Source of the DNA: Colwellia sp. MB3u-45
GTDB taxonomy: Bacteria; Pseudomonadota; Gammaproteobacteria; Enterobacterales; Alteromonadaceae
Direction: 5' to 3'
Assembly: GCF_014077005.1 (NCBI RefSeq)
Contig: NZ_JACGVC010000041.1
Coordinates: 1-64,000 of the forward strand
DNA length: 64,000 nucleotides
The notes beneath the pieces were generated by a model. That model searched no databases. It was not told the DNA's origin and worked only from the letters and a program-made list of their open reading frames with translations. Made by a program: the position numbers and the translations under genes. This document shows, piece by piece, positions 1 through 64,000 of this stretch. How positions within the stretch are numbered: position 1 is the first letter of the stretch; the number at the start of each line of letters is the position of its first letter.

Positions 1-222
1 GTCGTCCAGAGCGAGGTTTTTCTTTTAAACCATCAAGACCTTGTTCATAAAACCTTTTAACCCAGTCATTAACAATACGACGGCTAATATGAAGGTTTCT
101 TGCGGTTTGTGAATTATTAGCCCCTTCTTTTATATGAGAAAGCGCCATCAAACGAACCCGCATTCGCCCATTGTTTCTTTTGCTATAAGGGATTTAAAAT
201 CAATGGATTCAAGTGTGATCAT
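1..222 (-). pseudogene. IS630-family transposase N-terminal remnant, frameshifted
   Basis: Read on the minus strand, this shows the helix-turn-helix start of an IS630-type transposase: an opening MITLESIDFKSLIAKE, then in another frame NGRMRVRLMALSHIKEG, then a second helix-turn-helix ending in GLDGLKEKPRSGR at the window edge. The two parts are joined only by a one-base shift near positions 170-175, where an expected AAATGGG reads AATGGG. The gene is therefore broken by a single-base deletion, or by a programmed shift of the kind some IS elements use. The catalytic DDE domain lies outside the window if it still exists. No terminal inverted repeat could be placed. Confidence 0.7.
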
Positions 223-736
223 AACTACTGATATTAAGGTATGAAAAATAAAACCAATTAGATCAAAAATTTAATCAAAATGGTATAACTAGCCAGTTAG
301 CGATTATTGACCATTAATAAGAACTTATAAAAACCAATATTTTTAGCAACACTCTCAGTAACACCAACCCAATATAATCAAATTCAGTGTTACTATGACC
401 AGAGCCTAAACAGTAACCTATTGGTTGCATATAATTAGCATCGCCAGGGTGAGGGGTAATTAAAGGAGGGTGTCTGTGTTAATTCTTTCATTAATGAATT
501 TGTGCCAGAAAAATGATGGGTATATCTCCAGTTCCCCCCCCCCCCTTTTTAACTTATTCAAATTATGTACTTATTATTTTAATCTAAGTGTAATGAAACC
601 CTTCGCCTTATCATTAACAGGCATTATTATCGCTAAATAGTGTGTTAATTATTATTTTTAAGAGATAATGCGCGACTTAACACGCCCAACGTTATGACAT
701 AAAAATATTAATGAGACCCTAATTAACAGAGATATT
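223..736. other. Intergenic region with a 12-C homopolymer tract
   Basis: This stretch lies between the transposase remnant and the ABC importer and shows no convincing gene. It holds an uninterrupted run of 12 C (534-545) followed by five T, about 190 bases before the importer start. The rest is AT-rich. An AGAGAT ribosome-binding sequence precedes the ATG at 737. No clear sigma-70 promoter was chosen. Confidence 0.6.
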
Positions 737-1603
737 ATGAAAACACTGACCAAATTATTCGCACTGTGTGCCTTAACCCTAAGCCTTTTTGTAGGTGCCA
801 ACGCGAGTGCGGCCACCTTTACTTTTACCGCTATTCCCGATGCAGATGAGTCTCAGCTGAGAACCCGCTTTGAGCAGGTTGCCCTCTATTTATCCAAGCA
901 ACTTGGCGTTGAGGTAAAATATGTGCCCGTTAAGTCTTACTCAGCCGCGGTAACCGCCTTTAGAAATAATCAGGTGCAGCTTGCTTGGTTTGGTGGTTTA
1001 TCTGGGGTACAAGCCAGACGATTAGTGCCAGGCTCACAAGCGATTGCACAAGGTTATGAAGATCAGTTTTTTAAAAGCTACTTTATTGCCCACTACAGCA
1101 CAGGCTTAGCACTGAGTGAGCGTTTTCCTGATATCACCGACAAAACCTTTACCTTTGGCTCAAAAGGTTCAACCTCAGGTCGCTTGATGCCGCAATATTA
1201 TATTGAGCAGCACTTAAAGCAAAAACCACAACAAGCCTTTAAACGGGTGGGATTTTCGGGCGACCATAACCGTACTATTGTGCAAGTTCAATCAGGTACT
1301 TACCAAGTGGGTGCGGTAAATTATAAAGTGTGGGAAAGTGCCCTCGCCGCCGGTAAAATAGACACTAATAAAGTTAAGGTTATTTGGCAGAGCCCCACCT
1401 ACCCTGATTACCAATGGACAATACGCGCTGATGTAGAAGCCAATTTTGGCGCCGGCTTTACTGACAAAGTGCAAGCTGCATTGCTCAATATGAATAGTCC
1501 TGAGCTGTTAAAAAGTTTTCCACGTTCTGCTTTTGTTAAAGCTCAAAACAAAGATTTTCAACCTGTGGAAGACGTGGCTAAACAAATAGGGCTTATCGAT
1601 TAA
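737..1603 (+). CDS. PhnD-like ABC transporter periplasmic substrate-binding protein (selenate/phosphonate branch)
   Basis: Binds an oxyanion or phosphonate-type ligand in the periplasm and hands it to the membrane permease. The first ~25 residues form a classical signal peptide (basic start, hydrophobic core, ASA cleavage site). The mature part has the two-lobed PhnD-family pattern, with LAWFGGLSGVQARR near residue 85, a FGSKGSTSGRLMP phosphate-loop-like segment near 133 and a C-terminal QWTIRADV segment. It is 288 residues, the usual length. The closest family I recall is the one labelled putative selenate-binding protein, but phosphonate or phosphite cannot be excluded. It starts the operon, and its stop codon shares one base with the ATPase start (TAATG). 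Confidence 0.75.
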   Translation: MKTLTKLFALCALTLSLFVGANASAATFTFTAIPDADESQLRTRFEQVALYLSKQLGVEVKYVPVKSYSAAVTAFRNNQVQLAWFGGLSGVQARRLVPGSQAIAQGYEDQFFKSYFIAHYSTGLALSERFPDITDKTFTFGSKGSTSGRLMPQYYIEQHLKQKPQQAFKRVGFSGDHNRTIVQVQSGTYQVGAVNYKVWESALAAGKIDTNKVKVIWQSPTYPDYQWTIRADVEANFGAGFTDKVQAALLNMNSPELLKSFPRSAFVKAQNKDFQPVEDVAKQIGLID

Positions 1604-2313
1604 TGCTCACCCTTGCCAACCTAAACCTTCATTATGACAAAACTGCTGGCGCTAATACCCGTAAAAAAACCGGTAAAAAAAAGCGCTCTACTCAGGTAAT
1701 TTTTGATCTGAGCCTGACCATCAATGAAGGTGAAAAAGTTGCGATTATCGGTCCCTCTGGTGCGGGGAAATCTAGTCTGCTACACCATATTTATCAAGAA
1801 TTAACAACTCGTGCGGCCCTGTGTTCACAGCGCCAGGGTTTAGTGGATAATCTCAGCATTTATCACAATATATTTATGGGTGCTTTAGCTCGACACCACT
1901 GGTTATTCAACTTGGTCAATTTAATGAGACCTTTCAAGCAAAATTTACACGATATTGCAGTACTTTGTCAGCAGTTAGAATTAGACCAACCCTTAACAAA
2001 AAAAGTGGATCAACTCTCGGGTGGGCAAAGACAACGAGTCGCCTTAGCCAGAGCTTTGTATCAACAACAAGATATTTTTATCGGCGATGAACCTTTTTCA
2101 GCGCTAGATCCCTTAATGACATCAAGACTACTCAACACCGTATTAGCGCAGCACAACAGTGTCATTATGGTGATTCATGACAGAGCCTTAGCCATGAGCG
2201 CTTTTGACCGTGTTATCGCGTTAGATAAAGGTCGCTTGATACTCGATAGCCAACAGCAGAGTATCGACCAAGAGCAAATCACGGCGCTCTATCAAACTAG
2301 CGCAATCGCGTAA
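1603..2313 (+). CDS. ABC transporter ATP-binding protein, PhnC-like
   Basis: Cytoplasmic ATPase that drives the importer encoded on either side. Visible motifs in order are Walker A GPSGAGKSS (near residue 50), a Q-loop region around CSQRQGLVDNL, the ABC signature LSGGQRQRVALARAL (near 138), Walker B DIFIGDEPFSALD and the switch histidine in VIMVIHD. At 236 residues it is slightly short for PhnC, and the stretch between Walker A and the Q-loop is compressed. A lysine-rich insert (KKTGKKKR) sits near residue 22. The start overlaps the previous stop by one base, so translation is probably coupled. The motif set is complete, so it should be active. Confidence 0.85.
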   Translation: MLTLANLNLHYDKTAGANTRKKTGKKKRSTQVIFDLSLTINEGEKVAIIGPSGAGKSSLLHHIYQELTTRAALCSQRQGLVDNLSIYHNIFMGALARHHWLFNLVNLMRPFKQNLHDIAVLCQQLELDQPLTKKVDQLSGGQRQRVALARALYQQQDIFIGDEPFSALDPLMTSRLLNTVLAQHNSVIMVIHDRALAMSAFDRVIALDKGRLILDSQQQSIDQEQITALYQTSAIA

Positions 2314-2322
2314 GCTGCTTTT

Positions 2323-3852
2323 ATGTCGCAACCCAAGCAGCTGCAACCAATACCATCATTGAAAAACCCCCAGTATGCTTTAGGTTATTGGCAGAAAGTC
2401 ACGTTATCAATTTGGCTTATTGCACTGATTATTCTGCCTTTTGCTGATATAGAAATTGTTAATTTTGACCCTTTCCTCGAGTTAACTCGTATGGCAAATG
2501 GGTTAGTCACCCCTGATTTTTTCGCCACTGAATACTTATGGCAAGCCATTATGCAAACCGTTAACTTTGCCATTATCGGTGTCTGCTTAGGCTTAGTACT
2601 GGGTGCTCCTCTCGCACTAATATACCAACACCCGTTAATATCTAGCTGCTGTGCTTTTTTGCGGGCCATTCATGAGATTTTTTGGGCTCTGTTATTTTTA
2701 CAAGTTTTTGGGCTGTCTCCCCTGACCGGAATTTTGGCCATTAGCATCCCATTTGCCGCCACTTTTGCCCGCGTATTTCACGATATCATCAATCAATCGT
2801 CAGATAGCCCTTTAGAAAGTATTGATAGCCGTGCCGATATGATTAGCCGTTTCACATATGGTAAAATCGCCCAAGTTATGCCGCAACTGATGAGCTACAC
2901 GCGCTACCGTTTTGAATGTGCCCTGCGCAGTAGCGCCGTACTCGGCTTTATCGGTATGCCCACGCTAGGTTTTTACATGGAAACGGCTTTTAGACAGGGA
3001 AACTATAGCGAGGGGGCCGCGTTATTAATGATATTTATTGCTCTTATTGGCACCATTCGTTACTGGTGCCCACCTAAGTTACTCGGGGTTTATCTGGTGA
3101 TTGCCTGTGTGACACTGATAGATATTCCTCACATCGATAGCAGCTTACTGGTGCGTTTTATAACCCATGATATTTTACCTCCCGCCATAGCAAACGCGGC
3201 GACATTGGCTGAGGTACAATGGTCATCACTCACCGCTTGGTTTAGCGCTCTTTTTTTAGAGCAAGCGGTGCCTGGTGCAATAGCCACCATTACCTTGGCG
3301 CTACTGGCCTTGGCAGCTACTCACTTTATTAGCTTAAGCGCCCATATGATGGCAAGTAAGCACCTATGGCCTGCCCCGCTAACTTGGCTCGGCCGATTCA
3401 GCTTATTAATCGGTCGTTCAGTGCCTGAATATATCTTAGCCTTTATCTTTTTAATGCTGCTTGGCCCATCAATGTTACCTGCTATTATTGCTTTAGCGAT
3501 ACATAATGGCTGTGTTATCGCTTACTTGGTGGTAAAACAAAGTAACGCTATTGCGCCCCAAGAAATGCAGATCAGTAGGCTAAATCAATTTAACTACCAC
3601 ATCATGCCAACTATCTATCCCAGTATGATGGCTTTGATGTTTTATCGCTTTGAGATCATAGTGCGAGAAACCGCCGTGTTTGGTATTTTAGGCATTATGA
3701 CTTTGGGGTTTTATATCGACAGTAATTTCAGCGAAATACGCTATAGTAATGCACTCATTCTTATCATCTGTACAGCCCTGCTTAATGTCGCCATTGATAT
3801 TATCTCAAGACGACTACTCAAATTTGAGCAAACCAGCCAAGCAAGCTGCTAA
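2323..3852 (+). CDS. ABC transporter permease, fused double PhnE-type protein
   Basis: Inner-membrane permease of the importer. At 509 residues it is about twice the length of a single PhnE subunit and contains two similar halves. Each half ends with the ATPase-coupling motif: YRFECALRSSAVLGFIG near residue 197 and YRFEIIVRETAVFGILG near residue 443, each followed by a TLGFY segment. One chain can therefore form the whole pore that usually needs two subunits. It begins nine bases after the ATPase stop. Tandem PhnE fusions are typical of the branch labelled putative selenate or phosphonate importers in marine gammaproteobacteria. Confidence 0.78.
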   Translation: MSQPKQLQPIPSLKNPQYALGYWQKVTLSIWLIALIILPFADIEIVNFDPFLELTRMANGLVTPDFFATEYLWQAIMQTVNFAIIGVCLGLVLGAPLALIYQHPLISSCCAFLRAIHEIFWALLFLQVFGLSPLTGILAISIPFAATFARVFHDIINQSSDSPLESIDSRADMISRFTYGKIAQVMPQLMSYTRYRFECALRSSAVLGFIGMPTLGFYMETAFRQGNYSEGAALLMIFIALIGTIRYWCPPKLLGVYLVIACVTLIDIPHIDSSLLVRFITHDILPPAIANAATLAEVQWSSLTAWFSALFLEQAVPGAIATITLALLALAATHFISLSAHMMASKHLWPAPLTWLGRFSLLIGRSVPEYILAFIFLMLLGPSMLPAIIALAIHNGCVIAYLVVKQSNAIAPQEMQISRLNQFNYHIMPTIYPSMMALMFYRFEIIVRETAVFGILGIMTLGFYIDSNFSEIRYSNALILIICTALLNVAIDIISRRLLKFEQTSQASC

Positions 3853-4040
3853 GTATGGCTGCTTTGCTCGCCAACTTTGGCAAAACATTTCTTATATTTG
3901 TCGGTGAGCAAGCAACAAATAAAAATGGTGGCTTAAACTTAAACATCCCATAACAGCATTTCTTTGCATAAGACGGCTACATGAGCGCTGGTTAGTTTAA
4001 AATAAAATATAGCTTGATTAAGCTATTCTATTACAGGCAC

Positions 4041-4078
4041 AAAAAAGCACGCTCTTGCTGTTGGCAATGCGCGCTTTT
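4041..4078 (-). terminator. Probable terminator between ABC importer and ohr
   Basis: AAAAAAGCACGC pairs imperfectly with GCGCGCTTTT across a 16-base loop that holds a smaller TTGC/GGCAA stem. It lies just past the stop of ohr on the minus strand and could also stop readthrough from the ABC operon. Confidence 0.5.
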
Positions 4079-4098
4079 ATATCAACTTATGTGGCATA

Positions 4099-4527
4099 TT
4101 AAATAATTGAAAGTTCCACTGCAATATTGCCACGAGTCGCATTTGAATAAGGACATACTTGATGCGCTTTATCTACCATGATTTGTGCTTGTGCTTTATC
4201 CATATCGCCTAATGATATTGCTAGCTTAACCGCGATACCAAAACCACCGTCAATAGCACCAATAGACACTTCTGAATTAATATAAGTTTCGTTTGGTAAA
4301 CTGGTTTTTTCTTCACCCGCGACAAATTTAAGTGCGCCAATAAAACAAGCTGCATAGCCTGCAGCAAATAATTGCTCAGGGTTTGTACCTTGCCCGTCAT
4401 CACCACCTAAACCTTTAGGCGTAGATAATGCAAGCTCTAAACGGCCATCGTCAGATTTTGCTATACCTTCACGACCACCGGTTGCCGTTGCTTTTGCTGT
4501 GTAAGCAATATTTTCTAATACGTTCAT
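4099..4527 (-). CDS. ohr: Organic hydroperoxide resistance protein Ohr (OsmC/Ohr family)
   Basis: Thiol peroxidase that reduces organic hydroperoxides, usually with lipoylated proteins as electron donor. It is 142 residues, the normal Ohr length. The four active-site residues are at the canonical positions: Arg19, Glu51, Cys61 (in AACFIGAL) and Cys125 (in HQVCPYSNATR). I chose the ATG at 4527 because GGAG lies eight bases upstream and the protein then begins at the family's usual start; a longer upstream reading is possible but lacks a site. It is transcribed away from a two-cysteine OhrR gene, with palindromic operators between them. Confidence 0.95.
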   Translation of the reverse strand: MNVLENIAYTAKATATGGREGIAKSDDGRLELALSTPKGLGGDDGQGTNPEQLFAAGYAACFIGALKFVAGEEKTSLPNETYINSEVSIGAIDGGFGIAVKLAISLGDMDKAQAQIMVDKAHQVCPYSNATRGNIAVELSII

Positions 4528-4554
4528 AGTTAACTCCAAGTGACAATAATTTAG

Positions 4555-4613
4555 TTTGCATGCAAAATAATATATATCAAACAAATACTCATTGCAAATA
4601 CTTTGTGTGCAAA
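4555..4613. promoter_or_regulatory. Putative OhrR operators in the ohr/ohrR divergent region
   Basis: A perfect 12-base palindrome TTTGCATGCAAA (4555-4566) and a close second copy TTTGTGTGCAAA (4602-4613) lie 36 bases apart between the divergent starts. OhrR regulators bind AT-rich palindromes in just this setting. An imperfect direct repeat AAAATATCACTT follows (4617-4640). Confidence 0.55.
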
Positions 4614-4652
4614 TTAAAATATCACTTAAAATATCACTTCAAGGAGCAACTT

Positions 4653-5093
4653 ATGTCATTTGAACAATTAACGCTCAAAAATCAGCTGTGTCATCGTTTA
4701 TATATGGCATCAAACAGCATTGTTCGAGCTTATCGTGAGCCTCTAATGAAGCTTAATATTACCTACCCACAATATGTGGTTATGATGGCATTGTGGGAAC
4801 AAGACAAAATAACCATAGCAGCGCTAGTAGAAAAAACCGTGATTGATGGTGGTGCGATGACACAAATTTTAAAGAAAATGGCTGACAAAGGCTTGTTAGA
4901 AATAATTAAAGATCAGCACGACAAACGCAAGCGTCTTGTTGAGCTAACGCAAGATGGCCAGGCCTTGAAAATAAAGGCGGTAAACATTCCTAATGAAATA
5001 AGCTGTAAGTTCAATAGTATCGACAGCATGCAAGCAAATCAGCTAATGCAATTACTCGATTTGGTGGTGAATGATCTAGCCGAAAAGTCCTAA
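4653..5093 (+). CDS. ohrR: MarR-family peroxide-sensing repressor OhrR (two-cysteine type)
   Basis: Represses ohr until an organic hydroperoxide oxidises its sensing cysteine. The winged helix-turn-helix is visible as ITIAALVEKTVIDGGAMTQILKKMADKGLL followed by the DKRKRLVELT wing. Cys13 (in NQLCHRLY) matches the reactive cysteine of OhrR. Cys118 (in EISCKFN) lies 105 residues later, the same spacing as Cys22/Cys127 in Xanthomonas OhrR, which forms an intersubunit disulfide. I chose the ATG at 4653 because AAGGAG lies eight bases upstream; an earlier in-frame start would add an untypical tail. The product is 146 residues. Confidence 0.9.
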   Translation: MSFEQLTLKNQLCHRLYMASNSIVRAYREPLMKLNITYPQYVVMMALWEQDKITIAALVEKTVIDGGAMTQILKKMADKGLLEIIKDQHDKRKRLVELTQDGQALKIKAVNIPNEISCKFNSIDSMQANQLMQLLDLVVNDLAEKS

Positions 5094-5409
5094 ACCAAGA
5101 TCTTTAGCGTATAAGTGTTTAACGTAAACTAACACTAAATTAGCAAAACTAGATTGGTCATAACGTTAATATAATCGGCTCAAAAGTCAGCCTCACTAAA
5201 AAGTTAAGCTTAATGCTGTCATCAATAAATCTGCTCATTATTAATTGATACAGACAATACAAGATGAGAGTTAACTGAAAAAATGCCTATGTTCATAATA
5301 GAAAAAGCCTAGAGGTCAAGCTTTCAATGCTGCTTGAAACTTAGTGTGGATAGGCTATATTAAAATGCAATACGTCTAATTTTCATTAAGTTTTTGAGGC
5401 TTGATAGCA
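5094..5409. other. Intergenic region upstream of the MHYT/GGDEF/EAL gene
   Basis: No gene is visible. The only element I can support is the sigma-70-like promoter given separately, close to the downstream gene. The rest is AT-rich and featureless. Confidence 0.5.
5334..5361 (+). promoter_or_regulatory. Putative sigma-70 promoter of the MHYT/GGDEF/EAL gene
   Basis: TTGAAA (-35, 5334-5339) and TATATT (-10, 5356-5361) are separated by 16 bases, about 50 bases before the chosen start codon. Confidence 0.45.
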
Positions 5410-8361
5410 ATGAATCCCGACTATAATGTTGTAACTGTTGAAGCACTGATTACAGCTTATGATCCTATATTAGTTTGTCTATCCATCCTCATTGCTATCT
5501 TGTCATCATTCAGTGCTTTTGGCATGGTCGAGCGAAATACTTCCACCCGCCAAAGCAGTCAAAAAATAGCTTGGAATTTATTCGCGGCTTCCGTGATGAC
5601 CATAGGCATTTGGGCCATGAGTTTTATTAGCATGTTAGCGTTAAAGCCCACAATGCCCGTTAGCTATGATGTACCCACAATAATTTTGTCTGTGCTGCCT
5701 TTAATTTGTGCTTGTAGCATTGTTCTGTGGTTGATAACACAGCAAGCCTTTAACTATTTCCGACTATTAGTCGCTGGTTTGTTGTTGGCTTCAGCTATCA
5801 GCCTGATGCACTATATAAACCTAGCCACCATCAGCTCAAACACCCTGATGTTTCATGACGCTGGTTTAGTTTATCTTGCCAGCTTTATTGCTGTGGTATT
5901 GGCCATAGTGGCACTGAAAATACAGTATCAAGCTATTCACCAAAGCCAATACAAATTTATAACTAAAAAGCACATAGTGAGTGCGGTAGTGATGGGCTTA
6001 GCTTTCTCTGCTATGCACTATAGCGCGATGACAGCGCTGCAGTTTATTCCACAAACTCCCGATAAAATTATTGATGATGTTGCTCCAAACACATTAGCCT
6101 TAGTGGTCACTGTGATGATATTGCTACTAATGCTCCCTGCGATTATCATTCCGTATTTACTAAAATACAAGCAGCTAATTAATACAGTGAACCAAGATGC
6201 AGAACGTCTCAATGCCATGATGGATACATCACAGGATGCATTAATTCAGATGAATGCCAAAGGCGATATTGTTGGCTGGAGCGCTCAAGCACAAGATGTC
6301 TTTGGTTGGACAAGTAAGCAAACTGTAGGACAGGAACTGGCAAACCTGATTATTCCAATACCATTGCGTGCTGCACATAAAAAGGGCTTGGAGCATTTTA
6401 TGGCCACGGGTGAAGGGCCTATTCTAAATAAAATAATTGAGGTTGAAGCATTACATCAAGACGGACATAATCTTCCTATTGAGTTAACGATTTCTTTTAT
6501 TAAGCTAGCCGATGGTTTTGAGTTTAATGCGCTTGTTCGAAATATCAGCCAACGTAAACAAGCCGAAAAAGCACTCATTATTGCCAACGAAAAACTGGCT
6601 TTTCAAAATCAAGAAAAAGATAAGCGCACCGCTCAATTAATACGTGCCAACCAAGAGATAGATAAACGCGCCAATGAACTAACCCTTGCCGCGAGTGTAT
6701 TCACCCACGCCCTAGAAGGTATTGTGATTACCGATGCGGAAAATAGGGTTATTGATGTTAACAAAAAATTTACTGCCATTACCGGTTACTCCCGTGAGGA
6801 GGTCGTTGGCCAAGCCCCAATTTTCTTTCAAACAGACCGTCATCCACCTGAGTTTTATAGTGCGCTGTGGCAAGTTATTAAATCTTCTGGCCAGTGGGCT
6901 GGTGAAATATTGAGTCGTCGCAAAAATGGTGAAAAATATGTTGCCGGCATCACCATCAGTGCCGTAAAAGATGCCGTTGGCAAAGTCAGCCATTATGTTG
7001 CCCTCTTTAGTGATATTACGCTGCAAAGATATCATCAATATCAATTAGAGCAGATGGCCCATTACGATACTTTAACTAAGCTACCTAACCGTGCATTACT
7101 TGCCGACCGACTAAATCAAACCATGTTGCAATGCCAGCGTCATCATCATTCACTCGCGGTTATCTTTATGGATTTAGATGGCTTTAAAGAGGTTAATGAT
7201 ATCTATGGCCACGCTATCGGGGATGAACTACTTATTATCGTCTCTGGACGTATGAGTGATGCCTTACGTGAGGTGGATACACTTGCCCGTATCGGTGGTG
7301 ATGAATTTGTTGCCGTATTAAGTGATTTAGTTAACGCTGAAGATTACAAAATGGCATTAGAGCGCTTATTACGTGCAGCGTCAGAGCCTATCACTGTTGG
7401 TGATGTGGTGTTAAATGTGTCAGTTAGCATAGGTGTTACGCTCTACCCTCAAGATGATGCCGATGCCGACATACTTATCCGTCATGCCGACCAAGCCATG
7501 TATATGGCGAAAAAGGCGGGTAAAAATTGTTATCACTTGTTTGATAGCGCCCTCGATAACGCCGTTAATCTCAAACAGGAAAACATCAGTCATATCAGTT
7601 CAGCACTGAATAAACATGAGTTTGTTTTGTACTATCAACCGAAAGTGAATATGTCTACCGGTGAAGTAGTAGGCGTAGAAGCATTAATCCGCTGGCAACA
7701 TCCTGTCCGCGGTTTAGTGCCGCCATTAGATTTTTTACCGCTAATAGAAAACCACACCATGAGTCTCGATATAGGTGAATGGGTTATCGATACGGCGCTG
7801 AGCCAAATAAGCCAATGGCAAAGTATAGGCATTACTTTACCGATTAGCGTCAACATTAGTGCTTATCAACTCCAGCAAACTGATTTTGTTGAGCGCTTGG
7901 CGACATTATTAGCGGCACACTCTGATGTGTCAGCTCATTTGTTAGAATTAGAGATATTAGAAACCAGTGCCTTTAGTGACATCAACTACATTATAGCGAC
8001 CATGAAATCTTGTATTGGCCTGGGTGTGCAGTTTGCCCTAGATGATTTTGGTACCGGATATTCCTCCCTAACCTACCTCAGACGCCTACCCGCCAACCTG
8101 ATTAAAATAGACCAGACTTTTATACGCGACATGCTCACTGACGCAGATGACTTAGCCATTGTTTTGGCTGTGGTAAGTTTGGCGAAAGCCTTCCAGCTTG
8201 AGGTGATCGCTGAAGGAGTAGAAACTGTTGAGCATGGCACGGCTTTATTACAACTGGGTTGTAATAAAGCCCAAGGTTACGGCATCGCAAGGCCTATGCC
8301 CGCCAGTGATATTCCAACCTGGCTGAGCAGTTGGCAGCCTTATCCAGCTTGGCTACCTTAA
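5410..8361 (+). CDS. MHYT-PAS-PAS-GGDEF-EAL membrane protein (cyclic-di-GMP turnover)
   Basis: Predicted membrane sensor that makes and/or breaks cyclic-di-GMP. Residues ~10-255 form a multi-spanning MHYT sensor domain with MHYI at 133 and MHYS at 202; the first motif reads MSFI at 70, so its histidine is absent. Two PAS domains follow (~265-385 and ~425-545). GGDEF is intact at 629-633 with the RxxD inhibitory site just before it (REVD). The EAL domain from ~740 keeps EALIRW (757), DDFGTGYSS, KID and EGVE, so both catalytic domains look active. I chose the ATG at 5410 because GAGG lies ten bases upstream; the in-frame TTG at 5401 is too close to it. The product is 983 residues. No neighbouring partner is evident. 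Confidence 0.9.
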   Translation: MNPDYNVVTVEALITAYDPILVCLSILIAILSSFSAFGMVERNTSTRQSSQKIAWNLFAASVMTIGIWAMSFISMLALKPTMPVSYDVPTIILSVLPLICACSIVLWLITQQAFNYFRLLVAGLLLASAISLMHYINLATISSNTLMFHDAGLVYLASFIAVVLAIVALKIQYQAIHQSQYKFITKKHIVSAVVMGLAFSAMHYSAMTALQFIPQTPDKIIDDVAPNTLALVVTVMILLLMLPAIIIPYLLKYKQLINTVNQDAERLNAMMDTSQDALIQMNAKGDIVGWSAQAQDVFGWTSKQTVGQELANLIIPIPLRAAHKKGLEHFMATGEGPILNKIIEVEALHQDGHNLPIELTISFIKLADGFEFNALVRNISQRKQAEKALIIANEKLAFQNQEKDKRTAQLIRANQEIDKRANELTLAASVFTHALEGIVITDAENRVIDVNKKFTAITGYSREEVVGQAPIFFQTDRHPPEFYSALWQVIKSSGQWAGEILSRRKNGEKYVAGITISAVKDAVGKVSHYVALFSDITLQRYHQYQLEQMAHYDTLTKLPNRALLADRLNQTMLQCQRHHHSLAVIFMDLDGFKEVNDIYGHAIGDELLIIVSGRMSDALREVDTLARIGGDEFVAVLSDLVNAEDYKMALERLLRAASEPITVGDVVLNVSVSIGVTLYPQDDADADILIRHADQAMYMAKKAGKNCYHLFDSALDNAVNLKQENISHISSALNKHEFVLYYQPKVNMSTGEVVGVEALIRWQHPVRGLVPPLDFLPLIENHTMSLDIGEWVIDTALSQISQWQSIGITLPISVNISAYQLQQTDFVERLATLLAAHSDVSAHLLELEILETSAFSDINYIIATMKSCIGLGVQFALDDFGTGYSSLTYLRRLPANLIKIDQTFIRDMLTDADDLAIVLAVVSLAKAFQLEVIAEGVETVEHGTALLQLGCNKAQGYGIARPMPASDIPTWLSSWQPYPAWLP

Positions 8362-8548
8362 ATAATATGATGCAAGTATTATAAGTACTCTGGCAGCCAC
8401 AAGGTGGTAAATCATCTCAGGTCTACATAGGATTAATTTAACGCAAAATAATCATAATATTGTTCTCAATCGTCAAGATAATAAAATGTGGTAACTGTCT
8501 AGTCCATAGTATTTTTATAACATCCAACAGCCACTAGCTATCACCTGA

Positions 8549-10420
8549 TTAAGGCGTAAATTCCTGACGATTTAAGCCATATTTTTTTAACTTTGACGCC
8601 AATGTTGTCGGTTTTAAGCCTAATACCTGAGCAGCACCCTTCTCACCATAAATTTTACCTTGGCAATGTTTTAACGCATTAGCCAAATTGGTTTTTTCAA
8701 GTGATTTTTGCTCCTCTACTCTCATCAACTGCGGAGCAACTTTAGGGTTAAATGATTCATGATTAAATACCGATTCATTAGCCAAAAACTCGAAGTTTAT
8801 TTTATTACTTTTGGCTAAGATTATCTGACGTTCAATAATATTTTCCAGTTCTCTAATATTGCCGGGCCAAGGGTATCGAGTTAAATACTGCATTTGCGAA
8901 ACTGACACTTGTGGTTTAGGTCGATTAAAGTTTAAACACACTTTATCAATAAAATGTGTTACTAAAAGCGGAATATCATCGCTACGCTCTCGTAATGCCG
9001 GTGAATGAATAGGAAATACATTGAGCCTAAAATATAAGTCTTCTCTAAATTTATTCTGCTGAACTAAGGTCTTTAATTTTTGATTAGTGGCTGAAATAAC
9101 TCTGACATCAACATGTCTGGTTTTCGACTCTCCTACCCGCTCAAACTGCTGCTCTTGTAATACCCGCAATAATTTCCCTTGCAGTTGTAAAGGAATTTCA
9201 CCGACTTCATCTAAAAAAATAGTCGCGCCATCTGCCAGTTCAAAGCGTCCAACTCGGTCTGATATTGCGCCTGAAAAAGCGCCTTTTACATGACCAAAAA
9301 ATTCACTTTCAAATAAGTCTGCCGGTATTGCCGCGCAATTAACTCTAATTAATGGCCGGGCTTTTCGTTCACTGACTTCATGAATCGCTCTAGCAATTAA
9401 CTCTTTACCTGTACCTGATTCACCAGTAATGATGACATTCGCATTAGTAGCTGCCACTAATTCTATTTGATTAACCATATGCTGCACCTGCATACTCTGA
9501 CCAATGATCTGATGATGATTAAAATCTGCATTTAATTCTTCAAGCAAATACGCATTATCCATTTCAAGGCGCTCTTTTAGTGTATCTACCTCTTTTAAAG
9601 CGTTTAACAATTTAGCTTGAATAGACTTTCTTTGTGTTATGTCTCGAAAAATAACTACGGCGCCGATTAATAAACCATTTTCAGTTACTGGGGTACTTTT
9701 ATATTCTACCGCCACTGGCATACCACTTTTTGACCAGAACACTTCGTCATCAACACTGTGTACTTCTCCATCTTTAAAAGCAGCATAAATCGGGCATTTG
9801 TAAGCGTGGTAATGCTCGCCATTGGCATGCGAGTGATGAATCACGTCATGAATACTTTTCCCGACAAGTTCTGCTTTTCCCCAGCCTAATATTTGCTCGG
9901 CCGCTGCATTTACAAAGGTGGTATTCCCGTCAACATCTACGCCATATATGCCATCACCTACCGCACTGAGTAACAATTGATTTTGTCGCTCAATTTCTTC
10001 AAATACACTTTCGTTAGCATTCCAATGGACAATACCCGCTTTATATTTAGCTTGCGCTGTTGCTTGGTAGTAACGGGCATAAGTCACTTTGGCACTTTGA
10101 CAAGAAAACAAAAGCTTGTTGTCTAAAGCGCTAGCCGTAATATCTAAATATATTTTTTCATTATTGATGGTGAGAAACAGATCGTTTGTCCACGCTTCGC
10201 CCTGCGCTAATATTTGTTGAGTAAAATGAATTAACTTATCTAAACAGCCAGTAAAAATCTGCGTTACGCTAACCTTTGTTAACGTATTATTTTCTAACTC
10301 AACGTCGCTTTCGATAGCAAATAATACTGCAGCTTTGTGGTTTAACTGCAAAATTTTATTATTAAAAGGATCAATATATAACAGTGCGTTAGGTGCATTT
10401 AAAAATAAGTTCGCTTGCAT
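8549..10420 (-). CDS. Sigma-54-dependent transcriptional activator with PAS domain
   Basis: Enhancer-binding protein that uses ATP to open sigma-54 promoters. Residues 1-120 form a divergent PAS-like region. A clear PAS domain spans ~145-265 and carries His/Cys residues (HSHANGEHYHAYKC, 196-209) that could bind a metal or cofactor. A short coiled coil precedes the AAA+ domain, which has Walker A GESGTGKE (333-340), the sigma-54 contact loop GAFSGA (380-385; usual GAFTGA) and Walker B IFLDEVGE (401-408). A Fis-type helix-turn-helix ends the protein (AAQVLGLKPTTLASKLKKYG). AGGA lies nine bases before the ATG at 10420; an upstream in-frame TTG is less likely. It is divergent from cyanase, across a perfect palindrome and a sigma-54 promoter, so it probably controls the cyanate genes. 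Confidence 0.88.
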   Translation of the reverse strand: MQANLFLNAPNALLYIDPFNNKILQLNHKAAVLFAIESDVELENNTLTKVSVTQIFTGCLDKLIHFTQQILAQGEAWTNDLFLTINNEKIYLDITASALDNKLLFSCQSAKVTYARYYQATAQAKYKAGIVHWNANESVFEEIERQNQLLLSAVGDGIYGVDVDGNTTFVNAAAEQILGWGKAELVGKSIHDVIHHSHANGEHYHAYKCPIYAAFKDGEVHSVDDEVFWSKSGMPVAVEYKSTPVTENGLLIGAVVIFRDITQRKSIQAKLLNALKEVDTLKERLEMDNAYLLEELNADFNHHQIIGQSMQVQHMVNQIELVAATNANVIITGESGTGKELIARAIHEVSERKARPLIRVNCAAIPADLFESEFFGHVKGAFSGAISDRVGRFELADGATIFLDEVGEIPLQLQGKLLRVLQEQQFERVGESKTRHVDVRVISATNQKLKTLVQQNKFREDLYFRLNVFPIHSPALRERSDDIPLLVTHFIDKVCLNFNRPKPQVSVSQMQYLTRYPWPGNIRELENIIERQIILAKSNKINFEFLANESVFNHESFNPKVAPQLMRVEEQKSLEKTNLANALKHCQGKIYGEKGAAQVLGLKPTTLASKLKKYGLNRQEFTP

Positions 10421-10475
10421 AAAAAATTCCTGATGACTTATCAACTAACCCCACCATTCAATTTCTAAGCCAAGC

Positions 10476-10521
10476 AACGATATTTCGTGACAAACAGCAC
10501 GAAATATCGTTTATCACGAAA
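10476..10521. promoter_or_regulatory. Palindromic upstream activator site for the sigma-54 activator
   Basis: AACGATATTTCGTG (10476-10489) and its exact reverse complement CACGAAATATCGTT (10498-10511) flank an 8-base spacer. A further CACGAAA half-site follows at 10515-10521. The site lies between the divergent regulator and cynS, roughly 85-120 bases upstream of the sigma-54 promoter, which is a typical enhancer position. It cannot be a terminator because both flanking genes start here. Confidence 0.75.
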
Positions 10522-10594
10522 AACCGTTGCCTTGCACAGACCAGTAAAATAATTAATATCAATAAAAATCAGTAGTTTAATTAAATTTTAGCTA

Positions 10595-10611
10595 TTGGCA
10601 TAGTTTTCGCA
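10595..10611 (+). promoter_or_regulatory. Putative sigma-54 promoter of cynS
   Basis: TTGGCATAGTTTTCGCA has the invariant GG and GC elements ten bases apart. It differs from the TTGGCAC-N5-TTGCA consensus at one base in each element. The predicted start of transcription is near 10622, which leaves a leader of about 135 bases before cynS. Confidence 0.6.
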
Positions 10612-10758
10612 ATTGTTAATGTCAGTAGATAACAAGGTTAGTCGTTTGATGGTTAAATCAACGCGTAATTTAAAATGCTTGCACTGTGTTGAAAATAACG
10701 CACCAAGATTAAACAGCTAACTTAATCAAATAATATTTTTATATCTTAAGGAAGTCAC

Positions 10759-11199
10759 ATGAATAAGCTCGATGTAACTGAAGCAATATTTGCAATCAAA
10801 AATGAAAAAGAACTTAGTTGGCAGAATATTGCAGACGCTGTGGGTATGTCTATCGTTTGGACAACCTCCGCCTGTTTAGGCATGAACAGTTGGCCTGAAG
10901 TTGAAGCTGATAAAATCATTGAATTTTTAGCCTTACCTAAAGAAACAAAGCAAGCCCTAATGGCCTACCCAACCAAAGAGTGGGATAAGTCAGTACCACA
11001 AGATCCATTAATTTATCGTATATACGAAGTTGTAGGCGTCTATGGCGATACCCTTAAAGAGGTTATTCAAGAAAAGTTTGGTGACGGCATCATGAGTGCT
11101 ATCGACTTTTCTATGGAAGTAGAAAAAGAAGAAAATCCAAAAGGCGATAGAGTCATTTTAACCTTGAATGGTAAATTTTTACCCTATAAATCATGGTGA
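10759..11199 (+). CDS. cynS: Cyanase (cyanate hydratase)
   Basis: Cytoplasmic enzyme that reacts cyanate with bicarbonate to give ammonia and CO2. At 146 residues it is close to the 156 of E. coli CynS. It has the N-terminal helical domain (LSWQNIADAVGMSIVWTTSACLG) and the C-terminal catalytic motif PLIYRIYEVVGVYG with KFGDGIMSAIDF. The catalytic triad is Arg87, Glu90 and Ser113, matching Arg96/Glu99/Ser122 of E. coli. AAGGAAG precedes the ATG. No carbonic anhydrase gene (cynT) is adjacent, so bicarbonate must come from elsewhere. Promoter and enhancer sites point to sigma-54 control, and a formate/nitrite-family channel follows. Confidence 0.95.
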   Translation: MNKLDVTEAIFAIKNEKELSWQNIADAVGMSIVWTTSACLGMNSWPEVEADKIIEFLALPKETKQALMAYPTKEWDKSVPQDPLIYRIYEVVGVYGDTLKEVIQEKFGDGIMSAIDFSMEVEKEENPKGDRVILTLNGKFLPYKSW

Positions 11200-11306
11200 T
11201 CTTATTTGGTGCGCCAAGCTAATTAAAGTTGTGCAACGCTGGCAAATAAAGCCAAACAAACCAAGTTAAAAACTTCATATTCATTAAAAATCAATATGTT
11301 ACATGA

Positions 11307-11323
11307 CTGGCATTCAACTTGCT
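11307..11323 (+). promoter_or_regulatory. Putative sigma-54 promoter of the FNT channel gene
   Basis: CTGGCATTCAACTTGCT matches the sigma-54 consensus TGGCAC-N5-TTGCW with one mismatch and exact GG-N10-GC spacing. Transcription would start near 11334, about 44 bases before the ATG of the channel gene. No second enhancer palindrome was seen here, so the site upstream of cynS could serve both promoters by looping. Confidence 0.65.
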
Positions 11324-11377
11324 TTGTTAGGTAAACAGTAAAATGAATTAACCTTACTATTAAATAGAGATATAACA

Positions 11378-12190
11378 ATGGCTTATATAGAACCCAGTGA
11401 ATTTGTAACCAAGATGGTGGACGCAGGTGAACAGAAAGTTTACATGTCTACCAAAGATACTCTTATACGTGCTTTTATGGCCGGCGCTATTTTAGGCCTA
11501 GCTGCGATATTTGCGATTACGGTGGCAACTAAAACAGGTAGCCCTATTTTAGGCGCCTGTCTTTTCCCTGTTGGTTTTATCATGCTTTATTTGATGAAGT
11601 TTGATCTACTCACTGGTGTATTTACACTGGTACCATTAGCCTTATTAGACAAGCGTCCTGGTGTTACCTTTGGCGGTGTAATGCGTAACTGGGGCTTGGT
11701 CTTTCTAGGTAACTTTGGCGGAGCAATGACCACAGCCTTTTTAATGTCCTTTATTTTAACCTATGGTTATTCGGCTGACGGCGGTGCTATTGCAGCTAAA
11801 GTAGCAAGTATTGGTGAAGCAAGAACCGTAGGTTACCAAGAACATGGCTTAAGTGGCTGGATCACTATATTCTTCCGTGGCATGTTATGTAATTGGATGG
11901 TATCAATGGGTGTGGTTGGTGCGATGATCTCGACTTCTGCTGGTGCTAAAATGGCCGCCATGTGGATGCCCGTAATGTTGTTCTTCTTTATGGGTTTTGA
12001 ACATTCAATTGTTAACATGTTCTTATTCCCATTCTCAATGATCATGGGGGGTGACTTTACTGTTTATGATTATTTGGTATGGAACGAAATTCCAACGGTA
12101 CTAGGTAACCTTGCCGGTGGCTTATTATTAGTAGGTTTACCATTATACTTTACCCATGTTAAAACATCGCCAAGCAGAAAACTTGCTTAA
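11378..12190 (+). CDS. Formate/nitrite transporter (FNT) family channel, probably for cyanate or nitrite
   Basis: Pentameric inner-membrane anion channel of the FocA/NirC fold, 270 residues with six membrane spans. The central conserved histidine is in GFEHSIVNMF (near residue 209), and the NWMVSMG signature near 170 is intact. The first signature reads KFDLLTGVF rather than the usual LFTGN, so the constriction loop deviates from formate and nitrite channels. It follows cynS and has its own sigma-54 promoter. Context suggests cyanate uptake; nitrite or formate are the alternatives, and sequence alone does not settle the substrate. Start choice: the first ATG after AGAGAT. Confidence 0.85.
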   Translation: MAYIEPSEFVTKMVDAGEQKVYMSTKDTLIRAFMAGAILGLAAIFAITVATKTGSPILGACLFPVGFIMLYLMKFDLLTGVFTLVPLALLDKRPGVTFGGVMRNWGLVFLGNFGGAMTTAFLMSFILTYGYSADGGAIAAKVASIGEARTVGYQEHGLSGWITIFFRGMLCNWMVSMGVVGAMISTSAGAKMAAMWMPVMLFFFMGFEHSIVNMFLFPFSMIMGGDFTVYDYLVWNEIPTVLGNLAGGLLLVGLPLYFTHVKTSPSRKLA

Positions 12191-12518
12191 CTCACGCTTT
12201 ATCAATGGCTTATTCAAAGAATAAGCTTGTATAAGTCAATGAATAAATAACTAATACAAATTTGATTAAATAAGTACTCTACTTTTTAATGGGGAAAAGT
12301 GGCTAAATACAAGCCATAAAATTTAGTCTGTAGTTATGCTACTTATAAATTTTATAACGCCGTATTTTTCATTGTAACCATTAAAAATGAGCAGGTCATT
12401 AATCAACTTGGAATAATATCAATGCAGATAAAAGACTTCGTAATTTAGGTTACTAAGTCTTTTTATTGCTTCAAACTTTACCGATTTAAGCTAATTTTAA
12501 TACCATTGGAAACAAGTA
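12191..12518. other. Intergenic region between FNT channel and kinase genes
   Basis: No gene is visible. The region holds the terminator at 12429-12465 and no recognisable sigma-54 site. A GG-GC pair near 12408 has the wrong spacing. Confidence 0.5.
12429..12465 (+). terminator. Terminator after the FNT channel gene
   Basis: AAAAGACTT pairs with AAGTCTTTT across a loop with a further partial TAA/TTA pairing, and a T-run follows. It ends about 53 bases before the kinase gene, which would need readthrough or a promoter close to its start. Confidence 0.6.
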
Positions 12519-14222
12519 ATGAGTCAAGCATTAACTGTGAGTATTGGCGGCGCGACCAATAAAGGTCGAAAAAAAATCAATCAAGACTTTCTCGGCAGCA
12601 TCATTCCTAAAGAACCCATGCTTAGCAGCAAAGGGATTGTACTTGCCATGGCTGATGGTATTAGCTCAAGTAACGTCAGCCAAATTGCCAGTGAAACAGC
12701 AATATCGAGTTTTTTAGAGGATTACTACTGTACCTCTGATTCGTGGTCTGTTAAAAATTCTGCACAAAAAGTCATTAAATCGATTAATTCATGGCTTTAT
12801 TCGCAAACACGTAATAGCCCTTATCGCTTTGATAAAGACAAAGGCTACGTCTGCACCTTCACTGCGCTGATATTAAAGTCAAATACGGCGCACCTTTTTC
12901 ATTCTGGTGATACGCGAATTTATCGTTTATCAGGTCAACAATTAGAGCAATTAACCGAAGATCACCGCCGAGTTGTTTCCGCCGATGTTAGCTATTTAAC
13001 CCGCGCTTTAGGGATTAACCAAACATTTGACATTGATTATCAAAGCCAGCTACTTGAGCAAGGCGATATCTATATTATTGCCACTGACGGCGTTTATGAT
13101 TTTTTAAGTAATGCTCAAATCGCCAATAGCATTAACAATGCCCAGAGCTTAGATAATGCTGCTGATACCATCATTGCACAAGCACTTGCCTTAGGGAGTG
13201 ATGACAACCTCAGTGTTCAAATTGTCCGTATTGATAACGTGCCCAGCTATCAGCTTGATGAAGTGCATCAACTGACCTTGTTGCCATTGCCGCCAAGACT
13301 TTCACCAAGAATGCAGTTTGATGGTTATGAAATTATCCGCGAAATATATATTAGTAGCCGAAGCCATGTTTTTTTAGCGCGCGACAACGACACACAGCAA
13401 ACCTTAGTGATAAAAACGCCATCCACTGAATTAAGAACCGACACGCAATACCTTGAGCGTTTTATGCTAGAAGAATGGATAGCTAAACGCATTAACAATC
13501 CACATGTTGTTAATGCGATCATTCCGAAAAGAAAACGTCATTATTTATATTTAGTGACAGAATTTATTGATGGTATTTCGTTAAGTCAATGGATGATAGA
13601 CCATCCAAAACCAAGCTTAGAACAAGTTAGAAATATTATTGAGCAAACCGCAAAAGGCTTACAGGCTTTTCACCGCCAAGACATGATACATCAAGACTTA
13701 CGCCCAGCTAATATCATGATCGACAATACTAAGACGGTAAAAATAATAGACTTTGGTTCAACCTTTATCGCCGGTGTTACCGATGCTAACACCGAAGAAA
13801 TTATGCGCGGTACCATTCGTTATTCAGCCCCTGAATATTTTTTAGGACAATTAGGTACACAGGCATCTGACCTTTATTCGTTGGGCGTGATCACTTATCA
13901 AATGTTATCAGGTAAATTTCCATATGGTCGTGAAATAGCACAAGCGAACAGCGTATCAGCGCAACGTAAGCTCAACTATAAACCGATGATCAATGATAAT
14001 ACTGAATTACCCCTTTGGATTGACGATACACTTGAACGCGCTTTAAAAATTGATCCCTTAAAACGCTACTCTGTGTTATCAGAGTTTGTTCATGACTTAC
14101 GACAGCCGAATAAGTTATTTTTAGCAAAAACTAAGCCGCCGTTAATGCAGCGTGATCCTGTCATGTTTTGGCAATGGGTTAGTCTTATTCTATTGCTGCT
14201 TTTGATTGTACAGGCACTTTAA
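12519..14222 (+). CDS. Bifunctional PP2C-type phosphatase / Ser-Thr protein kinase with C-terminal membrane anchor
   Basis: Two signalling domains with opposite activities in one chain of 567 residues. Residues 1-240 form a PP2C phosphatase with metal-site motifs NQD (21-23), ADG (45-47), SGDTRIYR (129-136), ATDG (188-191) and DDN (228-230). Residues ~268-530 form a protein kinase with Lys299 (VIK), catalytic loop HQDLRPAN (391-398), DFG (411-413) and SAPEY. The glycine-rich loop is hardly recognisable (YISSRSHVFLA), and the usual catalytic-loop lysine is arginine. Residues ~548-566 are a membrane helix. Related fusions lie beside nitrite/nitrate assimilation genes in Pseudomonas. The position after cynS and the FNT gene suggests a role in nitrogen acquisition; that role is inferred. 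Confidence 0.88.
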   Translation: MSQALTVSIGGATNKGRKKINQDFLGSIIPKEPMLSSKGIVLAMADGISSSNVSQIASETAISSFLEDYYCTSDSWSVKNSAQKVIKSINSWLYSQTRNSPYRFDKDKGYVCTFTALILKSNTAHLFHSGDTRIYRLSGQQLEQLTEDHRRVVSADVSYLTRALGINQTFDIDYQSQLLEQGDIYIIATDGVYDFLSNAQIANSINNAQSLDNAADTIIAQALALGSDDNLSVQIVRIDNVPSYQLDEVHQLTLLPLPPRLSPRMQFDGYEIIREIYISSRSHVFLARDNDTQQTLVIKTPSTELRTDTQYLERFMLEEWIAKRINNPHVVNAIIPKRKRHYLYLVTEFIDGISLSQWMIDHPKPSLEQVRNIIEQTAKGLQAFHRQDMIHQDLRPANIMIDNTKTVKIIDFGSTFIAGVTDANTEEIMRGTIRYSAPEYFLGQLGTQASDLYSLGVITYQMLSGKFPYGREIAQANSVSAQRKLNYKPMINDNTELPLWIDDTLERALKIDPLKRYSVLSEFVHDLRQPNKLFLAKTKPPLMQRDPVMFWQWVSLILLLLLIVQAL

Positions 14223-14346
14223 AAAATATTTTCCAGTGTGTTAACTTATACGTTCATGACTTAGCTTGAAATTAACAAAATTATTTTTTGCAATGAATGA
14301 GTTTTTGCAATAAATGAATTTTGACAGTTTTGAACAATGACATAAA

Positions 14347-14382
14347 AAAGAGGCTTAGAGAATTTAATCTCTAAGCCTCTTT
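14347..14382. terminator. Bidirectional terminator between kinase and ice-binding genes
   Basis: AAAGAGGCTTAGAGA and TCTCTAAGCCTCTTT form a perfect 15-base stem with a six-base loop. It lies between two genes that converge on it. Confidence 0.85.
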
Positions 14383-14432
14383 AGAATTCGGCGTGTCGAT
14401 ACTTTACACTAGCCAGCAGACCTTGATTTTAA

Positions 14433-15197
14433 TTATGGCCTTACAGGAAATTCAACTGGTGCTGTAACGGTATTTTTTTGCAATGTAACCGCGGTTCCAG
14501 AGAAGAGTCTGCCTTTGACTTCGGTGTGTGTATTCAAAGAAATCAATGTTTTACTCAGAACAATACCTTTAAAAAAGGCATCCGTTCCAAGTGCAGTTTG
14601 ACCTGCAACTTGCCAGAAAATGTTCTTGGCTAATGCACCACCGGCTAAAGTAACCCTAGTGCTATTCGCCTGATTCAAATTACCTGATACCTGCATTATC
14701 CAAACATCATTCGACGACCCCTTAAAGGTAACATCTGTGCTGATATTGACGTTCGTAGACCATTTATAAACGCCAGGTACCAGCGTTAAACCGCCAATTT
14801 CTCCTGCGCCAAGTTCTGTGCTATCTGCTGGACGTCTTGCAGCGTCATTATAGGCAGTTTCCATATCACCCACGGCAACACCGAGATCGTATGCTGAATT
14901 TATCGCACAAAGTGGGCCATTGGCGTCAACCGTGAAAATGGTGCCTGTTACTTCAGGGCAGCTAATTAGCAGCGCTGCACCGGTAATTGGACTAGTACCT
15001 ACATCACCTGTAATAGCGGAAGTCTTCACATCGGTAATGCCAGATTTACTTAAAATAGTGAAAGTACCTGCGGCGCCAAGTTCAACGGCATAAGCACTAG
15101 CAGCACCACTTCCTTTAGCCATAGCATTTCCAGCAAATAAACTAGCGATAATCAGTGGTAATAGTGATTTTTTTGCATTACTTATTAATATTTTCAA
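14433..15197 (-). CDS. Secreted DUF3494 ice-binding (antifreeze) protein
   Basis: Binds ice crystal faces and limits ice growth outside the cell. After a signal peptide ending AMA (near residue 27), the mature part follows the DUF3494 beta-solenoid pattern: ELGAAGTFTILSKSGITD, a GDVGTSPITG loop, the AYNDAARRPAD helix region, GGLTLVPGVYKW, then DVTFKGSSNDVWIMQ, and near the end FFKGIVLSKTLISLNTHTEVKGR. It is about 254 residues, the usual single-domain size, and related to the Colwellia antifreeze protein. Two cysteines flank an insert (CPEVTGTIFTVDANGPLC) and may form a disulfide. I chose TTG at 15197 because GGAG lies eight bases upstream; a further TTG at 15230 would add 11 residues before the signal peptide. 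It is a single gene between terminators. Confidence 0.93.
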   Translation of the reverse strand: MKILISNAKKSLLPLIIASLFAGNAMAKGSGAASAYAVELGAAGTFTILSKSGITDVKTSAITGDVGTSPITGAALLISCPEVTGTIFTVDANGPLCAINSAYDLGVAVGDMETAYNDAARRPADSTELGAGEIGGLTLVPGVYKWSTNVNISTDVTFKGSSNDVWIMQVSGNLNQANSTRVTLAGGALAKNIFWQVAGQTALGTDAFFKGIVLSKTLISLNTHTEVKGRLFSGTAVTLQKNTVTAPVEFPVRP

Positions 15198-15991
15198 AAA
15201 TATTTCTCCATATGGAACTGTTAACTTCAAGTAACAAAGTTGTTACTAATAGGATTCCATTTTGGCTATTTAAACATAAAAACAAAAGCATATGTTGCTA
15301 TTAGCAAGATAACTTATAATAACAACTGATATATTTTAAGGAATTTTTCATTAAATCACTAGGGTGAATTAACCATTGAAAAACACCTTCAGGCACTGTT
15401 ATCGCTATTTATATCACTTACCGCTTGATGAACGTCGCCAGAAAATAATAACAATAAAAAGAACATTGAAGTCCCGATTTTAGCTTAAAAAATTTAATAA
15501 ACGCAACCATAAAGCTACCGACAATCAGTATTTATCCACCACTAGGTTAAACAATATTGGTACTCAATCCACAAGCACCTAGGGTAAAAATTTTCCTCTT
15601 ATGGCTTCATACAGTTTAACGGCCATAGTGTTGAATACAGTGAAGGTTTAGTAGCAGGTCAACACTTACCCTTAAGCTAAAACTTTGCCAGCGATGCCTT
15701 GATTATTTCAAGATGAACAACCTTTGAGCGATTGTCAGTTAGGCGGTTTTTTCTCTGCTCAACAACGGCTAATCCACAGCCTACATTGTATATGCTGAGT
15801 TTAGCTGTTTAGCTAAGTATTGTATGCAGCATAAAAATATTGAGTCTAGAATGTGCAGGCACATTTAGCATGGAAGCTGAAAATAAAAAGCCCTTAGTCG
15901 CGATGAAGACAACTAAGGGCTTTAATAAACGAGTTAGTTATAGTCTTTATATACTCACTATAACTCACTTAAAAGTGACAAAACTTATTGC
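15198..15991. other. Long non-coding stretch between ice-binding and molybdoenzyme genes
   Basis: About 790 bases without an intact gene. On the minus strand there is a short open stretch near 15670-15770 (residues such as KNRLTDNRSKVVHLEIIKASLAKF before a stop) with no recognisable family, which could be a gene remnant. The terminator at 15887-15923 belongs to the molybdoenzyme genes. The ice-binding gene promoter should lie in the part nearest 15230. Confidence 0.5.
15887..15923. terminator. Terminator after the first molybdoenzyme cassette
   Basis: AAAGCCCTTAGT and ACTAAGGGCTTT form a perfect 12-base stem with a 13-base loop, directly after the stop of the large subunit gene on the minus strand. 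Confidence 0.8.
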
Positions 15992-18277
15992 TTAAGCATT
16001 TTTGATTGCTGCGGCGGTAATAGGTAAATCTCGCACTCTAACACCCGTTATTTGAAAAATAGCATTGGCTATCGCCGGTGCTATCGATACTACGCCAGGT
16101 TCGCCCAAGCCGACAGGAAACTCATCGCTTTCAACAAATTCAATATCGAGCTCAGGTACGTCACTCATACGTAATGGTGAGTAGGTGTTTAAGTTGAGAT
16201 TACTCACCTGACCATTTTCTATCGGGCTTTGTTCGTGTAAGGCTAAACTTGTTCCCCAAAGCATAGAGCCTTGAACTTGCGCTAATGCACCATCAGGGTG
16301 AACAATAACACCAGCATCAACAATCATGGTGAGCTTTTTAACGGTTATTTTTCCTGAGCTAGGTTCTACATGAACCTGAGCAGCACAAGCCATCCAAGCC
16401 GGCATGGTACGTTCTTGGCCCGAACTTATCGCAACACCCATGCCTTCATTCTTAGCGAGTTTAACATCTTTGGTTTTTTGCTTAAGAATGTTGAGTACAT
16501 TCGCTAATCGCTTGGCACCACCGACACTTTCTGGTGCTTTACCGGCTTGTTTACCTAAACCATCAAGCATGGATAAGCGAAAATCAATCGGATCAGTTTT
16601 ACTTTGATGGGCAATTTCATCAATAAATGATTCTAATCCCCAAACAATCCAACCCTGCCCAACAGATCTTAACCAACCAGGCAGTATGGTTTCTTGTGCT
16701 AGGCTATTATTGACCACACGCACACGATGATTGTCCATGCTGTACCAATGATCGGCACCACTGGTAGAAAACATATCAACACGCGTTTTTTTATCTAAGC
16801 TTTCTGGCATAAATCCTGGTGCCATGGCTAAGGTTGGCCAACCGGCAGCCAGTGCATGCTCCATACCGGTAAATTTATTTTCCTGATCAAACACCGCTCG
16901 AAACGAGACGACAGACGGCGATCTGGGTTGATCAAATCGAGAGTCATCTTCACGAGTAAATACCATTTTTACTGGCTTGCCAATTGCTTTAGCGGTTAAT
17001 ACCGCAGGTATCGCATAATCGCCGAATAAACGACGACCAAAACCACCACCAAGATATTGCTGATGCATAACAACTTTGTCATCCGTTACTTGCAGCGCTT
17101 TGGCGATCGCTGGCAAGGTTAATGACTGCCATTGATTACCGGTATAAACATGCCAAAGACCATCTTTTTCTTCTACGGTGGCGTTAACCGGCTCTAAAGC
17201 GAAGTGTAAAACGGTATGCGTGCGATAAACCGCATCAATCGATTTATCGGCTTTAGTGCTTGCCGCTGAGAAATCGCCCTGATCAATAAACAATCCGCCT
17301 TCGCTCTTATCAGTAACTAAACGCTCTCCTTCTTGGAGAATATCTTGCTCACTGACCTTAGCTGTTTTACCCACTTGATAGCTAACCTTTAAGGCATCAG
17401 CCGCTTGAATTGCGCCATAATAACTATCAGCCGCGACACTAACCCAACCTTGAAGGTGGTCACTCGGGTCTTGCAAGAGATAATAACCCAAATAACCTTT
17501 GATTTTCTGGGCGGCACTGTCGTCAACATTCGTGACTTTACTGCCATATCGGGTCGGTGGAATAATCGGGCGAGCATAGACCATACCGGCCAACTCTATA
17601 TCAATACCATAAACGGCTGAGCCATTAGTTTTAGCGGGAATATCAAGCGCTAAGGCCGGTTTTCCTACTAAGCTTCTTTTACTTGCAGGTTTTAACGGTA
17701 AAGCGCTAATCTCTTCTGGTGTAAAGGCACGATTAAAATGGCCTTTGGCAACAATGTCACCAAAACTAATTGAGCGATCTTGATAAAGTACCGCGCCATT
17801 TTCTACGCTACATTGCTCTGCAGGGCAATTTAAGATTTTCGCTGCCGCTTCTATTAAGGCTATACGCCCTGCAGCACCCGCTTGAGACATGGGCTTAAAT
17901 GTTTGAAAAACTGACCATGAACCACCCGTGACCATATAACCCCATTTAGGATCGGTGTCGACATGCGTGATGGAGACTTTAGACCAATCAGCCCCTAGTT
18001 CATCAGCAACAACGCGTGCTAGTGCAGTGCCAATATGTTGGCCCATTTCTGCCTTAGCAATATTAATGTTCACTTCACCTAATGGGTTAATTTCAAACCA
18101 AACCGTTGGGGAAAATAATTTATTTTTCAGGGTTTCTTGAGGACTGTCACCTAAGCCTACTGCGCCAACTAAGGGGGCAAAAGCCATTAACAGCGAACCA
18201 CTGACCGAACCTACTAAAAATCGACGTCGAGATAAGCTGACATTATTTTTTGCATCTTTAATATTTTTCATTGCCAT
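15992..18277 (-). CDS. Molybdopterin-binding large subunit, xanthine dehydrogenase family (isoquinoline oxidoreductase IorB type), copy 1
   Basis: Catalytic subunit of a periplasm-exported molybdenum hydroxylase that oxidises an aldehyde or N-heterocycle with water as oxygen source. The N-terminus carries a twin-arginine signal (SRRRFLVGS near residue 16), as in other two-subunit IorAB-type enzymes. Cofactor-binding segments include GGGFGRRLFGDY, a QTFKPMSQAGAAGR loop, PGWLRSVGQGW and the C-terminal GLGEPGVVSIAPAIANAIF with the active-site Glu in GEPG. It is 761 residues. It starts six bases after the iron-sulfur subunit stop, so the two are co-transcribed. There is no FAD subunit, so electrons probably leave through a cytochrome. 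The substrate is unknown. A second, diverged copy lies at 36570-38825. Confidence 0.88.
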   Translation of the reverse strand: MAMKNIKDAKNNVSLSRRRFLVGSVSGSLLMAFAPLVGAVGLGDSPQETLKNKLFSPTVWFEINPLGEVNINIAKAEMGQHIGTALARVVADELGADWSKVSITHVDTDPKWGYMVTGGSWSVFQTFKPMSQAGAAGRIALIEAAAKILNCPAEQCSVENGAVLYQDRSISFGDIVAKGHFNRAFTPEEISALPLKPASKRSLVGKPALALDIPAKTNGSAVYGIDIELAGMVYARPIIPPTRYGSKVTNVDDSAAQKIKGYLGYYLLQDPSDHLQGWVSVAADSYYGAIQAADALKVSYQVGKTAKVSEQDILQEGERLVTDKSEGGLFIDQGDFSAASTKADKSIDAVYRTHTVLHFALEPVNATVEEKDGLWHVYTGNQWQSLTLPAIAKALQVTDDKVVMHQQYLGGGFGRRLFGDYAIPAVLTAKAIGKPVKMVFTREDDSRFDQPRSPSVVSFRAVFDQENKFTGMEHALAAGWPTLAMAPGFMPESLDKKTRVDMFSTSGADHWYSMDNHRVRVVNNSLAQETILPGWLRSVGQGWIVWGLESFIDEIAHQSKTDPIDFRLSMLDGLGKQAGKAPESVGGAKRLANVLNILKQKTKDVKLAKNEGMGVAISSGQERTMPAWMACAAQVHVEPSSGKITVKKLTMIVDAGVIVHPDGALAQVQGSMLWGTSLALHEQSPIENGQVSNLNLNTYSPLRMSDVPELDIEFVESDEFPVGLGEPGVVSIAPAIANAIFQITGVRVRDLPITAAAIKNA

Positions 18278-18283
18278 ACGCCT

Positions 18284-18778
18284 TTATGATTGTTGCGTTG
18301 AAGAGCTAGGATCAAAAGTTTGCACATCGGCTGACATCACACCGGCCGCATTTTTAATCGCACTTTTAATGCGTACGTAAGCCATACAGCGACATAAATT
18401 TCCGCTCATGTGATCGACAATTTCTTGGTCACTCGGTGACGAATTACTGGCTAATAAAGTAGCGGCTTGCATAATTTGTCCCGACTGGCAGTAGCCACAT
18501 TGCGGCACCTGTTCATCAATCCATGTTTGTTGTAATGGATGTTTGTTTTCTAAACCTTCAATCGTGGTGATATTTTTATTTTCTGCGGCTATTAATGGAA
18601 AAGAGCATGTTCTGACTGGTGCACCGTCAATATGTACGGTACAAGCACCACACAGACCAATACCACAACCAAACTTTGTGCCTTTAAAACCAAATTCATC
18701 ACGGATAACCCATAATAATGGTGTGTTTACATCAGCAGCAGAGGAAACCTTGTTCCCATTTAACTTGAATACAATCAT
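18284..18778 (-). CDS. [2Fe-2S] small subunit of molybdenum hydroxylase (IorA type), copy 1
   Basis: Electron-transfer subunit with two [2Fe-2S] clusters. The plant-ferredoxin-type cluster is bound by [16 protein letters not shown] and a later Cys in RTCSFP. The second cluster is bound by [10 protein letters not shown] together with GNLCRCMAY. At 164 residues it is the usual length. I chose the ATG at 18778 because GGAG lies eight bases upstream; an earlier TTG overlaps that site. The C-terminus has an extra ~20-residue Ser/Thr-rich tail compared with copy 2. It has no signal peptide and is probably exported as a complex through the large subunit's twin-arginine signal. Confidence 0.92.
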   Translation of the reverse strand: MIVFKLNGNKVSSAADVNTPLLWVIRDEFGFKGTKFGCGIGLCGACTVHIDGAPVRTCSFPLIAAENKNITTIEGLENKHPLQQTWIDEQVPQCGYCQSGQIMQAATLLASNSSPSDQEIVDHMSGNLCRCMAYVRIKSAIKNAAGVMSADVQTFDPSSSTQQS

Positions 18779-19033
18779 AGCTTTCTCTCCCAAAATTGAG
18801 TTGAAACATTAACAACTCATCAATTTATTAAGTACGCCACTTATGGCAGTGGCTAATTATTTATCTAAACGTGCTTGGCACTGACTGAGATTAATAAAGC
18901 GATGTTTTCAAGGAACTGATCTCCCAAAACAAAGCCAGCGATTAACATGGCACTGACAACGCCGTTTTATCATCTACTGTATAACGCTAAGTTTAACACT
19001 TTCTATTGATGGCTTTTTATTAAACTGCCAAAG

Positions 19034-19702
19034 CTAGGCATAATCGTAGGTGCCACCCGATTTTAAGGCTTTTTGATACCCTGCTCGAGCCTGAAAACGT
19101 TTAACGTAGGCAATAATTTTTGGATAATCTTGGTCAACTGTCTTCCTTGCTGCCCATGCTTCTAAAGGAAAACTCATTTGAATGTCAGCGCCTGATAGCT
19201 GATCGCCAGCAAACCATTCATTATCAGTTAAATGGTGCTCGATTAACGCTAAATTAGCCGTGATATTGGGCCCAACATAGCCCGCCATGACTTTTTGCAT
19301 AATGGCTTTAGCTATGTATTTAACAAAAAATGGTTTCGACCTTTGCACTGCCTTTTCTAAAATGAGTTTCAACAATAATTGCTGCATCATAGTACCTTCA
19401 GCAAAATGTAACCAGTATAGATACTGGCGATGTGCTTCAGTTTTAGTCTCAGGAATGAAGTTACCTTCACCATAAGTTTGAGCAAGATATTCAATAATCG
19501 CTCCAGATTCTGCCACAGTAATGTCACCATCGGTAATGACTGGAGACTTACCCAAAGGATGTATTTTTTTAAGACTAGCAGGCGCTAGATTAGTCTTGAG
19601 ATCACGTTGATATTGTTTTACTTCATAAGGTACGCCAAGCTCTTCCAAAGCCCAAAGAACCCGTTGAGACCGAGAATTATTTAAGTGATGTACAACAACC
19701 AT
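19034..19702 (-). CDS. Glutathione S-transferase
   Basis: Cytoplasmic enzyme that conjugates glutathione to electrophiles or acts as a peroxidase. The N-terminal thioredoxin-like domain (1-80) has NNSRSQRVLWALEELG, with a likely catalytic Ser, and the glutathione-binding ESGAIIEYLAQTYG. The C-terminal helical domain (90-222) has NEWFAGDQLSGADIQMSFPLEA, the conserved N-capping motif. It is 222 residues. I chose the ATG at 19702 because GGAG sits six bases upstream; an earlier TTG overlaps that site. It is divergent from an AraC-family regulator that may control it. The substrate is unknown. Confidence 0.9.
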   Translation of the reverse strand: MVVVHHLNNSRSQRVLWALEELGVPYEVKQYQRDLKTNLAPASLKKIHPLGKSPVITDGDITVAESGAIIEYLAQTYGEGNFIPETKTEAHRQYLYWLHFAEGTMMQQLLLKLILEKAVQRSKPFFVKYIAKAIMQKVMAGYVGPNITANLALIEHHLTDNEWFAGDQLSGADIQMSFPLEAWAARKTVDQDYPKIIAYVKRFQARAGYQKALKSGGTYDYA

Positions 19703-19895
19703 AGTTTTCTCCAATAAGATAAAATATCAACTAAGCTATTGCCATTCGATTGCCAGAGTTAAGTATTTACCTTGGCAAGCCATTTTTGATGGCCACAACT
19801 TAGGGCACAATAGTGCAAGTATGTGTTATTTTAGTATCTTTATTGCTTGCTGTCGCATAGGATTGAACCCTATAACTATACTATTGGACTATTTT

Positions 19896-20747
19896 ATGCT
19901 TTGGGCTTCCAGTGTTGTATTACAGCATGATATCGAGCAACACCACCATAACCTGCATGAGTTTGTTGTCTGTTTACAAGGCAGTGTAAACATTAGCATT
20001 AATGACGAGGTGCATCACTTTTCAGCTGGACACTCTATTTTTATCCCCGCTAAATATCCACATACCATTGCTATTGATAAGCAAAACGCTACCAAGTTAC
20101 TCTTTGTCTGCATTAATCCACCGTCATTTGATACTTTGTCAAACCCTACTAATCGCCTGTTTTTAAATACGTTATCTGAAGGTGGATTTTTAATAAACAA
20201 TAACCAAGTTAACACTGATGACAGCACTGAGGAAATGCAAAAGATTGCCCATGAAATCGAAGCATCCCCTGATTCCAGCTCGCTACTGCATGCCAGTTTA
20301 AAAGAGAATTTATACTTGCGGTTATTGCTTATTCATATGAGTAGTGCCGGTTATGAACAAAAAACAAGTGCGCAATCATCGCTGCGAATGACTAAAGCGC
20401 AGAATTGGATTCATGACAACTATGCCATGGATATCACGCTGGAAATGGTGGCAAATCAAGTTAACATATCGAGAAGTCATTTTGCGCGTCAATTTCGTCA
20501 GCACACAGGATTCAGTGTCATTGAATATCTCCTCAAGGTGCGCTGCGATGCAGTGGCTAAATTACTTGCAAGCTCAGACACAGATATAACCGCAGTAGCA
20601 TTCGCTACAGGCTTTAGTAATTTAAGCCATTTATACCGACACTTTAAACGCCGCTATGGCATAACTCCTGGCGCTTTTCGGCAGATGATTAAAAATCAAG
20701 GAGCCACACTAACAACGCCACCCAATGAAGAAATGCGAAAAGTGTAA
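19896..20747 (+). CDS. AraC-family transcriptional regulator with cupin sensor domain
   Basis: DNA-binding regulator of about 283 residues. The N-terminal half is a cupin-like sensor (HHHNLHEFVVCLQGSV, then HHFSAGHSIFIPAKYPHT). The C-terminal ~100 residues form the double helix-turn-helix, seen as ITLEMVANQVNISRSHFARQFRQHTGFS and DITAVAFATGFSNLSHLYRHFKRRYG. The start is uncertain: the ATG at 19896 begins directly at the cupin fold, while an in-frame ATG at 19821 would add 25 hydrophobic residues untypical of the family. Divergent transcription suggests control of the neighbouring GST gene; the ligand is unknown. Confidence 0.85.
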   Translation: MLWASSVVLQHDIEQHHHNLHEFVVCLQGSVNISINDEVHHFSAGHSIFIPAKYPHTIAIDKQNATKLLFVCINPPSFDTLSNPTNRLFLNTLSEGGFLINNNQVNTDDSTEEMQKIAHEIEASPDSSSLLHASLKENLYLRLLLIHMSSAGYEQKTSAQSSLRMTKAQNWIHDNYAMDITLEMVANQVNISRSHFARQFRQHTGFSVIEYLLKVRCDAVAKLLASSDTDITAVAFATGFSNLSHLYRHFKRRYGITPGAFRQMIKNQGATLTTPPNEEMRKV

Positions 20748-20856
20748 ACTAAATTTAGTAACTAATACCTGCTCAGCCTTAAGGCAATTTAGCTGCCATA
20801 GGTACAAAAAATTAGCGACAAAAATATTCTGCTGCTGATATTTTTTTGGCCCATCG

Positions 20857-20971
20857 TATGAATGGCCCGCTTAACGGTTGACAGACTAAAGTCTGACCTA
20901 CAAAAAATAACCCAACGTTATATGAATGGCCCGCTTAATGGATGACGGACTAAAGTGCGACCTACAAAAAA
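20857..20971. repeat. Tandem pair of 51-bp REP-like elements
   Basis: Two copies (20857-20907 and 20921-20971) start 64 bases apart and are nearly identical, both opening TATGAATGGCCCGCTTAA and ending GACCTACAAAAAA. Copy 1 contains the palindrome CAGACTAAAGTCTG; copy 2 has a damaged version. Elements with a core resembling GGACTAAAGTCCGACCTAC are common in intergenic DNA of marine gammaproteobacteria. Confidence 0.7.
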
Positions 20972-21100
20972 CTTACTCTGCGCTACATGCTCTCCTATAA
21001 AAGAAATTGTGGCTAACATACTCATTTGCTTTGTAATCCTTTAAATATTTTACTTTATAGCCTAGCAACAATCTTGCGAAAAAAAGCCTAAAAGTTGCAT

Positions 21101-21132
21101 AAAAAAAGCTCTTACCTAAGTAAGAGCTTTTT
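21101..21132. terminator. Bidirectional terminator between AraC and TonB-receptor genes
   Basis: AAAAAGCTCTTAC and GTAAGAGCTTTTT form a perfect 13-base stem with a CTAA loop, flanked by A and T runs, so it can act in both directions. Confidence 0.85.
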
Positions 21133-21177
21133 AACAATTTTAAATACTTTTATATATGGTTACATACTAAGTGTTAT

Positions 21178-23799
21178 TTAAAATTTGTAGCTTGCTTTAA
21201 CGTAGACAAAACGGCCTTGGCTATTGTGTGTACCACTGACGAAGCCCGTAAAATCATGATAAGAAAACGGAGGTTCTTCATTAAACAAGTTGGTGGCACC
21301 AATACTTAAAGTGGTATCTTTAATGCCGATATAATTCACTGTGGTGTCAACCGTTGTCAATGAATCTATATCATTCATACCTTCAGCAGCTACTGCAGCA
21401 TCTTGTTTGAATTCGCCAACATAGTTAACCGCCATACTTGCGTTCCAGTCACCTTGTACCCAAACCGTATTGAATGACCAACGTACTTCAGGTTGTTCAA
21501 AGTCACCTTCTTGAGTATCAATGCGCATAGAGCCATCAGCATTCGGGCGAGCATCTTCATAAGATAAAACGTAATTTAGCGCATAGGTAAATCTGAAATC
21601 ACCCATATCAGTTTCTAAGCCGTAATTAGCTTCAACGTCTAAGCCTGATGTGGTGATATTACCAATATTTTCATATTGATCAAAAATACGTACTACTTCA
21701 CCCGGATCGCCAGCAACACTTGACGGTAAACGCTCAACTACAGAGGGATCGTTACCCAAGGTACTAAATTTAAACTGCGTATCTTTCGTGATAACATTTT
21801 CGATATCATAATCATAATAATCTACTGAAAAATCCATGTTATCAGCTAGTTCATAGATTAAACCTAAGTTATAGCTTTTAGACTCTTCAGGGCCTAAATC
21901 ATCATTACCTGACAGTACTGCGGTATATTCTTGTGGCTCACAAGCTTTATTAACATTACCAACAGCAGCACAACGTACCGAATCAACTAAGTTAGGCGAT
22001 TCATCTGTGTTGCCTAAACCAATTTGATGCAATGACGGTGCTCTAAACGCCGTACCGTATGAACCACGTAGTGATAATGAATCAGTTGTTTGCCAAATAA
22101 AGGCTACTTTGGGATCGGTAGTGGTACCAAAATCGCTGTAATCTTCATGACGTACCGCCACCTGTACTTCTAAATTATCAAGTACTGGAATAGCTAACTC
22201 AGCAAAAATAGAGGTATTGTCACGAGAACCGTTAGCTTGGGTTGCTTCCGTACCGAAAACTTCACCACGCAAGAATTGATCATCAGGGTTGTCGCTAATG
22301 CTCTCTTCTCTGTATTCAACACCTACCGCTAAACCAAGATCGCCATGTGCCATTTCCATTAATGAACCACTGATTTTACCATCAAATGACTTACTGGTTG
22401 ATTTACCAATACGTGTGGTAGTAGTTTCAATAAAGTCTAATGATTCTTGACTGTTACTTGAGGGTTCAAACGGGTTCCATAAACCACTGTCAATCGCTTC
22501 TTGCGTACGACGAGAATTAGGGAAGCCATTTACGCCACGCTCTGTCGATTCACTTTTAATGTAGTTATAAGCAACTTCCCAGCTCCAATCTTTAATCTCG
22601 CCTTGTAGACCAATAATTGAGCGATAATAATTTGAGGTAACACGTTTTTCACGATTGCCAATATCGAGCATACGTCGACGCATGGTTAAATCTTGCTGAT
22701 AAAACTCATGAGTCGGTAGGTTGGCAAAAGGGTGGTTAACGTTGTCTCCCGCCATAAATAACTCGTTAAAGCTTGGGCTACCAGCACCACGAATAGTGGT
22801 TTTTGAATGTTGACCGTTTAATTCAGCAAAGCCACGTAAATTGTCATTAATTTCGTACTTACCTAAATAAATAAAGCTAGCACGTTCAGTAGCAGGAACT
22901 GAGGTCATTACTGGCGCGTAGTCATAACGACAAAGATTACCCACAATATCTGCTTCAGCACAAACATCATTACCAAAGGTATCAGGCAAACGATTAGTTG
23001 AGTCACTCGCTAAAGCAATAGTGCCTGGGAACCCTGATGAACTTCTAAAGTCAGTGGCGAACGGGTCGTTAGGTCTTAAAGCTTTTTGGTTAGCTGATTT
23101 TGAATAATCTCGATCAGCATAAAGAATTTCTTCGCGGTCAAAGTAATCTAAAGCAAAAGTGTGGCTGCTTTTTTCTGTTGAGCTGCCCCAAACAATACTA
23201 AGGTTTTTTTCTTTACCACCGCCATCAGCGGTGTCACCAAGTTTGGCTGAAATCTCAGCACCTTCAACATCATCTCTTAAGATAATATTGATAACGCCGG
23301 CGACAGCATCAGAGCCATAAGTGGCTGAGGCACCATCTTTTAGAATATCAACGCGTTTAATAGCCGCTAATGGAATATTATTGATATCAACAAAGGCGGT
23401 ATCAATATTATTAGCAAATGGTGACACAGAAACGCGTCTGCCGTTCACTAATATTAATGTTGAGTCAGCACCCAAACCACGTAATGAAACACTTGAACCA
23501 CCATTGCTGGTATTGTCACTGCTGTTTCCTTGTGTTGAAAAAGTGCCTTGTCCTGCCATAGGTAATTTGGTAAAAAGGCCAATAAGGTCAGTCACACCAC
23601 TATTGGCAATATCTTCAGCACTGAGTGATGTTAATGGAGATGGTCCTTCCATGTCCGTTCTCTGAATGTGAGAACCGGTAACTTGTATTCTTTCTACACT
23701 GTCTTTTTCTGCCGCAACGGCAAGATAACTTTGTGAAGCAAATAATGCGGCGGTAATACTGAGAGCAAGTACGTGTTTACGATTATTTAAGACTGTCAT
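21178..23799 (-). CDS. TonB-dependent outer-membrane receptor
   Basis: Outer-membrane gated channel that imports a large nutrient using TonB energy. It is 873 residues with a signal peptide ending AVAA (near 30), a TonB-box-like VERIQVTGS, a plug domain to ~175 (LRGLGADSTLILVNGRRV, RVDILKDGASATYGSDAVAGVINII) and a beta-barrel ending in the aromatic signature YKF. The segment GSYGTAFRAPSLHQIG is typical of the branch often linked to peptides, oligosaccharides or other non-siderophore nutrients. The ligand cannot be read from sequence. No inner-membrane partner lies next to it, and it appears monocistronic between terminators. Confidence 0.92.
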   Translation of the reverse strand: MTVLNNRKHVLALSITAALFASQSYLAVAAEKDSVERIQVTGSHIQRTDMEGPSPLTSLSAEDIANSGVTDLIGLFTKLPMAGQGTFSTQGNSSDNTSNGGSSVSLRGLGADSTLILVNGRRVSVSPFANNIDTAFVDINNIPLAAIKRVDILKDGASATYGSDAVAGVINIILRDDVEGAEISAKLGDTADGGGKEKNLSIVWGSSTEKSSHTFALDYFDREEILYADRDYSKSANQKALRPNDPFATDFRSSSGFPGTIALASDSTNRLPDTFGNDVCAEADIVGNLCRYDYAPVMTSVPATERASFIYLGKYEINDNLRGFAELNGQHSKTTIRGAGSPSFNELFMAGDNVNHPFANLPTHEFYQQDLTMRRRMLDIGNREKRVTSNYYRSIIGLQGEIKDWSWEVAYNYIKSESTERGVNGFPNSRRTQEAIDSGLWNPFEPSSNSQESLDFIETTTTRIGKSTSKSFDGKISGSLMEMAHGDLGLAVGVEYREESISDNPDDQFLRGEVFGTEATQANGSRDNTSIFAELAIPVLDNLEVQVAVRHEDYSDFGTTTDPKVAFIWQTTDSLSLRGSYGTAFRAPSLHQIGLGNTDESPNLVDSVRCAAVGNVNKACEPQEYTAVLSGNDDLGPEESKSYNLGLIYELADNMDFSVDYYDYDIENVITKDTQFKFSTLGNDPSVVERLPSSVAGDPGEVVRIFDQYENIGNITTSGLDVEANYGLETDMGDFRFTYALNYVLSYEDARPNADGSMRIDTQEGDFEQPEVRWSFNTVWVQGDWNASMAVNYVGEFKQDAAVAAEGMNDIDSLTTVDTTVNYIGIKDTTLSIGATNLFNEEPPFSYHDFTGFVSGTHNSQGRFVYVKASYKF

Positions 23800-24369
23800 G
23801 TTTCCTTCCTTTTTGTGCTTTTATAATTGTTGGTGTTTTATTATATTTTTTCATTAAAATACTATTTAACTAAGACAAATTAGCAGCTTTTTGGCACAAA
23901 TAAAACTTGGTTTTAACAGGTAAGTCCACATGAAACTTAACTTAAATGTAAAGTTATGTTACCAATGGTCATTTAACTACGAGAAATGTCGGACCTTTAC
24001 CTAATAATGAATAGCAATCGATAATAAGATTTAATTTATCTGCAGTTTAACCGTAAGGTTTTATAAACTAATTTAAGCTCTTACCAGTAAAACAGCATGG
24101 CTATCTTGCCAATACATTATTATTTCATTCATACTAAAGGCTTTTCTTTACATTAAAAAACATCAAGTTAATGACAACTCACCACCTTGGTCGTATCGTT
24201 TTAAATAGCCATATTAGCTAATAACTCAACCGTAGATCCCAAGATAAATAGCGGCACTTAACGGTTAATCATATTCGTGAACAGATAAATTTTATGGGTT
24301 GAGTCGGCTGGTAGTTATTTCATCACTGTTACAACTAGCTTAGCTTTTAAATGCTTAAAAATCTTTACT

Positions 24370-24418
24370 ACCTAAAAATCAACCTAAAAATGAACATAAA
24401 AAATGAACATAAAAAAAT
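24370..24418. repeat. Imperfect 12-13 bp tandem repeat
   Basis: Units of the form ACCTAAAAATGA or ACATAAAAAATGA repeat about four times and run into the aceA terminator stem. Confidence 0.5.
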
Positions 24419-24444
24419 CCGATGAAAGCTATTCATCGGATTTT
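24414..24444. terminator. Terminator after aceA
   Basis: AAAATCCGATGAA and TTCATCGGATTTT form a perfect 13-base stem with a five-base loop; a T-run follows on the minus strand. Confidence 0.85.
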
Positions 24445-24566
24445 GGTTTTCTTGCCAACGTTCAAGCTAAATCTGCTTCAATTGTTGGCATTACTGCTTA
24501 AAGGCAGTGTTTTTTTCACTGCAGTTGGCTGTGTTTTTACCAGCCAACTATTATGCTAATCTGCAA

Positions 24567-26150
24567 TTAAAACTGGTTAGAAGTGTTATTAGCGCCACCG
24601 GCTTTAAGCGCATTTTCACCTGCGAAGTATTCTTTGTGATCATCGCCCATATCAGAACCTGACATGTTTTGATGTTTAACACAGGCGATACCTTGACGAA
24701 TTTCTTTACGCTGAACACCTTCAACATAACCCAGCATACCTGCATCACCGAAGTATTCTTTCGCAAGGTTATCGGTAGATAACGCCGCGGTATGGTAAGT
24801 AGGTAGTGTAATTAAATGATGGAAAATACCCGCTTCACGTGAAGTCTCCGCTTGGAAACTACGGATTTTGTCATCGGCAGCAACCGCTAACTCAGTGGTA
24901 TCATAATCAACATGCATTAAATCAGCACGAACATAGTTAGATACGTCTTCACCAGCCGCTACCATGGCGTCAAAGGCTTGCTGACGGAAGTTTAATGTCC
25001 AGTTAAATGATGGGCTGTTGTTGTAAACCAGCTTAGCATTTGGAATTTCTTTGCGTACTTCGTTCATCATTGCCGTGATGTCAGCAACGTTTGGTGTTGC
25101 CGTTTCAATCCAAAGTAAGTCAGCGCCCGCTTTAATCGCTTCGATGCTGTCAAATACACAACGCTCTTCACCGGTACCTTGACGAAACTGGTATAAACCA
25201 GAAGGTAAACGCTTAGGACGAACTAGCTTACCGTTACGGTTGAAACATACATCACCTTCAGCCATATCGCTTACGTCAATTTCTTCAACGTCTAGGAAAG
25301 AGTTATATATGTCACCTTGATCGCCAGGCTCTTTAACAACGGCGATTTCTTTAGTCAGGCCAGCACCTTCAGAGTCTGTACGTGAAACGATAATACCGTT
25401 GTCTATACCTAGTTCTAGGAAAGCATGACGTAATGCACGAATTTTAGAATGAAAATCTGCATGAGGAACCGTTACTTTACCGTCTTGATGTCCACATTGC
25501 TTTTCATCAGCCACTTGGTTTTCAATTTGAAGTGCACATGCACCAGCTTCGATCATTTGCTTAGCCATGATGTAAGTCGCTTCAGCGTTACCAAAACCTG
25601 CATCGATATCAGCAATAATTGGCACAACATGTGTTACGTGGTTATCAATTTGGTCTTGGATAGCCGCTTTGTCGCCTTCGCTTGCTGCGTCTAGGTCACG
25701 GAAAAGACCGCCTAGTTCACGGGCATCAGCTTGACGTAAAAAAGTGTAAAGCTCTGCAACTAAAGCAGCTACTGAAGTTTTTTCGTGCATAGATTGATCA
25801 GGAAGAGGACCAAATTCACTGCGAAGTGCAGCAACCATCCAACCCGAAAGATATAAGTAACGACGGTCTGTTTTACCCGCAAAATGTTTCTTGATAGAAA
25901 TCATTTTCTGTTGGCCAATAAAACCATGCCAACAACCTAAAGATTGGGTGTACTTAGAACTATCAGCGTCGTAAGCTGCCATATCAGCACGCATAATGTT
26001 TGCAGTATACTGAGCAATGTCTAAACCTGTTTTAAATTTGTTCTGCGCTCGCATACGGGCTACTGATTCAGGATTAATGGCATTCCATGAACTGCCAGCT
26101 TTTTCTTTAATTGCTTGAACTGCTTCGATTGCACTTTGATAATTAGACAT
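24567..26150 (-). CDS. aceA: Isocitrate lyase, long form
   Basis: Splits isocitrate into succinate and glyoxylate, the first step of the glyoxylate shunt. At 527 residues it belongs to the longer bacterial form rather than the ~434-residue E. coli type. Visible motifs are IIADIDAGFGNAEATY (metal and substrate site), the catalytic-loop KQCGHQDGKV (near residue 218), SRTDSEGAG and VYNNSPSFNW. The TDSEGAG segment and the spacing agree with the Pseudomonas/Colwellia type. The start has an upstream purine-rich site. It is divergent from a LysR-type gene that may regulate it, and malate synthase G lies nearby. Confidence 0.95.
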   Translation of the reverse strand: MSNYQSAIEAVQAIKEKAGSSWNAINPESVARMRAQNKFKTGLDIAQYTANIMRADMAAYDADSSKYTQSLGCWHGFIGQQKMISIKKHFAGKTDRRYLYLSGWMVAALRSEFGPLPDQSMHEKTSVAALVAELYTFLRQADARELGGLFRDLDAASEGDKAAIQDQIDNHVTHVVPIIADIDAGFGNAEATYIMAKQMIEAGACALQIENQVADEKQCGHQDGKVTVPHADFHSKIRALRHAFLELGIDNGIIVSRTDSEGAGLTKEIAVVKEPGDQGDIYNSFLDVEEIDVSDMAEGDVCFNRNGKLVRPKRLPSGLYQFRQGTGEERCVFDSIEAIKAGADLLWIETATPNVADITAMMNEVRKEIPNAKLVYNNSPSFNWTLNFRQQAFDAMVAAGEDVSNYVRADLMHVDYDTTELAVAADDKIRSFQAETSREAGIFHHLITLPTYHTAALSTDNLAKEYFGDAGMLGYVEGVQRKEIRQGIACVKHQNMSGSDMGDDHKEYFAGENALKAGGANNTSNQF

Positions 26151-26493
26151 ATGACTTGCTCCAAAATTTTAACTGACAGTATTTATAATTATTGATGGTG
26201 TAACTTCTCATGTAAGTTGTCACACCGGACAACACAAATACTAAACCAGTCGCTGTTAATAAACAAAATATATAATTAGCATCCTTACCATTCACAAAGT
26301 AAATAATGGTGTATTAACTCTAAATAATACAAGTCAATAACTCAATAAATTCAAATACTAAGCCACCCAGCCAATGAAAAACACCCGATAATAAGGATAA
26401 GTTTAATTTATGTTTTCCATTGAATTAACTTGATTATCACTATAAGCCATGACATATATCTAAGTTATACTTTTGTTCTAGATTATTAATGTT
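26151..26493. promoter_or_regulatory. aceA/LysR divergent region with a GTTGTC-N6-GACAAC palindrome
   Basis: No gene is present. GTTGTC (26216-26221) and GACAAC (26228-26233) form a perfect six-base inverted repeat around ACACCG, about 65-85 bases upstream of aceA. This is a possible operator for the adjacent LysR-type regulator or another repressor. No HexR-type palindrome was recognised. Confidence 0.4.
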
Positions 26494-27429
26494 ATGAATA
26501 TCTCAAAAATTGATTTAAACCTGCTAATTTATCTTGATGTTTTACTTAGAGAGAAAAATGTTACACGCGCAGCGGGTCAATTAAATATTACCCAACCGGC
26601 AATGAGCAATGGTTTAAAAAGATTACGTACACTTTTTAACGATCCTATTTTAGTCAGAACATCCGATGGTATGGTGCCGACCGAACGTGCTCGGGCTTTA
26701 GCCCCTGCTATTCGTAAAATTTTATTAGAGCTAGAAGAAGCACTGCAAGGTGAAGAAGAATTTAACGAACTTAGTAGTCAGCGGGTTTTTCGTCTGATGG
26801 CCAGTGACTATGCGGCTTCGACATTACTACCCAAATTATTGAAGCGGATCAATCAAATAGCGCCTAACGTGACCATTGACATCATGACACCCAGTGATGT
26901 TAATTTTCATGATGTGGAGGCAGGTAAAATTGATATGGCCATTAACCGTTTTGATGAGTTACCACAATCTTTTCATCAAAAAACTATTTGGCGAGATTCT
27001 TTTTCGTGCCTGTTAAGTGCGAATAATCCGATAGTGTCAAAGTTTAACCTCAACACTTACCTCAGTGCTAAACATGTTTGGGTATCTAAAACCGGCTTTG
27101 GAGTCGGTGTTGGTATGGATCCAAAAGATGTGCAAAAATTAGGCTGGGTTGACGAAGCCCTAGCGCGCTTAGGTAAACAACGTAATATTAAAGTCTTTAC
27201 GCGAAATTACCACGTGGCAATGCAGCTTGCACTAGAAGATGAATTAGTCGCCACCTTACCAACACGGGCCGCATTAATTCATAAAAACGATGCTAACTAT
27301 ACGGTACTTAAGCCACCATTCGATATTCCTGATATTGAACTTAAAATGATTTGGAGCCCACTGTTGCACCATGACGCTAGTCATATATGGTTTAGACAGT
27401 TGGTTATTGAAGCCGCCAATGAAGGCTAG
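26494..27429 (+). CDS. LysR-family transcriptional regulator
   Basis: Regulator of 311 residues. The N-terminal winged helix-turn-helix reads LNLLIYLDVLLREKNVTRAAGQLNITQPAMSNGLKRLRTLF. The C-terminal effector domain follows from ~90 (FRLMASDYAASTLLPKLLKRI). It is divergent from aceA and lies 23 bases before the LrgA-type gene, so it could control both the glyoxylate-shunt gene and the membrane pair. The effector is unknown; a C2 acid or acetyl-CoA-derived compound would fit the context. Confidence 0.88.
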   Translation: MNISKIDLNLLIYLDVLLREKNVTRAAGQLNITQPAMSNGLKRLRTLFNDPILVRTSDGMVPTERARALAPAIRKILLELEEALQGEEEFNELSSQRVFRLMASDYAASTLLPKLLKRINQIAPNVTIDIMTPSDVNFHDVEAGKIDMAINRFDELPQSFHQKTIWRDSFSCLLSANNPIVSKFNLNTYLSAKHVWVSKTGFGVGVGMDPKDVQKLGWVDEALARLGKQRNIKVFTRNYHVAMQLALEDELVATLPTRAALIHKNDANYTVLKPPFDIPDIELKMIWSPLLHHDASHIWFRQLVIEAANEG

Positions 27430-27452
27430 TACAGCAATAAGGTTTAGTCAGT

Positions 27453-27821
27453 GTGATCACGTTTAAGCAAAAAACATTCAATGCTTTGTATAGCATCTTT
27501 GCTATTTTTAGTTGCCTTGCCCTAGGTAAGTTATGTGGGTATTTTGCGCCGATATTACCGAGTAGTTTATATGGCTTGATTATTTTCACCCTGACACTAC
27601 ATTTTCGTCTCTTTAATGCTGATTATATTAAAAGCACTGTCGTGTGGTGTTTAAAGCATATGGCGGTGTGTTTTGTGCCTGCCGGTGTTGGTATTATGAA
27701 CCACTTTGAATTGATCCAACAATTTGGCATCGCCATAGTCGCTATTACCTTTCTAACGACCTTTCTATTACTGACGGTTGTCGGTTTACATTATCAGCGC
27801 TACGCTGTCGATGCTGAGTAA
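27453..27821 (+). CDS. LrgA/CidA-family membrane protein
   Basis: Small inner-membrane protein of 122 residues with four predicted spans. The conserved LrgA/CidA core is LGKLCGYFAPILPSSLYGLIIFTLTLHF, followed by HMAVCFVPAGVGIMNHFELI. The start codon is GTG. It is paired with an LrgB-family gene that begins six bases after it. The family was first described as holin/antiholin-like, but members in plants and bacilli transport glycolate, glycerate or pyruvate. The position between the glyoxylate-shunt genes favours transport of a small organic acid here. Confidence 0.85.
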   Translation: MITFKQKTFNALYSIFAIFSCLALGKLCGYFAPILPSSLYGLIIFTLTLHFRLFNADYIKSTVVWCLKHMAVCFVPAGVGIMNHFELIQQFGIAIVAITFLTTFLLLTVVGLHYQRYAVDAE

Positions 27822-27826
27822 CCTTG

Positions 27827-28552
27827 ATGATGACAATGATCACTGAGTTATTACACAACCATTTACTGTCTTCGATTTTTACTGTCGCTGGCACAATTGC
27901 ACTGTTTCAGTTTACTGCGGTTTTTCAACGTAAACTCAACGCTATTTGGATGCAACCTATGCTGATGTGTATTTTAGCCATTATTGCTATCTTACTTTGG
28001 CAAGATATTAGCTTTGAGAGTTATTTTTCAAATGCTTGGCTACTTAATGCTTTGCTTGAACCCGCCGTTGTAGCTTTAGGCTTTCCACTGTATCAGCACT
28101 TAGAAACCATTACTAAAGAGTGGAAGAGTATTGTTTTAGTGTTATTGCTTGGCGCCTTCATTGCCATTGTTAGCAGTTTTATTATTACCATGCTGTTAAT
28201 CGGGGATTACACCATTGCCGTGGCACTTTCACTCAAGTCAGTGACTACACCTATTGCTATTGCCATTGCCGGTCCATTAGACGGTAATACCGCTATTACC
28301 GCCTTTGCCATTATTCTCGCCGGCTTTTTTGGCGCTTTAGTTGGCCCGCCTTGGTTACGGTTTATTAAAGTTAAATCACCTAAAGCACAAGGCTTAGCTA
28401 TTGGCGCTGCCAGTCATGCTATTGGCACCGCAACGGTCAGTAATATTAGTTACCAACACGCGGCTTATAGCTCATTGGCTTTAATTGTTTCTGCTGTTAT
28501 TACTGCCCTCACTAGCCCATTTATTATCACTTTTTTGGCAACGCTTTTTTAG
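27827..28552 (+). CDS. LrgB/CidB-family membrane protein
   Basis: Inner-membrane partner of the LrgA-type protein, about 241 residues with six or more spans. Typical LrgB segments are EPAVVALGFPLYQHLETI, ALSLKSVTTPIAIAIAGPLDG (the SVTTP motif), and IGAASHAIGTATV near the end. Several in-frame starts lie together (TTG 27824, ATG 27827, 27830 and 27836); I chose the first ATG. It is co-transcribed with the LrgA-type gene. Together they match the PLGG1/PftAB transporter architecture, so uptake or export of glycolate, pyruvate or a similar acid is the preferred role. Confidence 0.87.
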   Translation: MMTMITELLHNHLLSSIFTVAGTIALFQFTAVFQRKLNAIWMQPMLMCILAIIAILLWQDISFESYFSNAWLLNALLEPAVVALGFPLYQHLETITKEWKSIVLVLLLGAFIAIVSSFIITMLLIGDYTIAVALSLKSVTTPIAIAIAGPLDGNTAITAFAIILAGFFGALVGPPWLRFIKVKSPKAQGLAIGAASHAIGTATVSNISYQHAAYSSLALIVSAVITALTSPFIITFLATLF

Positions 28553-29134
28553 CCTGATTAACCTCATACTCGTTTTATTGGTTAGCTGAGCTAGTTTATA
28601 GACACCAATAGTGGCCAAATATAAGGCCACTATTTTAATCACTCCTGGTGCAATGATTAAATAACCCAATAACAGATTATTTTAACGCGCTAAAATACTC
28701 ACAACGTCAGTGAGCTTGGTCTAATTTTTCATGGCAAAACTTTGCCTTTAATACTTTGTCATATAGGCTAAAAAAATAAAACAGTCTGATTTATCTTAAG
28801 ATTTTCACTTGCCTAACTAAAAATTTATTCAACGTTTTTATTGATGATTCATTCGCCGCATGAATATTAAGGATAACAAGGATAACCACAAACAATAATG
28901 CCAATACAGGTATACTAAAATGAAAGCGACCTGCTGCTGATCATAATTAATAATAAATTAACTTTATGAGCATGTTTAAAAACAAAACACTGGGCTAAAG
29001 TAAGACCTATTGTTAACCAGCAGCTATGGCATCAGATAGACAATATTTCTAGATTGCTGATAGTAGTTTTTCGTCAATGTATTAAATAATAAAACTTTCT
29101 TCCAAACTTTCAAACTATTCAAAATAGGTGCCCT
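28553..29134. other. Intergenic region between lrgB-like and glcB genes
   Basis: It holds the terminator at 28607-28636 and about 500 bases of AT-rich sequence with no gene, where the glcB promoter must lie. A direct repeat AAGGATAAC occurs twice near 28870-28885. AGGTG precedes the glcB start. Confidence 0.5.
28607..28636. terminator. Terminator after the lrgAB-like pair
   Basis: AATAGTGGCC and GGCCACTATT form a perfect ten-base stem with an eight-base loop and trailing Ts. Confidence 0.8.
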
Positions 29135-31309
29135 ATGACAAAAAGAATTTCAATCGCAAATTTGCAGGTAGCAGAAGAATTATATAATTTTGTTAACCAG
29201 CAAGTGCTGCCAGGTACAACACTAGCTTCAGATACTTTCTGGTCTGGCTTTGCAAAACTCATCGCCGATTTAGCACCAAAAAATAAAGCCCTATTGGTAA
29301 AACGCACGTCATTGCAAGCGCAAATAACGGCTTATCATCATGCACATCAAGCTGAAAAATTTAATTTTAAAGCATATAAAAGCTTTTTAACCGCTATTGG
29401 CTACCTCGTTCCCCCTGTGGCTGACTTCACCATATCAACAAAAAATGTCGATGCTGAATTAGCCACTATCGCAGGACCACAACTGGTTGTGCCGGTAATG
29501 AATGCTCGCTTTGCCTTAAATGCGGTCAATGCTCGCTGGGGGAGCTTATACGACGCCTTATATGGCTCAGATGTGATCTCTGAAGCAGATGGCGCTGAAA
29601 AAACCAAAGCTTATAACCCTGCACGTGGGGCTAAAGTTGTCGCCTTTGCTCGCGACTTTTTAGACCAAACTATTCCTTTGGTTAATGGCTCTCACACAGA
29701 TGTTAAAAGTTATCAAATAATTAACCATGGCCTTGTTGTTACACTCAGTAATGATGAAAGCACCTACTTAGCTGAGCCTGCATTATTTATTGGTTTTACC
29801 GGTGAGCAAACGTCGCCCAATGAGTTGGTTTTTAAACACCACGATTTACACTTTATCGTTGAATTTGATCAAAACAGCACGATTGCAAAAAGCGATACAG
29901 CGGGTGTTAGTGATATTTCAATGGAGTCAGCATTAACCACTATCATGGATTGTGAAGATTCGGTTGCCGCAGTTGACGCTGAAGATAAAGTGATTGCCTA
30001 TAAAAATTGGCTTGGTTTAAATCAAGGCACTTTATCTGAAACTTTTGAAAAATCAGGTAAACAACAAACCCGTTTGATGCATCCTGATAAATGTTTTCAA
30101 AAGCTTGATGGTACAGAAGGCAAACTAAAAGCTCGCAGCTTAATGTTTGTCCGTAACGTTGGCCACTTGATGACCAACAATGCCATTATTGACCAGCACA
30201 ACAATGAAGTACCTGAGGGCATCATGGATGCTGTTATTACCTCATTAATATCGACATACGACGTTAATCAAAAAAACACTTTACGCAACAGTGACGCAGG
30301 TTCAGTTTATATTGTTAAACCTAAAATGCATGGTCCTGAAGAAGTTGCTTTTGCCAATGAATTATTTGACCGAGTTGAAGACCTATTAGTTCTACCTCGT
30401 CATACGGTAAAAATGGGTATTATGGATGAAGAACGCCGCACTAGTGTTAACTTAAAAGCCTGTATTTATCAGGCAAAAGAGCGCGTGGTATTTATCAATA
30501 CTGGCTTTCTTGACCGAACCGGTGATGAAATTCATACCTCAATGGCTGCCGGCGTTATGGCCAGAAAAGCAGATATCAAATTAACTAAATGGATTTCTGC
30601 TTATGAAGATAATAATGTCGATGTTGGCTTAGCTTGTGGTTTTAGTGGCAAGGCACAAATAGGCAAAGGCATGTGGCCAATACCTGATCAAATGGCCAAT
30701 ATGTTAGCCACAAAAATTAATCATGTGAAAGCGGGCGCCAATACCGCATGGGTACCCTCGCCAACCGCAGCAACCTTGCACGCTTTGCATTACCATAAAG
30801 TGAATGTATTGCAATTGCAGCAGCAACTGAAGAACCGTGTACCGGCAAACGTCGATGATATTTTAACTATACCTTTAGCAGAAAATACCCAGTGGTCAGC
30901 ACAAGAGATTTCAGATGAGTTAGACAACAATTCACAAGGAATTTTAGGCTATGTTGTACGCTGGATTGATCAAGGCGTTGGTTGTTCAAAAGTGCCTGAC
31001 ATTAATAATGTTGGCTTAATGGAAGATCGCGCGACTTTAAGAATATCAAGTCAGCATATGGCTAATTGGTTACAACATAACATTTGCACACCAGAACAAG
31101 TGCTAGCCAGCTTGAAAAAAATGGCCACCATTGTTGATCAACAAAACCAAGGTGATAGTCAATATCACGCTATGTCGAATGACTTTGACAACAGCATAGC
31201 TTTTCAAACGGCACTAGCATTAGTGCTTCAAGGCGACAAACAACCTAACGGTTATACTGAGCCTTTATTACATAACAATAGACTGTTATTTAAAGCTCAA
31301 GCCAAATAA
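29135..31309 (+). CDS. glcB: Malate synthase G
   Basis: Condenses glyoxylate with acetyl-CoA to malate, the second step of the glyoxylate shunt. At 724 residues it has the monomeric G-type length. Recognisable segments are STIMDCEDSVAAVDAEDK (Mg-binding Glu/Asp region), RSLMFVRNVGHLM, VKPKMHGPEEVAFA, MGIMDEERRTSVNLKA, INTGFLDRTGDEIHTSM and GANTAWVPSPTAATLHALHYH, with a catalytic Asp expected in MEDRATLRISSQ. The ATG has AGGTG upstream. It has its own terminator and probably its own promoter. The neighbouring aceA and acs genes complete C2 assimilation. Confidence 0.96.
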   Translation: MTKRISIANLQVAEELYNFVNQQVLPGTTLASDTFWSGFAKLIADLAPKNKALLVKRTSLQAQITAYHHAHQAEKFNFKAYKSFLTAIGYLVPPVADFTISTKNVDAELATIAGPQLVVPVMNARFALNAVNARWGSLYDALYGSDVISEADGAEKTKAYNPARGAKVVAFARDFLDQTIPLVNGSHTDVKSYQIINHGLVVTLSNDESTYLAEPALFIGFTGEQTSPNELVFKHHDLHFIVEFDQNSTIAKSDTAGVSDISMESALTTIMDCEDSVAAVDAEDKVIAYKNWLGLNQGTLSETFEKSGKQQTRLMHPDKCFQKLDGTEGKLKARSLMFVRNVGHLMTNNAIIDQHNNEVPEGIMDAVITSLISTYDVNQKNTLRNSDAGSVYIVKPKMHGPEEVAFANELFDRVEDLLVLPRHTVKMGIMDEERRTSVNLKACIYQAKERVVFINTGFLDRTGDEIHTSMAAGVMARKADIKLTKWISAYEDNNVDVGLACGFSGKAQIGKGMWPIPDQMANMLATKINHVKAGANTAWVPSPTAATLHALHYHKVNVLQLQQQLKNRVPANVDDILTIPLAENTQWSAQEISDELDNNSQGILGYVVRWIDQGVGCSKVPDINNVGLMEDRATLRISSQHMANWLQHNICTPEQVLASLKKMATIVDQQNQGDSQYHAMSNDFDNSIAFQTALALVLQGDKQPNGYTEPLLHNNRLLFKAQAK

Positions 31310-31346
31310 GACTATAGCTGAAACCACCTAAAGCTTGGTACTAAAT

Positions 31347-31396
31347 AAAGGCCGGTGCTAATAAATCATAGTATTTATCAGCACCGGCCTTTTTTT
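31347..31396 (+). terminator. Terminator of glcB
   Basis: AAAGGCCGGTGCT pairs with AGCACCGGCCTTT and the stem continues through AATAAAT/ATTTAT; a seven-T run follows. This is a very strong intrinsic terminator. Confidence 0.9.
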
Positions 31397-31468
31397 ATGG
31401 TTAAAAAACAGCTGATCTGGTGTGATTTATTCAACATCGCAGTCTGCATAGAGCCAAAATTTACTGAG

Positions 31469-31507
31469 CTGATTTACTGGACTGATTTACTGGACTAGCT
31501 TACTGGA
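31469..31507. repeat. 13-bp tandem repeat, three copies
   Basis: The unit CTGATTTACTGGA occurs twice exactly, then once as CTAGCTTACTGGA. Confidence 0.75.
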
Positions 31508-31692
31508 CTAATGGCTCTATCAGTAAATTAGGCAAATTATAATAAGCCAATTATAAACTAAATCAGGTTATTGGCCTGACAAAACACCCAGATCAACATA
31601 TTGTTATCGCGTAAACACAAGCCCTATCTATATTAATTTGTAACACAATGGTACAATCGTTACACCAAGGAAGGATACGGGGTAACAATTTA

Positions 31693-32271
31693 ATGAGAAT
31701 AATTAAAAAGACAGGACCTAAAAAGACAGCACCAAAGAAACCTAACTTAAGTGGCGCTATATTGCTTATGATTGGTTTATTAGGCTTATACTGCTCAGCA
31801 ACTCAAGCAGCACCTCAAGCAGCACCTAAAGTGAAAAACCAAGCTAAAGTTGTTTTAATCATAAACAAGGTTGTTAGCGAGGTAAAATCACCAACAAATA
31901 AGCTTGTTAATAACTACGCTTACCCCAGTATTACCAGCGAAGTATTCAATCAATACAGTCAAATCACTATACAGTCAACTTCTCAAATATCTCAACAACC
32001 ATCGTTGGGGATTAAAGTCACTGATTTTGCAAACTTAGCACCACATAAGTTTGCTAAAAAAAATTCTCTCTTTGAGTTTGCGGCTAAATTTAATGACAAG
32101 CTGCAACAAGTACTCGCCTATTTTGACTTTTCATCCACCAGCACCGACAGTAAAAACAAAAATATTAGCGAAAAAGATTCCAAGAAAAAATCTAGCTTGA
32201 TTGCTAAAAATAGCAAGAAAGCATTACAGGCCAATGCTAGGGTCAGTAAAGTTCAGAGCAATTTATACTGA
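31693..32271 (+). CDS. Hypothetical exported lysine-rich protein
   Basis: No family was recognised. The 192-residue product has a very basic start (MRIIKKTGPKKTAPKKP), a hydrophobic segment (AILLMIGLLGLYC, ~22-36) that could be a signal peptide or membrane anchor, a low-complexity AAPQAAPK stretch, and a Lys/Ser-rich C-terminus. I chose the ATG at 31693 because GGGG lies about ten bases upstream; an in-frame ATG at 31648 has no site. It is a single gene between terminators. Translation as a real protein is likely but not certain. Confidence 0.55.
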   Translation: MRIIKKTGPKKTAPKKPNLSGAILLMIGLLGLYCSATQAAPQAAPKVKNQAKVVLIINKVVSEVKSPTNKLVNNYAYPSITSEVFNQYSQITIQSTSQISQQPSLGIKVTDFANLAPHKFAKKNSLFEFAAKFNDKLQQVLAYFDFSSTSTDSKNKNISEKDSKKKSSLIAKNSKKALQANARVSKVQSNLY

Positions 32272-32621
32272 GTACTAGTTAAGGGCACTTAATCTGATTG
32301 ATGATAGTAAAAAAACCGCCCTTTAGCGGTTTTTTAATGCCGGTGTTTCACTTAAACCTAATCACTAAAAAATCCTACCAAACCATAGCCACTGTGCATA
32401 ACCACTGAACATAGTCACTAAAAAGAGTCGCTCAACTTAATCACCTAGCTTTAGCGCTCATTAATTTGGCTCTTGATGCAACTTACGGATCAAAATTAAT
32501 TTTCATCACCCTTGCTTTTTACATTAGCAAAACCTAATATAATTACATTAGACTTTACTAATGTATCTAATAAAGTACATATTTTGACTTTAACTTAAAC
32601 TTAACTTAAAAGGATATCCTC
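32272..32621. other. Intergenic region before the DUF2892 gene
   Basis: It contains the terminator at 32309-32335 and no gene. A short direct repeat of AACTTA runs up to the start of the next gene (near 32590-32610). Confidence 0.45.
32309..32335. terminator. Terminator after the hypothetical lysine-rich gene
   Basis: AAAAAACCGC and GCGGTTTTTT form a ten-base stem with a short loop and A and T runs on both sides. Confidence 0.8.
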
Positions 32622-32813
32622 ATGACACTTAATGAAGCACTTCGTCTAGTTGCAGGTATTATGATTTTAATTTCACTTTATTTAGCCGTAACCTATTCAC
32701 AAAATTGGTTATGGTTTACCGCTTTTATTGGCCTTAATTTATTACAATCATCATTCACAAAGTGGTGTTTAATGATGACTTTTTTAAAAAAAATTGGCTT
32801 AAAAGATACTTAA
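32622..32813 (+). CDS. DUF2892 small inner-membrane protein
   Basis: A 63-residue protein with two membrane helices, matching the DUF2892 family (the membrane part of YgaP-type rhodaneses): MTLNEALRLVAGIMILISLYLAV, then a second helix and the typical C-terminal CLMMTFLKKIGLK. AAAAGGAT precedes the ATG. The role in stand-alone form is unknown. No rhodanese domain is attached or adjacent. Confidence 0.8.
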   Translation: MTLNEALRLVAGIMILISLYLAVTYSQNWLWFTAFIGLNLLQSSFTKWCLMMTFLKKIGLKDT

Positions 32814-33267
32814 TAAGGTGAGCAACACCAAAGAGTGTCATATGCAGCAAGCTTTAATCCAGTCACTATTATGATCTATGACTTGAGTTACTATAATAAC
32901 TAGGATGACATAAATTATTATATGAAATATCATCCTAGATGCAATAAGCACCATCAATACTATTTTTAACTCAGGTTTTATTAAGCATAATTTGAAATAA
33001 ATATAGTCATAACTAGCTCAAATGCAGAAACAATCACTAGCTATTTAACCCAATACCCAGATAATTTCCCCTGTAACAAAATCTATGAAGTTGATAATCA
33101 ATTACATTATCAAGAGATATACGCTCAATTTATCAGGTTATTTAGTTTGTCGGTTATACCCCCCTTTACCTTAAGTAATATAATTTATCTTTTTGGCTAT
33201 TCTATTCTCAAAAAAAATACGTTAAAGTCCACCGATAAATTTTAAAGTAATGAATAAGAGAGACACA
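32814..33267. other. Intergenic region with a possible gene fragment
   Basis: A frame stays open from about 32991 to 33246 (about 85 codons, ending KSTDKF then stop) but has no ATG, GTG or early TTG. Readable segments include EVDNQLHYQEIYAQF and a hydrophobic SVIPPFTLSNIIYLFGYSIL. This could be the tail of a decayed gene; no family was recognised. The ppiC promoter must also lie here. Confidence 0.35.
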
Positions 33268-33549
33268 ATGTCAAAAGCATCAGCACGTCATATATTGGTA
33301 GATACTGAAGAGCAATGTCTAACATTAAAGCAACAAATAGTCGCCGGTGAAGATTTTACGGCCATCGCACAAGCGCATTCAAACTGTCCTTCTAAAGCGC
33401 AAGGTGGAGCATTAGGCTCTTTCGGTCGCGGCCAAATGGTGCCAGAGTTTGATGAAGTTGTATTTACAGCGCCATTGAATGAAGTACAAGGGCCTGTTAA
33501 GACTCAATTTGGTTATCACTTGCTTGAAGTTACTGCTCGAGACGACTAA
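33268..33549 (+). CDS. ppiC: Peptidyl-prolyl cis-trans isomerase, parvulin type
   Basis: Small cytoplasmic foldase of 93 residues, the same length as E. coli PpiC. It is a single parvulin domain: SARHILVDTEEQC, then DFTAIAQAHSNCPSKAQGGALGSFGRGQMVPEFDEVVF and the final TQFGYHLLEVTAR. I chose the ATG at 33268, preceded by AGAGAG. An in-frame ATG at 33250 would add six residues not seen in the family. It is a monocistronic gene with its own terminator. Confidence 0.93.
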   Translation: MSKASARHILVDTEEQCLTLKQQIVAGEDFTAIAQAHSNCPSKAQGGALGSFGRGQMVPEFDEVVFTAPLNEVQGPVKTQFGYHLLEVTARDD

Positions 33550-33591
33550 GACCAAAGGATTTAATACCCTTAGCTATCGCATCTAAAATAG

Positions 33592-33622
33592 AAAACGAAG
33601 GCTAATACCTTCGTTTTTTTTT
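33592..33622. terminator. Bidirectional terminator between ppiC and msrQ
   Basis: AAAACGAAGG and CCTTCGTTTT form a perfect ten-base stem, flanked by an eight-T run on the plus strand. Confidence 0.85.
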
Positions 33623-33636
33623 GACTAAAAAACCAA

Positions 33637-34281
33637 TCACGATGACTTAAACCAGCGCTTAATTTTGTCTTTGCGTAAAATTAATAGCAATACGGCCATA
33701 GTAAAATATATCATGGGTTCAACAATGTCAGATTTTACTGACCAAAAAAAGTGTAGTGCAATCAGTAATACCGCGAGATAAACCCCGTTGTGTAACTTTT
33801 GCCACTTTGTACCCATTTTGCGCCTTAGTGCGGTTATTGAAGTGATTGCTAAAGAAAAAAGTATCATTAACGCTGCCATACCGACAGTAATGTAAGGTCT
33901 GTCAATAATCTCGTCAAAAAATAGCGTAAGATCAAATTGCACTTCAAAAGCTAAAAAATTCAATAAATGAAACATCGCATAGGTGAAGCTATACAAGCCA
34001 ACTAATCGTCTTATTTGTAATAAATAGCCTTGGCGATATTTTTTCGCAACCGGTGTTACCAGCAGAGAAATCAGTAATAAATTAAAGGCGCCCATACCGG
34101 TAAAGTGAATAACCTCTTCTACAGGGTCTGCACCAAGCTGCTCGGTAAAGGCTAAAAAATACAGGACAAATAAGGGTAAAAAAGCCAGCAAGTGAATCGC
34201 AATTTTAAGTAACATCACTCTATTGCGTAAAAGTACGGCTTTTAAAGCCTCTTTACTCACCCCAGTTGCCCTAGTTTGCAC
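33637..34281 (-). CDS. msrQ: Heme-binding membrane subunit of periplasmic methionine sulfoxide reductase
   Basis: Inner-membrane b-type cytochrome that passes quinol electrons to MsrP for repair of oxidised periplasmic proteins. The 214-residue product has the ferric-reductase-like core with six predicted spans. Histidine ligands are probably in EVIHFTGMGAFN, AMFHLLNFLAF and KLHNGVYLAVLLIALHFFW. The start is GTG, overlapping the msrP stop by one base (TAGTG), which implies translational coupling. Confidence 0.92.
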   Translation of the reverse strand: MQTRATGVSKEALKAVLLRNRVMLLKIAIHLLAFLPLFVLYFLAFTEQLGADPVEEVIHFTGMGAFNLLLISLLVTPVAKKYRQGYLLQIRRLVGLYSFTYAMFHLLNFLAFEVQFDLTLFFDEIIDRPYITVGMAALMILFSLAITSITALRRKMGTKWQKLHNGVYLAVLLIALHFFWSVKSDIVEPMIYFTMAVLLLILRKDKIKRWFKSS

Positions 34282-35288
34282 TAATAGTGCTTCCTTAAAT
34301 CCATATTTTTATACAAGTGAGCAACCTCCTCACCATAGCCATTGAATGGTAAGGTCGCAATACGATTACGGGCAAATAAGCCGCCAGTGGTTATACGTCT
34401 CTCACTTGCCTGACTCCAACGCGGATGATCTACAGCTGGATTAACATTGGCATAAAAGCCGTATTCCCTGTCAGCGAGTATATTCCAGGTTGTGGGTGGT
34501 TTATGCTCAACTAATTTTATACCGACAATGGATTTAATACTTTTAAAACCATACTTCCACGGCACAACTAGTCGAATAGGCGCACCATTTTGCGCGGGTA
34601 GGGTTTTACCGTATAAACCTACGCTCATAAACGTTAGCGGATTCATGGCTTCATCAATACGTAAACCTTCTACGTAGGGGTATTGTACACCACCGCCCAT
34701 TCGACTTTTTTGTCCTGGCATCTGCTCTGGATCATATAAAGTTTCAAAGGCGACATATTTTGCTCGTGAATTAGGTGCTGCTTTTTTAATTAACTCTGCT
34801 AAGCCAAAACCTACCCATGGAATAACCATTGACCATGCTTCAACACAGCGTAAACGATAGATACGTTCTTCTAAGGGAAAGTGTTTAAATAAATCATCGT
34901 AACCTAAGGTATAAGGTTTATCGACTTCACCAGAAATGCTTAGTTGCCAAGGGTTAACCTTAAATCCTTGCGCATTTTCAACGGGATCGCTCTTACCCGT
35001 ACCAAATTCATAAAAATTATTATGGCTGGAAATTTTAGCTTCAGGGGTGAGTATTTGTAAAGACTCGCCTGCTGGCGCAAACTTTAAGGCTTGACGCTTA
35101 AACACCTCGGCTTCTTTACTACTGAAAAAGTCTAGTGCGCCAGCATTCGTACTGGCAGATTGTGCTAATAAACTACCCGCACCTAGGTAACCAAGCTTCT
35201 TTAACAGCTCACGTCGACCATAATAAACTGACTCGTCTGTTACTTGCTGCTCGGACAGTTGATGGTTTTTTTTCGTGTTAATTAACAT
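34281..35288 (-). CDS. msrP: Periplasmic methionine sulfoxide reductase catalytic subunit (molybdoenzyme)
   Basis: Molybdopterin protein that reduces methionine sulfoxide in the periplasm. The 335-residue product starts with the family's extended leader ([20 protein letters not shown]), a twin-arginine signal. The molybdenum ligand Cys is in [15 protein letters not shown]; other cofactor-binding parts are [20 protein letters not shown] and the C-terminal [16 protein letters not shown] chose the ATG at 35288, preceded by GAGG; an in-frame GTG at 35294 overlaps that site. It is co-transcribed with msrQ. It is the third molybdenum-enzyme locus in the window besides the two hydroxylase cassettes. 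Confidence 0.95.
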
Positions 35289-35417
35289 TTTCACCTCTGA
35301 TCGATCTAGTTATAGCCATCTGATTAACTTGCAATATACAGACCCATAAAGAGGTGAAAAAATTCTTAATAAAAGCTCAATATTTAATTAAAAGTCATGT
35401 TTAATTAAATATAGTGC

Positions 35418-35798
35418 TTAACGAGAAAACTTCTCTAAATAGTTAATAATCTCACCTGATTCATACATCCAAGTAATTGATTGATCTGCATTGATAATTT
35501 TTAAACAAGGTACGGTTCTTTTACCACCTTCTCGGATCAACTCTTCACGGTATTGCTCATGCTGGTTTATATTACGTAATTCAATATTTAAGCCTAATCG
35601 CTTCATAGCGCGACGGGTTTTCACACAAAATGGACAAGCCGGTAATTGATACAAGCTTAAATGTGCCGTACTAGCATCCACTTCTTTTTGTAGTTGTGGC
35701 GAGCGTTTTGGCGCACTGGGAGAAAATATAAAATTTAATAACAAAATTAAACGGCCAATCGGCCAACGAATTAAAAACATAGTAGGGTTTGTGCTCAC
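35418..35798 (-). CDS. Membrane-anchored glutaredoxin-like protein
   Basis: Thiol redox protein of about 126 residues (120 if the ATG at 35780 is used instead of the GTG). A hydrophobic start (FLIRWPIGRLILLLNFIF) probably anchors it. The glutaredoxin/GST N-terminal fold follows, with the dithiol motif CPFCVKTRRAMKRLG, a cis-Pro in RTVPCLKI and the glutathione-binding YESGEIINYLEKF. It lies close to msrPQ on the same strand, but with a gap of 129 bases. It may act in envelope-facing thiol repair; the partner is unknown. Confidence 0.82.
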   Translation of the reverse strand: MSTNPTMFLIRWPIGRLILLLNFIFSPSAPKRSPQLQKEVDASTAHLSLYQLPACPFCVKTRRAMKRLGLNIELRNINQHEQYREELIREGGKRTVPCLKIINADQSITWMYESGEIINYLEKFSR

Positions 35799-35835
35799 TG
35801 TTAAGTAAATAAACTAAAAGAATGACATGATTTTA

Positions 35836-36387
35836 TTACCACATCATATCATCAGGAATTTGAAATTCTGCGTAAGGGTCATCTTCAGCAATAACTTCAT
35901 CAGCCACCTTGGTGTTTTGCACCAAAATAACTGTTTTATCTAAACTCGCTACTTTTTCTGCCGTTTCGGTGGTAACGATATAAGTTGTATCATTGACACC
36001 ACATAAGGCTAAACGGCCATTAACTAAGGCTTTATGGGTGACAGCATCAACAAATAACTTCTTAATTTTACTATTAAAAGTGTAATTATATTCTGCTTCG
36101 CCTTTAACATTGCTCACTTGATGATGTTGCAAAATTTGTAAAATTCTCTGCTGTTGCTCTTTTGCTGCTAAGGTTTGTTTTCTTTCATTATTCAAGGCGA
36201 TATCATGGGCTAGCTTGTCTTTTTTCGCCAGCTCAAGCTCTTGTTTAACTTGCTCTTGTAAGCTGGTATCAACCTTGACGCCACTGCGCTTTTGTTTGCC
36301 TGTTTTGCGTTTATCACTATTTGCTTGTCGTGCTTTTTGCTTGGTGGTTAAACCTGCTTTAAGCAACTGGTCTTGTAATGAGGCCAT
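35836..36387 (-). CDS. DUF2058 family protein (YaiL-like)
   Basis: Uncharacterised nucleoid/ribosome-sized basic protein of 183 residues. The family signature is clear: the opening MASLQDQLLKAGLTTKQKARQ, a highly basic coiled-coil region (~20-85), and the C-terminal domain with EYNYTFNSKIKKLFVD, ALVNGRLAL and the final DPYAEFQIPDDMMW. Function is unknown in the whole family. It appears to be a single gene. Confidence 0.88.
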   Translation of the reverse strand: MASLQDQLLKAGLTTKQKARQANSDKRKTGKQKRSGVKVDTSLQEQVKQELELAKKDKLAHDIALNNERKQTLAAKEQQQRILQILQHHQVSNVKGEAEYNYTFNSKIKKLFVDAVTHKALVNGRLALCGVNDTTYIVTTETAEKVASLDKTVILVQNTKVADEVIAEDDPYAEFQIPDDMMW

Positions 36388-36468
36388 CTATTTTCCTATG
36401 GTAGAATACCAATTGAATATCGATTTTTACTATTTTATCAGTTCGTTTACCATTTTACAGCATTCAAT

Positions 36469-36497
36469 AAAAAAGCAGCATAATTTGCTGCTTTTTT
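36469..36497. terminator. Terminator after the second molybdoenzyme cassette
   Basis: AAAAAAGCAGCA and TGCTGCTTTTTT form a perfect 12-base stem with a five-base loop. It lies downstream of the large subunit gene on the minus strand. Confidence 0.85.
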
Positions 36498-36569
36498 CTG
36501 GTTAATTTACCAAATTAGATTGGCCGCTAGCACAGCCTAAAACCGCTGCAGCTAGCTAACCATGCGTAT

Positions 36570-38825
36570 TTACACTATACCATGTTTTTTTAATGGCAAT
36601 TCTCGATAACGCTTACCTGTGGCATTAAAAATAGCATTACAAATAGCAGGGGCAATAGGCGGAACACCCGGTTCACCGACACCGCCTGGAGGCGCGTCAC
36701 TGTCAATTATTTCTACATGTGTGGTTGGGGTATCTGCAATTCGAGCTACTTGATAACTGTCAAAATTATTTTGCTCAATGGCCCCATCTTTCGCGGTTAG
36801 TTCACTAAAAAAGGTTAATGATAAAGCAAAAATAGCCGCGCCTTCCATTTGCGAGCGAATGCGTTCAGGGTTTACCGCTAAACCACAATCTACCGCCATC
36901 CAAACGTCATTAACTTTAATTTTCCCGTCACTGTTTTCTGATACTTCAACAATACAAGCCACATAACTGACGAAGCTTCGATGCATGGCAATACCTAGGC
37001 CATGGCCTTTAGGTAGCTTTCTGCCCCACTTTGCCATGGTACTGGCTTTTTCTATTACGGCTTTCATACGTGCAGTGTCAACAGGGAATTTCTCTAGTGT
37101 TTCACCATAATTTCCGTATTTAGCCTGCTCTTTAGAGAAGTCAATTTTACGATCTGCGCCCAACATAGCGATTAAGTTGTCTTTGCTGTCCAAACCTTTT
37201 GCTTGGGCCAGCTCATCCACAAATGAACTTACTGCAAAAACATGGTTGATATTAGTGACTGAACGCATCCAGCCGATACGAGTGTGGGCTGGCGCTTTGC
37301 CGGCAGCACAACTGACATTAGCAATATCATAGGGCATATCAATTAAGCCTAAATCAGCTTCTGAGCCAATTAAGTCTTCACCTTGGCTGAACGTTGAGCC
37401 AATAGGCGGCTCTGCCACATGATGTTGCCACGCAGTCACCGTGCCATTTTCATCAATACCGGCCGCAAGTTTTTGATAACTAACCGCATGATAATAACCA
37501 TTTTGAATTTCATCTTCACGAGTCCACATCACTTTAATGGGCACATTTAACTGTTTAGAGAGTATCGCGGCTTCCACAATAAAGTCGGGCTTAGATTTTC
37601 GACCAAAGCCACCCCCTAACAAAGTGACATTAATATTGACGTTTTCTGGCGCAACACCGGTAATTTGTGCCACGGTACTTTGCGCTGACTGCGGTGTTTG
37701 AGTACAAGCCCAAATATCAAAAATACCGTCATGAAAATGTGCTGCAGCGGCTGGTGGCTCCATAGGGACATGAATTAATTCCGGCACATAATAAGATGCT
37801 GTTATCACTTGTTTAGCTGCAATTAATGCTTTGCCTACATCACCTTTACTGCGCAACACTTTGCTTGGGTTATCACAACTGTTTGCTAATGCTTGTTTAT
37901 AGTCATCGCTGTTGTAACTTTGATGTGCACTTTCATGCCATTGCATTGCTAATGCTTCCCGACCTTTCATTGCCGCCCAAGTATTTTTAGCAATAACAGC
38001 AACGCCCCCTAAAGGTTTAAATACCGCGGGCTCTTCTAAATCAGGTAGTTGCACTACATCAATAACACCCACAATGGCCTTTGCCGCCGCGCTATTAAAT
38101 GATTTAACCTTTGCCCCAAGTACCGGTGGTCGAGCAATAACAGCATATTGCATCTGGTCTAATTCAACATCAAAACCGTAAGTAGTAGCACCTGTTGCGA
38201 TTTTTTCACCGTCAACTAAAGCCACATCCGATTTGCCAATAAGATTAAAATCTTTCTTATCTTTTAATATCAAGGCCGATTGTGCAGGCAAGGCTAGCGT
38301 GCTTGCTATGGCAACTAAGCTGCCAAAAGATAATGTTCGACCCGTTTCTTTATGGACAATAGTGCTATTTAGCGCTGCGGTTTCACTCACATCAACTTGC
38401 CATTGCTTGGCTGCCGCCTGTTGCAGCATCATACGTGCCGCTGCGCCAGCTTCTCGCAGGGGTTGATAAAAACGTCTTACCGAGCGTGAGCCATCAGTAT
38501 TTTGGCTACCATATTTTTTATCACCTAAACCTTGTACAACGGTTATTTGTTGCCAATCAGCGCCGAGTTCGTCGGCGACAATCATCGGAATGCTGGTTCT
38601 GATCCCTTGACCCATTTCTGACCTATGCACCACAATACTGACTATATTGTCGCTACCTATTTGGACATAAACATTGGGTGAAAATTTATCAGCGGCTATA
38701 ACACCTGCCAAGGCTTTTGGCATAGTCAGCATGGACGGTAATTGCACCCCAAGCACCAAAGCCGTAGAACTGATACCGAGTTTTTTTAAGAAGCTGCGAC
38801 GGCTAACATTTTCAATATGTTTCAT
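36570..38825 (-). CDS. Molybdopterin-binding large subunit, xanthine dehydrogenase family (IorB type), copy 2
   Basis: Catalytic subunit of a second exported molybdenum hydroxylase, 751 residues. The twin-arginine signal is degenerate but present ([12 protein letters not shown]). Cofactor and active-site segments include [23 protein letters not shown] and [20 protein letters not shown] with the catalytic Glu. It is clearly a paralogue of the copy at 15992-18277 but diverged in most loops, so a different substrate is likely. It overlaps the iron-sulfur subunit gene by four bases (ATGA). A cytidylyltransferase for its cofactor follows the pair upstream on the same strand. The substrate is unknown; aldehydes or N-heterocycles are family substrates. 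Confidence 0.88.
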
Positions 38826-39298
38826 GATCCGCTTCCTTTTACTTCAGTGCCCAGGTCAGCGGCAAGGTGAATCGCTTGTTTGATGCGTTGATAAGTACCA
38901 CAGCGACAAATATTACCACTCATGGCGAGTTCAATATCTTCATCGTTTGGTGTAGGTTTACGGTCTAACAATGCCACCGCTGACATCATCTGTCCTGACT
39001 GACAATAACCGCACTGTGCCACATTTAATGCTTGCCACGCTTGTTGAACCGGGTGTTCTCCATGCTCAGAAAGTCCTTCAATAGTGGTGATTTTTTGCTG
39101 CGCAATAGCCGACACTGGCATAACACATGAGCGAACAGGTTGGCCATCAACATGGACCGTACAAGCGCCACATAAGCCTTTACCACAACCATACTTGGTG
39201 CCGGTATATTTTAAAATATCTCTTAATGCCCACAACAAGGGCATATCGCCATCATCATTAAATTGATGTTCTTTACCATTGACCGTTAAGGTGATCAT
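38822..39298 (-). CDS. [2Fe-2S] small subunit of molybdenum hydroxylase (IorA type), copy 2
   Basis: Electron-transfer subunit of 158 residues with two [2Fe-2S] clusters: [16 protein letters not shown] with Cys in RSCVMP for the first, QCGYCQSGQ plus GNICRCGTY for the second. It overlaps the catalytic subunit start by four bases. Compared with copy 1 the cluster motifs are the same, while the C-terminus is shorter and there is an EHGEHP insert. Confidence 0.93.
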
Positions 39299-39376
39299 AC
39301 AATCATTTCCTTTAAGTTTGTTGAACCTTGTTTTGGTTAATCTTGCTTTGATTAAGCCTAGCGTTAGCTAGTGATG

Positions 39377-40009
39377 TTATGTATTAATACCAAGCTTTTT
39401 AACCATGTATTTTAATTGCTCTGGTGTATCTATATCAATAAACGCATGCGCGAGTGGTACTTTTAATAATTTATTTTGGTATTGCGCTAGCAGCGGCTTT
39501 GCCCCTTGCTGACCTGTTAACTGGGTTAATTCAGTAAAATAGTCTTGAGAAAATATCACCGGCGGGCCAATGTTTTCTTTTTCGTTTGACGCAACTGCCC
39601 TTAAGTCTTGTGCAACAACAATAGCATGAGGATTAGCTTGCCAATAACCTTGATGACGAATCAAATCAGCTGAAGTTAACTGCCATTGGTCAACTAATAC
39701 GATCATAACCGCTTTTATATCAGCAGCTAGTCCTGCAACACCAACAGCAATCGATGACGCCATGCCGTCTGAGAACTTGCTATTAATAATAGTCTTGATG
39801 GGGAGATGGTCAATACGCGCTTGAACTTGCCTGGCATTAAAACCTAAAACGCAATAGACCTGACTTGTCACCTTTAAAGCTTGCGCTAATTGCCATTCAA
39901 CTAAGCTTTGTTCGTGGATATTAATTAATTGCTTCATCTGACCTAAACGAGACGACTGCCCTGCTGCCAACACTATGATGGCAAAATTATTATTTGCGCA
40001 ACTCGTCAT
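39377..40009 (-). CDS. mocA: MocA-like molybdenum cofactor cytidylyltransferase
   Basis: Transfers a nucleotide to molybdopterin; the CMP form (MCD) is the cofactor of xanthine-dehydrogenase-family enzymes. The 210-residue protein has the nucleotidyltransferase signature VLAAGQSSRLGQMKQL near residue 12 and VMIVLVDQWQLTSADL near 100, with GPPVIFS and the ending FIDIDTPEQL. It lies 78 bases from the hydroxylase pair on the same strand, upstream of it, so it probably feeds that enzyme and perhaps copy 1. No xdhC-type maturation gene is visible next to it. Confidence 0.85.
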   Translation of the reverse strand: MTSCANNNFAIIVLAAGQSSRLGQMKQLINIHEQSLVEWQLAQALKVTSQVYCVLGFNARQVQARIDHLPIKTIINSKFSDGMASSIAVGVAGLAADIKAVMIVLVDQWQLTSADLIRHQGYWQANPHAIVVAQDLRAVASNEKENIGPPVIFSQDYFTELTQLTGQQGAKPLLAQYQNKLLKVPLAHAFIDIDTPEQLKYMVKKLGINT

Positions 40010-40280
40010 TTTAATTTCATCTCTACCATCATCCTAACCCTTTTGTTGGTAAACCATCTGAATACCCATACATCTGAATACCAATAGCATGAGTGTAACA
40101 TCAAATAAAATCAGCAAGGCAATTTCAGCCAAGCATCGGATTTTACCAAATGTATATATGTGTATCTCTTTATGTAACTGTAATCTATGGTTAGGATGAA
40201 TTTAGCGAATCATCAAGATTCAAACTTCATTTGTTTTAAGGTACTCTACGCTATCGAAATTGTTTACTTTGCTAAGCCTA

Positions 40281-42716
40281 ATGAAACATTTAAAAAATAC
40301 GCTGATCGGCATACTATTTATTCTCTTCTTAGTTATCGCGACTTTGAGTACTTGGATATACAGTCAAATCGACAGTGCCTTACCACAATTAGACGGTAAG
40401 CAAACACTTTATGGCTTATCTGCCAGTACTATTGTAGAGCGAGACTCGCAAGGTATTGTCACCATCAAAGCAGATAATCGCTTAGACATCGCCATCGCCA
40501 CAGGCTTTGTTCATGCTCAAGAACGCTTTTTTCAAATGGATTTATTACGCCGAAATTCAGCTGGCGAACTTGCCAGCCTATTTGGTGACGCCGCAATAGC
40601 CTATGACAGTGACATTCGCCGCCATCGTTTTCGTGAACGCGCTACTAACATAGTGTCACAATTATCAACCGCAGATTTAGACCTACTAAAAGCCTACACC
40701 CGCGGGGTAAATCAGGGCTTAAAATACCTTAAAGCGCCACCATTTGAATATTTACTACTACGCCAAGCACCCGTCGAATGGCAAGAAGAAGATACCATTT
40801 TAACCGTACTCAGTATGTATATCGACTTACAGTATCAAGACGGAAAGCGCGAACGAACCCTAGGCTTAATGCATTCGCTCTTAAGCACTGAAGTGTATGC
40901 TTTTCTTAACCCTAAAGGCAGTCGTTGGGATGCGGCTATAGATGGCACTGAGTTTCCTGCATCGCCATTACCAAAAGCAGCGTGGCCTTCTGCTTCGAGT
41001 GAAGGTATGGCGGCTTTGCTAAAGCATCAAGCGCTAGACCCGCTGATAGCTGACGGGTTTTCCTCACCACTGGCCAGAGAAAAAGCAGCTTTAAATGAAG
41101 AGTTCCCAGGTTCAAATAATTGGGCTATTGCCGGTAATATCAGTTCAACTGGCAGCGCTATGGTTGCCAACGATATGCATTTGGGCATTCGGGTCCCAAA
41201 CACTTGGTTTAGAGCCTCTTTTGAATATCAAAGTGTCGATAATACGGCCGTAAAAGTCACTGGCGCAACATTGCCTGGCACACCCAACATTATTATTGGC
41301 AGCAACGGTCATATTGCTTGGGGCTTTACCAACAGTTATGGCGACTGGAGCGATGTCATCATTCTTGAAACCAATGCCGATAAAAGCCAATACTTAACGC
41401 CTGATGGCTACCAGAACTTTATCAAACGTAAACAAATTATCGCGGTAAAAGATCAAGAAGCGGTCGACATAACGGTAACTGATACCATTTGGGGACCTGT
41501 GATCGGTGAAAATGCTCAAGGCGATTTACTTGCCTATCGTTGGATTGCTCACGACAAAGCCGCGGTTAACATGGCTATTGTTGAATTTGAAACCGCTACC
41601 AATGTAGAGCAGGCCTTTGCTATTGCGGCTCGTGCCGGCTTACCAGCACAAAACTTAATGGTGGGCGATAAGCAAGGTAATATTGGCTGGACCATAATGG
41701 GGCCGATCCCACAACGCAGCGCAAATTTTGGTGAAACACCGACATCTTGGGCCAATGGCGAAAATAAATGGTTAGGACTTTTGCCAGCTGAAGCGTATCC
41801 CAAAGTCATCAACCCAGATAATTCGCGCTTATGGACAGCAAATTCACGGGTTATTGGTGGCGATATGTTGAACAAAGTCGGTAATGGCGGCTATGCCATC
41901 GGTGCGCGGTCTTCACAAATAAAACAAAATCTTGAGGCTAAAGCATCGTTTGATGAAAAAGCTTTACTCGATATTGCCCTTGATAACCACGCTAAATTTT
42001 TATTACGTTGGCAAAGATTTATCTTGTCTGATGTACTTACTGACGCCATGTTGGCTAAGCATCATGACTGGTATAAAGTGAAGAAAATTATCGACGTTGA
42101 ACATTTGTCAGCAAGCACAGATTCTGTTGCCTATCGCCTGATCAGAAATTTTCGCTTAGCCGTCAGAGAGCAAGTGTTTACAATTTTCAATGAAAATATG
42201 ACCAAGCTTGATAAAAGTTACAGTTTTCATAGTATACGTCACCAAATAGAAACGCCATTATGGCAGTTAATCAATCAGCAACCCGAGAACTTTCTCTGGC
42301 GTAGTCATGAAACTTGGCCGGCCTTATTTGAAGCTAGCCTTGAGACAACACTCAGTCAAATGACCGAATCAAGTACACTGGCGAACGCCACTTGGGGTAA
42401 ACAAAATATCAGCAAAATTCAGCACCCATTAAGTCGTGCTGTGCCATTTATTGGCCAATGGCTTGATATGCCTGAAGTAGAATTACCCGGTGATAGCTAC
42501 ATGCCAAGAGTACAAGGACAATCATTTGGTGCCTCGCAGCGCATGGTGGTTTCTCCTGGACACGAAGAAAGTGGCATTTTTCATATGCCCACCAGTCAAT
42601 CAGGTCATCCTTGGAGTCCATATTATGGTTTAGGACATGAGCGTTGGATAAAAGGTCAAGCCTCTAGCTTTTTACCCGGCCCAAGCAAGTACACACTGAC
42701 TTTACTCAGTTATTAG
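40281..42716 (+). CDS. Penicillin acylase family Ntn-hydrolase
   Basis: Secreted or periplasmic amidase of 811 residues that is expected to cleave itself into alpha and beta chains. An N-terminal hydrophobic segment (LIGILFILFLVIATLSTW) is a signal peptide or anchor. The autoprocessing site is EFPGSNNWAIAG (near residue 279), where Ser becomes the catalytic N-terminal residue. Other family marks are FVHAQERFFQMDLLRR near 87, NDMHLGIRVPNTW and GASQRMVVSPG near the end. I chose the ATG at 40281; an in-frame TTG at 40260 is less likely. Substrates may be acyl-homoserine lactones or other N-acyl compounds; the family does not tell which. Confidence 0.9.
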   Translation: MKHLKNTLIGILFILFLVIATLSTWIYSQIDSALPQLDGKQTLYGLSASTIVERDSQGIVTIKADNRLDIAIATGFVHAQERFFQMDLLRRNSAGELASLFGDAAIAYDSDIRRHRFRERATNIVSQLSTADLDLLKAYTRGVNQGLKYLKAPPFEYLLLRQAPVEWQEEDTILTVLSMYIDLQYQDGKRERTLGLMHSLLSTEVYAFLNPKGSRWDAAIDGTEFPASPLPKAAWPSASSEGMAALLKHQALDPLIADGFSSPLAREKAALNEEFPGSNNWAIAGNISSTGSAMVANDMHLGIRVPNTWFRASFEYQSVDNTAVKVTGATLPGTPNIIIGSNGHIAWGFTNSYGDWSDVIILETNADKSQYLTPDGYQNFIKRKQIIAVKDQEAVDITVTDTIWGPVIGENAQGDLLAYRWIAHDKAAVNMAIVEFETATNVEQAFAIAARAGLPAQNLMVGDKQGNIGWTIMGPIPQRSANFGETPTSWANGENKWLGLLPAEAYPKVINPDNSRLWTANSRVIGGDMLNKVGNGGYAIGARSSQIKQNLEAKASFDEKALLDIALDNHAKFLLRWQRFILSDVLTDAMLAKHHDWYKVKKIIDVEHLSASTDSVAYRLIRNFRLAVREQVFTIFNENMTKLDKSYSFHSIRHQIETPLWQLINQQPENFLWRSHETWPALFEASLETTLSQMTESSTLANATWGKQNISKIQHPLSRAVPFIGQWLDMPEVELPGDSYMPRVQGQSFGASQRMVVSPGHEESGIFHMPTSQSGHPWSPYYGLGHERWIKGQASSFLPGPSKYTLTLLSY

Positions 42717-42769
42717 TGAAGTGAAGCCAAGCAAAGTAACCCAAACTATCAACATACCAAGGAACAATA

Positions 42770-43153
42770 ATGACCACCTTAATTATTTGTTTATTTATCG
42801 CCGCCCTATTACCTTTTATTGCCAAAATTCCGGTGGCAATTGCCATGCATAAGATGGGCGGTTACAACAACAATCACCCTCGTGCTCAACAAGCTAACCT
42901 AACCGGCTTTGGCGCTAGAGCTTTTGCCGCACATCAAAATGCCTTTGAATCGCTGCTTATCTTCGCCCCTGCCGTCTTGTTAGCCATAGCGACACAAAAC
43001 ACTGGCGTTGTTATCCAGCAACTCGCTATTACCCATATTGTTGCCAGAGTGCTTTACAATATTGCCTATTTAATGAATATCGGCGTCATACGTTCATTAA
43101 TATGGGGGGTTGGCATCGTGAGTTCTTTCACTATTATCTATCAATGTATTTAA
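42770..43153 (+). CDS. MAPEG family membrane protein
   Basis: Four-helix inner-membrane protein of 127 residues in the MAPEG family of glutathione- and eicosanoid-related proteins. Typical segments are the cluster NHPRAQQANLTGFGARAFAAHQNAFESLLIF and HIVARVLYNIAYLMN. AAGGAACAATA precedes the ATG. It follows the acylase gene by 53 bases and may be co-transcribed. The bacterial function is not known. Confidence 0.88.
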   Translation: MTTLIICLFIAALLPFIAKIPVAIAMHKMGGYNNNHPRAQQANLTGFGARAFAAHQNAFESLLIFAPAVLLAIATQNTGVVIQQLAITHIVARVLYNIAYLMNIGVIRSLIWGVGIVSSFTIIYQCI

Positions 43154-43317
43154 CTGACAGATAACAGTGATTAGCTATCACGTTTAAGTTATTAGACATC
43201 AGTTATTCGCGGTGTCTTGGTCAAAATTCTTGCTGATAAGCCTTTTTTATCCCTTTAGATAAAAATTGGCATAAAGAAACGGTTGTACTCTGGTGTGATG
43301 GTGGCTAAAGTAAAGCT

Positions 43318-43374
43318 ATGCAAATGACAAAACTAGCCTTTTTCTTTAACACTTTCTTTCTCTCAGTTCTCTGA
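43318..43374 (+). CDS. pheL: Phenylalanine operon leader peptide
   Basis: An 18-codon open frame MQMTKLAFFFNTFFLSVL with five Phe codons (TTT TTC TTT, then TTC TTT) directly before an attenuator. When charged Phe-tRNA is scarce the ribosome stalls on the Phe codons and pheA is transcribed. It is analogous to E. coli pheL ([15 protein letters not shown]) but not identical in sequence. The ribosome-binding site is weak (TAAAG), and a second in-frame ATG at 43324 is possible. Confidence 0.85.
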   Translation: MQMTKLAFFFNTFFLSVL

Positions 43375-43400
43375 GCGCGCTTTAGGTTTTGGCATTCACT

Positions 43401-43425
43401 AAAAACCTCCTAATGGAGGTTTTTT
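43401..43425 (+). terminator. Attenuator terminator of pheA
   Basis: AAAAACCTCC and GGAGGTTTTT form a ten-base stem with a TAAT loop and T-run, 27 bases after the leader peptide stop. Confidence 0.88.
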
Positions 43426-43520
43426 AGTTTTAGTGGTCGCAACAAGTAACAGTAATAAATAACTCGCAGAATATGATAATAAAAGCGAATAAACTCATAA
43501 CTACCTATTAGGAAAACGCG

Positions 43521-44699
43521 GTGAACGAAGCATTAGATTTAAATAAAATACGTGAAAAAATTACCCAACTCGATCAGCAACTACTGGCATTATTTGCTGA
43601 ACGCCGCGCCCTTACTTTAAATGTTGCGAAAAGCAAAGCTCATCTCATTCGTCCAGTAAGAGACCAACAGCGCGAACAAGAGTTACTGATCCGCTTGATC
43701 ACCCAAGGTAAAAAACTAGGCTTAGATGCGCATTACGTGACCAGTGTGTTTCAAACCATTATTGAAGATTCCGTGCTTAATCAGCAGGCTTACCTGCAAA
43801 CCTTAGCCAATCCAAATATACAAGAGCCGTCAGTTAGTGTCGCTTTTCTTGGTGATAAAGGTTCTTACAGTTACTTAGCAAGCCATCGTTATTTTTCTCG
43901 CCGTGCAGCAAAAATTATTGAAAGCGGTTGCCAGAGTTTTGCTGAGATTATGCAGCAAGTTGAATCTGGCTCGGTTGACTATGGCATGTTGCCAATAGAA
44001 AACACCAGTTCAGGCAGCATTAATGAAGTTTATGACGTACTGCAACATACCAACTTGTCGATTGTTGGCGAAATAACTCAACCTATTGAGCACTGCCTAC
44101 TGACCGCCGTAAATACCAAACTTAATAAAATCAAAACCATTTATGCCCATGGTCAGCCATTTGCGCAATGTAGTAACTTTTTAGATAAACAAAGTGATAT
44201 TCGCATTGAATACTGTGAGAGTACGGCTGACGCCATGGCTAAAGTCTATCAATTGCAAGACGAGAGTGTTGCGGTTATTGGTAGCGAAGAAGGCGGTAAC
44301 TTATACCAACTTCAGGCGTTGGAAAAACAGATAGCCAACCAAATTGAAAACCACAGTCGCTTCATTTTAGTGGCGCGTAAACCTATTGAGGTTGCAGAGC
44401 AAATTCCAGCAAAAACCACCTTAATTATTGCCACTGGCCAAAAGCCTGGTGCATTAGTCGAGTGCCTACTGGTACTGAAAAACAAAGGCATTAACATGTG
44501 CAAACTTGAGTCTCGCCCAATTCAAGGGCGACCTTGGGAAGAAATGTTTTATGTCGATGTAGAAGCCAATTTGAAGCACTTAGCTTTACAAGAGGCGATT
44601 AGTCAAATCACTGAACAAACAAATTTCATTAAAATTCTAGGTTGTTACCCTATCGAACACATTAGCCCAACCAGTGTCCCAAGTAGCGCACTCATATAA
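43521..44699 (+). CDS. pheA: Bifunctional chorismate mutase / prephenate dehydratase
   Basis: Converts chorismate to prephenate and then to phenylpyruvate, the committed route to phenylalanine. Of 392 residues, ~1-95 are the AroQ chorismate mutase (IREKITQLDQQLLALFAERRALTLNVAKSKA), ~105-285 the dehydratase (VAFLGDKGSYSYLASHRYF, YGMLPIENTSSGSINEVYD), and ~300-385 an ACT domain with the Phe-binding GALVE and ESRP motifs. The GTG start has AGGAAA seven bases upstream. Control is by leader attenuation and feedback through the ACT domain. aroF-tyrA lies about 8 kb away. Confidence 0.96.
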   Translation: MNEALDLNKIREKITQLDQQLLALFAERRALTLNVAKSKAHLIRPVRDQQREQELLIRLITQGKKLGLDAHYVTSVFQTIIEDSVLNQQAYLQTLANPNIQEPSVSVAFLGDKGSYSYLASHRYFSRRAAKIIESGCQSFAEIMQQVESGSVDYGMLPIENTSSGSINEVYDVLQHTNLSIVGEITQPIEHCLLTAVNTKLNKIKTIYAHGQPFAQCSNFLDKQSDIRIEYCESTADAMAKVYQLQDESVAVIGSEEGGNLYQLQALEKQIANQIENHSRFILVARKPIEVAEQIPAKTTLIIATGQKPGALVECLLVLKNKGINMCKLESRPIQGRPWEEMFYVDVEANLKHLALQEAISQITEQTNFIKILGCYPIEHISPTSVPSSALI

Positions 44700-44718
44700 G
44701 CGCTAATGCTTAACATAA

Positions 44719-44743
44719 TCAAGGGCAGATAAACTGCCCTTGA
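44719..44743 (+). terminator. Hairpin after pheA
   Basis: TCAAGGGCAG and CTGCCCTTGA form a perfect ten-base stem with a five-base loop; the T-run is weak. Confidence 0.6.
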
Positions 44744-44762
44744 TTAATACATCTACTTTATA

Positions 44763-44825
44763 AATGCCTAGTTCTCAATACTTAGTTCTAAATGCCTAGT
44801 TCTAAATGCTTGCCTCTCAATGCTT
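44763..44825. repeat. 14-bp tandem repeat, about 4.5 copies
   Basis: Units AATGCCTAGTTCTC, AATACTTAGTTCTA, AATGCCTAGTTCTA and AATGCTTGCCTCTC follow each other without gaps, then a partial fifth. The array lies between pheA and a convergent membrane-protein gene. Confidence 0.8.
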
Positions 44826-44856
44826 ATCACACTCTACCGCTTAATCTCAGTTCAGT

Positions 44857-45258
44857 TTAGATAACTAGTAGTTTGCGATTTTTTAGTCGAAAAATAATAG
44901 CACTAAACACTAAGATAAATAATATTGGCATAGCGGCGAACATAAGGGCTGAAAACATAAACTGCCCCATTAACAAGGTTAAGCTAATAAAGCACATTGT
45001 TGGTAATAATAGCCAAAAAGTGTGTTCACTGGCACATAATTTAAAACCTTTATGCATAAAAAACAGTAACAATATACTGACGATACTTGCGGTAATAGCC
45101 GTCACTGCACCAGGGTAATAATCAAGCATAAAATCAGTATGAGGGTGAAGTATGCTGGGTACTGGCGCCCAATTACCGATTTGAACCAACCAAATTAATG
45201 AACCCGCAATTAGGCAACCAAAATTAAAAGACCAAAGTTTTTTATTAACCTTAAACAT
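44857..45258 (-). CDS. Hypothetical four-helix membrane protein
   Basis: No family was recognised. The 133-residue product has about four hydrophobic helices (residues ~12-27, 50-68, 80-95, 100-125) and a short basic C-terminus (RLKNRKLLVI). I chose the ATG at 45258, with GGGA eight bases upstream. It stands alone between pheA and the efflux operon. Confidence 0.65.
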   Translation of the reverse strand: MFKVNKKLWSFNFGCLIAGSLIWLVQIGNWAPVPSILHPHTDFMLDYYPGAVTAITASIVSILLLFFMHKGFKLCASEHTFWLLLPTMCFISLTLLMGQFMFSALMFAAMPILFILVFSAIIFRLKNRKLLVI

Positions 45259-45381
45259 CAATATTTCCCAAATTTATTATTATTATTTTCCCTACTTATA
45301 TCCCAAGTATAGTTTTTAATCAAGACGTCTGGTTTTTATACAAAAAATAGTCAGCAGCAATTTAGCCTCAGTGTTTGGGTT

Positions 45382-45454
45382 ATACCAATTTCATTAATTA
45401 GGTGGTCTACTTTATACGCAGTAAAAATGATCAGATAATTAGTGAGATTGGTAT
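45382..45454. mobile_element. 73-bp MITE-like element with 19-bp terminal inverted repeats
   Basis: The ends ATACCAATTTCATTAATTA and TAATTAGTGAGATTGGTAT are inverted copies that match at 17 of 19 positions, around a 35-base AT-rich centre with no coding capacity. Small ATACCAAT-ended elements of this kind are what non-autonomous transposon remnants look like. A flanking direct repeat was not clear. Confidence 0.55.
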
Positions 45455-45482
45455 GATTAAGTTTACTCTGCTTTAAATGTAG

Positions 45483-45519
45483 AAAAGTCCCTATAACATT
45501 ACTGCTATAGGGACTTTTT
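45483..45519. terminator. Terminator of the RND efflux operon
   Basis: AAAAGTCCCTATA and TATAGGGACTTTT form a perfect 13-base stem with a ten-base loop. Confidence 0.85.
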
Positions 45520-45697
45520 GAGACTGGCGCTATTGAGTAGCAATTGAAATAAATAATCGATCGTTTAAGATAGCCTAAACAGGCAAGCACTATCTTGCTT
45601 ACCATCACAATAGCCAGTGATTGCTTAATCAAGCGCCTGACTCTTAACTATTTGTCTTTACTTATCATGGCTCACTGCTTTAATTCAACTGATATAA

Positions 45698-48600
45698 CTA
45701 CATTTTCTCTATAGCAGCTTGAGCTTGCTGGTGCTCAATTTCTTTAGTGATCACTTGTGGTGAGCCGGTATTGCGGCACAGCCAATAATAAGCCCCAGGT
45801 ACAACAAATAAAGTAAAAATACTGGCCAATGATACACCCGCGAAGATCACCACGCCGATCACCATTCTACTTTCAGCGCCAGGCCCCACCGCAAGCACTA
45901 ATGGGATAGCACTGGTGACTGTGGTGAATGTGGTCATCACAATAGGTCTTAAGCGTTGCGTGGCGGCAGTGATCAATGCTTCTTCAAAGGCGATGCCTTT
46001 ATCACGTAACTGATTGGCAAATTCAACAATTAAAATACCATTTTTTGCCGCCAAACCAATTAACATCACAATACCAATTTGACTGTATATATTCAGACTC
46101 ATTCCCATCAGTTTCAGGCCGGCTAAAGCGCCAACTAAAGCTAATGGCACAGTTAACATAATCACAAAAGGATGAATGAAGCTCTCAAATTGGGCTGACA
46201 ATACTAGGTAGGTTATCACTAAGGCCAAAACAAAAATAAAGGCGATAGAGTTACCTGATTCTTGTAATAATTGCGACTGGCCTTTGTAGGCCACTTGCGC
46301 TTGTTCAGGCAAATGTTCAGCAACCGCGGTATTTAAAAACGCTAAGGCATCACCCAAGGCATAGCCTGTGGCTAAGTTAGCACTAATAGTGACACTGCGC
46401 AGGCGATTGAAACGATTGAGTTGCGACGATGTGGCACTCTCTTCTATCGTGATCAAGTTTGATAAGGGCACCAATTTATTACTGACCGTGGAGCGAACAA
46501 AAATATTATCAATGTCTTTAGGGTTTGAAAAATCATTTTTCTCGCCTTTAACCACCACATAATACTCTTCACCGCGCTCAACGAAGTTAGTCACGCGGCG
46601 TTGACCCAACATAGTTTCAAGGGTGCGGCCAATATCGCCCACCGACACGCCTAAGTCGAAGGCTCTGTTGTGATTAATATTAACCAGTAATTGTGGATAG
46701 GTTTCTTTGTAGTCACTATCAATACTGTGCAGATTGGGGTTTTCTTGCGCTTTAGCAATAATAATATCACGCCACTTTGCTAACTCTTCATAGGTGTTAC
46801 CTTGCAAGACAAATTCAACCGGTGATGAAGACCCGCCGCCACTTAAGCCTCGGCGCATCATAGCAAACGCTCTAACATCGGTTACTTTAGCGAGTTCACC
46901 ATTTATTTTATTAATAAATTCAAAGGTATCTGTAATGCGATCTTTCCAAGCGGGCATACCCACAATAGCAATGCCACCCGAACCACCAAAACCTGGCACA
47001 CGTACAAGCACTCGGTCAAGCTCGCCACTTTGTTGGTGCACGAGTAATGCTTCTTCTATTTGCTGCATATTTTTAACGTTATTTTCATAACTTGCCCCTT
47101 CTGCACCACTCATCATGACGAAGAAGTTTCCGCGATCTTCTTTTGGTGTGTACTCTGAAGGTAATTGATTAAATAAACTGTAGACCGCAAATAGCGACAA
47201 AATAATCACAATACATATCATCAGGGGTTGATGGATACTGGCTTTTAACGAACGCCCATAAGCCGCTTCAAACTTAGCAAAACCTCGATCCAACTTTTGA
47301 CCAAACGATGAGCTACGTTCCTTATGTTTTAACATTTTTGAACACATCATTGGTGTTAACGATAATGCCGTTAAGCTAGAAAAAATAACCGCTGCCGCAA
47401 TCGCAATAGCAAACTCGGTGAATAATCGTCCGACATTACCTGATAAAAAGATTAACGGCACAAACACCGCAACTAGCACTAAGGTGGTCGCAATAACCGC
47501 AAACGCTACTTCTCGCCCGCCTTCGTATGCCGCGAGCAACGGGGTTTGCCCGCGCTCAATACGGCGGTAAATATTTTCCAGTACCACAATGGCATCATCA
47601 ACAACCAAGCCAATGGCTAGCACCATGGCCAGTAGGGTCAATAAGTTTATTGAAAAACCAAACCACGATAGCACCATCATGGAACCAATTAGCGCCACAG
47701 GTACGGTAACGGCTGGAATAAGTGTTGCTCTAACGTTACCCAAAAATAAAAATATAACTAATACCACCATGATCATGGCAATAGCTAGTGTGCTATACAC
47801 TTCGTCAATTGAGCCTTGAATAAACACTGATGAGTCATAGCTATTAGTGATCGTGGTACCTATTGGCAAGCCACCACGAATCGACATCATCTCTTTTCGC
47901 GCCGCTTTAACTACTTCGAGGGTATTGGCTTTTGACTGTTTAATGATGCCCAAACCCACCATATTTTTGCCATTACCACGAAACATGTTTTCTTCATCTT
48001 CCGCCGCTAAATCAATTTTAGCCACATCACCCAGATAGACCAATGATTTATCATCATTACGCGCGACCACCATAGTGGCAAAGTCATCTTCGGTTAGATA
48101 ACTACGTTCAACACGAATCGAAAAATCTCGGTCGATTGATTCCACTTCTCCCGCCGGTAATTCAACATTTTCAGCACGTAGGGTTTGTTCTATATCATTA
48201 ACAGTGATACCTCTAGCGGCCATTGCCTTTCGGTTTAACACCACATTCATCGCATAGGTTCTACCGCCACCAACTTGCACGCGTGCTACACCATCAACCA
48301 CAGAAAACCTGTCAACAATATAACGTTCGGCGTAATCAGTTAGCTGTAATGTGCTCATTACCTCGCTTTGTAAAACAAACCAAACAATGGCACTTTCATC
48401 ATCATTTGCCTTAGAAACTTCAGGCGGTTCAGCTTGTTCTGGTAGGTTGTTTAACGCGCGCGAAATTCTGTCACGCACATCATTTGTCGCGGCGTCAATA
48501 TCACGGTCTAGTTCAAATTCAATTGAAATATTAGAACGGCCCACTCGGCTAGAAGAGTTGATGGATTTAACCCCTTCAATACCGCTAATTCGATCTTCCA

Positions 48601-48799
48601 GTATTTGCGTGATTTTACTTTCGACAATGGCTGCAGACGCGCCAGGATAAGAGGTATTAATACTCACTACCGGTGGGTCGATATCAGGATACTCTCGAAG
48701 GGGTAGGGTTAAAAAAGCGACAATACCAAAAGTGATCAAGAGTAAATTAATTACTGTGGCAAAGACAGGGCGCTTAACTGACAGGTCAGATAAAATCAC
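45698..48799 (-). CDS. RND-family efflux transporter, inner-membrane pump (HAE1/AcrB type)
   Basis: Proton-driven trimeric pump of 1033 residues that exports drugs or other hydrophobic compounds across the envelope. Twelve membrane helices with two large periplasmic loops follow the AcrB plan. The opening SDLSVKRPVFATVINLLLI and PLREYPDIDPPVVSI are characteristic. Proton-relay residues are present: the Asp pair in GLVVDDAIVVLENI (TM4) and the Lys in GLAAKNGILIVEFA (TM10). It overlaps the adaptor gene by four bases (ATGA). No outer-membrane channel gene is adjacent, so it probably uses a TolC encoded elsewhere. The substrate is unknown. Confidence 0.94.
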   Translation of the reverse strand: MILSDLSVKRPVFATVINLLLITFGIVAFLTLPLREYPDIDPPVVSINTSYPGASAAIVESKITQILEDRISGIEGVKSINSSSRVGRSNISIEFELDRDIDAATNDVRDRISRALNNLPEQAEPPEVSKANDDESAIVWFVLQSEVMSTLQLTDYAERYIVDRFSVVDGVARVQVGGGRTYAMNVVLNRKAMAARGITVNDIEQTLRAENVELPAGEVESIDRDFSIRVERSYLTEDDFATMVVARNDDKSLVYLGDVAKIDLAAEDEENMFRGNGKNMVGLGIIKQSKANTLEVVKAARKEMMSIRGGLPIGTTITNSYDSSVFIQGSIDEVYSTLAIAMIMVVLVIFLFLGNVRATLIPAVTVPVALIGSMMVLSWFGFSINLLTLLAMVLAIGLVVDDAIVVLENIYRRIERGQTPLLAAYEGGREVAFAVIATTLVLVAVFVPLIFLSGNVGRLFTEFAIAIAAAVIFSSLTALSLTPMMCSKMLKHKERSSSFGQKLDRGFAKFEAAYGRSLKASIHQPLMICIVIILSLFAVYSLFNQLPSEYTPKEDRGNFFVMMSGAEGASYENNVKNMQQIEEALLVHQQSGELDRVLVRVPGFGGSGGIAIVGMPAWKDRITDTFEFINKINGELAKVTDVRAFAMMRRGLSGGGSSSPVEFVLQGNTYEELAKWRDIIIAKAQENPNLHSIDSDYKETYPQLLVNINHNRAFDLGVSVGDIGRTLETMLGQRRVTNFVERGEEYYVVVKGEKNDFSNPKDIDNIFVRSTVSNKLVPLSNLITIEESATSSQLNRFNRLRSVTISANLATGYALGDALAFLNTAVAEHLPEQAQVAYKGQSQLLQESGNSIAFIFVLALVITYLVLSAQFESFIHPFVIMLTVPLALVGALAGLKLMGMSLNIYSQIGIVMLIGLAAKNGILIVEFANQLRDKGIAFEEALITAATQRLRPIVMTTFTTVTSAIPLVLAVGPGAESRMVIGVVIFAGVSLASIFTLFVVPGAYYWLCRNTGSPQVITKEIEHQQAQAAIEKM

Positions 48800-49854
48800 G
48801 ATTTATTCCCTATGGTATTGACACTAGTACCATCACGTAATTTTAAGGCGCCTTCGACAACCACTTCTGTGCCCACTTCTAGACCACCAATAACCTCAAC
48901 AAAACCACGGTAGCGACGACCAATATCTAACGATTTCTTAATGGCTTTACCCGCTTCAACAACAAAAACAAAATGCTGGTCTTCAATCGGAATAATGGCA
49001 CTTTCGGGTATCTGTAATATTTGCTCAACTTTGCGTACCACATGCAAATTTAACAACATGCCCGCACGTAACTGATTATCAGCATTGTTAATTTTTGCAC
49101 GTACTTTTAAGGTTCGTGTGACACTGTCGATGCGAGAGTCTATCGAGGTGACTTTGCCAACAAATACTTTGTCTTTATAAGCTATATTGTTCGCTTCTAT
49201 GCGCTGACCAATCGCTACGGTAGTTAAGTAACGCTCTGGAATTGAAAAATCAACTTTAATAATACTCAGATCATCTAAACTGGTGATCACATCGCCAACA
49301 TTAATTAACGCACCGAGACTAATTTCGCGAAAGCCTAAGATGCCTGAAAATGGCGCTGTAATAGTAAGTTCCGCTAGCTTTATTCTGGCACTGAGTAGTT
49401 GTGCTGAAATGGCCTTAGTTTTTGCTTCTTGTTGATCAACCAGCGACTTAGCGGTGGCTTTTTGTTTGTACAAATCTTGAAAACGATTGAGTTGCGCGAC
49501 AGACTCGGCAAGATTAGCCTGAAGTTCTTCGACTTTAGCCGCTTCCTCTTCGCTATTTAGCCGTACTAAAATGTCATCTTTTTTAACCGTTTCGCCATCT
49601 TGAAATAGAACTTCAGCAACAACATCTGAATATTTACTGGTAATGTACACCTGCTCATTCGCTCGTGTCGTACCAATGGCCTCGACGGAATCATTAAAAT
49701 CAACGAGATCGATTTTAGCCGTTTTTACTGCGACAACACGTTGATACTTTTCGTTGTTGGAGGTCTTTTCAGGCCATTGTAAATAAACAACTAAGGCAAT
49801 TAACATTCCAACCAGTAATAACAAAGGTAAGCGACGACCAATGGCAGTAGACAT
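48796..49854 (-). CDS. RND efflux periplasmic adaptor (membrane fusion protein)
   Basis: Links the pump to the outer-membrane channel. The 352-residue protein has an N-terminal membrane anchor (LPLLLLVGMLIALVVYL), a lipoyl-like domain (VAEVLFQDGETVKKDDILVRLNS), an alpha-hairpin (~100-160), then a second lipoyl half (ITAPFSGILGFREISLGALINVGD) and beta-barrel domains. I chose the ATG at 49854; an in-frame TTG lies just before. No TetR or other regulator gene is next to it. Confidence 0.92.
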   Translation of the reverse strand: MSTAIGRRLPLLLLVGMLIALVVYLQWPEKTSNNEKYQRVVAVKTAKIDLVDFNDSVEAIGTTRANEQVYITSKYSDVVAEVLFQDGETVKKDDILVRLNSEEEAAKVEELQANLAESVAQLNRFQDLYKQKATAKSLVDQQEAKTKAISAQLLSARIKLAELTITAPFSGILGFREISLGALINVGDVITSLDDLSIIKVDFSIPERYLTTVAIGQRIEANNIAYKDKVFVGKVTSIDSRIDSVTRTLKVRAKINNADNQLRAGMLLNLHVVRKVEQILQIPESAIIPIEDQHFVFVVEAGKAIKKSLDIGRRYRGFVEVIGGLEVGTEVVVEGALKLRDGTSVNTIGNKS

Positions 49855-50075
49855 AAACAAAACTCTCTAAAATTGAGTAAATTACAGTAACATTATTATA
49901 ACTTAGATACTGACAGCACTGGAGACAACTTAGCCTAGGATTTAAGGCTTTGGTCGCAAATTAGAAAAAATATTTAACTTTGTACTTATTAAGATATAAT
50001 TTAATAAGACATAAACCAAATGAAGTATAGCGAGTATGCGCGATGCTTCATTTTTACATTTTAAGGATTGAACTC

Positions 50076-50822
50076 GTGAAAATTATAGCCTCAATTATTA
50101 TTGTTTTGTTATTACTTAGTGGTGGTGCTCTTTGGTTTTTAGCAGGAAGCTCACTTAATGGCTACATTAAAGGTCAAATTGAAACGGTGGGCAGCAAAGT
50201 CACTGAACAAACGGTTACCGTAAAAACCGTAGATATTAAGCTTGCTAGCGGCGCAGGTAGTATTTTAGGTATTAATTTAGCCAACCCTAAAACTTATAGC
50301 CAACCAAACGCTTTCGCTTTAGAGGAAGTAACGCTTGATATTAATTTAGAAAGTTTAGCCTCATCACCTATTATTATTGATGCGATCATCATCAAATCAC
50401 CGCAAGCATTTGTCCAGTTCACCCAAACCGGTGGCTCTAATATTAAAGATATTCTCGATGCTATCAAGCGTAATACCCCTGAAGCTGAGGCAAGTGCTGC
50501 CGACACTAATACGGGTGAAGAGCCTAAAATAAAAGTCAGTAAAATTATCCTTGCTGGCACGGCGCTAACACTTGATTTAAGTGCTTTTGGTAATAAAGCA
50601 CATAGTGCCACGTTACCAGATATCACATTAAATAATGTCGGTGGTGAAACTGGTTTGCCTGCAAGCCAACTCGGTGCCGAGATTGTTAAACAAGCATTAT
50701 CTCAAATTTGGCAACAAGCAAAAGCCACGCAAAAGAAAAAGTTAACCGACAGTGCTAAAGAGAAATTGAAAGAGAAGCTGGAAGAAAAAGCTAAGAAAAA
50801 ACTGACTGACTTATTTGGTTAG
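50076..50822 (+). CDS. AsmA-like membrane-anchored envelope protein
   Basis: The 248-residue protein has an N-terminal anchor (IIASIIIVLLLLSGGALWFLAG) and a periplasmic domain rich in beta-structure (VKTVDIKLASGAGSILGINLANPKTYSQPNAF, then LEEVTLDINLESL), with the pattern of AsmA/DUF748-type repeats, followed by a very basic C-terminal helix (KEKLKEKLEEKAKKKL). AsmA-like proteins affect lipid traffic or outer-membrane assembly. The assignment rests on pattern only. I chose GTG at 50076 because AAGGA lies eight bases upstream. Confidence 0.6.
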   Translation: MKIIASIIIVLLLLSGGALWFLAGSSLNGYIKGQIETVGSKVTEQTVTVKTVDIKLASGAGSILGINLANPKTYSQPNAFALEEVTLDINLESLASSPIIIDAIIIKSPQAFVQFTQTGGSNIKDILDAIKRNTPEAEASAADTNTGEEPKIKVSKIILAGTALTLDLSAFGNKAHSATLPDITLNNVGGETGLPASQLGAEIVKQALSQIWQQAKATQKKKLTDSAKEKLKEKLEEKAKKKLTDLFG

Positions 50823-50849
50823 TCTTAATTTTTAGTGGTCTTAAAACTC

Positions 50850-50893
50850 AGCCAAAATTGGTCAAAACTAGCCAAAATTAGTCAGAATTAGCC
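50850..50893. repeat. 10-bp tandem repeat, about 4.4 copies
   Basis: Units AGCCAAAATT, GGTCAAAACT, AGCCAAAATT and AGTCAGAATT follow directly, then AGCC. They lie between two co-directional envelope genes. Confidence 0.7.
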
Positions 50894-50944
50894 ACTACAT
50901 TTGGCTGAGTTTACAAAAAACAACAAATCACAGGACACCTTGTA

Positions 50945-51541
50945 ATGAAAGTAAATAGCCGATTAACCCTACTAGCAATGCTTTGCATTTTGTTGTCATC
51001 ACATGCCGCTATAGCAAAGCCATTAGAGCTCAGCGTTATGTTCGGTAAAATATACGGTCCTGACTTGGTTACCAGTGACAATAGCGATATCAATATTGAC
51101 TCTGGCAATAACATGGCTGTTGGTATAGCGTGGCAAGCAAATGTTAATGGCCAAGGCCAGATACTTTTGAACCGTGTTAGTCATGATTTTATTGGCGAAA
51201 ATCAAGCTAATAATGAGCTAGATATCACTTATGCACATTTTAATGGCATCGCTTTGTACCGTCAGCAAAACTATGTAACGACTTTGAGTTTAGGGCTAGG
51301 TGGTGCTTATTTCGATGCCGAACAGGGTAGTGAAGAACTGTATCCTTCTGCCAGTGTCGCCGTTGGTACTCGCTATGAAGTCTCTCAGCAAGTGGCCTTA
51401 GTGACCGAACTACGCGCCTATGCCACCTTAATTGATGAGGATGACGCCATGTTTTGCCAGCAGGATATTTGTAGCGCAAACTTTAGCGATTCGCTCTGGA
51501 TAGATAGTTCAATTGCGGTCGGAATCGCCATCAAATTTTAG
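50945..51541 (+). CDS. Predicted outer-membrane beta-barrel protein
   Basis: A 198-residue protein with a signal peptide (cleavage near AIA, residue ~24) and alternating amphipathic strands (MAVGIAWQANVNGQGQILLNRVSH, VTTLSLGLGGAYF, ASVAVGTRYEVS), ending in the aromatic signature IKF typical of outer-membrane barrels. Eight strands would fit the length. Two cysteines (MFCQQDICS) may form a disulfide. No named family was recognised. Confidence 0.7.
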   Translation: MKVNSRLTLLAMLCILLSSHAAIAKPLELSVMFGKIYGPDLVTSDNSDINIDSGNNMAVGIAWQANVNGQGQILLNRVSHDFIGENQANNELDITYAHFNGIALYRQQNYVTTLSLGLGGAYFDAEQGSEELYPSASVAVGTRYEVSQQVALVTELRAYATLIDEDDAMFCQQDICSANFSDSLWIDSSIAVGIAIKF

Positions 51542-51849
51542 CTTGATAAACCCTTAAGTCACTGGCCAACATGCGCCTGTTCTTAACTTGAAGCTGTTAC
51601 TCTTCGCAATATATAACAGTGTAAAAAGCAACAGCTTCGTCAAAAACATCTAAAATTTCAATCACTTACTTTCATTGCCATGCAATGGATCCATACCTAT
51701 TGTAATATTTTAACTCACCCTCTGCTAAGCCGGCACAGCTATACCTTATAGTCGTGTAATCATAACGGTATTTTTTGCTTTAATGAGTAAACGGGGATAA
51801 TCAAACGACAAGCTATAAAGCCTACTTATCCATTCAGCTATTACTACTT

Positions 51850-51905
51850 AAACTATGACCAATTAAACTATGACCAATTAAGCTATGACCAATTAAGCTA
51901 TTATC
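51850..51905. repeat. 15-bp tandem repeat, about 3.7 copies
   Basis: The unit AAACTATGACCAATT is repeated, with AAGCTATGACCAATT as the third copy and a partial fourth. Later copies differ by one or two bases. Confidence 0.8.
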
Positions 51906-51924
51906 AAAAAAGTAAGCCATGATC

Positions 51925-51963
51925 AAAAAAATCGCAGAGAATATAATTCATCGGCGATTTTTT
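51925..51963 (-). terminator. Terminator of the aroF-tyrA operon
   Basis: AAAAAATCGC and GCGATTTTTT form a ten-base stem with an 18-base loop, just past the last gene of the operon on the minus strand. Confidence 0.65.
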
Positions 51964-51996
51964 CTCTATATACTCATACTTACATTGTAAACTAAG

Positions 51997-52470
51997 CTAT
52001 AACATCGCTGAGATATCAGCGGTTAATGACACTTTCGGACGTTCAATAATACGACCAATTTCTTTATCGTTTTGATAAACAATAAAAGTGGGAGTATATT
52101 TTATATCCTGGTTTTTAGCTGAGCCGCTTGGCTCTGACTTTGCATAATCGAGGGCAATTAAGCGATTTGAAAGCGTTGGGCTTTGAGCCACTATTTTTAA
52201 AAACCTAGGCACTTCACGCACGCTGTCATGGCACCAAGAGCCAAAGTAAACGTCTACGTGTAAATTTTTTGGCCAACGGTTAATTTCAGTAATTTCAAGC
52301 GCAGACAGTTGCGATGCCTGATAACCTTGCTGGAAAAATTTATGATTCGCCATCAGTTGCTGTTGGCTAATTTCACCAAGGGTCATCGGCGCTTTTTCTG
52401 CCTGACTATTGGCGCAGCCAGAAACAACAACAAGCATAATACTGGATAGCGTTACCACAAATTTTCTCAT
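51997..52470 (-). CDS. Thioredoxin-like lipoprotein with single active-site cysteine
   Basis: A 157-residue protein with a lipoprotein signal (lipobox VVSGC, Cys near residue 19) and a thioredoxin fold. The active site reads GSWCHDSVREVP: it has one Cys and Asp-Ser in place of the second. The cis-Pro segment is IKYTPTFIVYQND. It starts 12 bases after tyrA and so is transcribed with aroF-tyrA, though a link to aromatic synthesis is not obvious. A monothiol form cannot reduce disulfides in the usual way. Confidence 0.8.
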   Translation of the reverse strand: MRKFVVTLSSIMLVVVSGCANSQAEKAPMTLGEISQQQLMANHKFFQQGYQASQLSALEITEINRWPKNLHVDVYFGSWCHDSVREVPRFLKIVAQSPTLSNRLIALDYAKSEPSGSAKNQDIKYTPTFIVYQNDKEIGRIIERPKVSLTADISAML

Positions 52471-52482
52471 CTCATTCCTTGA

Positions 52483-53625
52483 TTAGTATTTTTTTAGTTG
52501 GTCTGCTTTTGCCAACATCACTTTACTTTCCTGCATAAAAATATCAGCATAATCACCAAAGTAATCAGCGACCTGTGAAAACGTCTCAGTAAAAGCGGCT
52601 TTATCATTTGATTGCACATCTTCAAGTAATGCTAAAAATCGATAGGCAAAGCGCTTCATCATAGCAATATTGTCTTGATTAGCGAAAATAATATCAGTAT
52701 AAAGTTCAGGGTTTTGAGCAAACAAACGCCCGACCATGATCAACTCCAAACGATAAATAGGTGAACTCATCTCCACCAATTGCGCTATATCAGCGCCTTC
52801 AGTCATTAAGTGGTAACCATAAGCTATGGTTGAGAAATGTCGCATGACTTGCACCATAGACATGGCTTGATCATGTGTGTGTGCTTCAACCGGATGGATT
52901 TTTGCCCCCCAAACATTAAATTGCTCTAGTAGCCAATGATACTGTTGTGGAAAGCGTCCTTCGCAAGCAATAATAGTTTGCTTAACTAAACCGGTGACAT
53001 CAGGACCAAACATCGGATGTAATCCAACCACGGGGCCAGCATGTACTTTCATCATTTCATATATTGGCGCTTCTTTAATACTGGTAACGTCTGCCAAAAT
53101 ACAGTCTTCAGGCAAAGAGCCTAATTTTTGGATAACCAAAGTCGTTAATCGAATCGGCACAGCAACAATGACCAAACTCGCCTCGGCTAAAATATCAGCA
53201 CTATTTGGCCAGTCAGCTTGCTCTAAAGCCTGTACTTGATAGCCAGAACGAGTAAATAAATCAACAAAAATGCGTCCCAATTGCCCCTTACCACCAATGA
53301 CAATGACTTTTTTGCAATCAGGATTGACACAACGATAGCCACTAGCATCTTGGCTGACATATGAATCTTGCATCAAGCGGTGCAGAATATCTTCAATTAA
53401 TTCTGGCGACAAACCAGCATCTATGGCTTGCTGTCGACGCACCTTTAATAAGCTTGCTTCACGCTCAGGGGCAAAAATTGGCATACCCGCGGCGCTTTTT
53501 AATAAACCCACTTTGGTGGTAACAAGGCGACGCTTTGCCAATAATGCCACTAATTGACCGTCAATATCGTCAATTTCATCGCGTAACACACCTAAACTTT
53601 GCTCAAATGTAAGTTCGTTGTTCAT
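52483..53625 (-). CDS. tyrA: Bifunctional chorismate mutase / prephenate dehydrogenase
   Basis: Makes 4-hydroxyphenylpyruvate from chorismate for tyrosine. Residues ~1-90 are an AroQ chorismate mutase (LRDEIDDIDGQLVALLAKRRLVTTKVGLLKS). Residues ~105-380 are the NAD-dependent dehydrogenase, with nucleotide-binding VIVIGGKGQLGRIFVDLF and catalytic GLHPMFGPDV and HDQAMSMVQ. It is 380 residues, close to E. coli TyrA. It lies 15 bases downstream of aroF and forms the same operon. Confidence 0.96.
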   Translation of the reverse strand: MNNELTFEQSLGVLRDEIDDIDGQLVALLAKRRLVTTKVGLLKSAAGMPIFAPEREASLLKVRRQQAIDAGLSPELIEDILHRLMQDSYVSQDASGYRCVNPDCKKVIVIGGKGQLGRIFVDLFTRSGYQVQALEQADWPNSADILAEASLVIVAVPIRLTTLVIQKLGSLPEDCILADVTSIKEAPIYEMMKVHAGPVVGLHPMFGPDVTGLVKQTIIACEGRFPQQYHWLLEQFNVWGAKIHPVEAHTHDQAMSMVQVMRHFSTIAYGYHLMTEGADIAQLVEMSSPIYRLELIMVGRLFAQNPELYTDIIFANQDNIAMMKRFAYRFLALLEDVQSNDKAAFTETFSQVADYFGDYADIFMQESKVMLAKADQLKKY

Positions 53626-53640
53626 TGTAGCTGCTTATTC

Positions 53641-54765
53641 CTATTCACTAACGGTTGAATTAATCCGCTGTTTTAAAACCACTTCAAGTTTAGCACTCGC
53701 CGCTGAAATAAGCTGCTCTGTAGTTTCAAAATCGATACAAGCATCTGTCACAGAAACGCCATATTTCAGCTGGTCAATGGGTAACTCTGAACTTTGATTA
53801 CCCGCATTTATATTACTCTCTAACATAATACCAATAATAGTCTTATTGCCGGCACAGATTTGATCAAAAACATTATCAGCCACTAAAGGTTGACGACGGT
53901 AGTCTTTATTAGAATTCCCGTGCGAACAATCGATCACGATACCCGGCTCTAAATTTTGTTTGGCCAGTTCTTCTTCACATAAAGCGACATTAACCGCATC
54001 GTAGTTAGGCTTTTTGCCGCCACGCAAAATGACATGACCGTCAGGATTGCCAGAAGTTTTAATCAGTGCCACTTGCCCTAAGCGATTGATACCCATGAAA
54101 CGATGTGAAGAGGCTGCTGACTGCAAAGCATTAATAGCAACACCAAGACCACCACTGGTACCATTTTTAAAGCCAATCGGCATCGACAAGCCACTGGCCA
54201 TTTCACGGTGCGTTTGTGACTCTGTGGTGCGTGCACCAATAGCCGACCAACTAAATAGCTCAGCTAAATATTGTGGGCTAATTGGATCTAGTGCTTCAGT
54301 CGCCAACGGCAAACCTAACTCGGTTAAGTAAATCAATAATGCACGAGCCTTGCGAAGGCCAGTTTCCACATCAAATGAACCATCCATATGCGGATCATTA
54401 ATCAGACCTTTCCAGCCGACCGTAGTGCGCGGTTTTTCAAAGTAAACTCGCATAACAATGTATAAACTGTCTTGATATTTATCGTGTAATTCTTTCAGTT
54501 GTCTTGCATAAGCTTTAGCACCTTCAAGATCATGTACAGAACAGGGGCCGGCAATGACTAATAAGCGATGATCTTTTTTGTGAATAATATTAGCAATAAT
54601 TTGGCGAGCATTTTTAACAAAAACACGTCCGGCTTCTGGCAGCGGTAACTCTTCTCGTAAAGCATTAGGGGTAATTAAGACATCTTCCGCATTGACGTGA
54701 ATATCGTTCAACCTGCTTTTAGGTATTTGGTTGGCGTCTGACGCCGTTAAGGTATTTTTTGACAT
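53641..54765 (-). CDS. aroF: DAHP synthase, class I (tyrosine-sensitive AroF type)
   Basis: Catalyses the first step of the aromatic pathway, from phosphoenolpyruvate and erythrose-4-phosphate. The 374-residue protein has the full class I pattern: VIAGPCSVHD near 70, MRVYFEKPRTTVGWKGLINDP, GARTTESQTHREMASGL, GFKNGTSGG, GIVIDCSHGNS (metal His) and GIMLESNINAG. The Tyr-sensitive identity is inferred from pairing with tyrA. A TyrR-type box upstream suggests repression by tyrosine. Confidence 0.94.
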   Translation of the reverse strand: MSKNTLTASDANQIPKSRLNDIHVNAEDVLITPNALREELPLPEAGRVFVKNARQIIANIIHKKDHRLLVIAGPCSVHDLEGAKAYARQLKELHDKYQDSLYIVMRVYFEKPRTTVGWKGLINDPHMDGSFDVETGLRKARALLIYLTELGLPLATEALDPISPQYLAELFSWSAIGARTTESQTHREMASGLSMPIGFKNGTSGGLGVAINALQSAASSHRFMGINRLGQVALIKTSGNPDGHVILRGGKKPNYDAVNVALCEEELAKQNLEPGIVIDCSHGNSNKDYRRQPLVADNVFDQICAGNKTIIGIMLESNINAGNQSSELPIDQLKYGVSVTDACIDFETTEQLISAASAKLEVVLKQRINSTVSE

Positions 54766-55063
54766 GATTCTTTCCTAAATATGGAACAATAATTGTGAGT
54801 GTTAAGTAAAGTATTTTGGCTAACCACTATTTCTACCAATAGTAATGCGACGAGAAGAGCAACTAGTTAAAGTATGGGAGGTAATAATATCGATACTGCA
54901 GATTGTACATTCTTTACGCCCTTCTTGCTGTAAAATAAAGTTTACTTTTTTTGTATCATTTATATTACACTATAATTTACTCACGTACAGCCCTATTATC
55001 AAATATATGACATAAAAAAAGCGCCAAATGGCGCTTTTTTCTTAATTTTTTATATAGACAATT
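54766..55063. promoter_or_regulatory. aroF upstream region with TyrR box
   Basis: TGTAAA-ATAAAG-TTTACT (54929-54946) matches the TyrR consensus TGTAAA-N6-TTTACA at 11 of 12 fixed positions, about 165 bases upstream of aroF. The acs terminator is at the far end. No other gene is present. Confidence 0.65.
55014..55040. terminator. Terminator of acs
   Basis: AAAAAAAGCGCC and GGCGCTTTTTT form a perfect stem with an AAAT loop and A and T runs, directly after the acs stop. Confidence 0.88.
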
Positions 55064-57007
55064 TTATTTATGCACAATACGATTTTTAACTAGGTTCTCG
55101 ACAACCGCGGGATCAGCCAAGGTAGAGGTATCACCTAAGGTATCTACATCATTCTCAGCAATTTTGCGTAAAATACGACGCATAATTTTACCTGAACGGG
55201 TTTTAGGCAGTCCTGGCGCGTATTGAATGTAGTCAGGTTTCGCAAAACGGCCTAATTCTTTCGCCACAAACTCGGTTAACTCACGCAATAACTCATCTGA
55301 CTCTGTCGCATTACTCATTAAAGTGACATAAGCATAAACACCTTGACCTTTAATTTCATGTGGATAACCCACAACAGCGGCTTCAGCAACTGCAGGGTGC
55401 AATACCAAAGCACTCTCAATTTCAGCCGTACCTAGTCGGTGACCAGAAACATTCAACACATCATCAACACGACCGGTGATCCAATAAAAACCGTCTTCAT
55501 CACGCTTAGCACCATCACCGGTAAAGTAATTACCTGGATATTGGCTAAAGTAGGTTTGATAGAAGCGATCATGATCGCCATAAACACTGCGTAATTGACC
55601 AGGCCAACTGCCTGTCATCATTAATAAGCCTTGGTTTGCGCCTTCAAGGGTATTTCCATCTTTGTCAAAAAGTGCGGGTTTAACACCAAAAAACGGTTTA
55701 CCTGCTGCCCCTGGTTTCATATCAACCGCTCCTGGCAAAGAGGTAATTAAAATGCCACCCGTTTCTGTTTGCCACCATGTATCAACAATAGGACAATTAC
55801 TTTTACCCACAACCTCATAATACCAATGCCATGCTTCTGGGTTAATCGGTTCACCTACCGTACCTAAAAGGCGTAACGATGATAAATCCGCTTTTTCAAC
55901 AAAGCTATCACCAACACTCATCAAGGCGCGAATAGCGGTTGGTGCGGTATAAAAAATATTGACTTGGTGCTTATCGCACACCTGCCAAAAACGACTCGCA
56001 TCAGGATAAGTCGGCACACCTTCAAAAACCAGTGTGGTTGCGCCATTGGCTAACGGTCCGTAAAAGATATACGAATGGCCAGTGATCCAGCCTGCGTCTG
56101 CCGTACACCAATAAATTTCACCGTCTTTGTAATCAAAAACATATTTATGGGTCATAGCGGCGTAAAGTAGATAGCCACCACAAGTATGTAACACACCTTT
56201 AGGTGTGCCTGTTGAACCAGAGGTATATAAAATAAAGAGTGGGTCTTCAGCGTCCATCACTTCCGGATCACAAACTGCAGGAAGTTTAGCGACTTCTTCT
56301 TGGTAATTCACATCAATTTTATCATTCCACGCCACATCACCACCTGTGCGTTGCACAACAATAACTGAGTGAACATTTGGACATTCAGCAACGGCTGCAT
56401 CAACATTGACTTTCAATGGAATGACGCGACCACCTCGAAGACTTTCATCCGAGGTCACAACGACTTTACAGTCAGCATCAGCGATACGTGAACGAATAGC
56501 TTCAGTAGAGAAACCACCAAATACCACTGAATGCACGGCACCTATGCGGGCACAAGCTAACATGGCATAGCCAATTTCTGGGATCATTGGCATATAAATA
56601 CAGACACGATCGCCTTTTTTCACGCCACGTGCTTTTAGTAAGTTAGCAAAACGACAGACATGATCATGCAGCTCTTGATAGGTTATTTTTTTATCTTCGC
56701 TAGGGTCATCACCTTCCCAAATAATAGCGATATCATCAGCTTTGCTGACTAGATGACGATCGATACAGTTGTAACTAACATTTAATTTACCACCAGAAAA
56801 CCATTTGATATCAGCAGATTTAAGGTCAACATCTGAAACACTGTCCCAAGGCTTATACCAATCAAGGAACTGTTCAGCTTGCTCAGCCCAGAAAACATCA
56901 GGTTGTTCAATCGACTGCTTGTACATTGCGTCGTATTTCGCTGCATCAATATAGGTGTGGGCTTTTGCTTGCGCTAATACGGGAAAATGGCTTTTTAGTT
57001 TTTGCAT
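55064..57007 (-). CDS. acs: Acetyl-CoA synthetase
   Basis: Activates acetate with ATP and CoA. At 647 residues it is the usual length (E. coli Acs has 652). Motifs: the AMP-binding loop [11 protein letters not shown], the substrate region [30 protein letters not shown], and the catalytic-lysine region [13 protein letters not shown], where acetylation controls activity. It feeds acetyl-CoA to AceA and GlcB. It appears monocistronic. The start is preceded by a purine-rich AAGGATT. Confidence 0.96.
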
Positions 57008-57282
57008 GCTTAATCCTTGAAATCTTGTTATTTAATGGCTTGTTGAGACGTCGAAGCAAAACCTCATTCAACTATCGATCAACTTTTTAACTTACCAACA
57101 TAATAGCCTAACTTTTCGCGATGGGACACACCACTTAAGTCGAATATTCATGAATTATTTATATAAGTTTGAGATGGAATAAGTCTAATAGGAAGGTTTA
57201 AAATACGGCATAATAACGTTTTAAAAATAAACAAGACATTTAAATCAAGAAGATAGAATAAAGCCTAGAAAGTGTTGAGGCG

Positions 57283-57420
57283 TTAAAATAAAACCAGTGT
57301 TGACTGTTTTCTGTACTTGCCTAAGCACATAAAACACAATAACAACGAAAATAAACCTAGAGTCGCTGGCTCAGGCACGGCTATGGCTAGGTATTCCCTG
57401 CTTTTATTGTAGCTTTTGCT
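57283..57420 (-). pseudogene. Orphan PEP-CTERM sorting-signal tail
   Basis: On the minus strand a frame ends with AVPEPATLGLFSLLLCFMC followed by LGKYRKQSTLVLF and a stop. This has the three parts of a PEP-CTERM sorting signal in order: the VPEP motif, a transmembrane stretch and a basic cluster (KYRKQ). Upstream the frame runs through the rplS terminator and into rplS itself out of frame, with no plausible start or exported domain. It is therefore the leftover end of a lost exosortase substrate, not a whole gene. Confidence 0.6.
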
Positions 57421-57458
57421 AACGTTACAGCTGCTCGATAAGTAAAAAAAACACACAA

Positions 57459-57490
57459 AAAAGCCTATTTGGTTTCCCAAACAGGCTTTT
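57459..57490 (-). terminator. Terminator of the rpsP-rimM-trmD-rplS operon
   Basis: On the minus strand AAAAGCCTGTTTGG pairs with CCAAATAGGCTTTT (one G-T pair), with a four-base loop and following Ts, 37 bases after the rplS stop. Confidence 0.8.
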
Positions 57491-57526
57491 CTCAAACTAA
57501 CTAACAATACGCGTATTAAAGGGGAA

Positions 57527-57880
57527 TTATCTTTTTCCCAATTTCTCTTTAATACGTGCTTTACGACCAGATAGCTCGCGTAAATAGTATAGCTTAGCTT
57601 GACGTACATCGCCGCGACGTTTGACTGCAATTGAGTCAACGATTGGGCTATGTGTCTGGAATACACGCTCTACACCAACACCGTTCGAAGTTTTACGAAC
57701 AGTGAATGCAGAATTGATGCCGCGGTTTTTAATAGCAATTACAACACCTTCAAATGCTTGAAGACGTGATTTTTCACCTTCTGTAACTTTTACTTGTACC
57801 ACAACTGTATCGCCTGGGCGGTAGTCTGGTGCATCTGTTCTCATTTGCTCGGCTTCGAGCTGCTTAATAATATTACTCAT
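57527..57880 (-). CDS. rplS: 50S ribosomal protein L19
   Basis: A 117-residue large-subunit protein at the subunit interface. Its sequence is canonical: [54 protein letters not shown], ending [18 protein letters not shown]. It is the last gene of the rpsP-rimM-trmD-rplS operon. Confidence 0.98.
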
Positions 57881-57892
57881 AATACCTTCTTC

Positions 57893-58702
57893 CTAGGTTT
57901 CACAGTCATCAGCAGCATTTTTATTATCAGCCTTAATGGCAATTAACATTTTTTGCTGCTCTGCTGTCAGAGCTAGGTTAGTTAAAAGTTCCGGTCTTCT
58001 AGTCCAAGTTCTTTCTAACGACTGATATTGGCGCCATTGCCTTATATGCTCGTGATTACCACTTAATAGCACTTTAGGAACAGACTTTGCTTCGTTTACC
58101 GAAACGTCCATAACCTCTGGCCGAGTGTAATGTGGACAATCCAATAAACCGTCAGAAAATGAATCCTGCTCAGCTGATTGTTGATGTCCTAATACTCCAG
58201 GCACAAAGCGTGCTACGGCATCGATTATGTTCATAGCAGGTAATTCCCCACCACTTAATACATAATCGCCGACCGACCATTCTTCGTCAATTTCAGACTC
58301 TATTAGTCGCTCGTCTATACCTTCATAACGTCCTGCTATAAATATCAGTCGGTCATGTTGTGCTAATTCACGTACACCAGCTTGGTCCAATTTCCGTCCT
58401 TGCGGCGACAAATAAATAACCTTCGCTCTACCCTTTTCTTTAATAAGATCAGGGCTGCTATCTTCATCTGCAGCTTTTCTTGCAGCTTGTATAGCATCAC
58501 GTAATGGTTGAACCATCATAAGCATCCCTGGGCCGCCACCGTAAGGTCGGTCGTCCACAGTGCGATGTTTATCATGAGTAAAATCTCTTGGGTTCCACTT
58601 ATGAAACTCAATTAGACCATTACGTATCGCTCGGCCTGTCACCCCATACTCAGTAATTGCGTCAAACATTTCGGGAAAAAGGCTTATCACCCCAATCCAC
58701 AT
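57893..58702 (-). CDS. trmD: tRNA (guanine-37 N1)-methyltransferase
   Basis: Methylates G37 of tRNAs that read CNN codons, preventing frameshifts. The start [20 protein letters not shown] is canonical. The deep knot is visible as [16 protein letters not shown] and [18 protein letters not shown]. The start is uncertain: ATG 58702 matches the family and has GTGAT eight bases upstream, while ATG 58720 would add six residues. The product is about 269 residues with a slightly extended C-terminus. It lies in the conserved operon order. Confidence 0.95.
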
Positions 58703-58745
58703 TTTCTTATCACTAAGCATGTTTGTTAATACACTCTTACTCAAG

Positions 58746-59276
58746 TTAGAAACCTGGGTCCCAGTCAACACAAATTTGTTTATCTTCAGCGCTTATCGAA
58801 AGTATAACTTGGTCCATTAAGTAAGGTATTAACCTTTCTTTTTTACCAAAGCCATCTTTCAGATTAGCTTTAACAACCAGTACGTCGTTAGCGCCCGTTT
58901 CCATTATGTCGGAAACCCGACCTAGGTCGTAACCTTTGTCAGTAACTACTGCCATGCCGATTAGATCACGCCAATAAAACTCACCTTCAGGTAAGTCTGA
59001 TAACGCCTCTTCGCTGACAAATATCTCTGAACCCACGAGCTTTTGTGCTACATCGCGATCATCAATACCTGCAACTTTAACCACAAGACCATTGTTATGT
59101 TTGCGCCAATCGGTAATATCTACTGATTGAATCTTATCCCCTAATTTTAAAGACCAAGGAAAATAGTCTAGAATGGCTTCTTGGTCATCTGTGAATGAAT
59201 GAATTTTCAACCAACCCTTGATACCGTAGACTGCGCCTACTTTACCTAAAGTGACATCTTTACCAATAACTTCCAC
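58746..59276 (-). CDS. rimM: Ribosome maturation factor RimM
   Basis: Assists 30S head assembly by binding S19 and 16S rRNA. The 176-residue protein has the N-terminal [21 protein letters not shown] and C-terminal PRC-barrel ([37 protein letters not shown]). The start is GTG with TAGGAG six bases upstream. Confidence 0.97.
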
Positions 59277-59304
59277 AACAAACTCCTAAAACCTACCAAT
59301 TAAA

Positions 59305-59553
59305 TTAAGCTGCTTTGTTAGCATCTTTAATTAATTTGGCCACACGATCAGATACAGTTGCACCTTGACCAACCCAATGGTTGACACGGTCTAAGTCTAA
59401 ACGTAATTTTTCCGCTTGACCTTGCGCTGTAGGGTTGAAAAAACCAACTTTCTCGATGAAACGACCATCGCGAGAGTTACGGCTATCTGCAACAACAACC
59501 TGATAGAATGGACGCTTCTTTGCGCCGGCACGAGCTAAACGAATGGTAACCAT
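59305..59553 (-). CDS. rpsP: 30S ribosomal protein S16
   Basis: An 82-residue small-subunit protein with the canonical [20 protein letters not shown] and [19 protein letters not shown]. It starts the operon; the strong ribosome site GAGGA lies just before the ATG. In many relatives ffh lies directly upstream; here an EamA transporter gene on the other strand separates them. Confidence 0.98.
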
Positions 59554-59613
59554 ATCGTCCTCTATATAATTTAAGTGTTAAAACGAATTTCCCAGACATT
59601 TCCGTCGACTAAG

Positions 59614-59659
59614 CAACAGAAAAGCTCGCGTATATTACGCTTTTCTGTTGACAAAGCAA
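59614..59659 (-). promoter_or_regulatory. rpsP promoter overlapping a 12-bp inverted repeat
   Basis: On the minus strand TTGCTT (-35, 59659-59654) and TAATAT (-10, 59637-59632) are 16 bases apart and are followed by a GC-rich discriminator (ACGCGAG), as in stringently controlled ribosomal promoters. The inverted repeat CAACAGAAAAGC/GCTTTTCTGTTG (59614-59625, 59639-59650) spans the -10 region. Confidence 0.5.
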
Positions 59660-59793
59660 CCTAAAGCTAGCCTTGGATGAATTATTTCGCAAATTAGTTA
59701 CCCGTGTTAGCAATATAACGATATAATCCACGTCTGCAAAACCAAGCGCCATATACCCGCGCTTTAATTCACTCTTTCTAGCCGGCGAAAACT

Positions 59794-60774
59794 ATGACTC
59801 AGCTCGCAAACACCAGTATAAAAGGATTAATGCTAGCGATGACCACGGCTATTATGTGGGGATTACTGCCATTAGCGCTAAAATCTGTTTTAGTACTAAT
59901 GGACGCTTATACTATTACTTGGTATCGCTTCGTGTTCGCTGCATTTTTTGTGACCCTATTTTTATCAGCAACCAGAAAAATACCTAACTCAGCACTGCAG
60001 CAAACTAGCGTCATGAAACGACTATTGCTTGCTGCTATTCTGTTGAGTTTTAACTACATACTGTATCTGGTTTCATTGCACTATATACCAGTAGAAACTG
60101 CACAAATGCTTATTCAAATGGCGCCCTTTTTCATGTTAGTTGGCAGTGTTGTTGTAATGAAGGAACACTTTAGTCGTGGTCAAATGGTCGGCTCTTTGGT
60201 ACTTATCTCAGGTTTGTTATTGTTTTTTAATCAACAATTTATTAATAGCAGTGGCATTGATAGCCATGATTTTTTACTTGGCTTTATCATTATGTTTGGG
60301 GCGGCAATAACTTGGGCGGCCTATGCGATCATGCAAAAACAAATGTTACGTTATTACAGCTCAAACCAAATAATGTGGTGTATTTACTTATTAAGTGCCC
60401 TGTTTTTCTTACCCTTGGCAAGCCCGGAAAAAATAAAGTCTTTAGATGATAGCGCATTACTTTTGTTACTTTTTTGCTGCGCTAACACCCTCATTGCCTA
60501 TGGCACTTTTGCCAAGTCATTAGAATATTTGTCAACCGCCAAAGTGAGTGCAACCTTGGCGATAACACCCTTACTTACCGTGTTGTTTGCCACTATCGCT
60601 GAGCAAATTTGGCCAACAACATTCCAAGCACAACAGTTGAATGCACTCGCTTATATCGGAGCCAGCATTGTGGTGTTAGGCTCAATGCTAACGGCCCTCG
60701 GTAATAGAATACTTAATAGAAAAAATATCAATGCGGTTAAAGCGTACTTAAGATTTAAAAATAAAAGCGCTTGA
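59794..60774 (+). CDS. EamA/DMT-family transporter (RarD-like)
   Basis: Inner-membrane metabolite exporter of the drug/metabolite transporter superfamily, 326 residues with ten predicted helices in two EamA repeats (residues ~10-150 and ~165-300). The opening KGLMLAMTTAIMWGLLPLALK and TITWYRFVFAAFF are typical of the RarD branch. The substrate is unknown. It lies between ffh and rpsP on the opposite strand, interrupting an order that is contiguous in many relatives. Confidence 0.86.
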   Translation: MTQLANTSIKGLMLAMTTAIMWGLLPLALKSVLVLMDAYTITWYRFVFAAFFVTLFLSATRKIPNSALQQTSVMKRLLLAAILLSFNYILYLVSLHYIPVETAQMLIQMAPFFMLVGSVVVMKEHFSRGQMVGSLVLISGLLLFFNQQFINSSGIDSHDFLLGFIIMFGAAITWAAYAIMQKQMLRYYSSNQIMWCIYLLSALFFLPLASPEKIKSLDDSALLLLLFCCANTLIAYGTFAKSLEYLSTAKVSATLAITPLLTVLFATIAEQIWPTTFQAQQLNALAYIGASIVVLGSMLTALGNRILNRKNINAVKAYLRFKNKSA

Positions 60775-60883
60775 TTTAGCCGCTATGACCCACATTGAGT
60801 AAAGAAAAATCATAGATTAGAGCAGTGGTTTATAACAAATTCCTGTCATGCAATTCTAGAATAGAATAGAAAAGAAAAGTGTA

Positions 60884-60924
60884 GAAACCAAAAAAGGTAG
60901 CAATATGCTACCTTTTTTGGTTTC
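60884..60924. terminator. Bidirectional terminator between EamA gene and ffh
   Basis: GAAACCAAAAAAGGTAGCA and its exact reverse complement form a perfect 19-base stem around a three-base ATA loop. It lies between two genes that converge on it and has T-runs on either strand. Confidence 0.92.
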
Positions 60925-60947
60925 AAAATATGATTTAGCTTAACAGG

Positions 60948-62330
60948 TTAGCGACCCGGCATACCGCCGCCCATGCCACCACCTGGAGGCATCATGCCTT
61001 TCATTGAGCGCATCATTTTTTGCATGCCGCCTTTACCCGACATTTTTTTCATCATTTTTTGCATTTGAGTAAATTGTTTAAGCAATTTATTGACGTCTTG
61101 TATTTGCGTACCCGAACCGGCAGCAATACGACGCTTGCGTGAACCTTTAATAACGTCAGGGCGTTGTCGTTCGGCTTTGGTCATCGAGTTAATCATAGCT
61201 TCCATGCGAATGGTCACTTTGTCATCCATTTGGCCTTTAACTTGTTCCGACATATTACCCATACCGGGTAATTTATCCATCATGCCCATCATGCCACCCA
61301 TGCTTTTCATTTGCACAAGTTGGTCACGAAAGTCTTCTAAATCAAAACCTTTGCCACTTTTTACTTTTTTCGCTAATTTTTCAGCTTGTTTGCGATCAAC
61401 CTTTTGCTCTACTTCTTCAATTAAAGAAAGTACATCGCCCATACCCAGTATACGAGAAGCAATTCTGTCTGGATGAAAAGGCTCTAAGGCTTCAATTTTT
61501 TCGCCAACCCCCATAAACTTGATGGGTTTACCGGTAATATGGCGAATAGATAACGCCGCACCACCACGGGCATCACCGTCAGTTTTGGTTAAGATAATAC
61601 CGGTTAATGGTAAAGCATCATTAAAGGCTTTAGCGGTATTAGCCGCATCTTGACCTGTCATGGCGTCAACCGTGAACAAGGTTTCAATGGGGTTAATGGC
61701 GGCGTGTAACTGTTGGATCTCAGCCATCATTTCGCCGTCGATATGCAAACGCCCGGCGGTATCCACAATAACGACATCAAAAAAGTTTTTCTTCGCGTGG
61801 TCAATCGCACCGTTGGCAATATCAATAGGCTTTTGGTTAATGTCACTTGGGAAAAAGCCAACATTAATTTCAGTGGCTAACATTTCCAGTTGTTTAATCG
61901 CTGCGGGGCGATAAACATCAGCACTCACCACAAGCACTTTTTTCTTTTCACGCTCAGTTAAAAATTTAGCTAACTTAGCAACAGAGGTCGTTTTACCGGC
62001 ACCTTGTAAGCCGGCCATTAACACAACAGCTGGCGGCGCTGTTTTTAGGTTAAGGGCTTCATTAACTTCACCCATCGCCATTTCAAGTTCAGTGCGAACA
62101 ATTTTTACAAAAACCTGACCTGGCGTTAAGCTTTTAGAAACATCTTGCCCAACAGCACTTTCTTTTACTTTGGCAATAAAATCGCGAATAACCGGTAAAG
62201 CGACATCAGCTTCTAATAAGGCCATCCGTACTTCACGTAAAGTGTCTTTTATATTGTCTTCTGTTAAGCGACCACGGCCACTGATATTTTTTAGTGTTTT
62301 CGTTAAACGATCGGAAAGATTTTCAAACAT
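60948..62330 (-). CDS. ffh: Signal recognition particle protein Ffh
   Basis: GTPase that, with 4.5S RNA, targets membrane proteins to the translocon. The 460-residue protein has an N domain, a G domain with GLQGAGKTTSVAKLA (near 107), VDTAGRLHIDGEM, TKTDGDARGGAALS, and a methionine-rich M domain ending MKGMMPPGGGMGGGMPGR. It has its own promoter here because it is separated from rpsP. Confidence 0.97.
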   Translation of the reverse strand: MFENLSDRLTKTLKNISGRGRLTEDNIKDTLREVRMALLEADVALPVIRDFIAKVKESAVGQDVSKSLTPGQVFVKIVRTELEMAMGEVNEALNLKTAPPAVVLMAGLQGAGKTTSVAKLAKFLTEREKKKVLVVSADVYRPAAIKQLEMLATEINVGFFPSDINQKPIDIANGAIDHAKKNFFDVVIVDTAGRLHIDGEMMAEIQQLHAAINPIETLFTVDAMTGQDAANTAKAFNDALPLTGIILTKTDGDARGGAALSIRHITGKPIKFMGVGEKIEALEPFHPDRIASRILGMGDVLSLIEEVEQKVDRKQAEKLAKKVKSGKGFDLEDFRDQLVQMKSMGGMMGMMDKLPGMGNMSEQVKGQMDDKVTIRMEAMINSMTKAERQRPDVIKGSRKRRIAAGSGTQIQDVNKLLKQFTQMQKMMKKMSGKGGMQKMMRSMKGMMPPGGGMGGGMPGR

Positions 62331-62532
62331 AAATGACTCAAATATTAACTTTGCGCAAAAAATTACCTCTATTATACCCGTACAATTAATTAGCGAAAGT
62401 AGAAGTTATGTTTTTAAGCTAATGATGAGATTTAATCTCACGATATGTAGACAAAAAAGCCTAGTTATAGATCAATAACAGTGAAAAAATTTATGATAAA
62501 CTCTCATTAATTACCTCACTTTTGGACCAAGT

Positions 62533-63687
62533 GTGAATACCTTTATTTTATTTTTTGACAATTTATTACAGCTCAGCCTAGAAGCTAGCCCATGGCTATT
62601 GCTCGGTTTACTTATTGCCGGTCTGATGAAAGCTTGGGTACCCACCAAAATTTTAAGCCAGCATTTAGGTCATGGTAATAAAGCCATTATTAAAGCGGCA
62701 TTTATTGGTGCACCATTACCGCTATGTTCATGTGGCGTGATCCCTGTGGCGACTGAACTACGACGCTCAGGCGCTTCAGCTCCTGCCACTGCAGCGTTTT
62801 TAGTCGCAACACCTGAAACCGGCGTAGATTCGGTGTCGGTTTCCTATGCTTTGTTAGGGCCTGTTCTCGCCATTTATCGCCCCGTAACGGCAATATTATC
62901 AGCAATTTTTACCGGTATGATAGTTGCAACATCCAAAGAGAGCTTTACCCGAGTAAAAAGCCACAACACGCATAGTGAATTAACAACTTGTTGTGCAAAA
63001 ACAACAGCCGCTGCTAAAGCTGAAGCTGAAGCAGCCGAGCCATCCAATTCGTGCTGTGCAAGCAAGCCAACAAAGCCTAGCCATTCGGTACTTAACCATT
63101 CAGTACTTAGCCATTCAGTACTTAGCCATTCAGTACTTAGCCATTCAGTAATAGCGAAAACATTGGCCGGCATTCGCTATAGCGCAACACAATTAATTGA
63201 TGACTTAGTGCGCTGGCTATTGTTAGGCTTATTGTTTGCCACTGCGGTAAGAACATTTGTACCTACATCATTTTTATTAAGCTATGGCAGTGGCTTAGGC
63301 GCTATGTTGGTAATGATTGCACTGTCGATTCCTATGTATATATGCGCGACTGCCTCAACACCTATTGCCGCTGGCTTTATTATGGCAGGCATTTCTCCAG
63401 GTACTGCATTAGTCTTTATGATGGCAGGGCCGGCCACTAACATTTCAACCTTGGGCGTGATCAAAAATGAAATGGGTAGTAGCGTATTAATAAAGTACCT
63501 TTTAGGCATTAGCATTTCTGCCATTAGTTTTGGTTTATTATTGGACTGGGGGCTAGTTTATTTTAACATTGATATTAGTCAGCAAATGCAACACAGTCAT
63601 CAGTTAATACCTTTTTGGTTTGGCTTAACTTGTCTTGGCGTATTAACATTCTTAGCCATTAAACCTTTGCGTAAACTCTTGATATAA
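62533..63687 (+). CDS. SO_0444-type Cu/Zn efflux permease with His-rich tandem repeat
   Basis: Inner-membrane permease of the DUF318/SO_0444 family linked to copper and zinc export, 384 residues. The conserved core has GAPLPLCSCGVIPVATELRRSGAS (CxC near residue 62) and TPETGVDSVSVSYALLGP. The second half has PMYICATASTPIAAGFI and MAGPATNISTLGVI. Between the halves lies a loop with Cys pairs (TTCCAK, SNSCCASK) and five tandem (S/N)HSVL/I repeats (residues 183-207), encoded by a 15-bp DNA repeat. The loop is poor in hydrophobic residues and may bind metal. The start is GTG. It is divergent from ffh. Confidence 0.88.
   Translation: MNTFILFFDNLLQLSLEASPWLLLGLLIAGLMKAWVPTKILSQHLGHGNKAIIKAAFIGAPLPLCSCGVIPVATELRRSGASAPATAAFLVATPETGVDSVSVSYALLGPVLAIYRPVTAILSAIFTGMIVATSKESFTRVKSHNTHSELTTCCAKTTAAAKAEAEAAEPSNSCCASKPTKPSHSVLNHSVLSHSVLSHSVLSHSVIAKTLAGIRYSATQLIDDLVRWLLLGLLFATAVRTFVPTSFLLSYGSGLGAMLVMIALSIPMYICATASTPIAAGFIMAGISPGTALVFMMAGPATNISTLGVIKNEMGSSVLIKYLLGISISAISFGLLLDWGLVYFNIDISQQMQHSHQLIPFWFGLTCLGVLTFLAIKPLRKLLI
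63079..63153 (+). repeat. In-frame 15-bp tandem repeat, five copies
   Basis: The unit AGCCATTCAGTACTT occurs five times with few changes and keeps reading frame, giving SHSVL repeats inside the permease gene. Confidence 0.95.
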
Positions 63688-63799
63688 AATAAACAATAGT
63701 ATGGAGTCTGCTAGCGGTTCTGCTAGAATCGCTATAGTAAATATTAACTAGCAGTATTATTTACCTTGTGGACAATTTTTAATTTTTTTGGAGCTCTTT

Positions 63800-64000
63800 G
63801 TGGAATTTTCAAGTATCAGTTCATTTACTGCGTTTGTATGCTACAGCGTGGCGACGGTATCAATTTTATCGCGTTTATTTCATCCGAAAGGACCAAACTT
63901 AATCATTACCTTGATTTTTGCCTGTTTGGCGATTGTTTTTCATGTCTTAAGTAGCTCACAATTTTTATTTACCCATAACCACCTTAATTTCTCGCTACCT
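63800..64000 (+). CDS. ypjD: Cytochrome c assembly family protein, YpjD-like (partial)
   Basis: The gene runs off the right edge; 67 codons are visible. The start is GTG at 63800 with GGAG six bases upstream. The product opens with VEFSSISSFTAFVCYSVATVSILSRLF and a second hydrophobic stretch (NLIITLIFACLAIVFHVLS), the first helices of a CcsA/HemX-like membrane protein. Divergent placement near ffh matches the ypjD-ffh arrangement of other gammaproteobacteria. The heme-handling WWD-type region would lie beyond the window. Confidence 0.65.
   Translation, partial: MEFSSISSFTAFVCYSVATVSILSRLFHPKGPNLIITLIFACLAIVFHVLSSSQFLFTHNHLNFSLP

Follow-up and report, generated by a model that had tools for sequence, protein, structure and literature searches.

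A probable CynF-type cyanate-assimilation locus of Colwellia sp. MB3u-45 with a three-dyad candidate operator and an FNT-family channel gene

The window, a stretch of 64,000 nucleotides from the Colwellia sp. MB3u-45 genome (contig NZ_JACGVC010000041.1, positions 1 to 64,000), in all likelihood carries a CynF-type cyanate-assimilation module, in which an activator bound to three dyads would act on a sigma-54 promoter of cynS, an FNT-family channel would provide the entry, and cyanase would process the substrate. According to the Pfam domains, the activator gene on the minus strand is followed by cynS, the FNT gene and a PP2C-kinase fusion gene, all on the plus strand (Table 1). The interval 8549-12190 delimited in the earlier note encloses the activator, cyanase and FNT, whose domains are recovered by Pfam, but omits the fusion gene, which belongs with the module. 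The genome has a single copy of rpoN. That a divergent activator can place cyanase under sigma-54 control is already known from CynF of Pseudomonas pseudoalcaligenes, as described in PMC6627978, and the suggestion that the locus represents a different control logic for cyanate cannot be upheld. The new parts, judging by the sequence comparisons, appear to be the three-site operator common to related regulators and the FNT channel in place of the usual cyanate transporter. In the literature searched, no description was found of an operator for CynF-type regulators, or of an FNT-type channel substituting for the ABC transporter under such a regulator.

Table 1. Features of the putative cyanate module (positions in the window)
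Feature	Position	Strand	Basis
CynF-type sigma-54 activator	8549..10420	-	Pfam; N-terminal PAS-A (structure model, fold search), PAS-B (His/Cys motif), AAA+ (GAFSGA), Fis-type HTH
Operator site 1, ACGATATTTCGT	10477..10488	.	motif and conservation in relatives
Operator site 2, ACGAAATATCGT	10499..10510	.	motif and conservation; 22 bp from site 1
Operator site 3, ACGAAAAACCGT	10516..10527	.	imperfect, 7/8 consensus bases; 17 bp from site 2
IHF-like site, AATCAGTAGTTTA	10567..10579	+	8/9 match (one mismatch); 15 bp before the -24 element
cynS sigma-54 -24/-12 promoter, TTGGCATAGTTTTCGCA	10595..10611	+	GG-N10-GC; conservation
TGCAC half of NtrC-like dyad, cynS leader	10680..10684	+	full dyad only in relatives
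cynS, cyanase	10759..11199	+	Pfam; above NCBIfam cyanase cut-offs; sole match in the genome
Second sigma-54 -24/-12 promoter, ahead of FNT, CTGGCATTCAACTTGCT	11307..11323	+	GG-N10-GC; in 9/17 loci examined
FNT-family anion channel, proposed cyanate importer	11378..12190	+	Pfam PF01226
PP2C phosphatase-Ser/Thr kinase fusion	12519..14222	+	Pfam; hydrophobic C-terminal tail (by eye); recurs together with FNT and cynS

The earlier note described a perfect 14-bp inverted repeat with a third half-site. The arms of the repeat (10476-10489 and 10498-10511) are indeed perfect complements; however, the operator unit is a 12-bp dyad, ACGA-N4-TCGT, present in three copies. Each supposed half-site forms a dyad of its own, which makes three full sites rather than a palindrome and a half; the third element is an imperfect copy of the same dyad. 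The long palindrome was rejected as the unit because conservation follows the three dyads, while relatives differ in the spacers and in the four inner bases. The strict triple was found in 35 of 45 regulator loci, compared with 0 of 9000 dinucleotide shuffles; four loci (L034, L035, L036, and L042), whose upstream sequences are the same as those of L005, L006, L004, and L009, were dropped from this set, and near-copies remain in it. Among the ten loci lacking the strict triple, six have three weaker sites (at least 6/8 bases) near the expected spacing and two retain only the outer pair, both being post-hoc readings, and two nit1C loci have no sites. A Loktanella cynABDS locus retains two dyads and has no sigma-54 motif at the threshold used.

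The presence of the sites is associated with the regulator. In the order survey, which covered 44 cynS loci and ignored regulator matches below 250 bits, the site pair occurs in all 13 loci with the regulator and in none of the 31 without it. The recognition-helix motif is concordant with the site pair in 63 of 67 regulators (67 of the 71 rows of the regulator tree, four plasmid loci being left out). It is highly improbable that the repeat, perfect as it is in this genome, forms a terminator or some other structure, or serves a different factor, instead of being the enhancer of this activator, given that conservation tracks the dyad with its spacing and the dyad follows the recognition helix. 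The paired operator occurs without mismatch only once in the 4.17-Mb genome. A wider regulon in this genome was considered and rejected: the two additional operator-pair matches each contain three mismatches, and reversal of the pattern, as a control, produced 22 matches per strand versus 3.

The near-consensus -24/-12 element reported before cynS was confirmed, and in 42 of the 45 loci a sigma-54 motif lies within the first 300 bp, with 2.4 expected. Both the operator and this motif are therefore conserved in relatives, on which the earlier note had staked its reading, and these comparisons give good support to sigma-54 control of cynS from a conserved enhancer. The -24 element follows the dyad centres at a distance of about 75 to 115 bp. 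Between the dyads and the promoter lies a site resembling the IHF consensus; its CA...TA columns are invariant in 13 aligned loci. The IHF scan covered 40 of the 45 loci (L041, L047, L048, L055, and L086, which have no site or promoter anchor, were left out). A motif matching 8-9 of 9 positions was detected in 24 of 30 loci of the window's class, against 7 expected, and 18 of these 24 are 14-16 bp before the -24 element; in loci of other classes, a motif with at least 8/9 was detected in only 2 of 10.

The leaders of cynS were also scanned for NtrC-like dyads in 37 of the 45 loci (the nit1C loci L047, L048, and L083 and five leaders shorter than 40 bp were left out, and a default position was used where no promoter was called). 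The dyad is present in 22 of 31 leaders of the window's class, with 1.2 expected, and in 0 of 6 leaders of other classes. Such frequency could mean that NtrC and nitrogen status are the main controls of the locus and that the divergent activator works for another gene or signal; a sigma-54 motif together with an NtrC-like dyad also occurs in two (L123 and L137) of the four activator-less cynS loci reported, out of six scanned. We regard this as improbable, since the cynS leader of the window has no full NtrC dyad (score below 9/12), operator and regulator strictly co-occur in the order survey, and the exact double operator is unique in the genome.

The reading of the divergent gene as a sigma-54 activator with a PAS domain agrees with Pfam, which lists PAS and no GAF; the protein is not of the LysR family, and it scores 362 bits, below the NCBIfam NorR cut-off of 476. 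Its start is more likely the conserved ATG at 10418-10420 than the TTG at 10444. Full-length relatives (63-96% identity) make up 12 of the 31 loci returned by the search; in all 12 the regulator is divergent from cynS, and FNT is present in 11, whereas the remaining 19 partial matches have no CynS or FNT match. In the regulator tree of 71 rows, which does not include Pseudomonas CynF itself, the CynF clade comprises 49 rows with a support of 98 and takes in the regulators of cynABDS loci, which have the published CynF layout. Orthology to Pseudomonas CynF would rest on this layout and clade; no Pseudomonas cynF locus was recognised by eye among the loci listed when it was sought by its published neighbours (gltBD, hemE).

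The 22 rows outside the clade, with no CynS, CynA, FNT or NitB match in the flanks examined, served as a contrast group. The His/Cys-rich PAS stretch was suggested earlier as the sensor. This is not favoured: H199, H203, and C217 (numbering of the 631-aa frame) are kept in 49/49 regulators of the clade and in 22, 21, and 21 of the 22 outside it, and this stretch of PAS-B, being common to regulators not beside cyn genes, is a poor candidate for a cyanate-specific sensor. The N-terminal PAS-A, in contrast, is conserved only in the CynF clade. The structure model of the full-length activator is too weak for use (mean pLDDT 60); PAS-A folded separately reaches a mean pLDDT of 77, and a fold search matches it with PAS domains, the NtrB PAS being first (E 2e-5).

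As for the FNT gene, the -24/-12 element reported ahead of it is present, but it is lineage-restricted. Because no CynF-type dyad (at least 7/8 bases) was found between cynS and FNT in the 17 loci examined, the palindrome probably does not act on this promoter. The FNT protein is below the NCBIfam cut-offs for both FocA (128 bits versus 290) and NirC (49 versus 293), and its closest solved relative is LCIA, an algal bicarbonate/nitrite channel. These features, together with a promoter of its own free of CynF sites, would also suit a channel for nitrite or formate, or one that provides cyanase with its co-substrate bicarbonate, with the activator and cynS as described and cyanate entering otherwise. 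We consider this rather unlikely in view of the survey: FNT is present in 31 of the 44 cynS loci and CynA in three, the two types of transporter never occur together at one locus, and FNT takes the place of the ABC genes under the same regulator and operator. In one case the exchange is seen within a single genus, where both versions adjoin the same gene for outer-membrane efflux (82% identical). CynABD, the ABC transporter of a CynF-type regulon, is replaced by FNT here, so the locus is a variant of the CynF type and not a plain member.

FNT and the PP2C-kinase fusion are found together in 24 of the 44 cynS loci and accompany cynS even where CynF is absent. This recurrence suggests post-translational control of anion entry. 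It is conceivable, although rather doubtful, that FNT, the PP2C-kinase protein and cyanase constitute an unnamed three-part cyanate module, in which a membrane-tethered kinase/phosphatase gates an FNT cyanate channel; expression would then be under CynF acting from a triple enhancer in some lineages, under NtrC in others, and in still others under the two regulators sharing one sigma-54 promoter.

The following mechanism can be proposed. The activator would bind as three dimers to the three dyads, whose spacing and conservation are described above, and these would supply the hexamer, as for NorR on its three enhancers. The DNA separating the enhancer from the promoter may be bent by IHF. PAS-A would read a signal, cyanate or a derivative being the most likely one, and this would free the AAA+ ring, which would open RNA polymerase-sigma-54 at cynS. 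NtrC may add nitrogen control through the leader dyad of many relatives and, in this lineage, probably also through the separate sigma-54 promoter of FNT. FNT would admit cyanate, which cyanase would convert to CO2 and ammonia. The weakest step is a probable adjustment of the channel by the PP2C-kinase protein.

In P. pseudoalcaligenes, CynF is required for the expression of the divergent cynABDS genes, and the system is induced by cyanate and repressed by ammonium (PMC6627978). The cynFABDS cluster of strain CECT5344 shares with our locus the divergent Fis-type sigma-54 activator, the sigma-54 promoter at the structural genes and the cyanase output, but it has CynABD where FNT and the PP2C-kinase fusion are found here (PMC6627978). 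An operator is described here, whereas PMC6627978 as seen names only promoters, and the terms "enhancer", "inverted repeat", "palindrom", "NtrC", and "PAS domain" are absent from its main text. The E. coli cyn cluster (cynR, cynT, cynS, cynX) likewise has its regulator clustered with cyanase; unlike ours, it has a LysR regulator, a carbonic anhydrase and an MFS transporter (PMC6627978). The norVW promoter has three enhancer sites upstream of its sigma-54 element, fit for three NorR dimers, the same number as predicted here, although those sites are GT-N7-AC and NorR has an N-terminal GAF sensor in place of two PAS domains (PMC2941729, PMC4987338). The AAA+ and HTH domains of FhlA are related to those of the activator, and its enhancer, CATTTCGTACGAAATG, has the half-sites in reverse order (TCGT-ACGA) (PMC4987338). 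In the cynS-nirC clusters of Nitrospirales, an FNT-family gene also adjoins cynS and has already been suggested as a candidate cyanate importer, and PMC12342949 as seen describes no link to a regulator or kinase.

The locus thus offers a testable candidate operator for CynF, an activator known genetically, no site of which is described in the literature searched. It also makes the regulon recognisable by sequence across several classes of proteobacteria. The exchange of the ABC transporter for FNT independently supports a cyanate-importing role of FNT channels, a question shared with nitrifiers.

The cyanate locus lies on contig C41 of a 4.17 Mb genome (G000), and its nearest named relative belongs to Colwellia sp. 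MB02u-6, with 96% identity of the regulators. According to Pfam, the gene divergent from cynS encodes a PAS domain, a sigma-54 interaction AAA+ domain and a Fis-type HTH, and the plus-strand genes encode a cyanase, a formate/nitrite transporter (FNT) and a PP2C–Ser/Thr kinase fusion. The activator probably starts at an ATG; 11 of 12 relatives have an ATG at the corresponding alignment position, L009 being the exception. Checking the sequence confirmed the two promoters and the inverted repeat at the positions given by the earlier note. The repeat is not the actual unit, however: each of its arms is itself an imperfect ACGA-N4-TCGT dyad, and with the third copy the operator comprises three such sites.

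Coordinates of the cyanate locus features in the window
Feature	Position	Strand	Remark
Sigma-54 activator gene	8549–10420	-	CynF type
Likely activator start	10418–10420	-	ATG
Inverted repeat	10476–10511		
Operator site 1	10477–10488		
Operator site 2	10499–10510		22 bp from site 1
Operator site 3	10516–10527		17 bp from site 2; third copy
cynS promoter	10595–10611	+	sigma-54 motif
cynS	10759–11199	+	cyanase
FNT promoter	11307–11323	+	sigma-54 motif
FNT gene	11378–12190	+	anion channel family
Hairpin and T run	12430–12464		terminator- or attenuator-like (by eye)
PP2C–kinase fusion gene	12519–14222	+	

Regulator loci were taken from 12 full-length matches in named genomes and from 394 order, 369 class and 398 phylum genomes, of which 14, 22 and 24, respectively, had a match. 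A strict triple (at least 7 of 8 bases per site, spacings of 21–23 and 17–18) was found in 35 of the 45 loci with a full-length regulator and in none of 9000 shuffled sequences, although the 45 loci contain near-copies (e.g., the window, L002 and L003; L037 and L038; L044 and L045) and are not 45 independent events. Read post hoc, six of the other ten (L037, L038, L040, L050, L073, L086) retain three sites that are weaker but spaced roughly as expected, L052 and L055 have only an outer pair, and the nit1C loci L047 and L048 have no operator sites. When 13 close loci are aligned, most of the columns that do not vary belong to the dyads, to an IHF-like block or to the -24/-12 element.

cynS was present in 45 of the 394 order genomes, and its surroundings were read in 44, the fragment G227 being left out. 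The regulator adjoins cynS at 13 of these loci; all 13 have the site pair (the strict triple in 10), whereas none of the 31 loci without the regulator does. For G139, one of these 31, only about 250 bp of sequence precede cynS before the contig breaks off; they contain one exact dyad and a sigma-54 motif. In 63 of 67 regulators, the motif PTTL[AIST]S[RK] in the recognition helix and the site pair are either both present or both absent; the four disagreements are two close helix variants (L006, L085) and the nit1C loci L047 and L048. In the window's own genome, the exact double site is unique and rpoN is single-copy, which argues for one dedicated target region.

A tree of 71 regulators places the window in a 49-member clade (support 98) whose loci carry CynA, cynS plus FNT, or the nit1C nitrilase cluster; the other 22 regulators, which have none of these matches in the flanks examined, fall outside. 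The CynA label stands for cynABDS, since cynS follows in all four genome stretches examined (L104, L106, L108, L109). In plasmid records of Methylobacterium and Bosea, the annotated cynABDS genes come with three dyads and a sigma-54 motif; the Loktanella record keeps two dyads, with no sigma-54 motif at the threshold used, and the three dyads of an Acinetobacter nit1C record are degenerate. The published account of CynF describes a divergent sigma-54 activator that is required for expression, in a cyanate-induced and ammonium-repressed system (PMC6627978), and its layout with cynABDS matches the CynA loci of this clade. Therefore, the control logic, which the earlier note took to be different for cyanate, is known in kind.

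A sister group of the regulators is divergent from the nit1C cluster, with three dyads in L083, degenerate ones in L100 and none in L047 and L048. Outside the clade, L057–L061 have ACGA-N4-TCGT-like sites 17 bp apart; the genes opposite their regulators are different ones, which by eye resemble alpha/beta hydrolases in L057, L058 and L060. Another recurrent neighbour of cynS or the regulator is an NTF2-like protein (annotated in L102 and L103; similar by eye in L053, L120, L121 and L124, and in L062, L065 and L069, where it faces regulators outside the clade).

Within 300 bp upstream of the regulator, 42 of 45 loci have a sigma-54 motif (2.4 expected). Where both were scored, the last listed site centre is 64.5 to 98.5 bp from the promoter GG (75.5 in the window). 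The stretch from site 3 to the promoter contains an IHF-like motif that matches the IHF consensus at 8 or 9 of its 9 positions in 24 of the 30 class loci (7 expected; 8 of 9 in the window), 18 of them 14–16 bp before the -24 box; it reaches 8 in two of ten loci of other classes. In the leader that follows the promoter, 22 of 31 loci of the class have an NtrC-like dyad scoring at least 9 of 12 against the consensus (1.2 expected), and none of six from other classes does; the window leader has only the TGCAC half. A sigma-54 motif of its own precedes FNT in nine of the 17 loci examined, including the window (about 0.3 expected from summed shuffle rates), so this promoter is real in the lineage. 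Since an NtrC-like dyad precedes it in three of the nine (L004, L005, L009) and none of the nine has CynF sites matching 7 of 8 bases, control by NtrC is more likely than by the palindrome.

The cynS–FNT label needs four changes on the regulator tree, three forced by well-supported branches, with the direction of each left unsettled by the tree. A single genus contains both arrangements, cynABDS in G1083 and FNT followed by cynS in G755 and G1023, all with the three-site operator; G1083 and G755 share the same outer-membrane efflux gene after the regulator (82% identity). In the order survey, CynA was found at three loci, FNT at 31 and both at none. That FNT stands in place of the ABC genes and shares none of the surveyed loci with CynA supports FNT as the cyanate route, which had already been suggested for Nitrospirales (PMC12342949). 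Among solved structures, LCIA comes closest and formate channels come next, so that bicarbonate or nitrite may instead be the cargo. In Pseudocolwellia agarivorans (L007:4217-4657), the cyanase is only 48% identical, whereas FNT and the regulator are 94% and 69% identical; this cynS looks replaced in place, with the same promoter and operator kept.

The His/Cys-rich PAS stretch had been suggested as the sensor; this is disfavoured, as PAS-B with this motif is kept equally in the clade and the 22 outsiders. PAS-A (residues 9–130 in the 631-aa frame) matches the window at a mean of 37% of residues in the clade versus 12% in the outsiders, and its predicted fold is a PAS domain (mean pLDDT 77), nearest to the NtrB PAS. 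We therefore favour PAS-A as the domain that may carry the cyanate-specific signal.

Homologues of the PP2C–kinase fusion, which has a hydrophobic C-terminal tail by eye, accompany cynS in 24 of the 44 order loci, always with FNT; 20 of the 24 have no CynF, and in 16 of these 20 the order is FNT, kinase, cynS. In the same genome, a paralogue (40%; L097) is flanked on one side by an MFS transporter and on the other by a pyridine nucleotide-disulphide oxidoreductase, presumably the start of NirB. Neither the FNT–kinase–cynS link nor the operator was found described in the freely available main texts and listings searched. The PP2C–kinase may tune anion entry.
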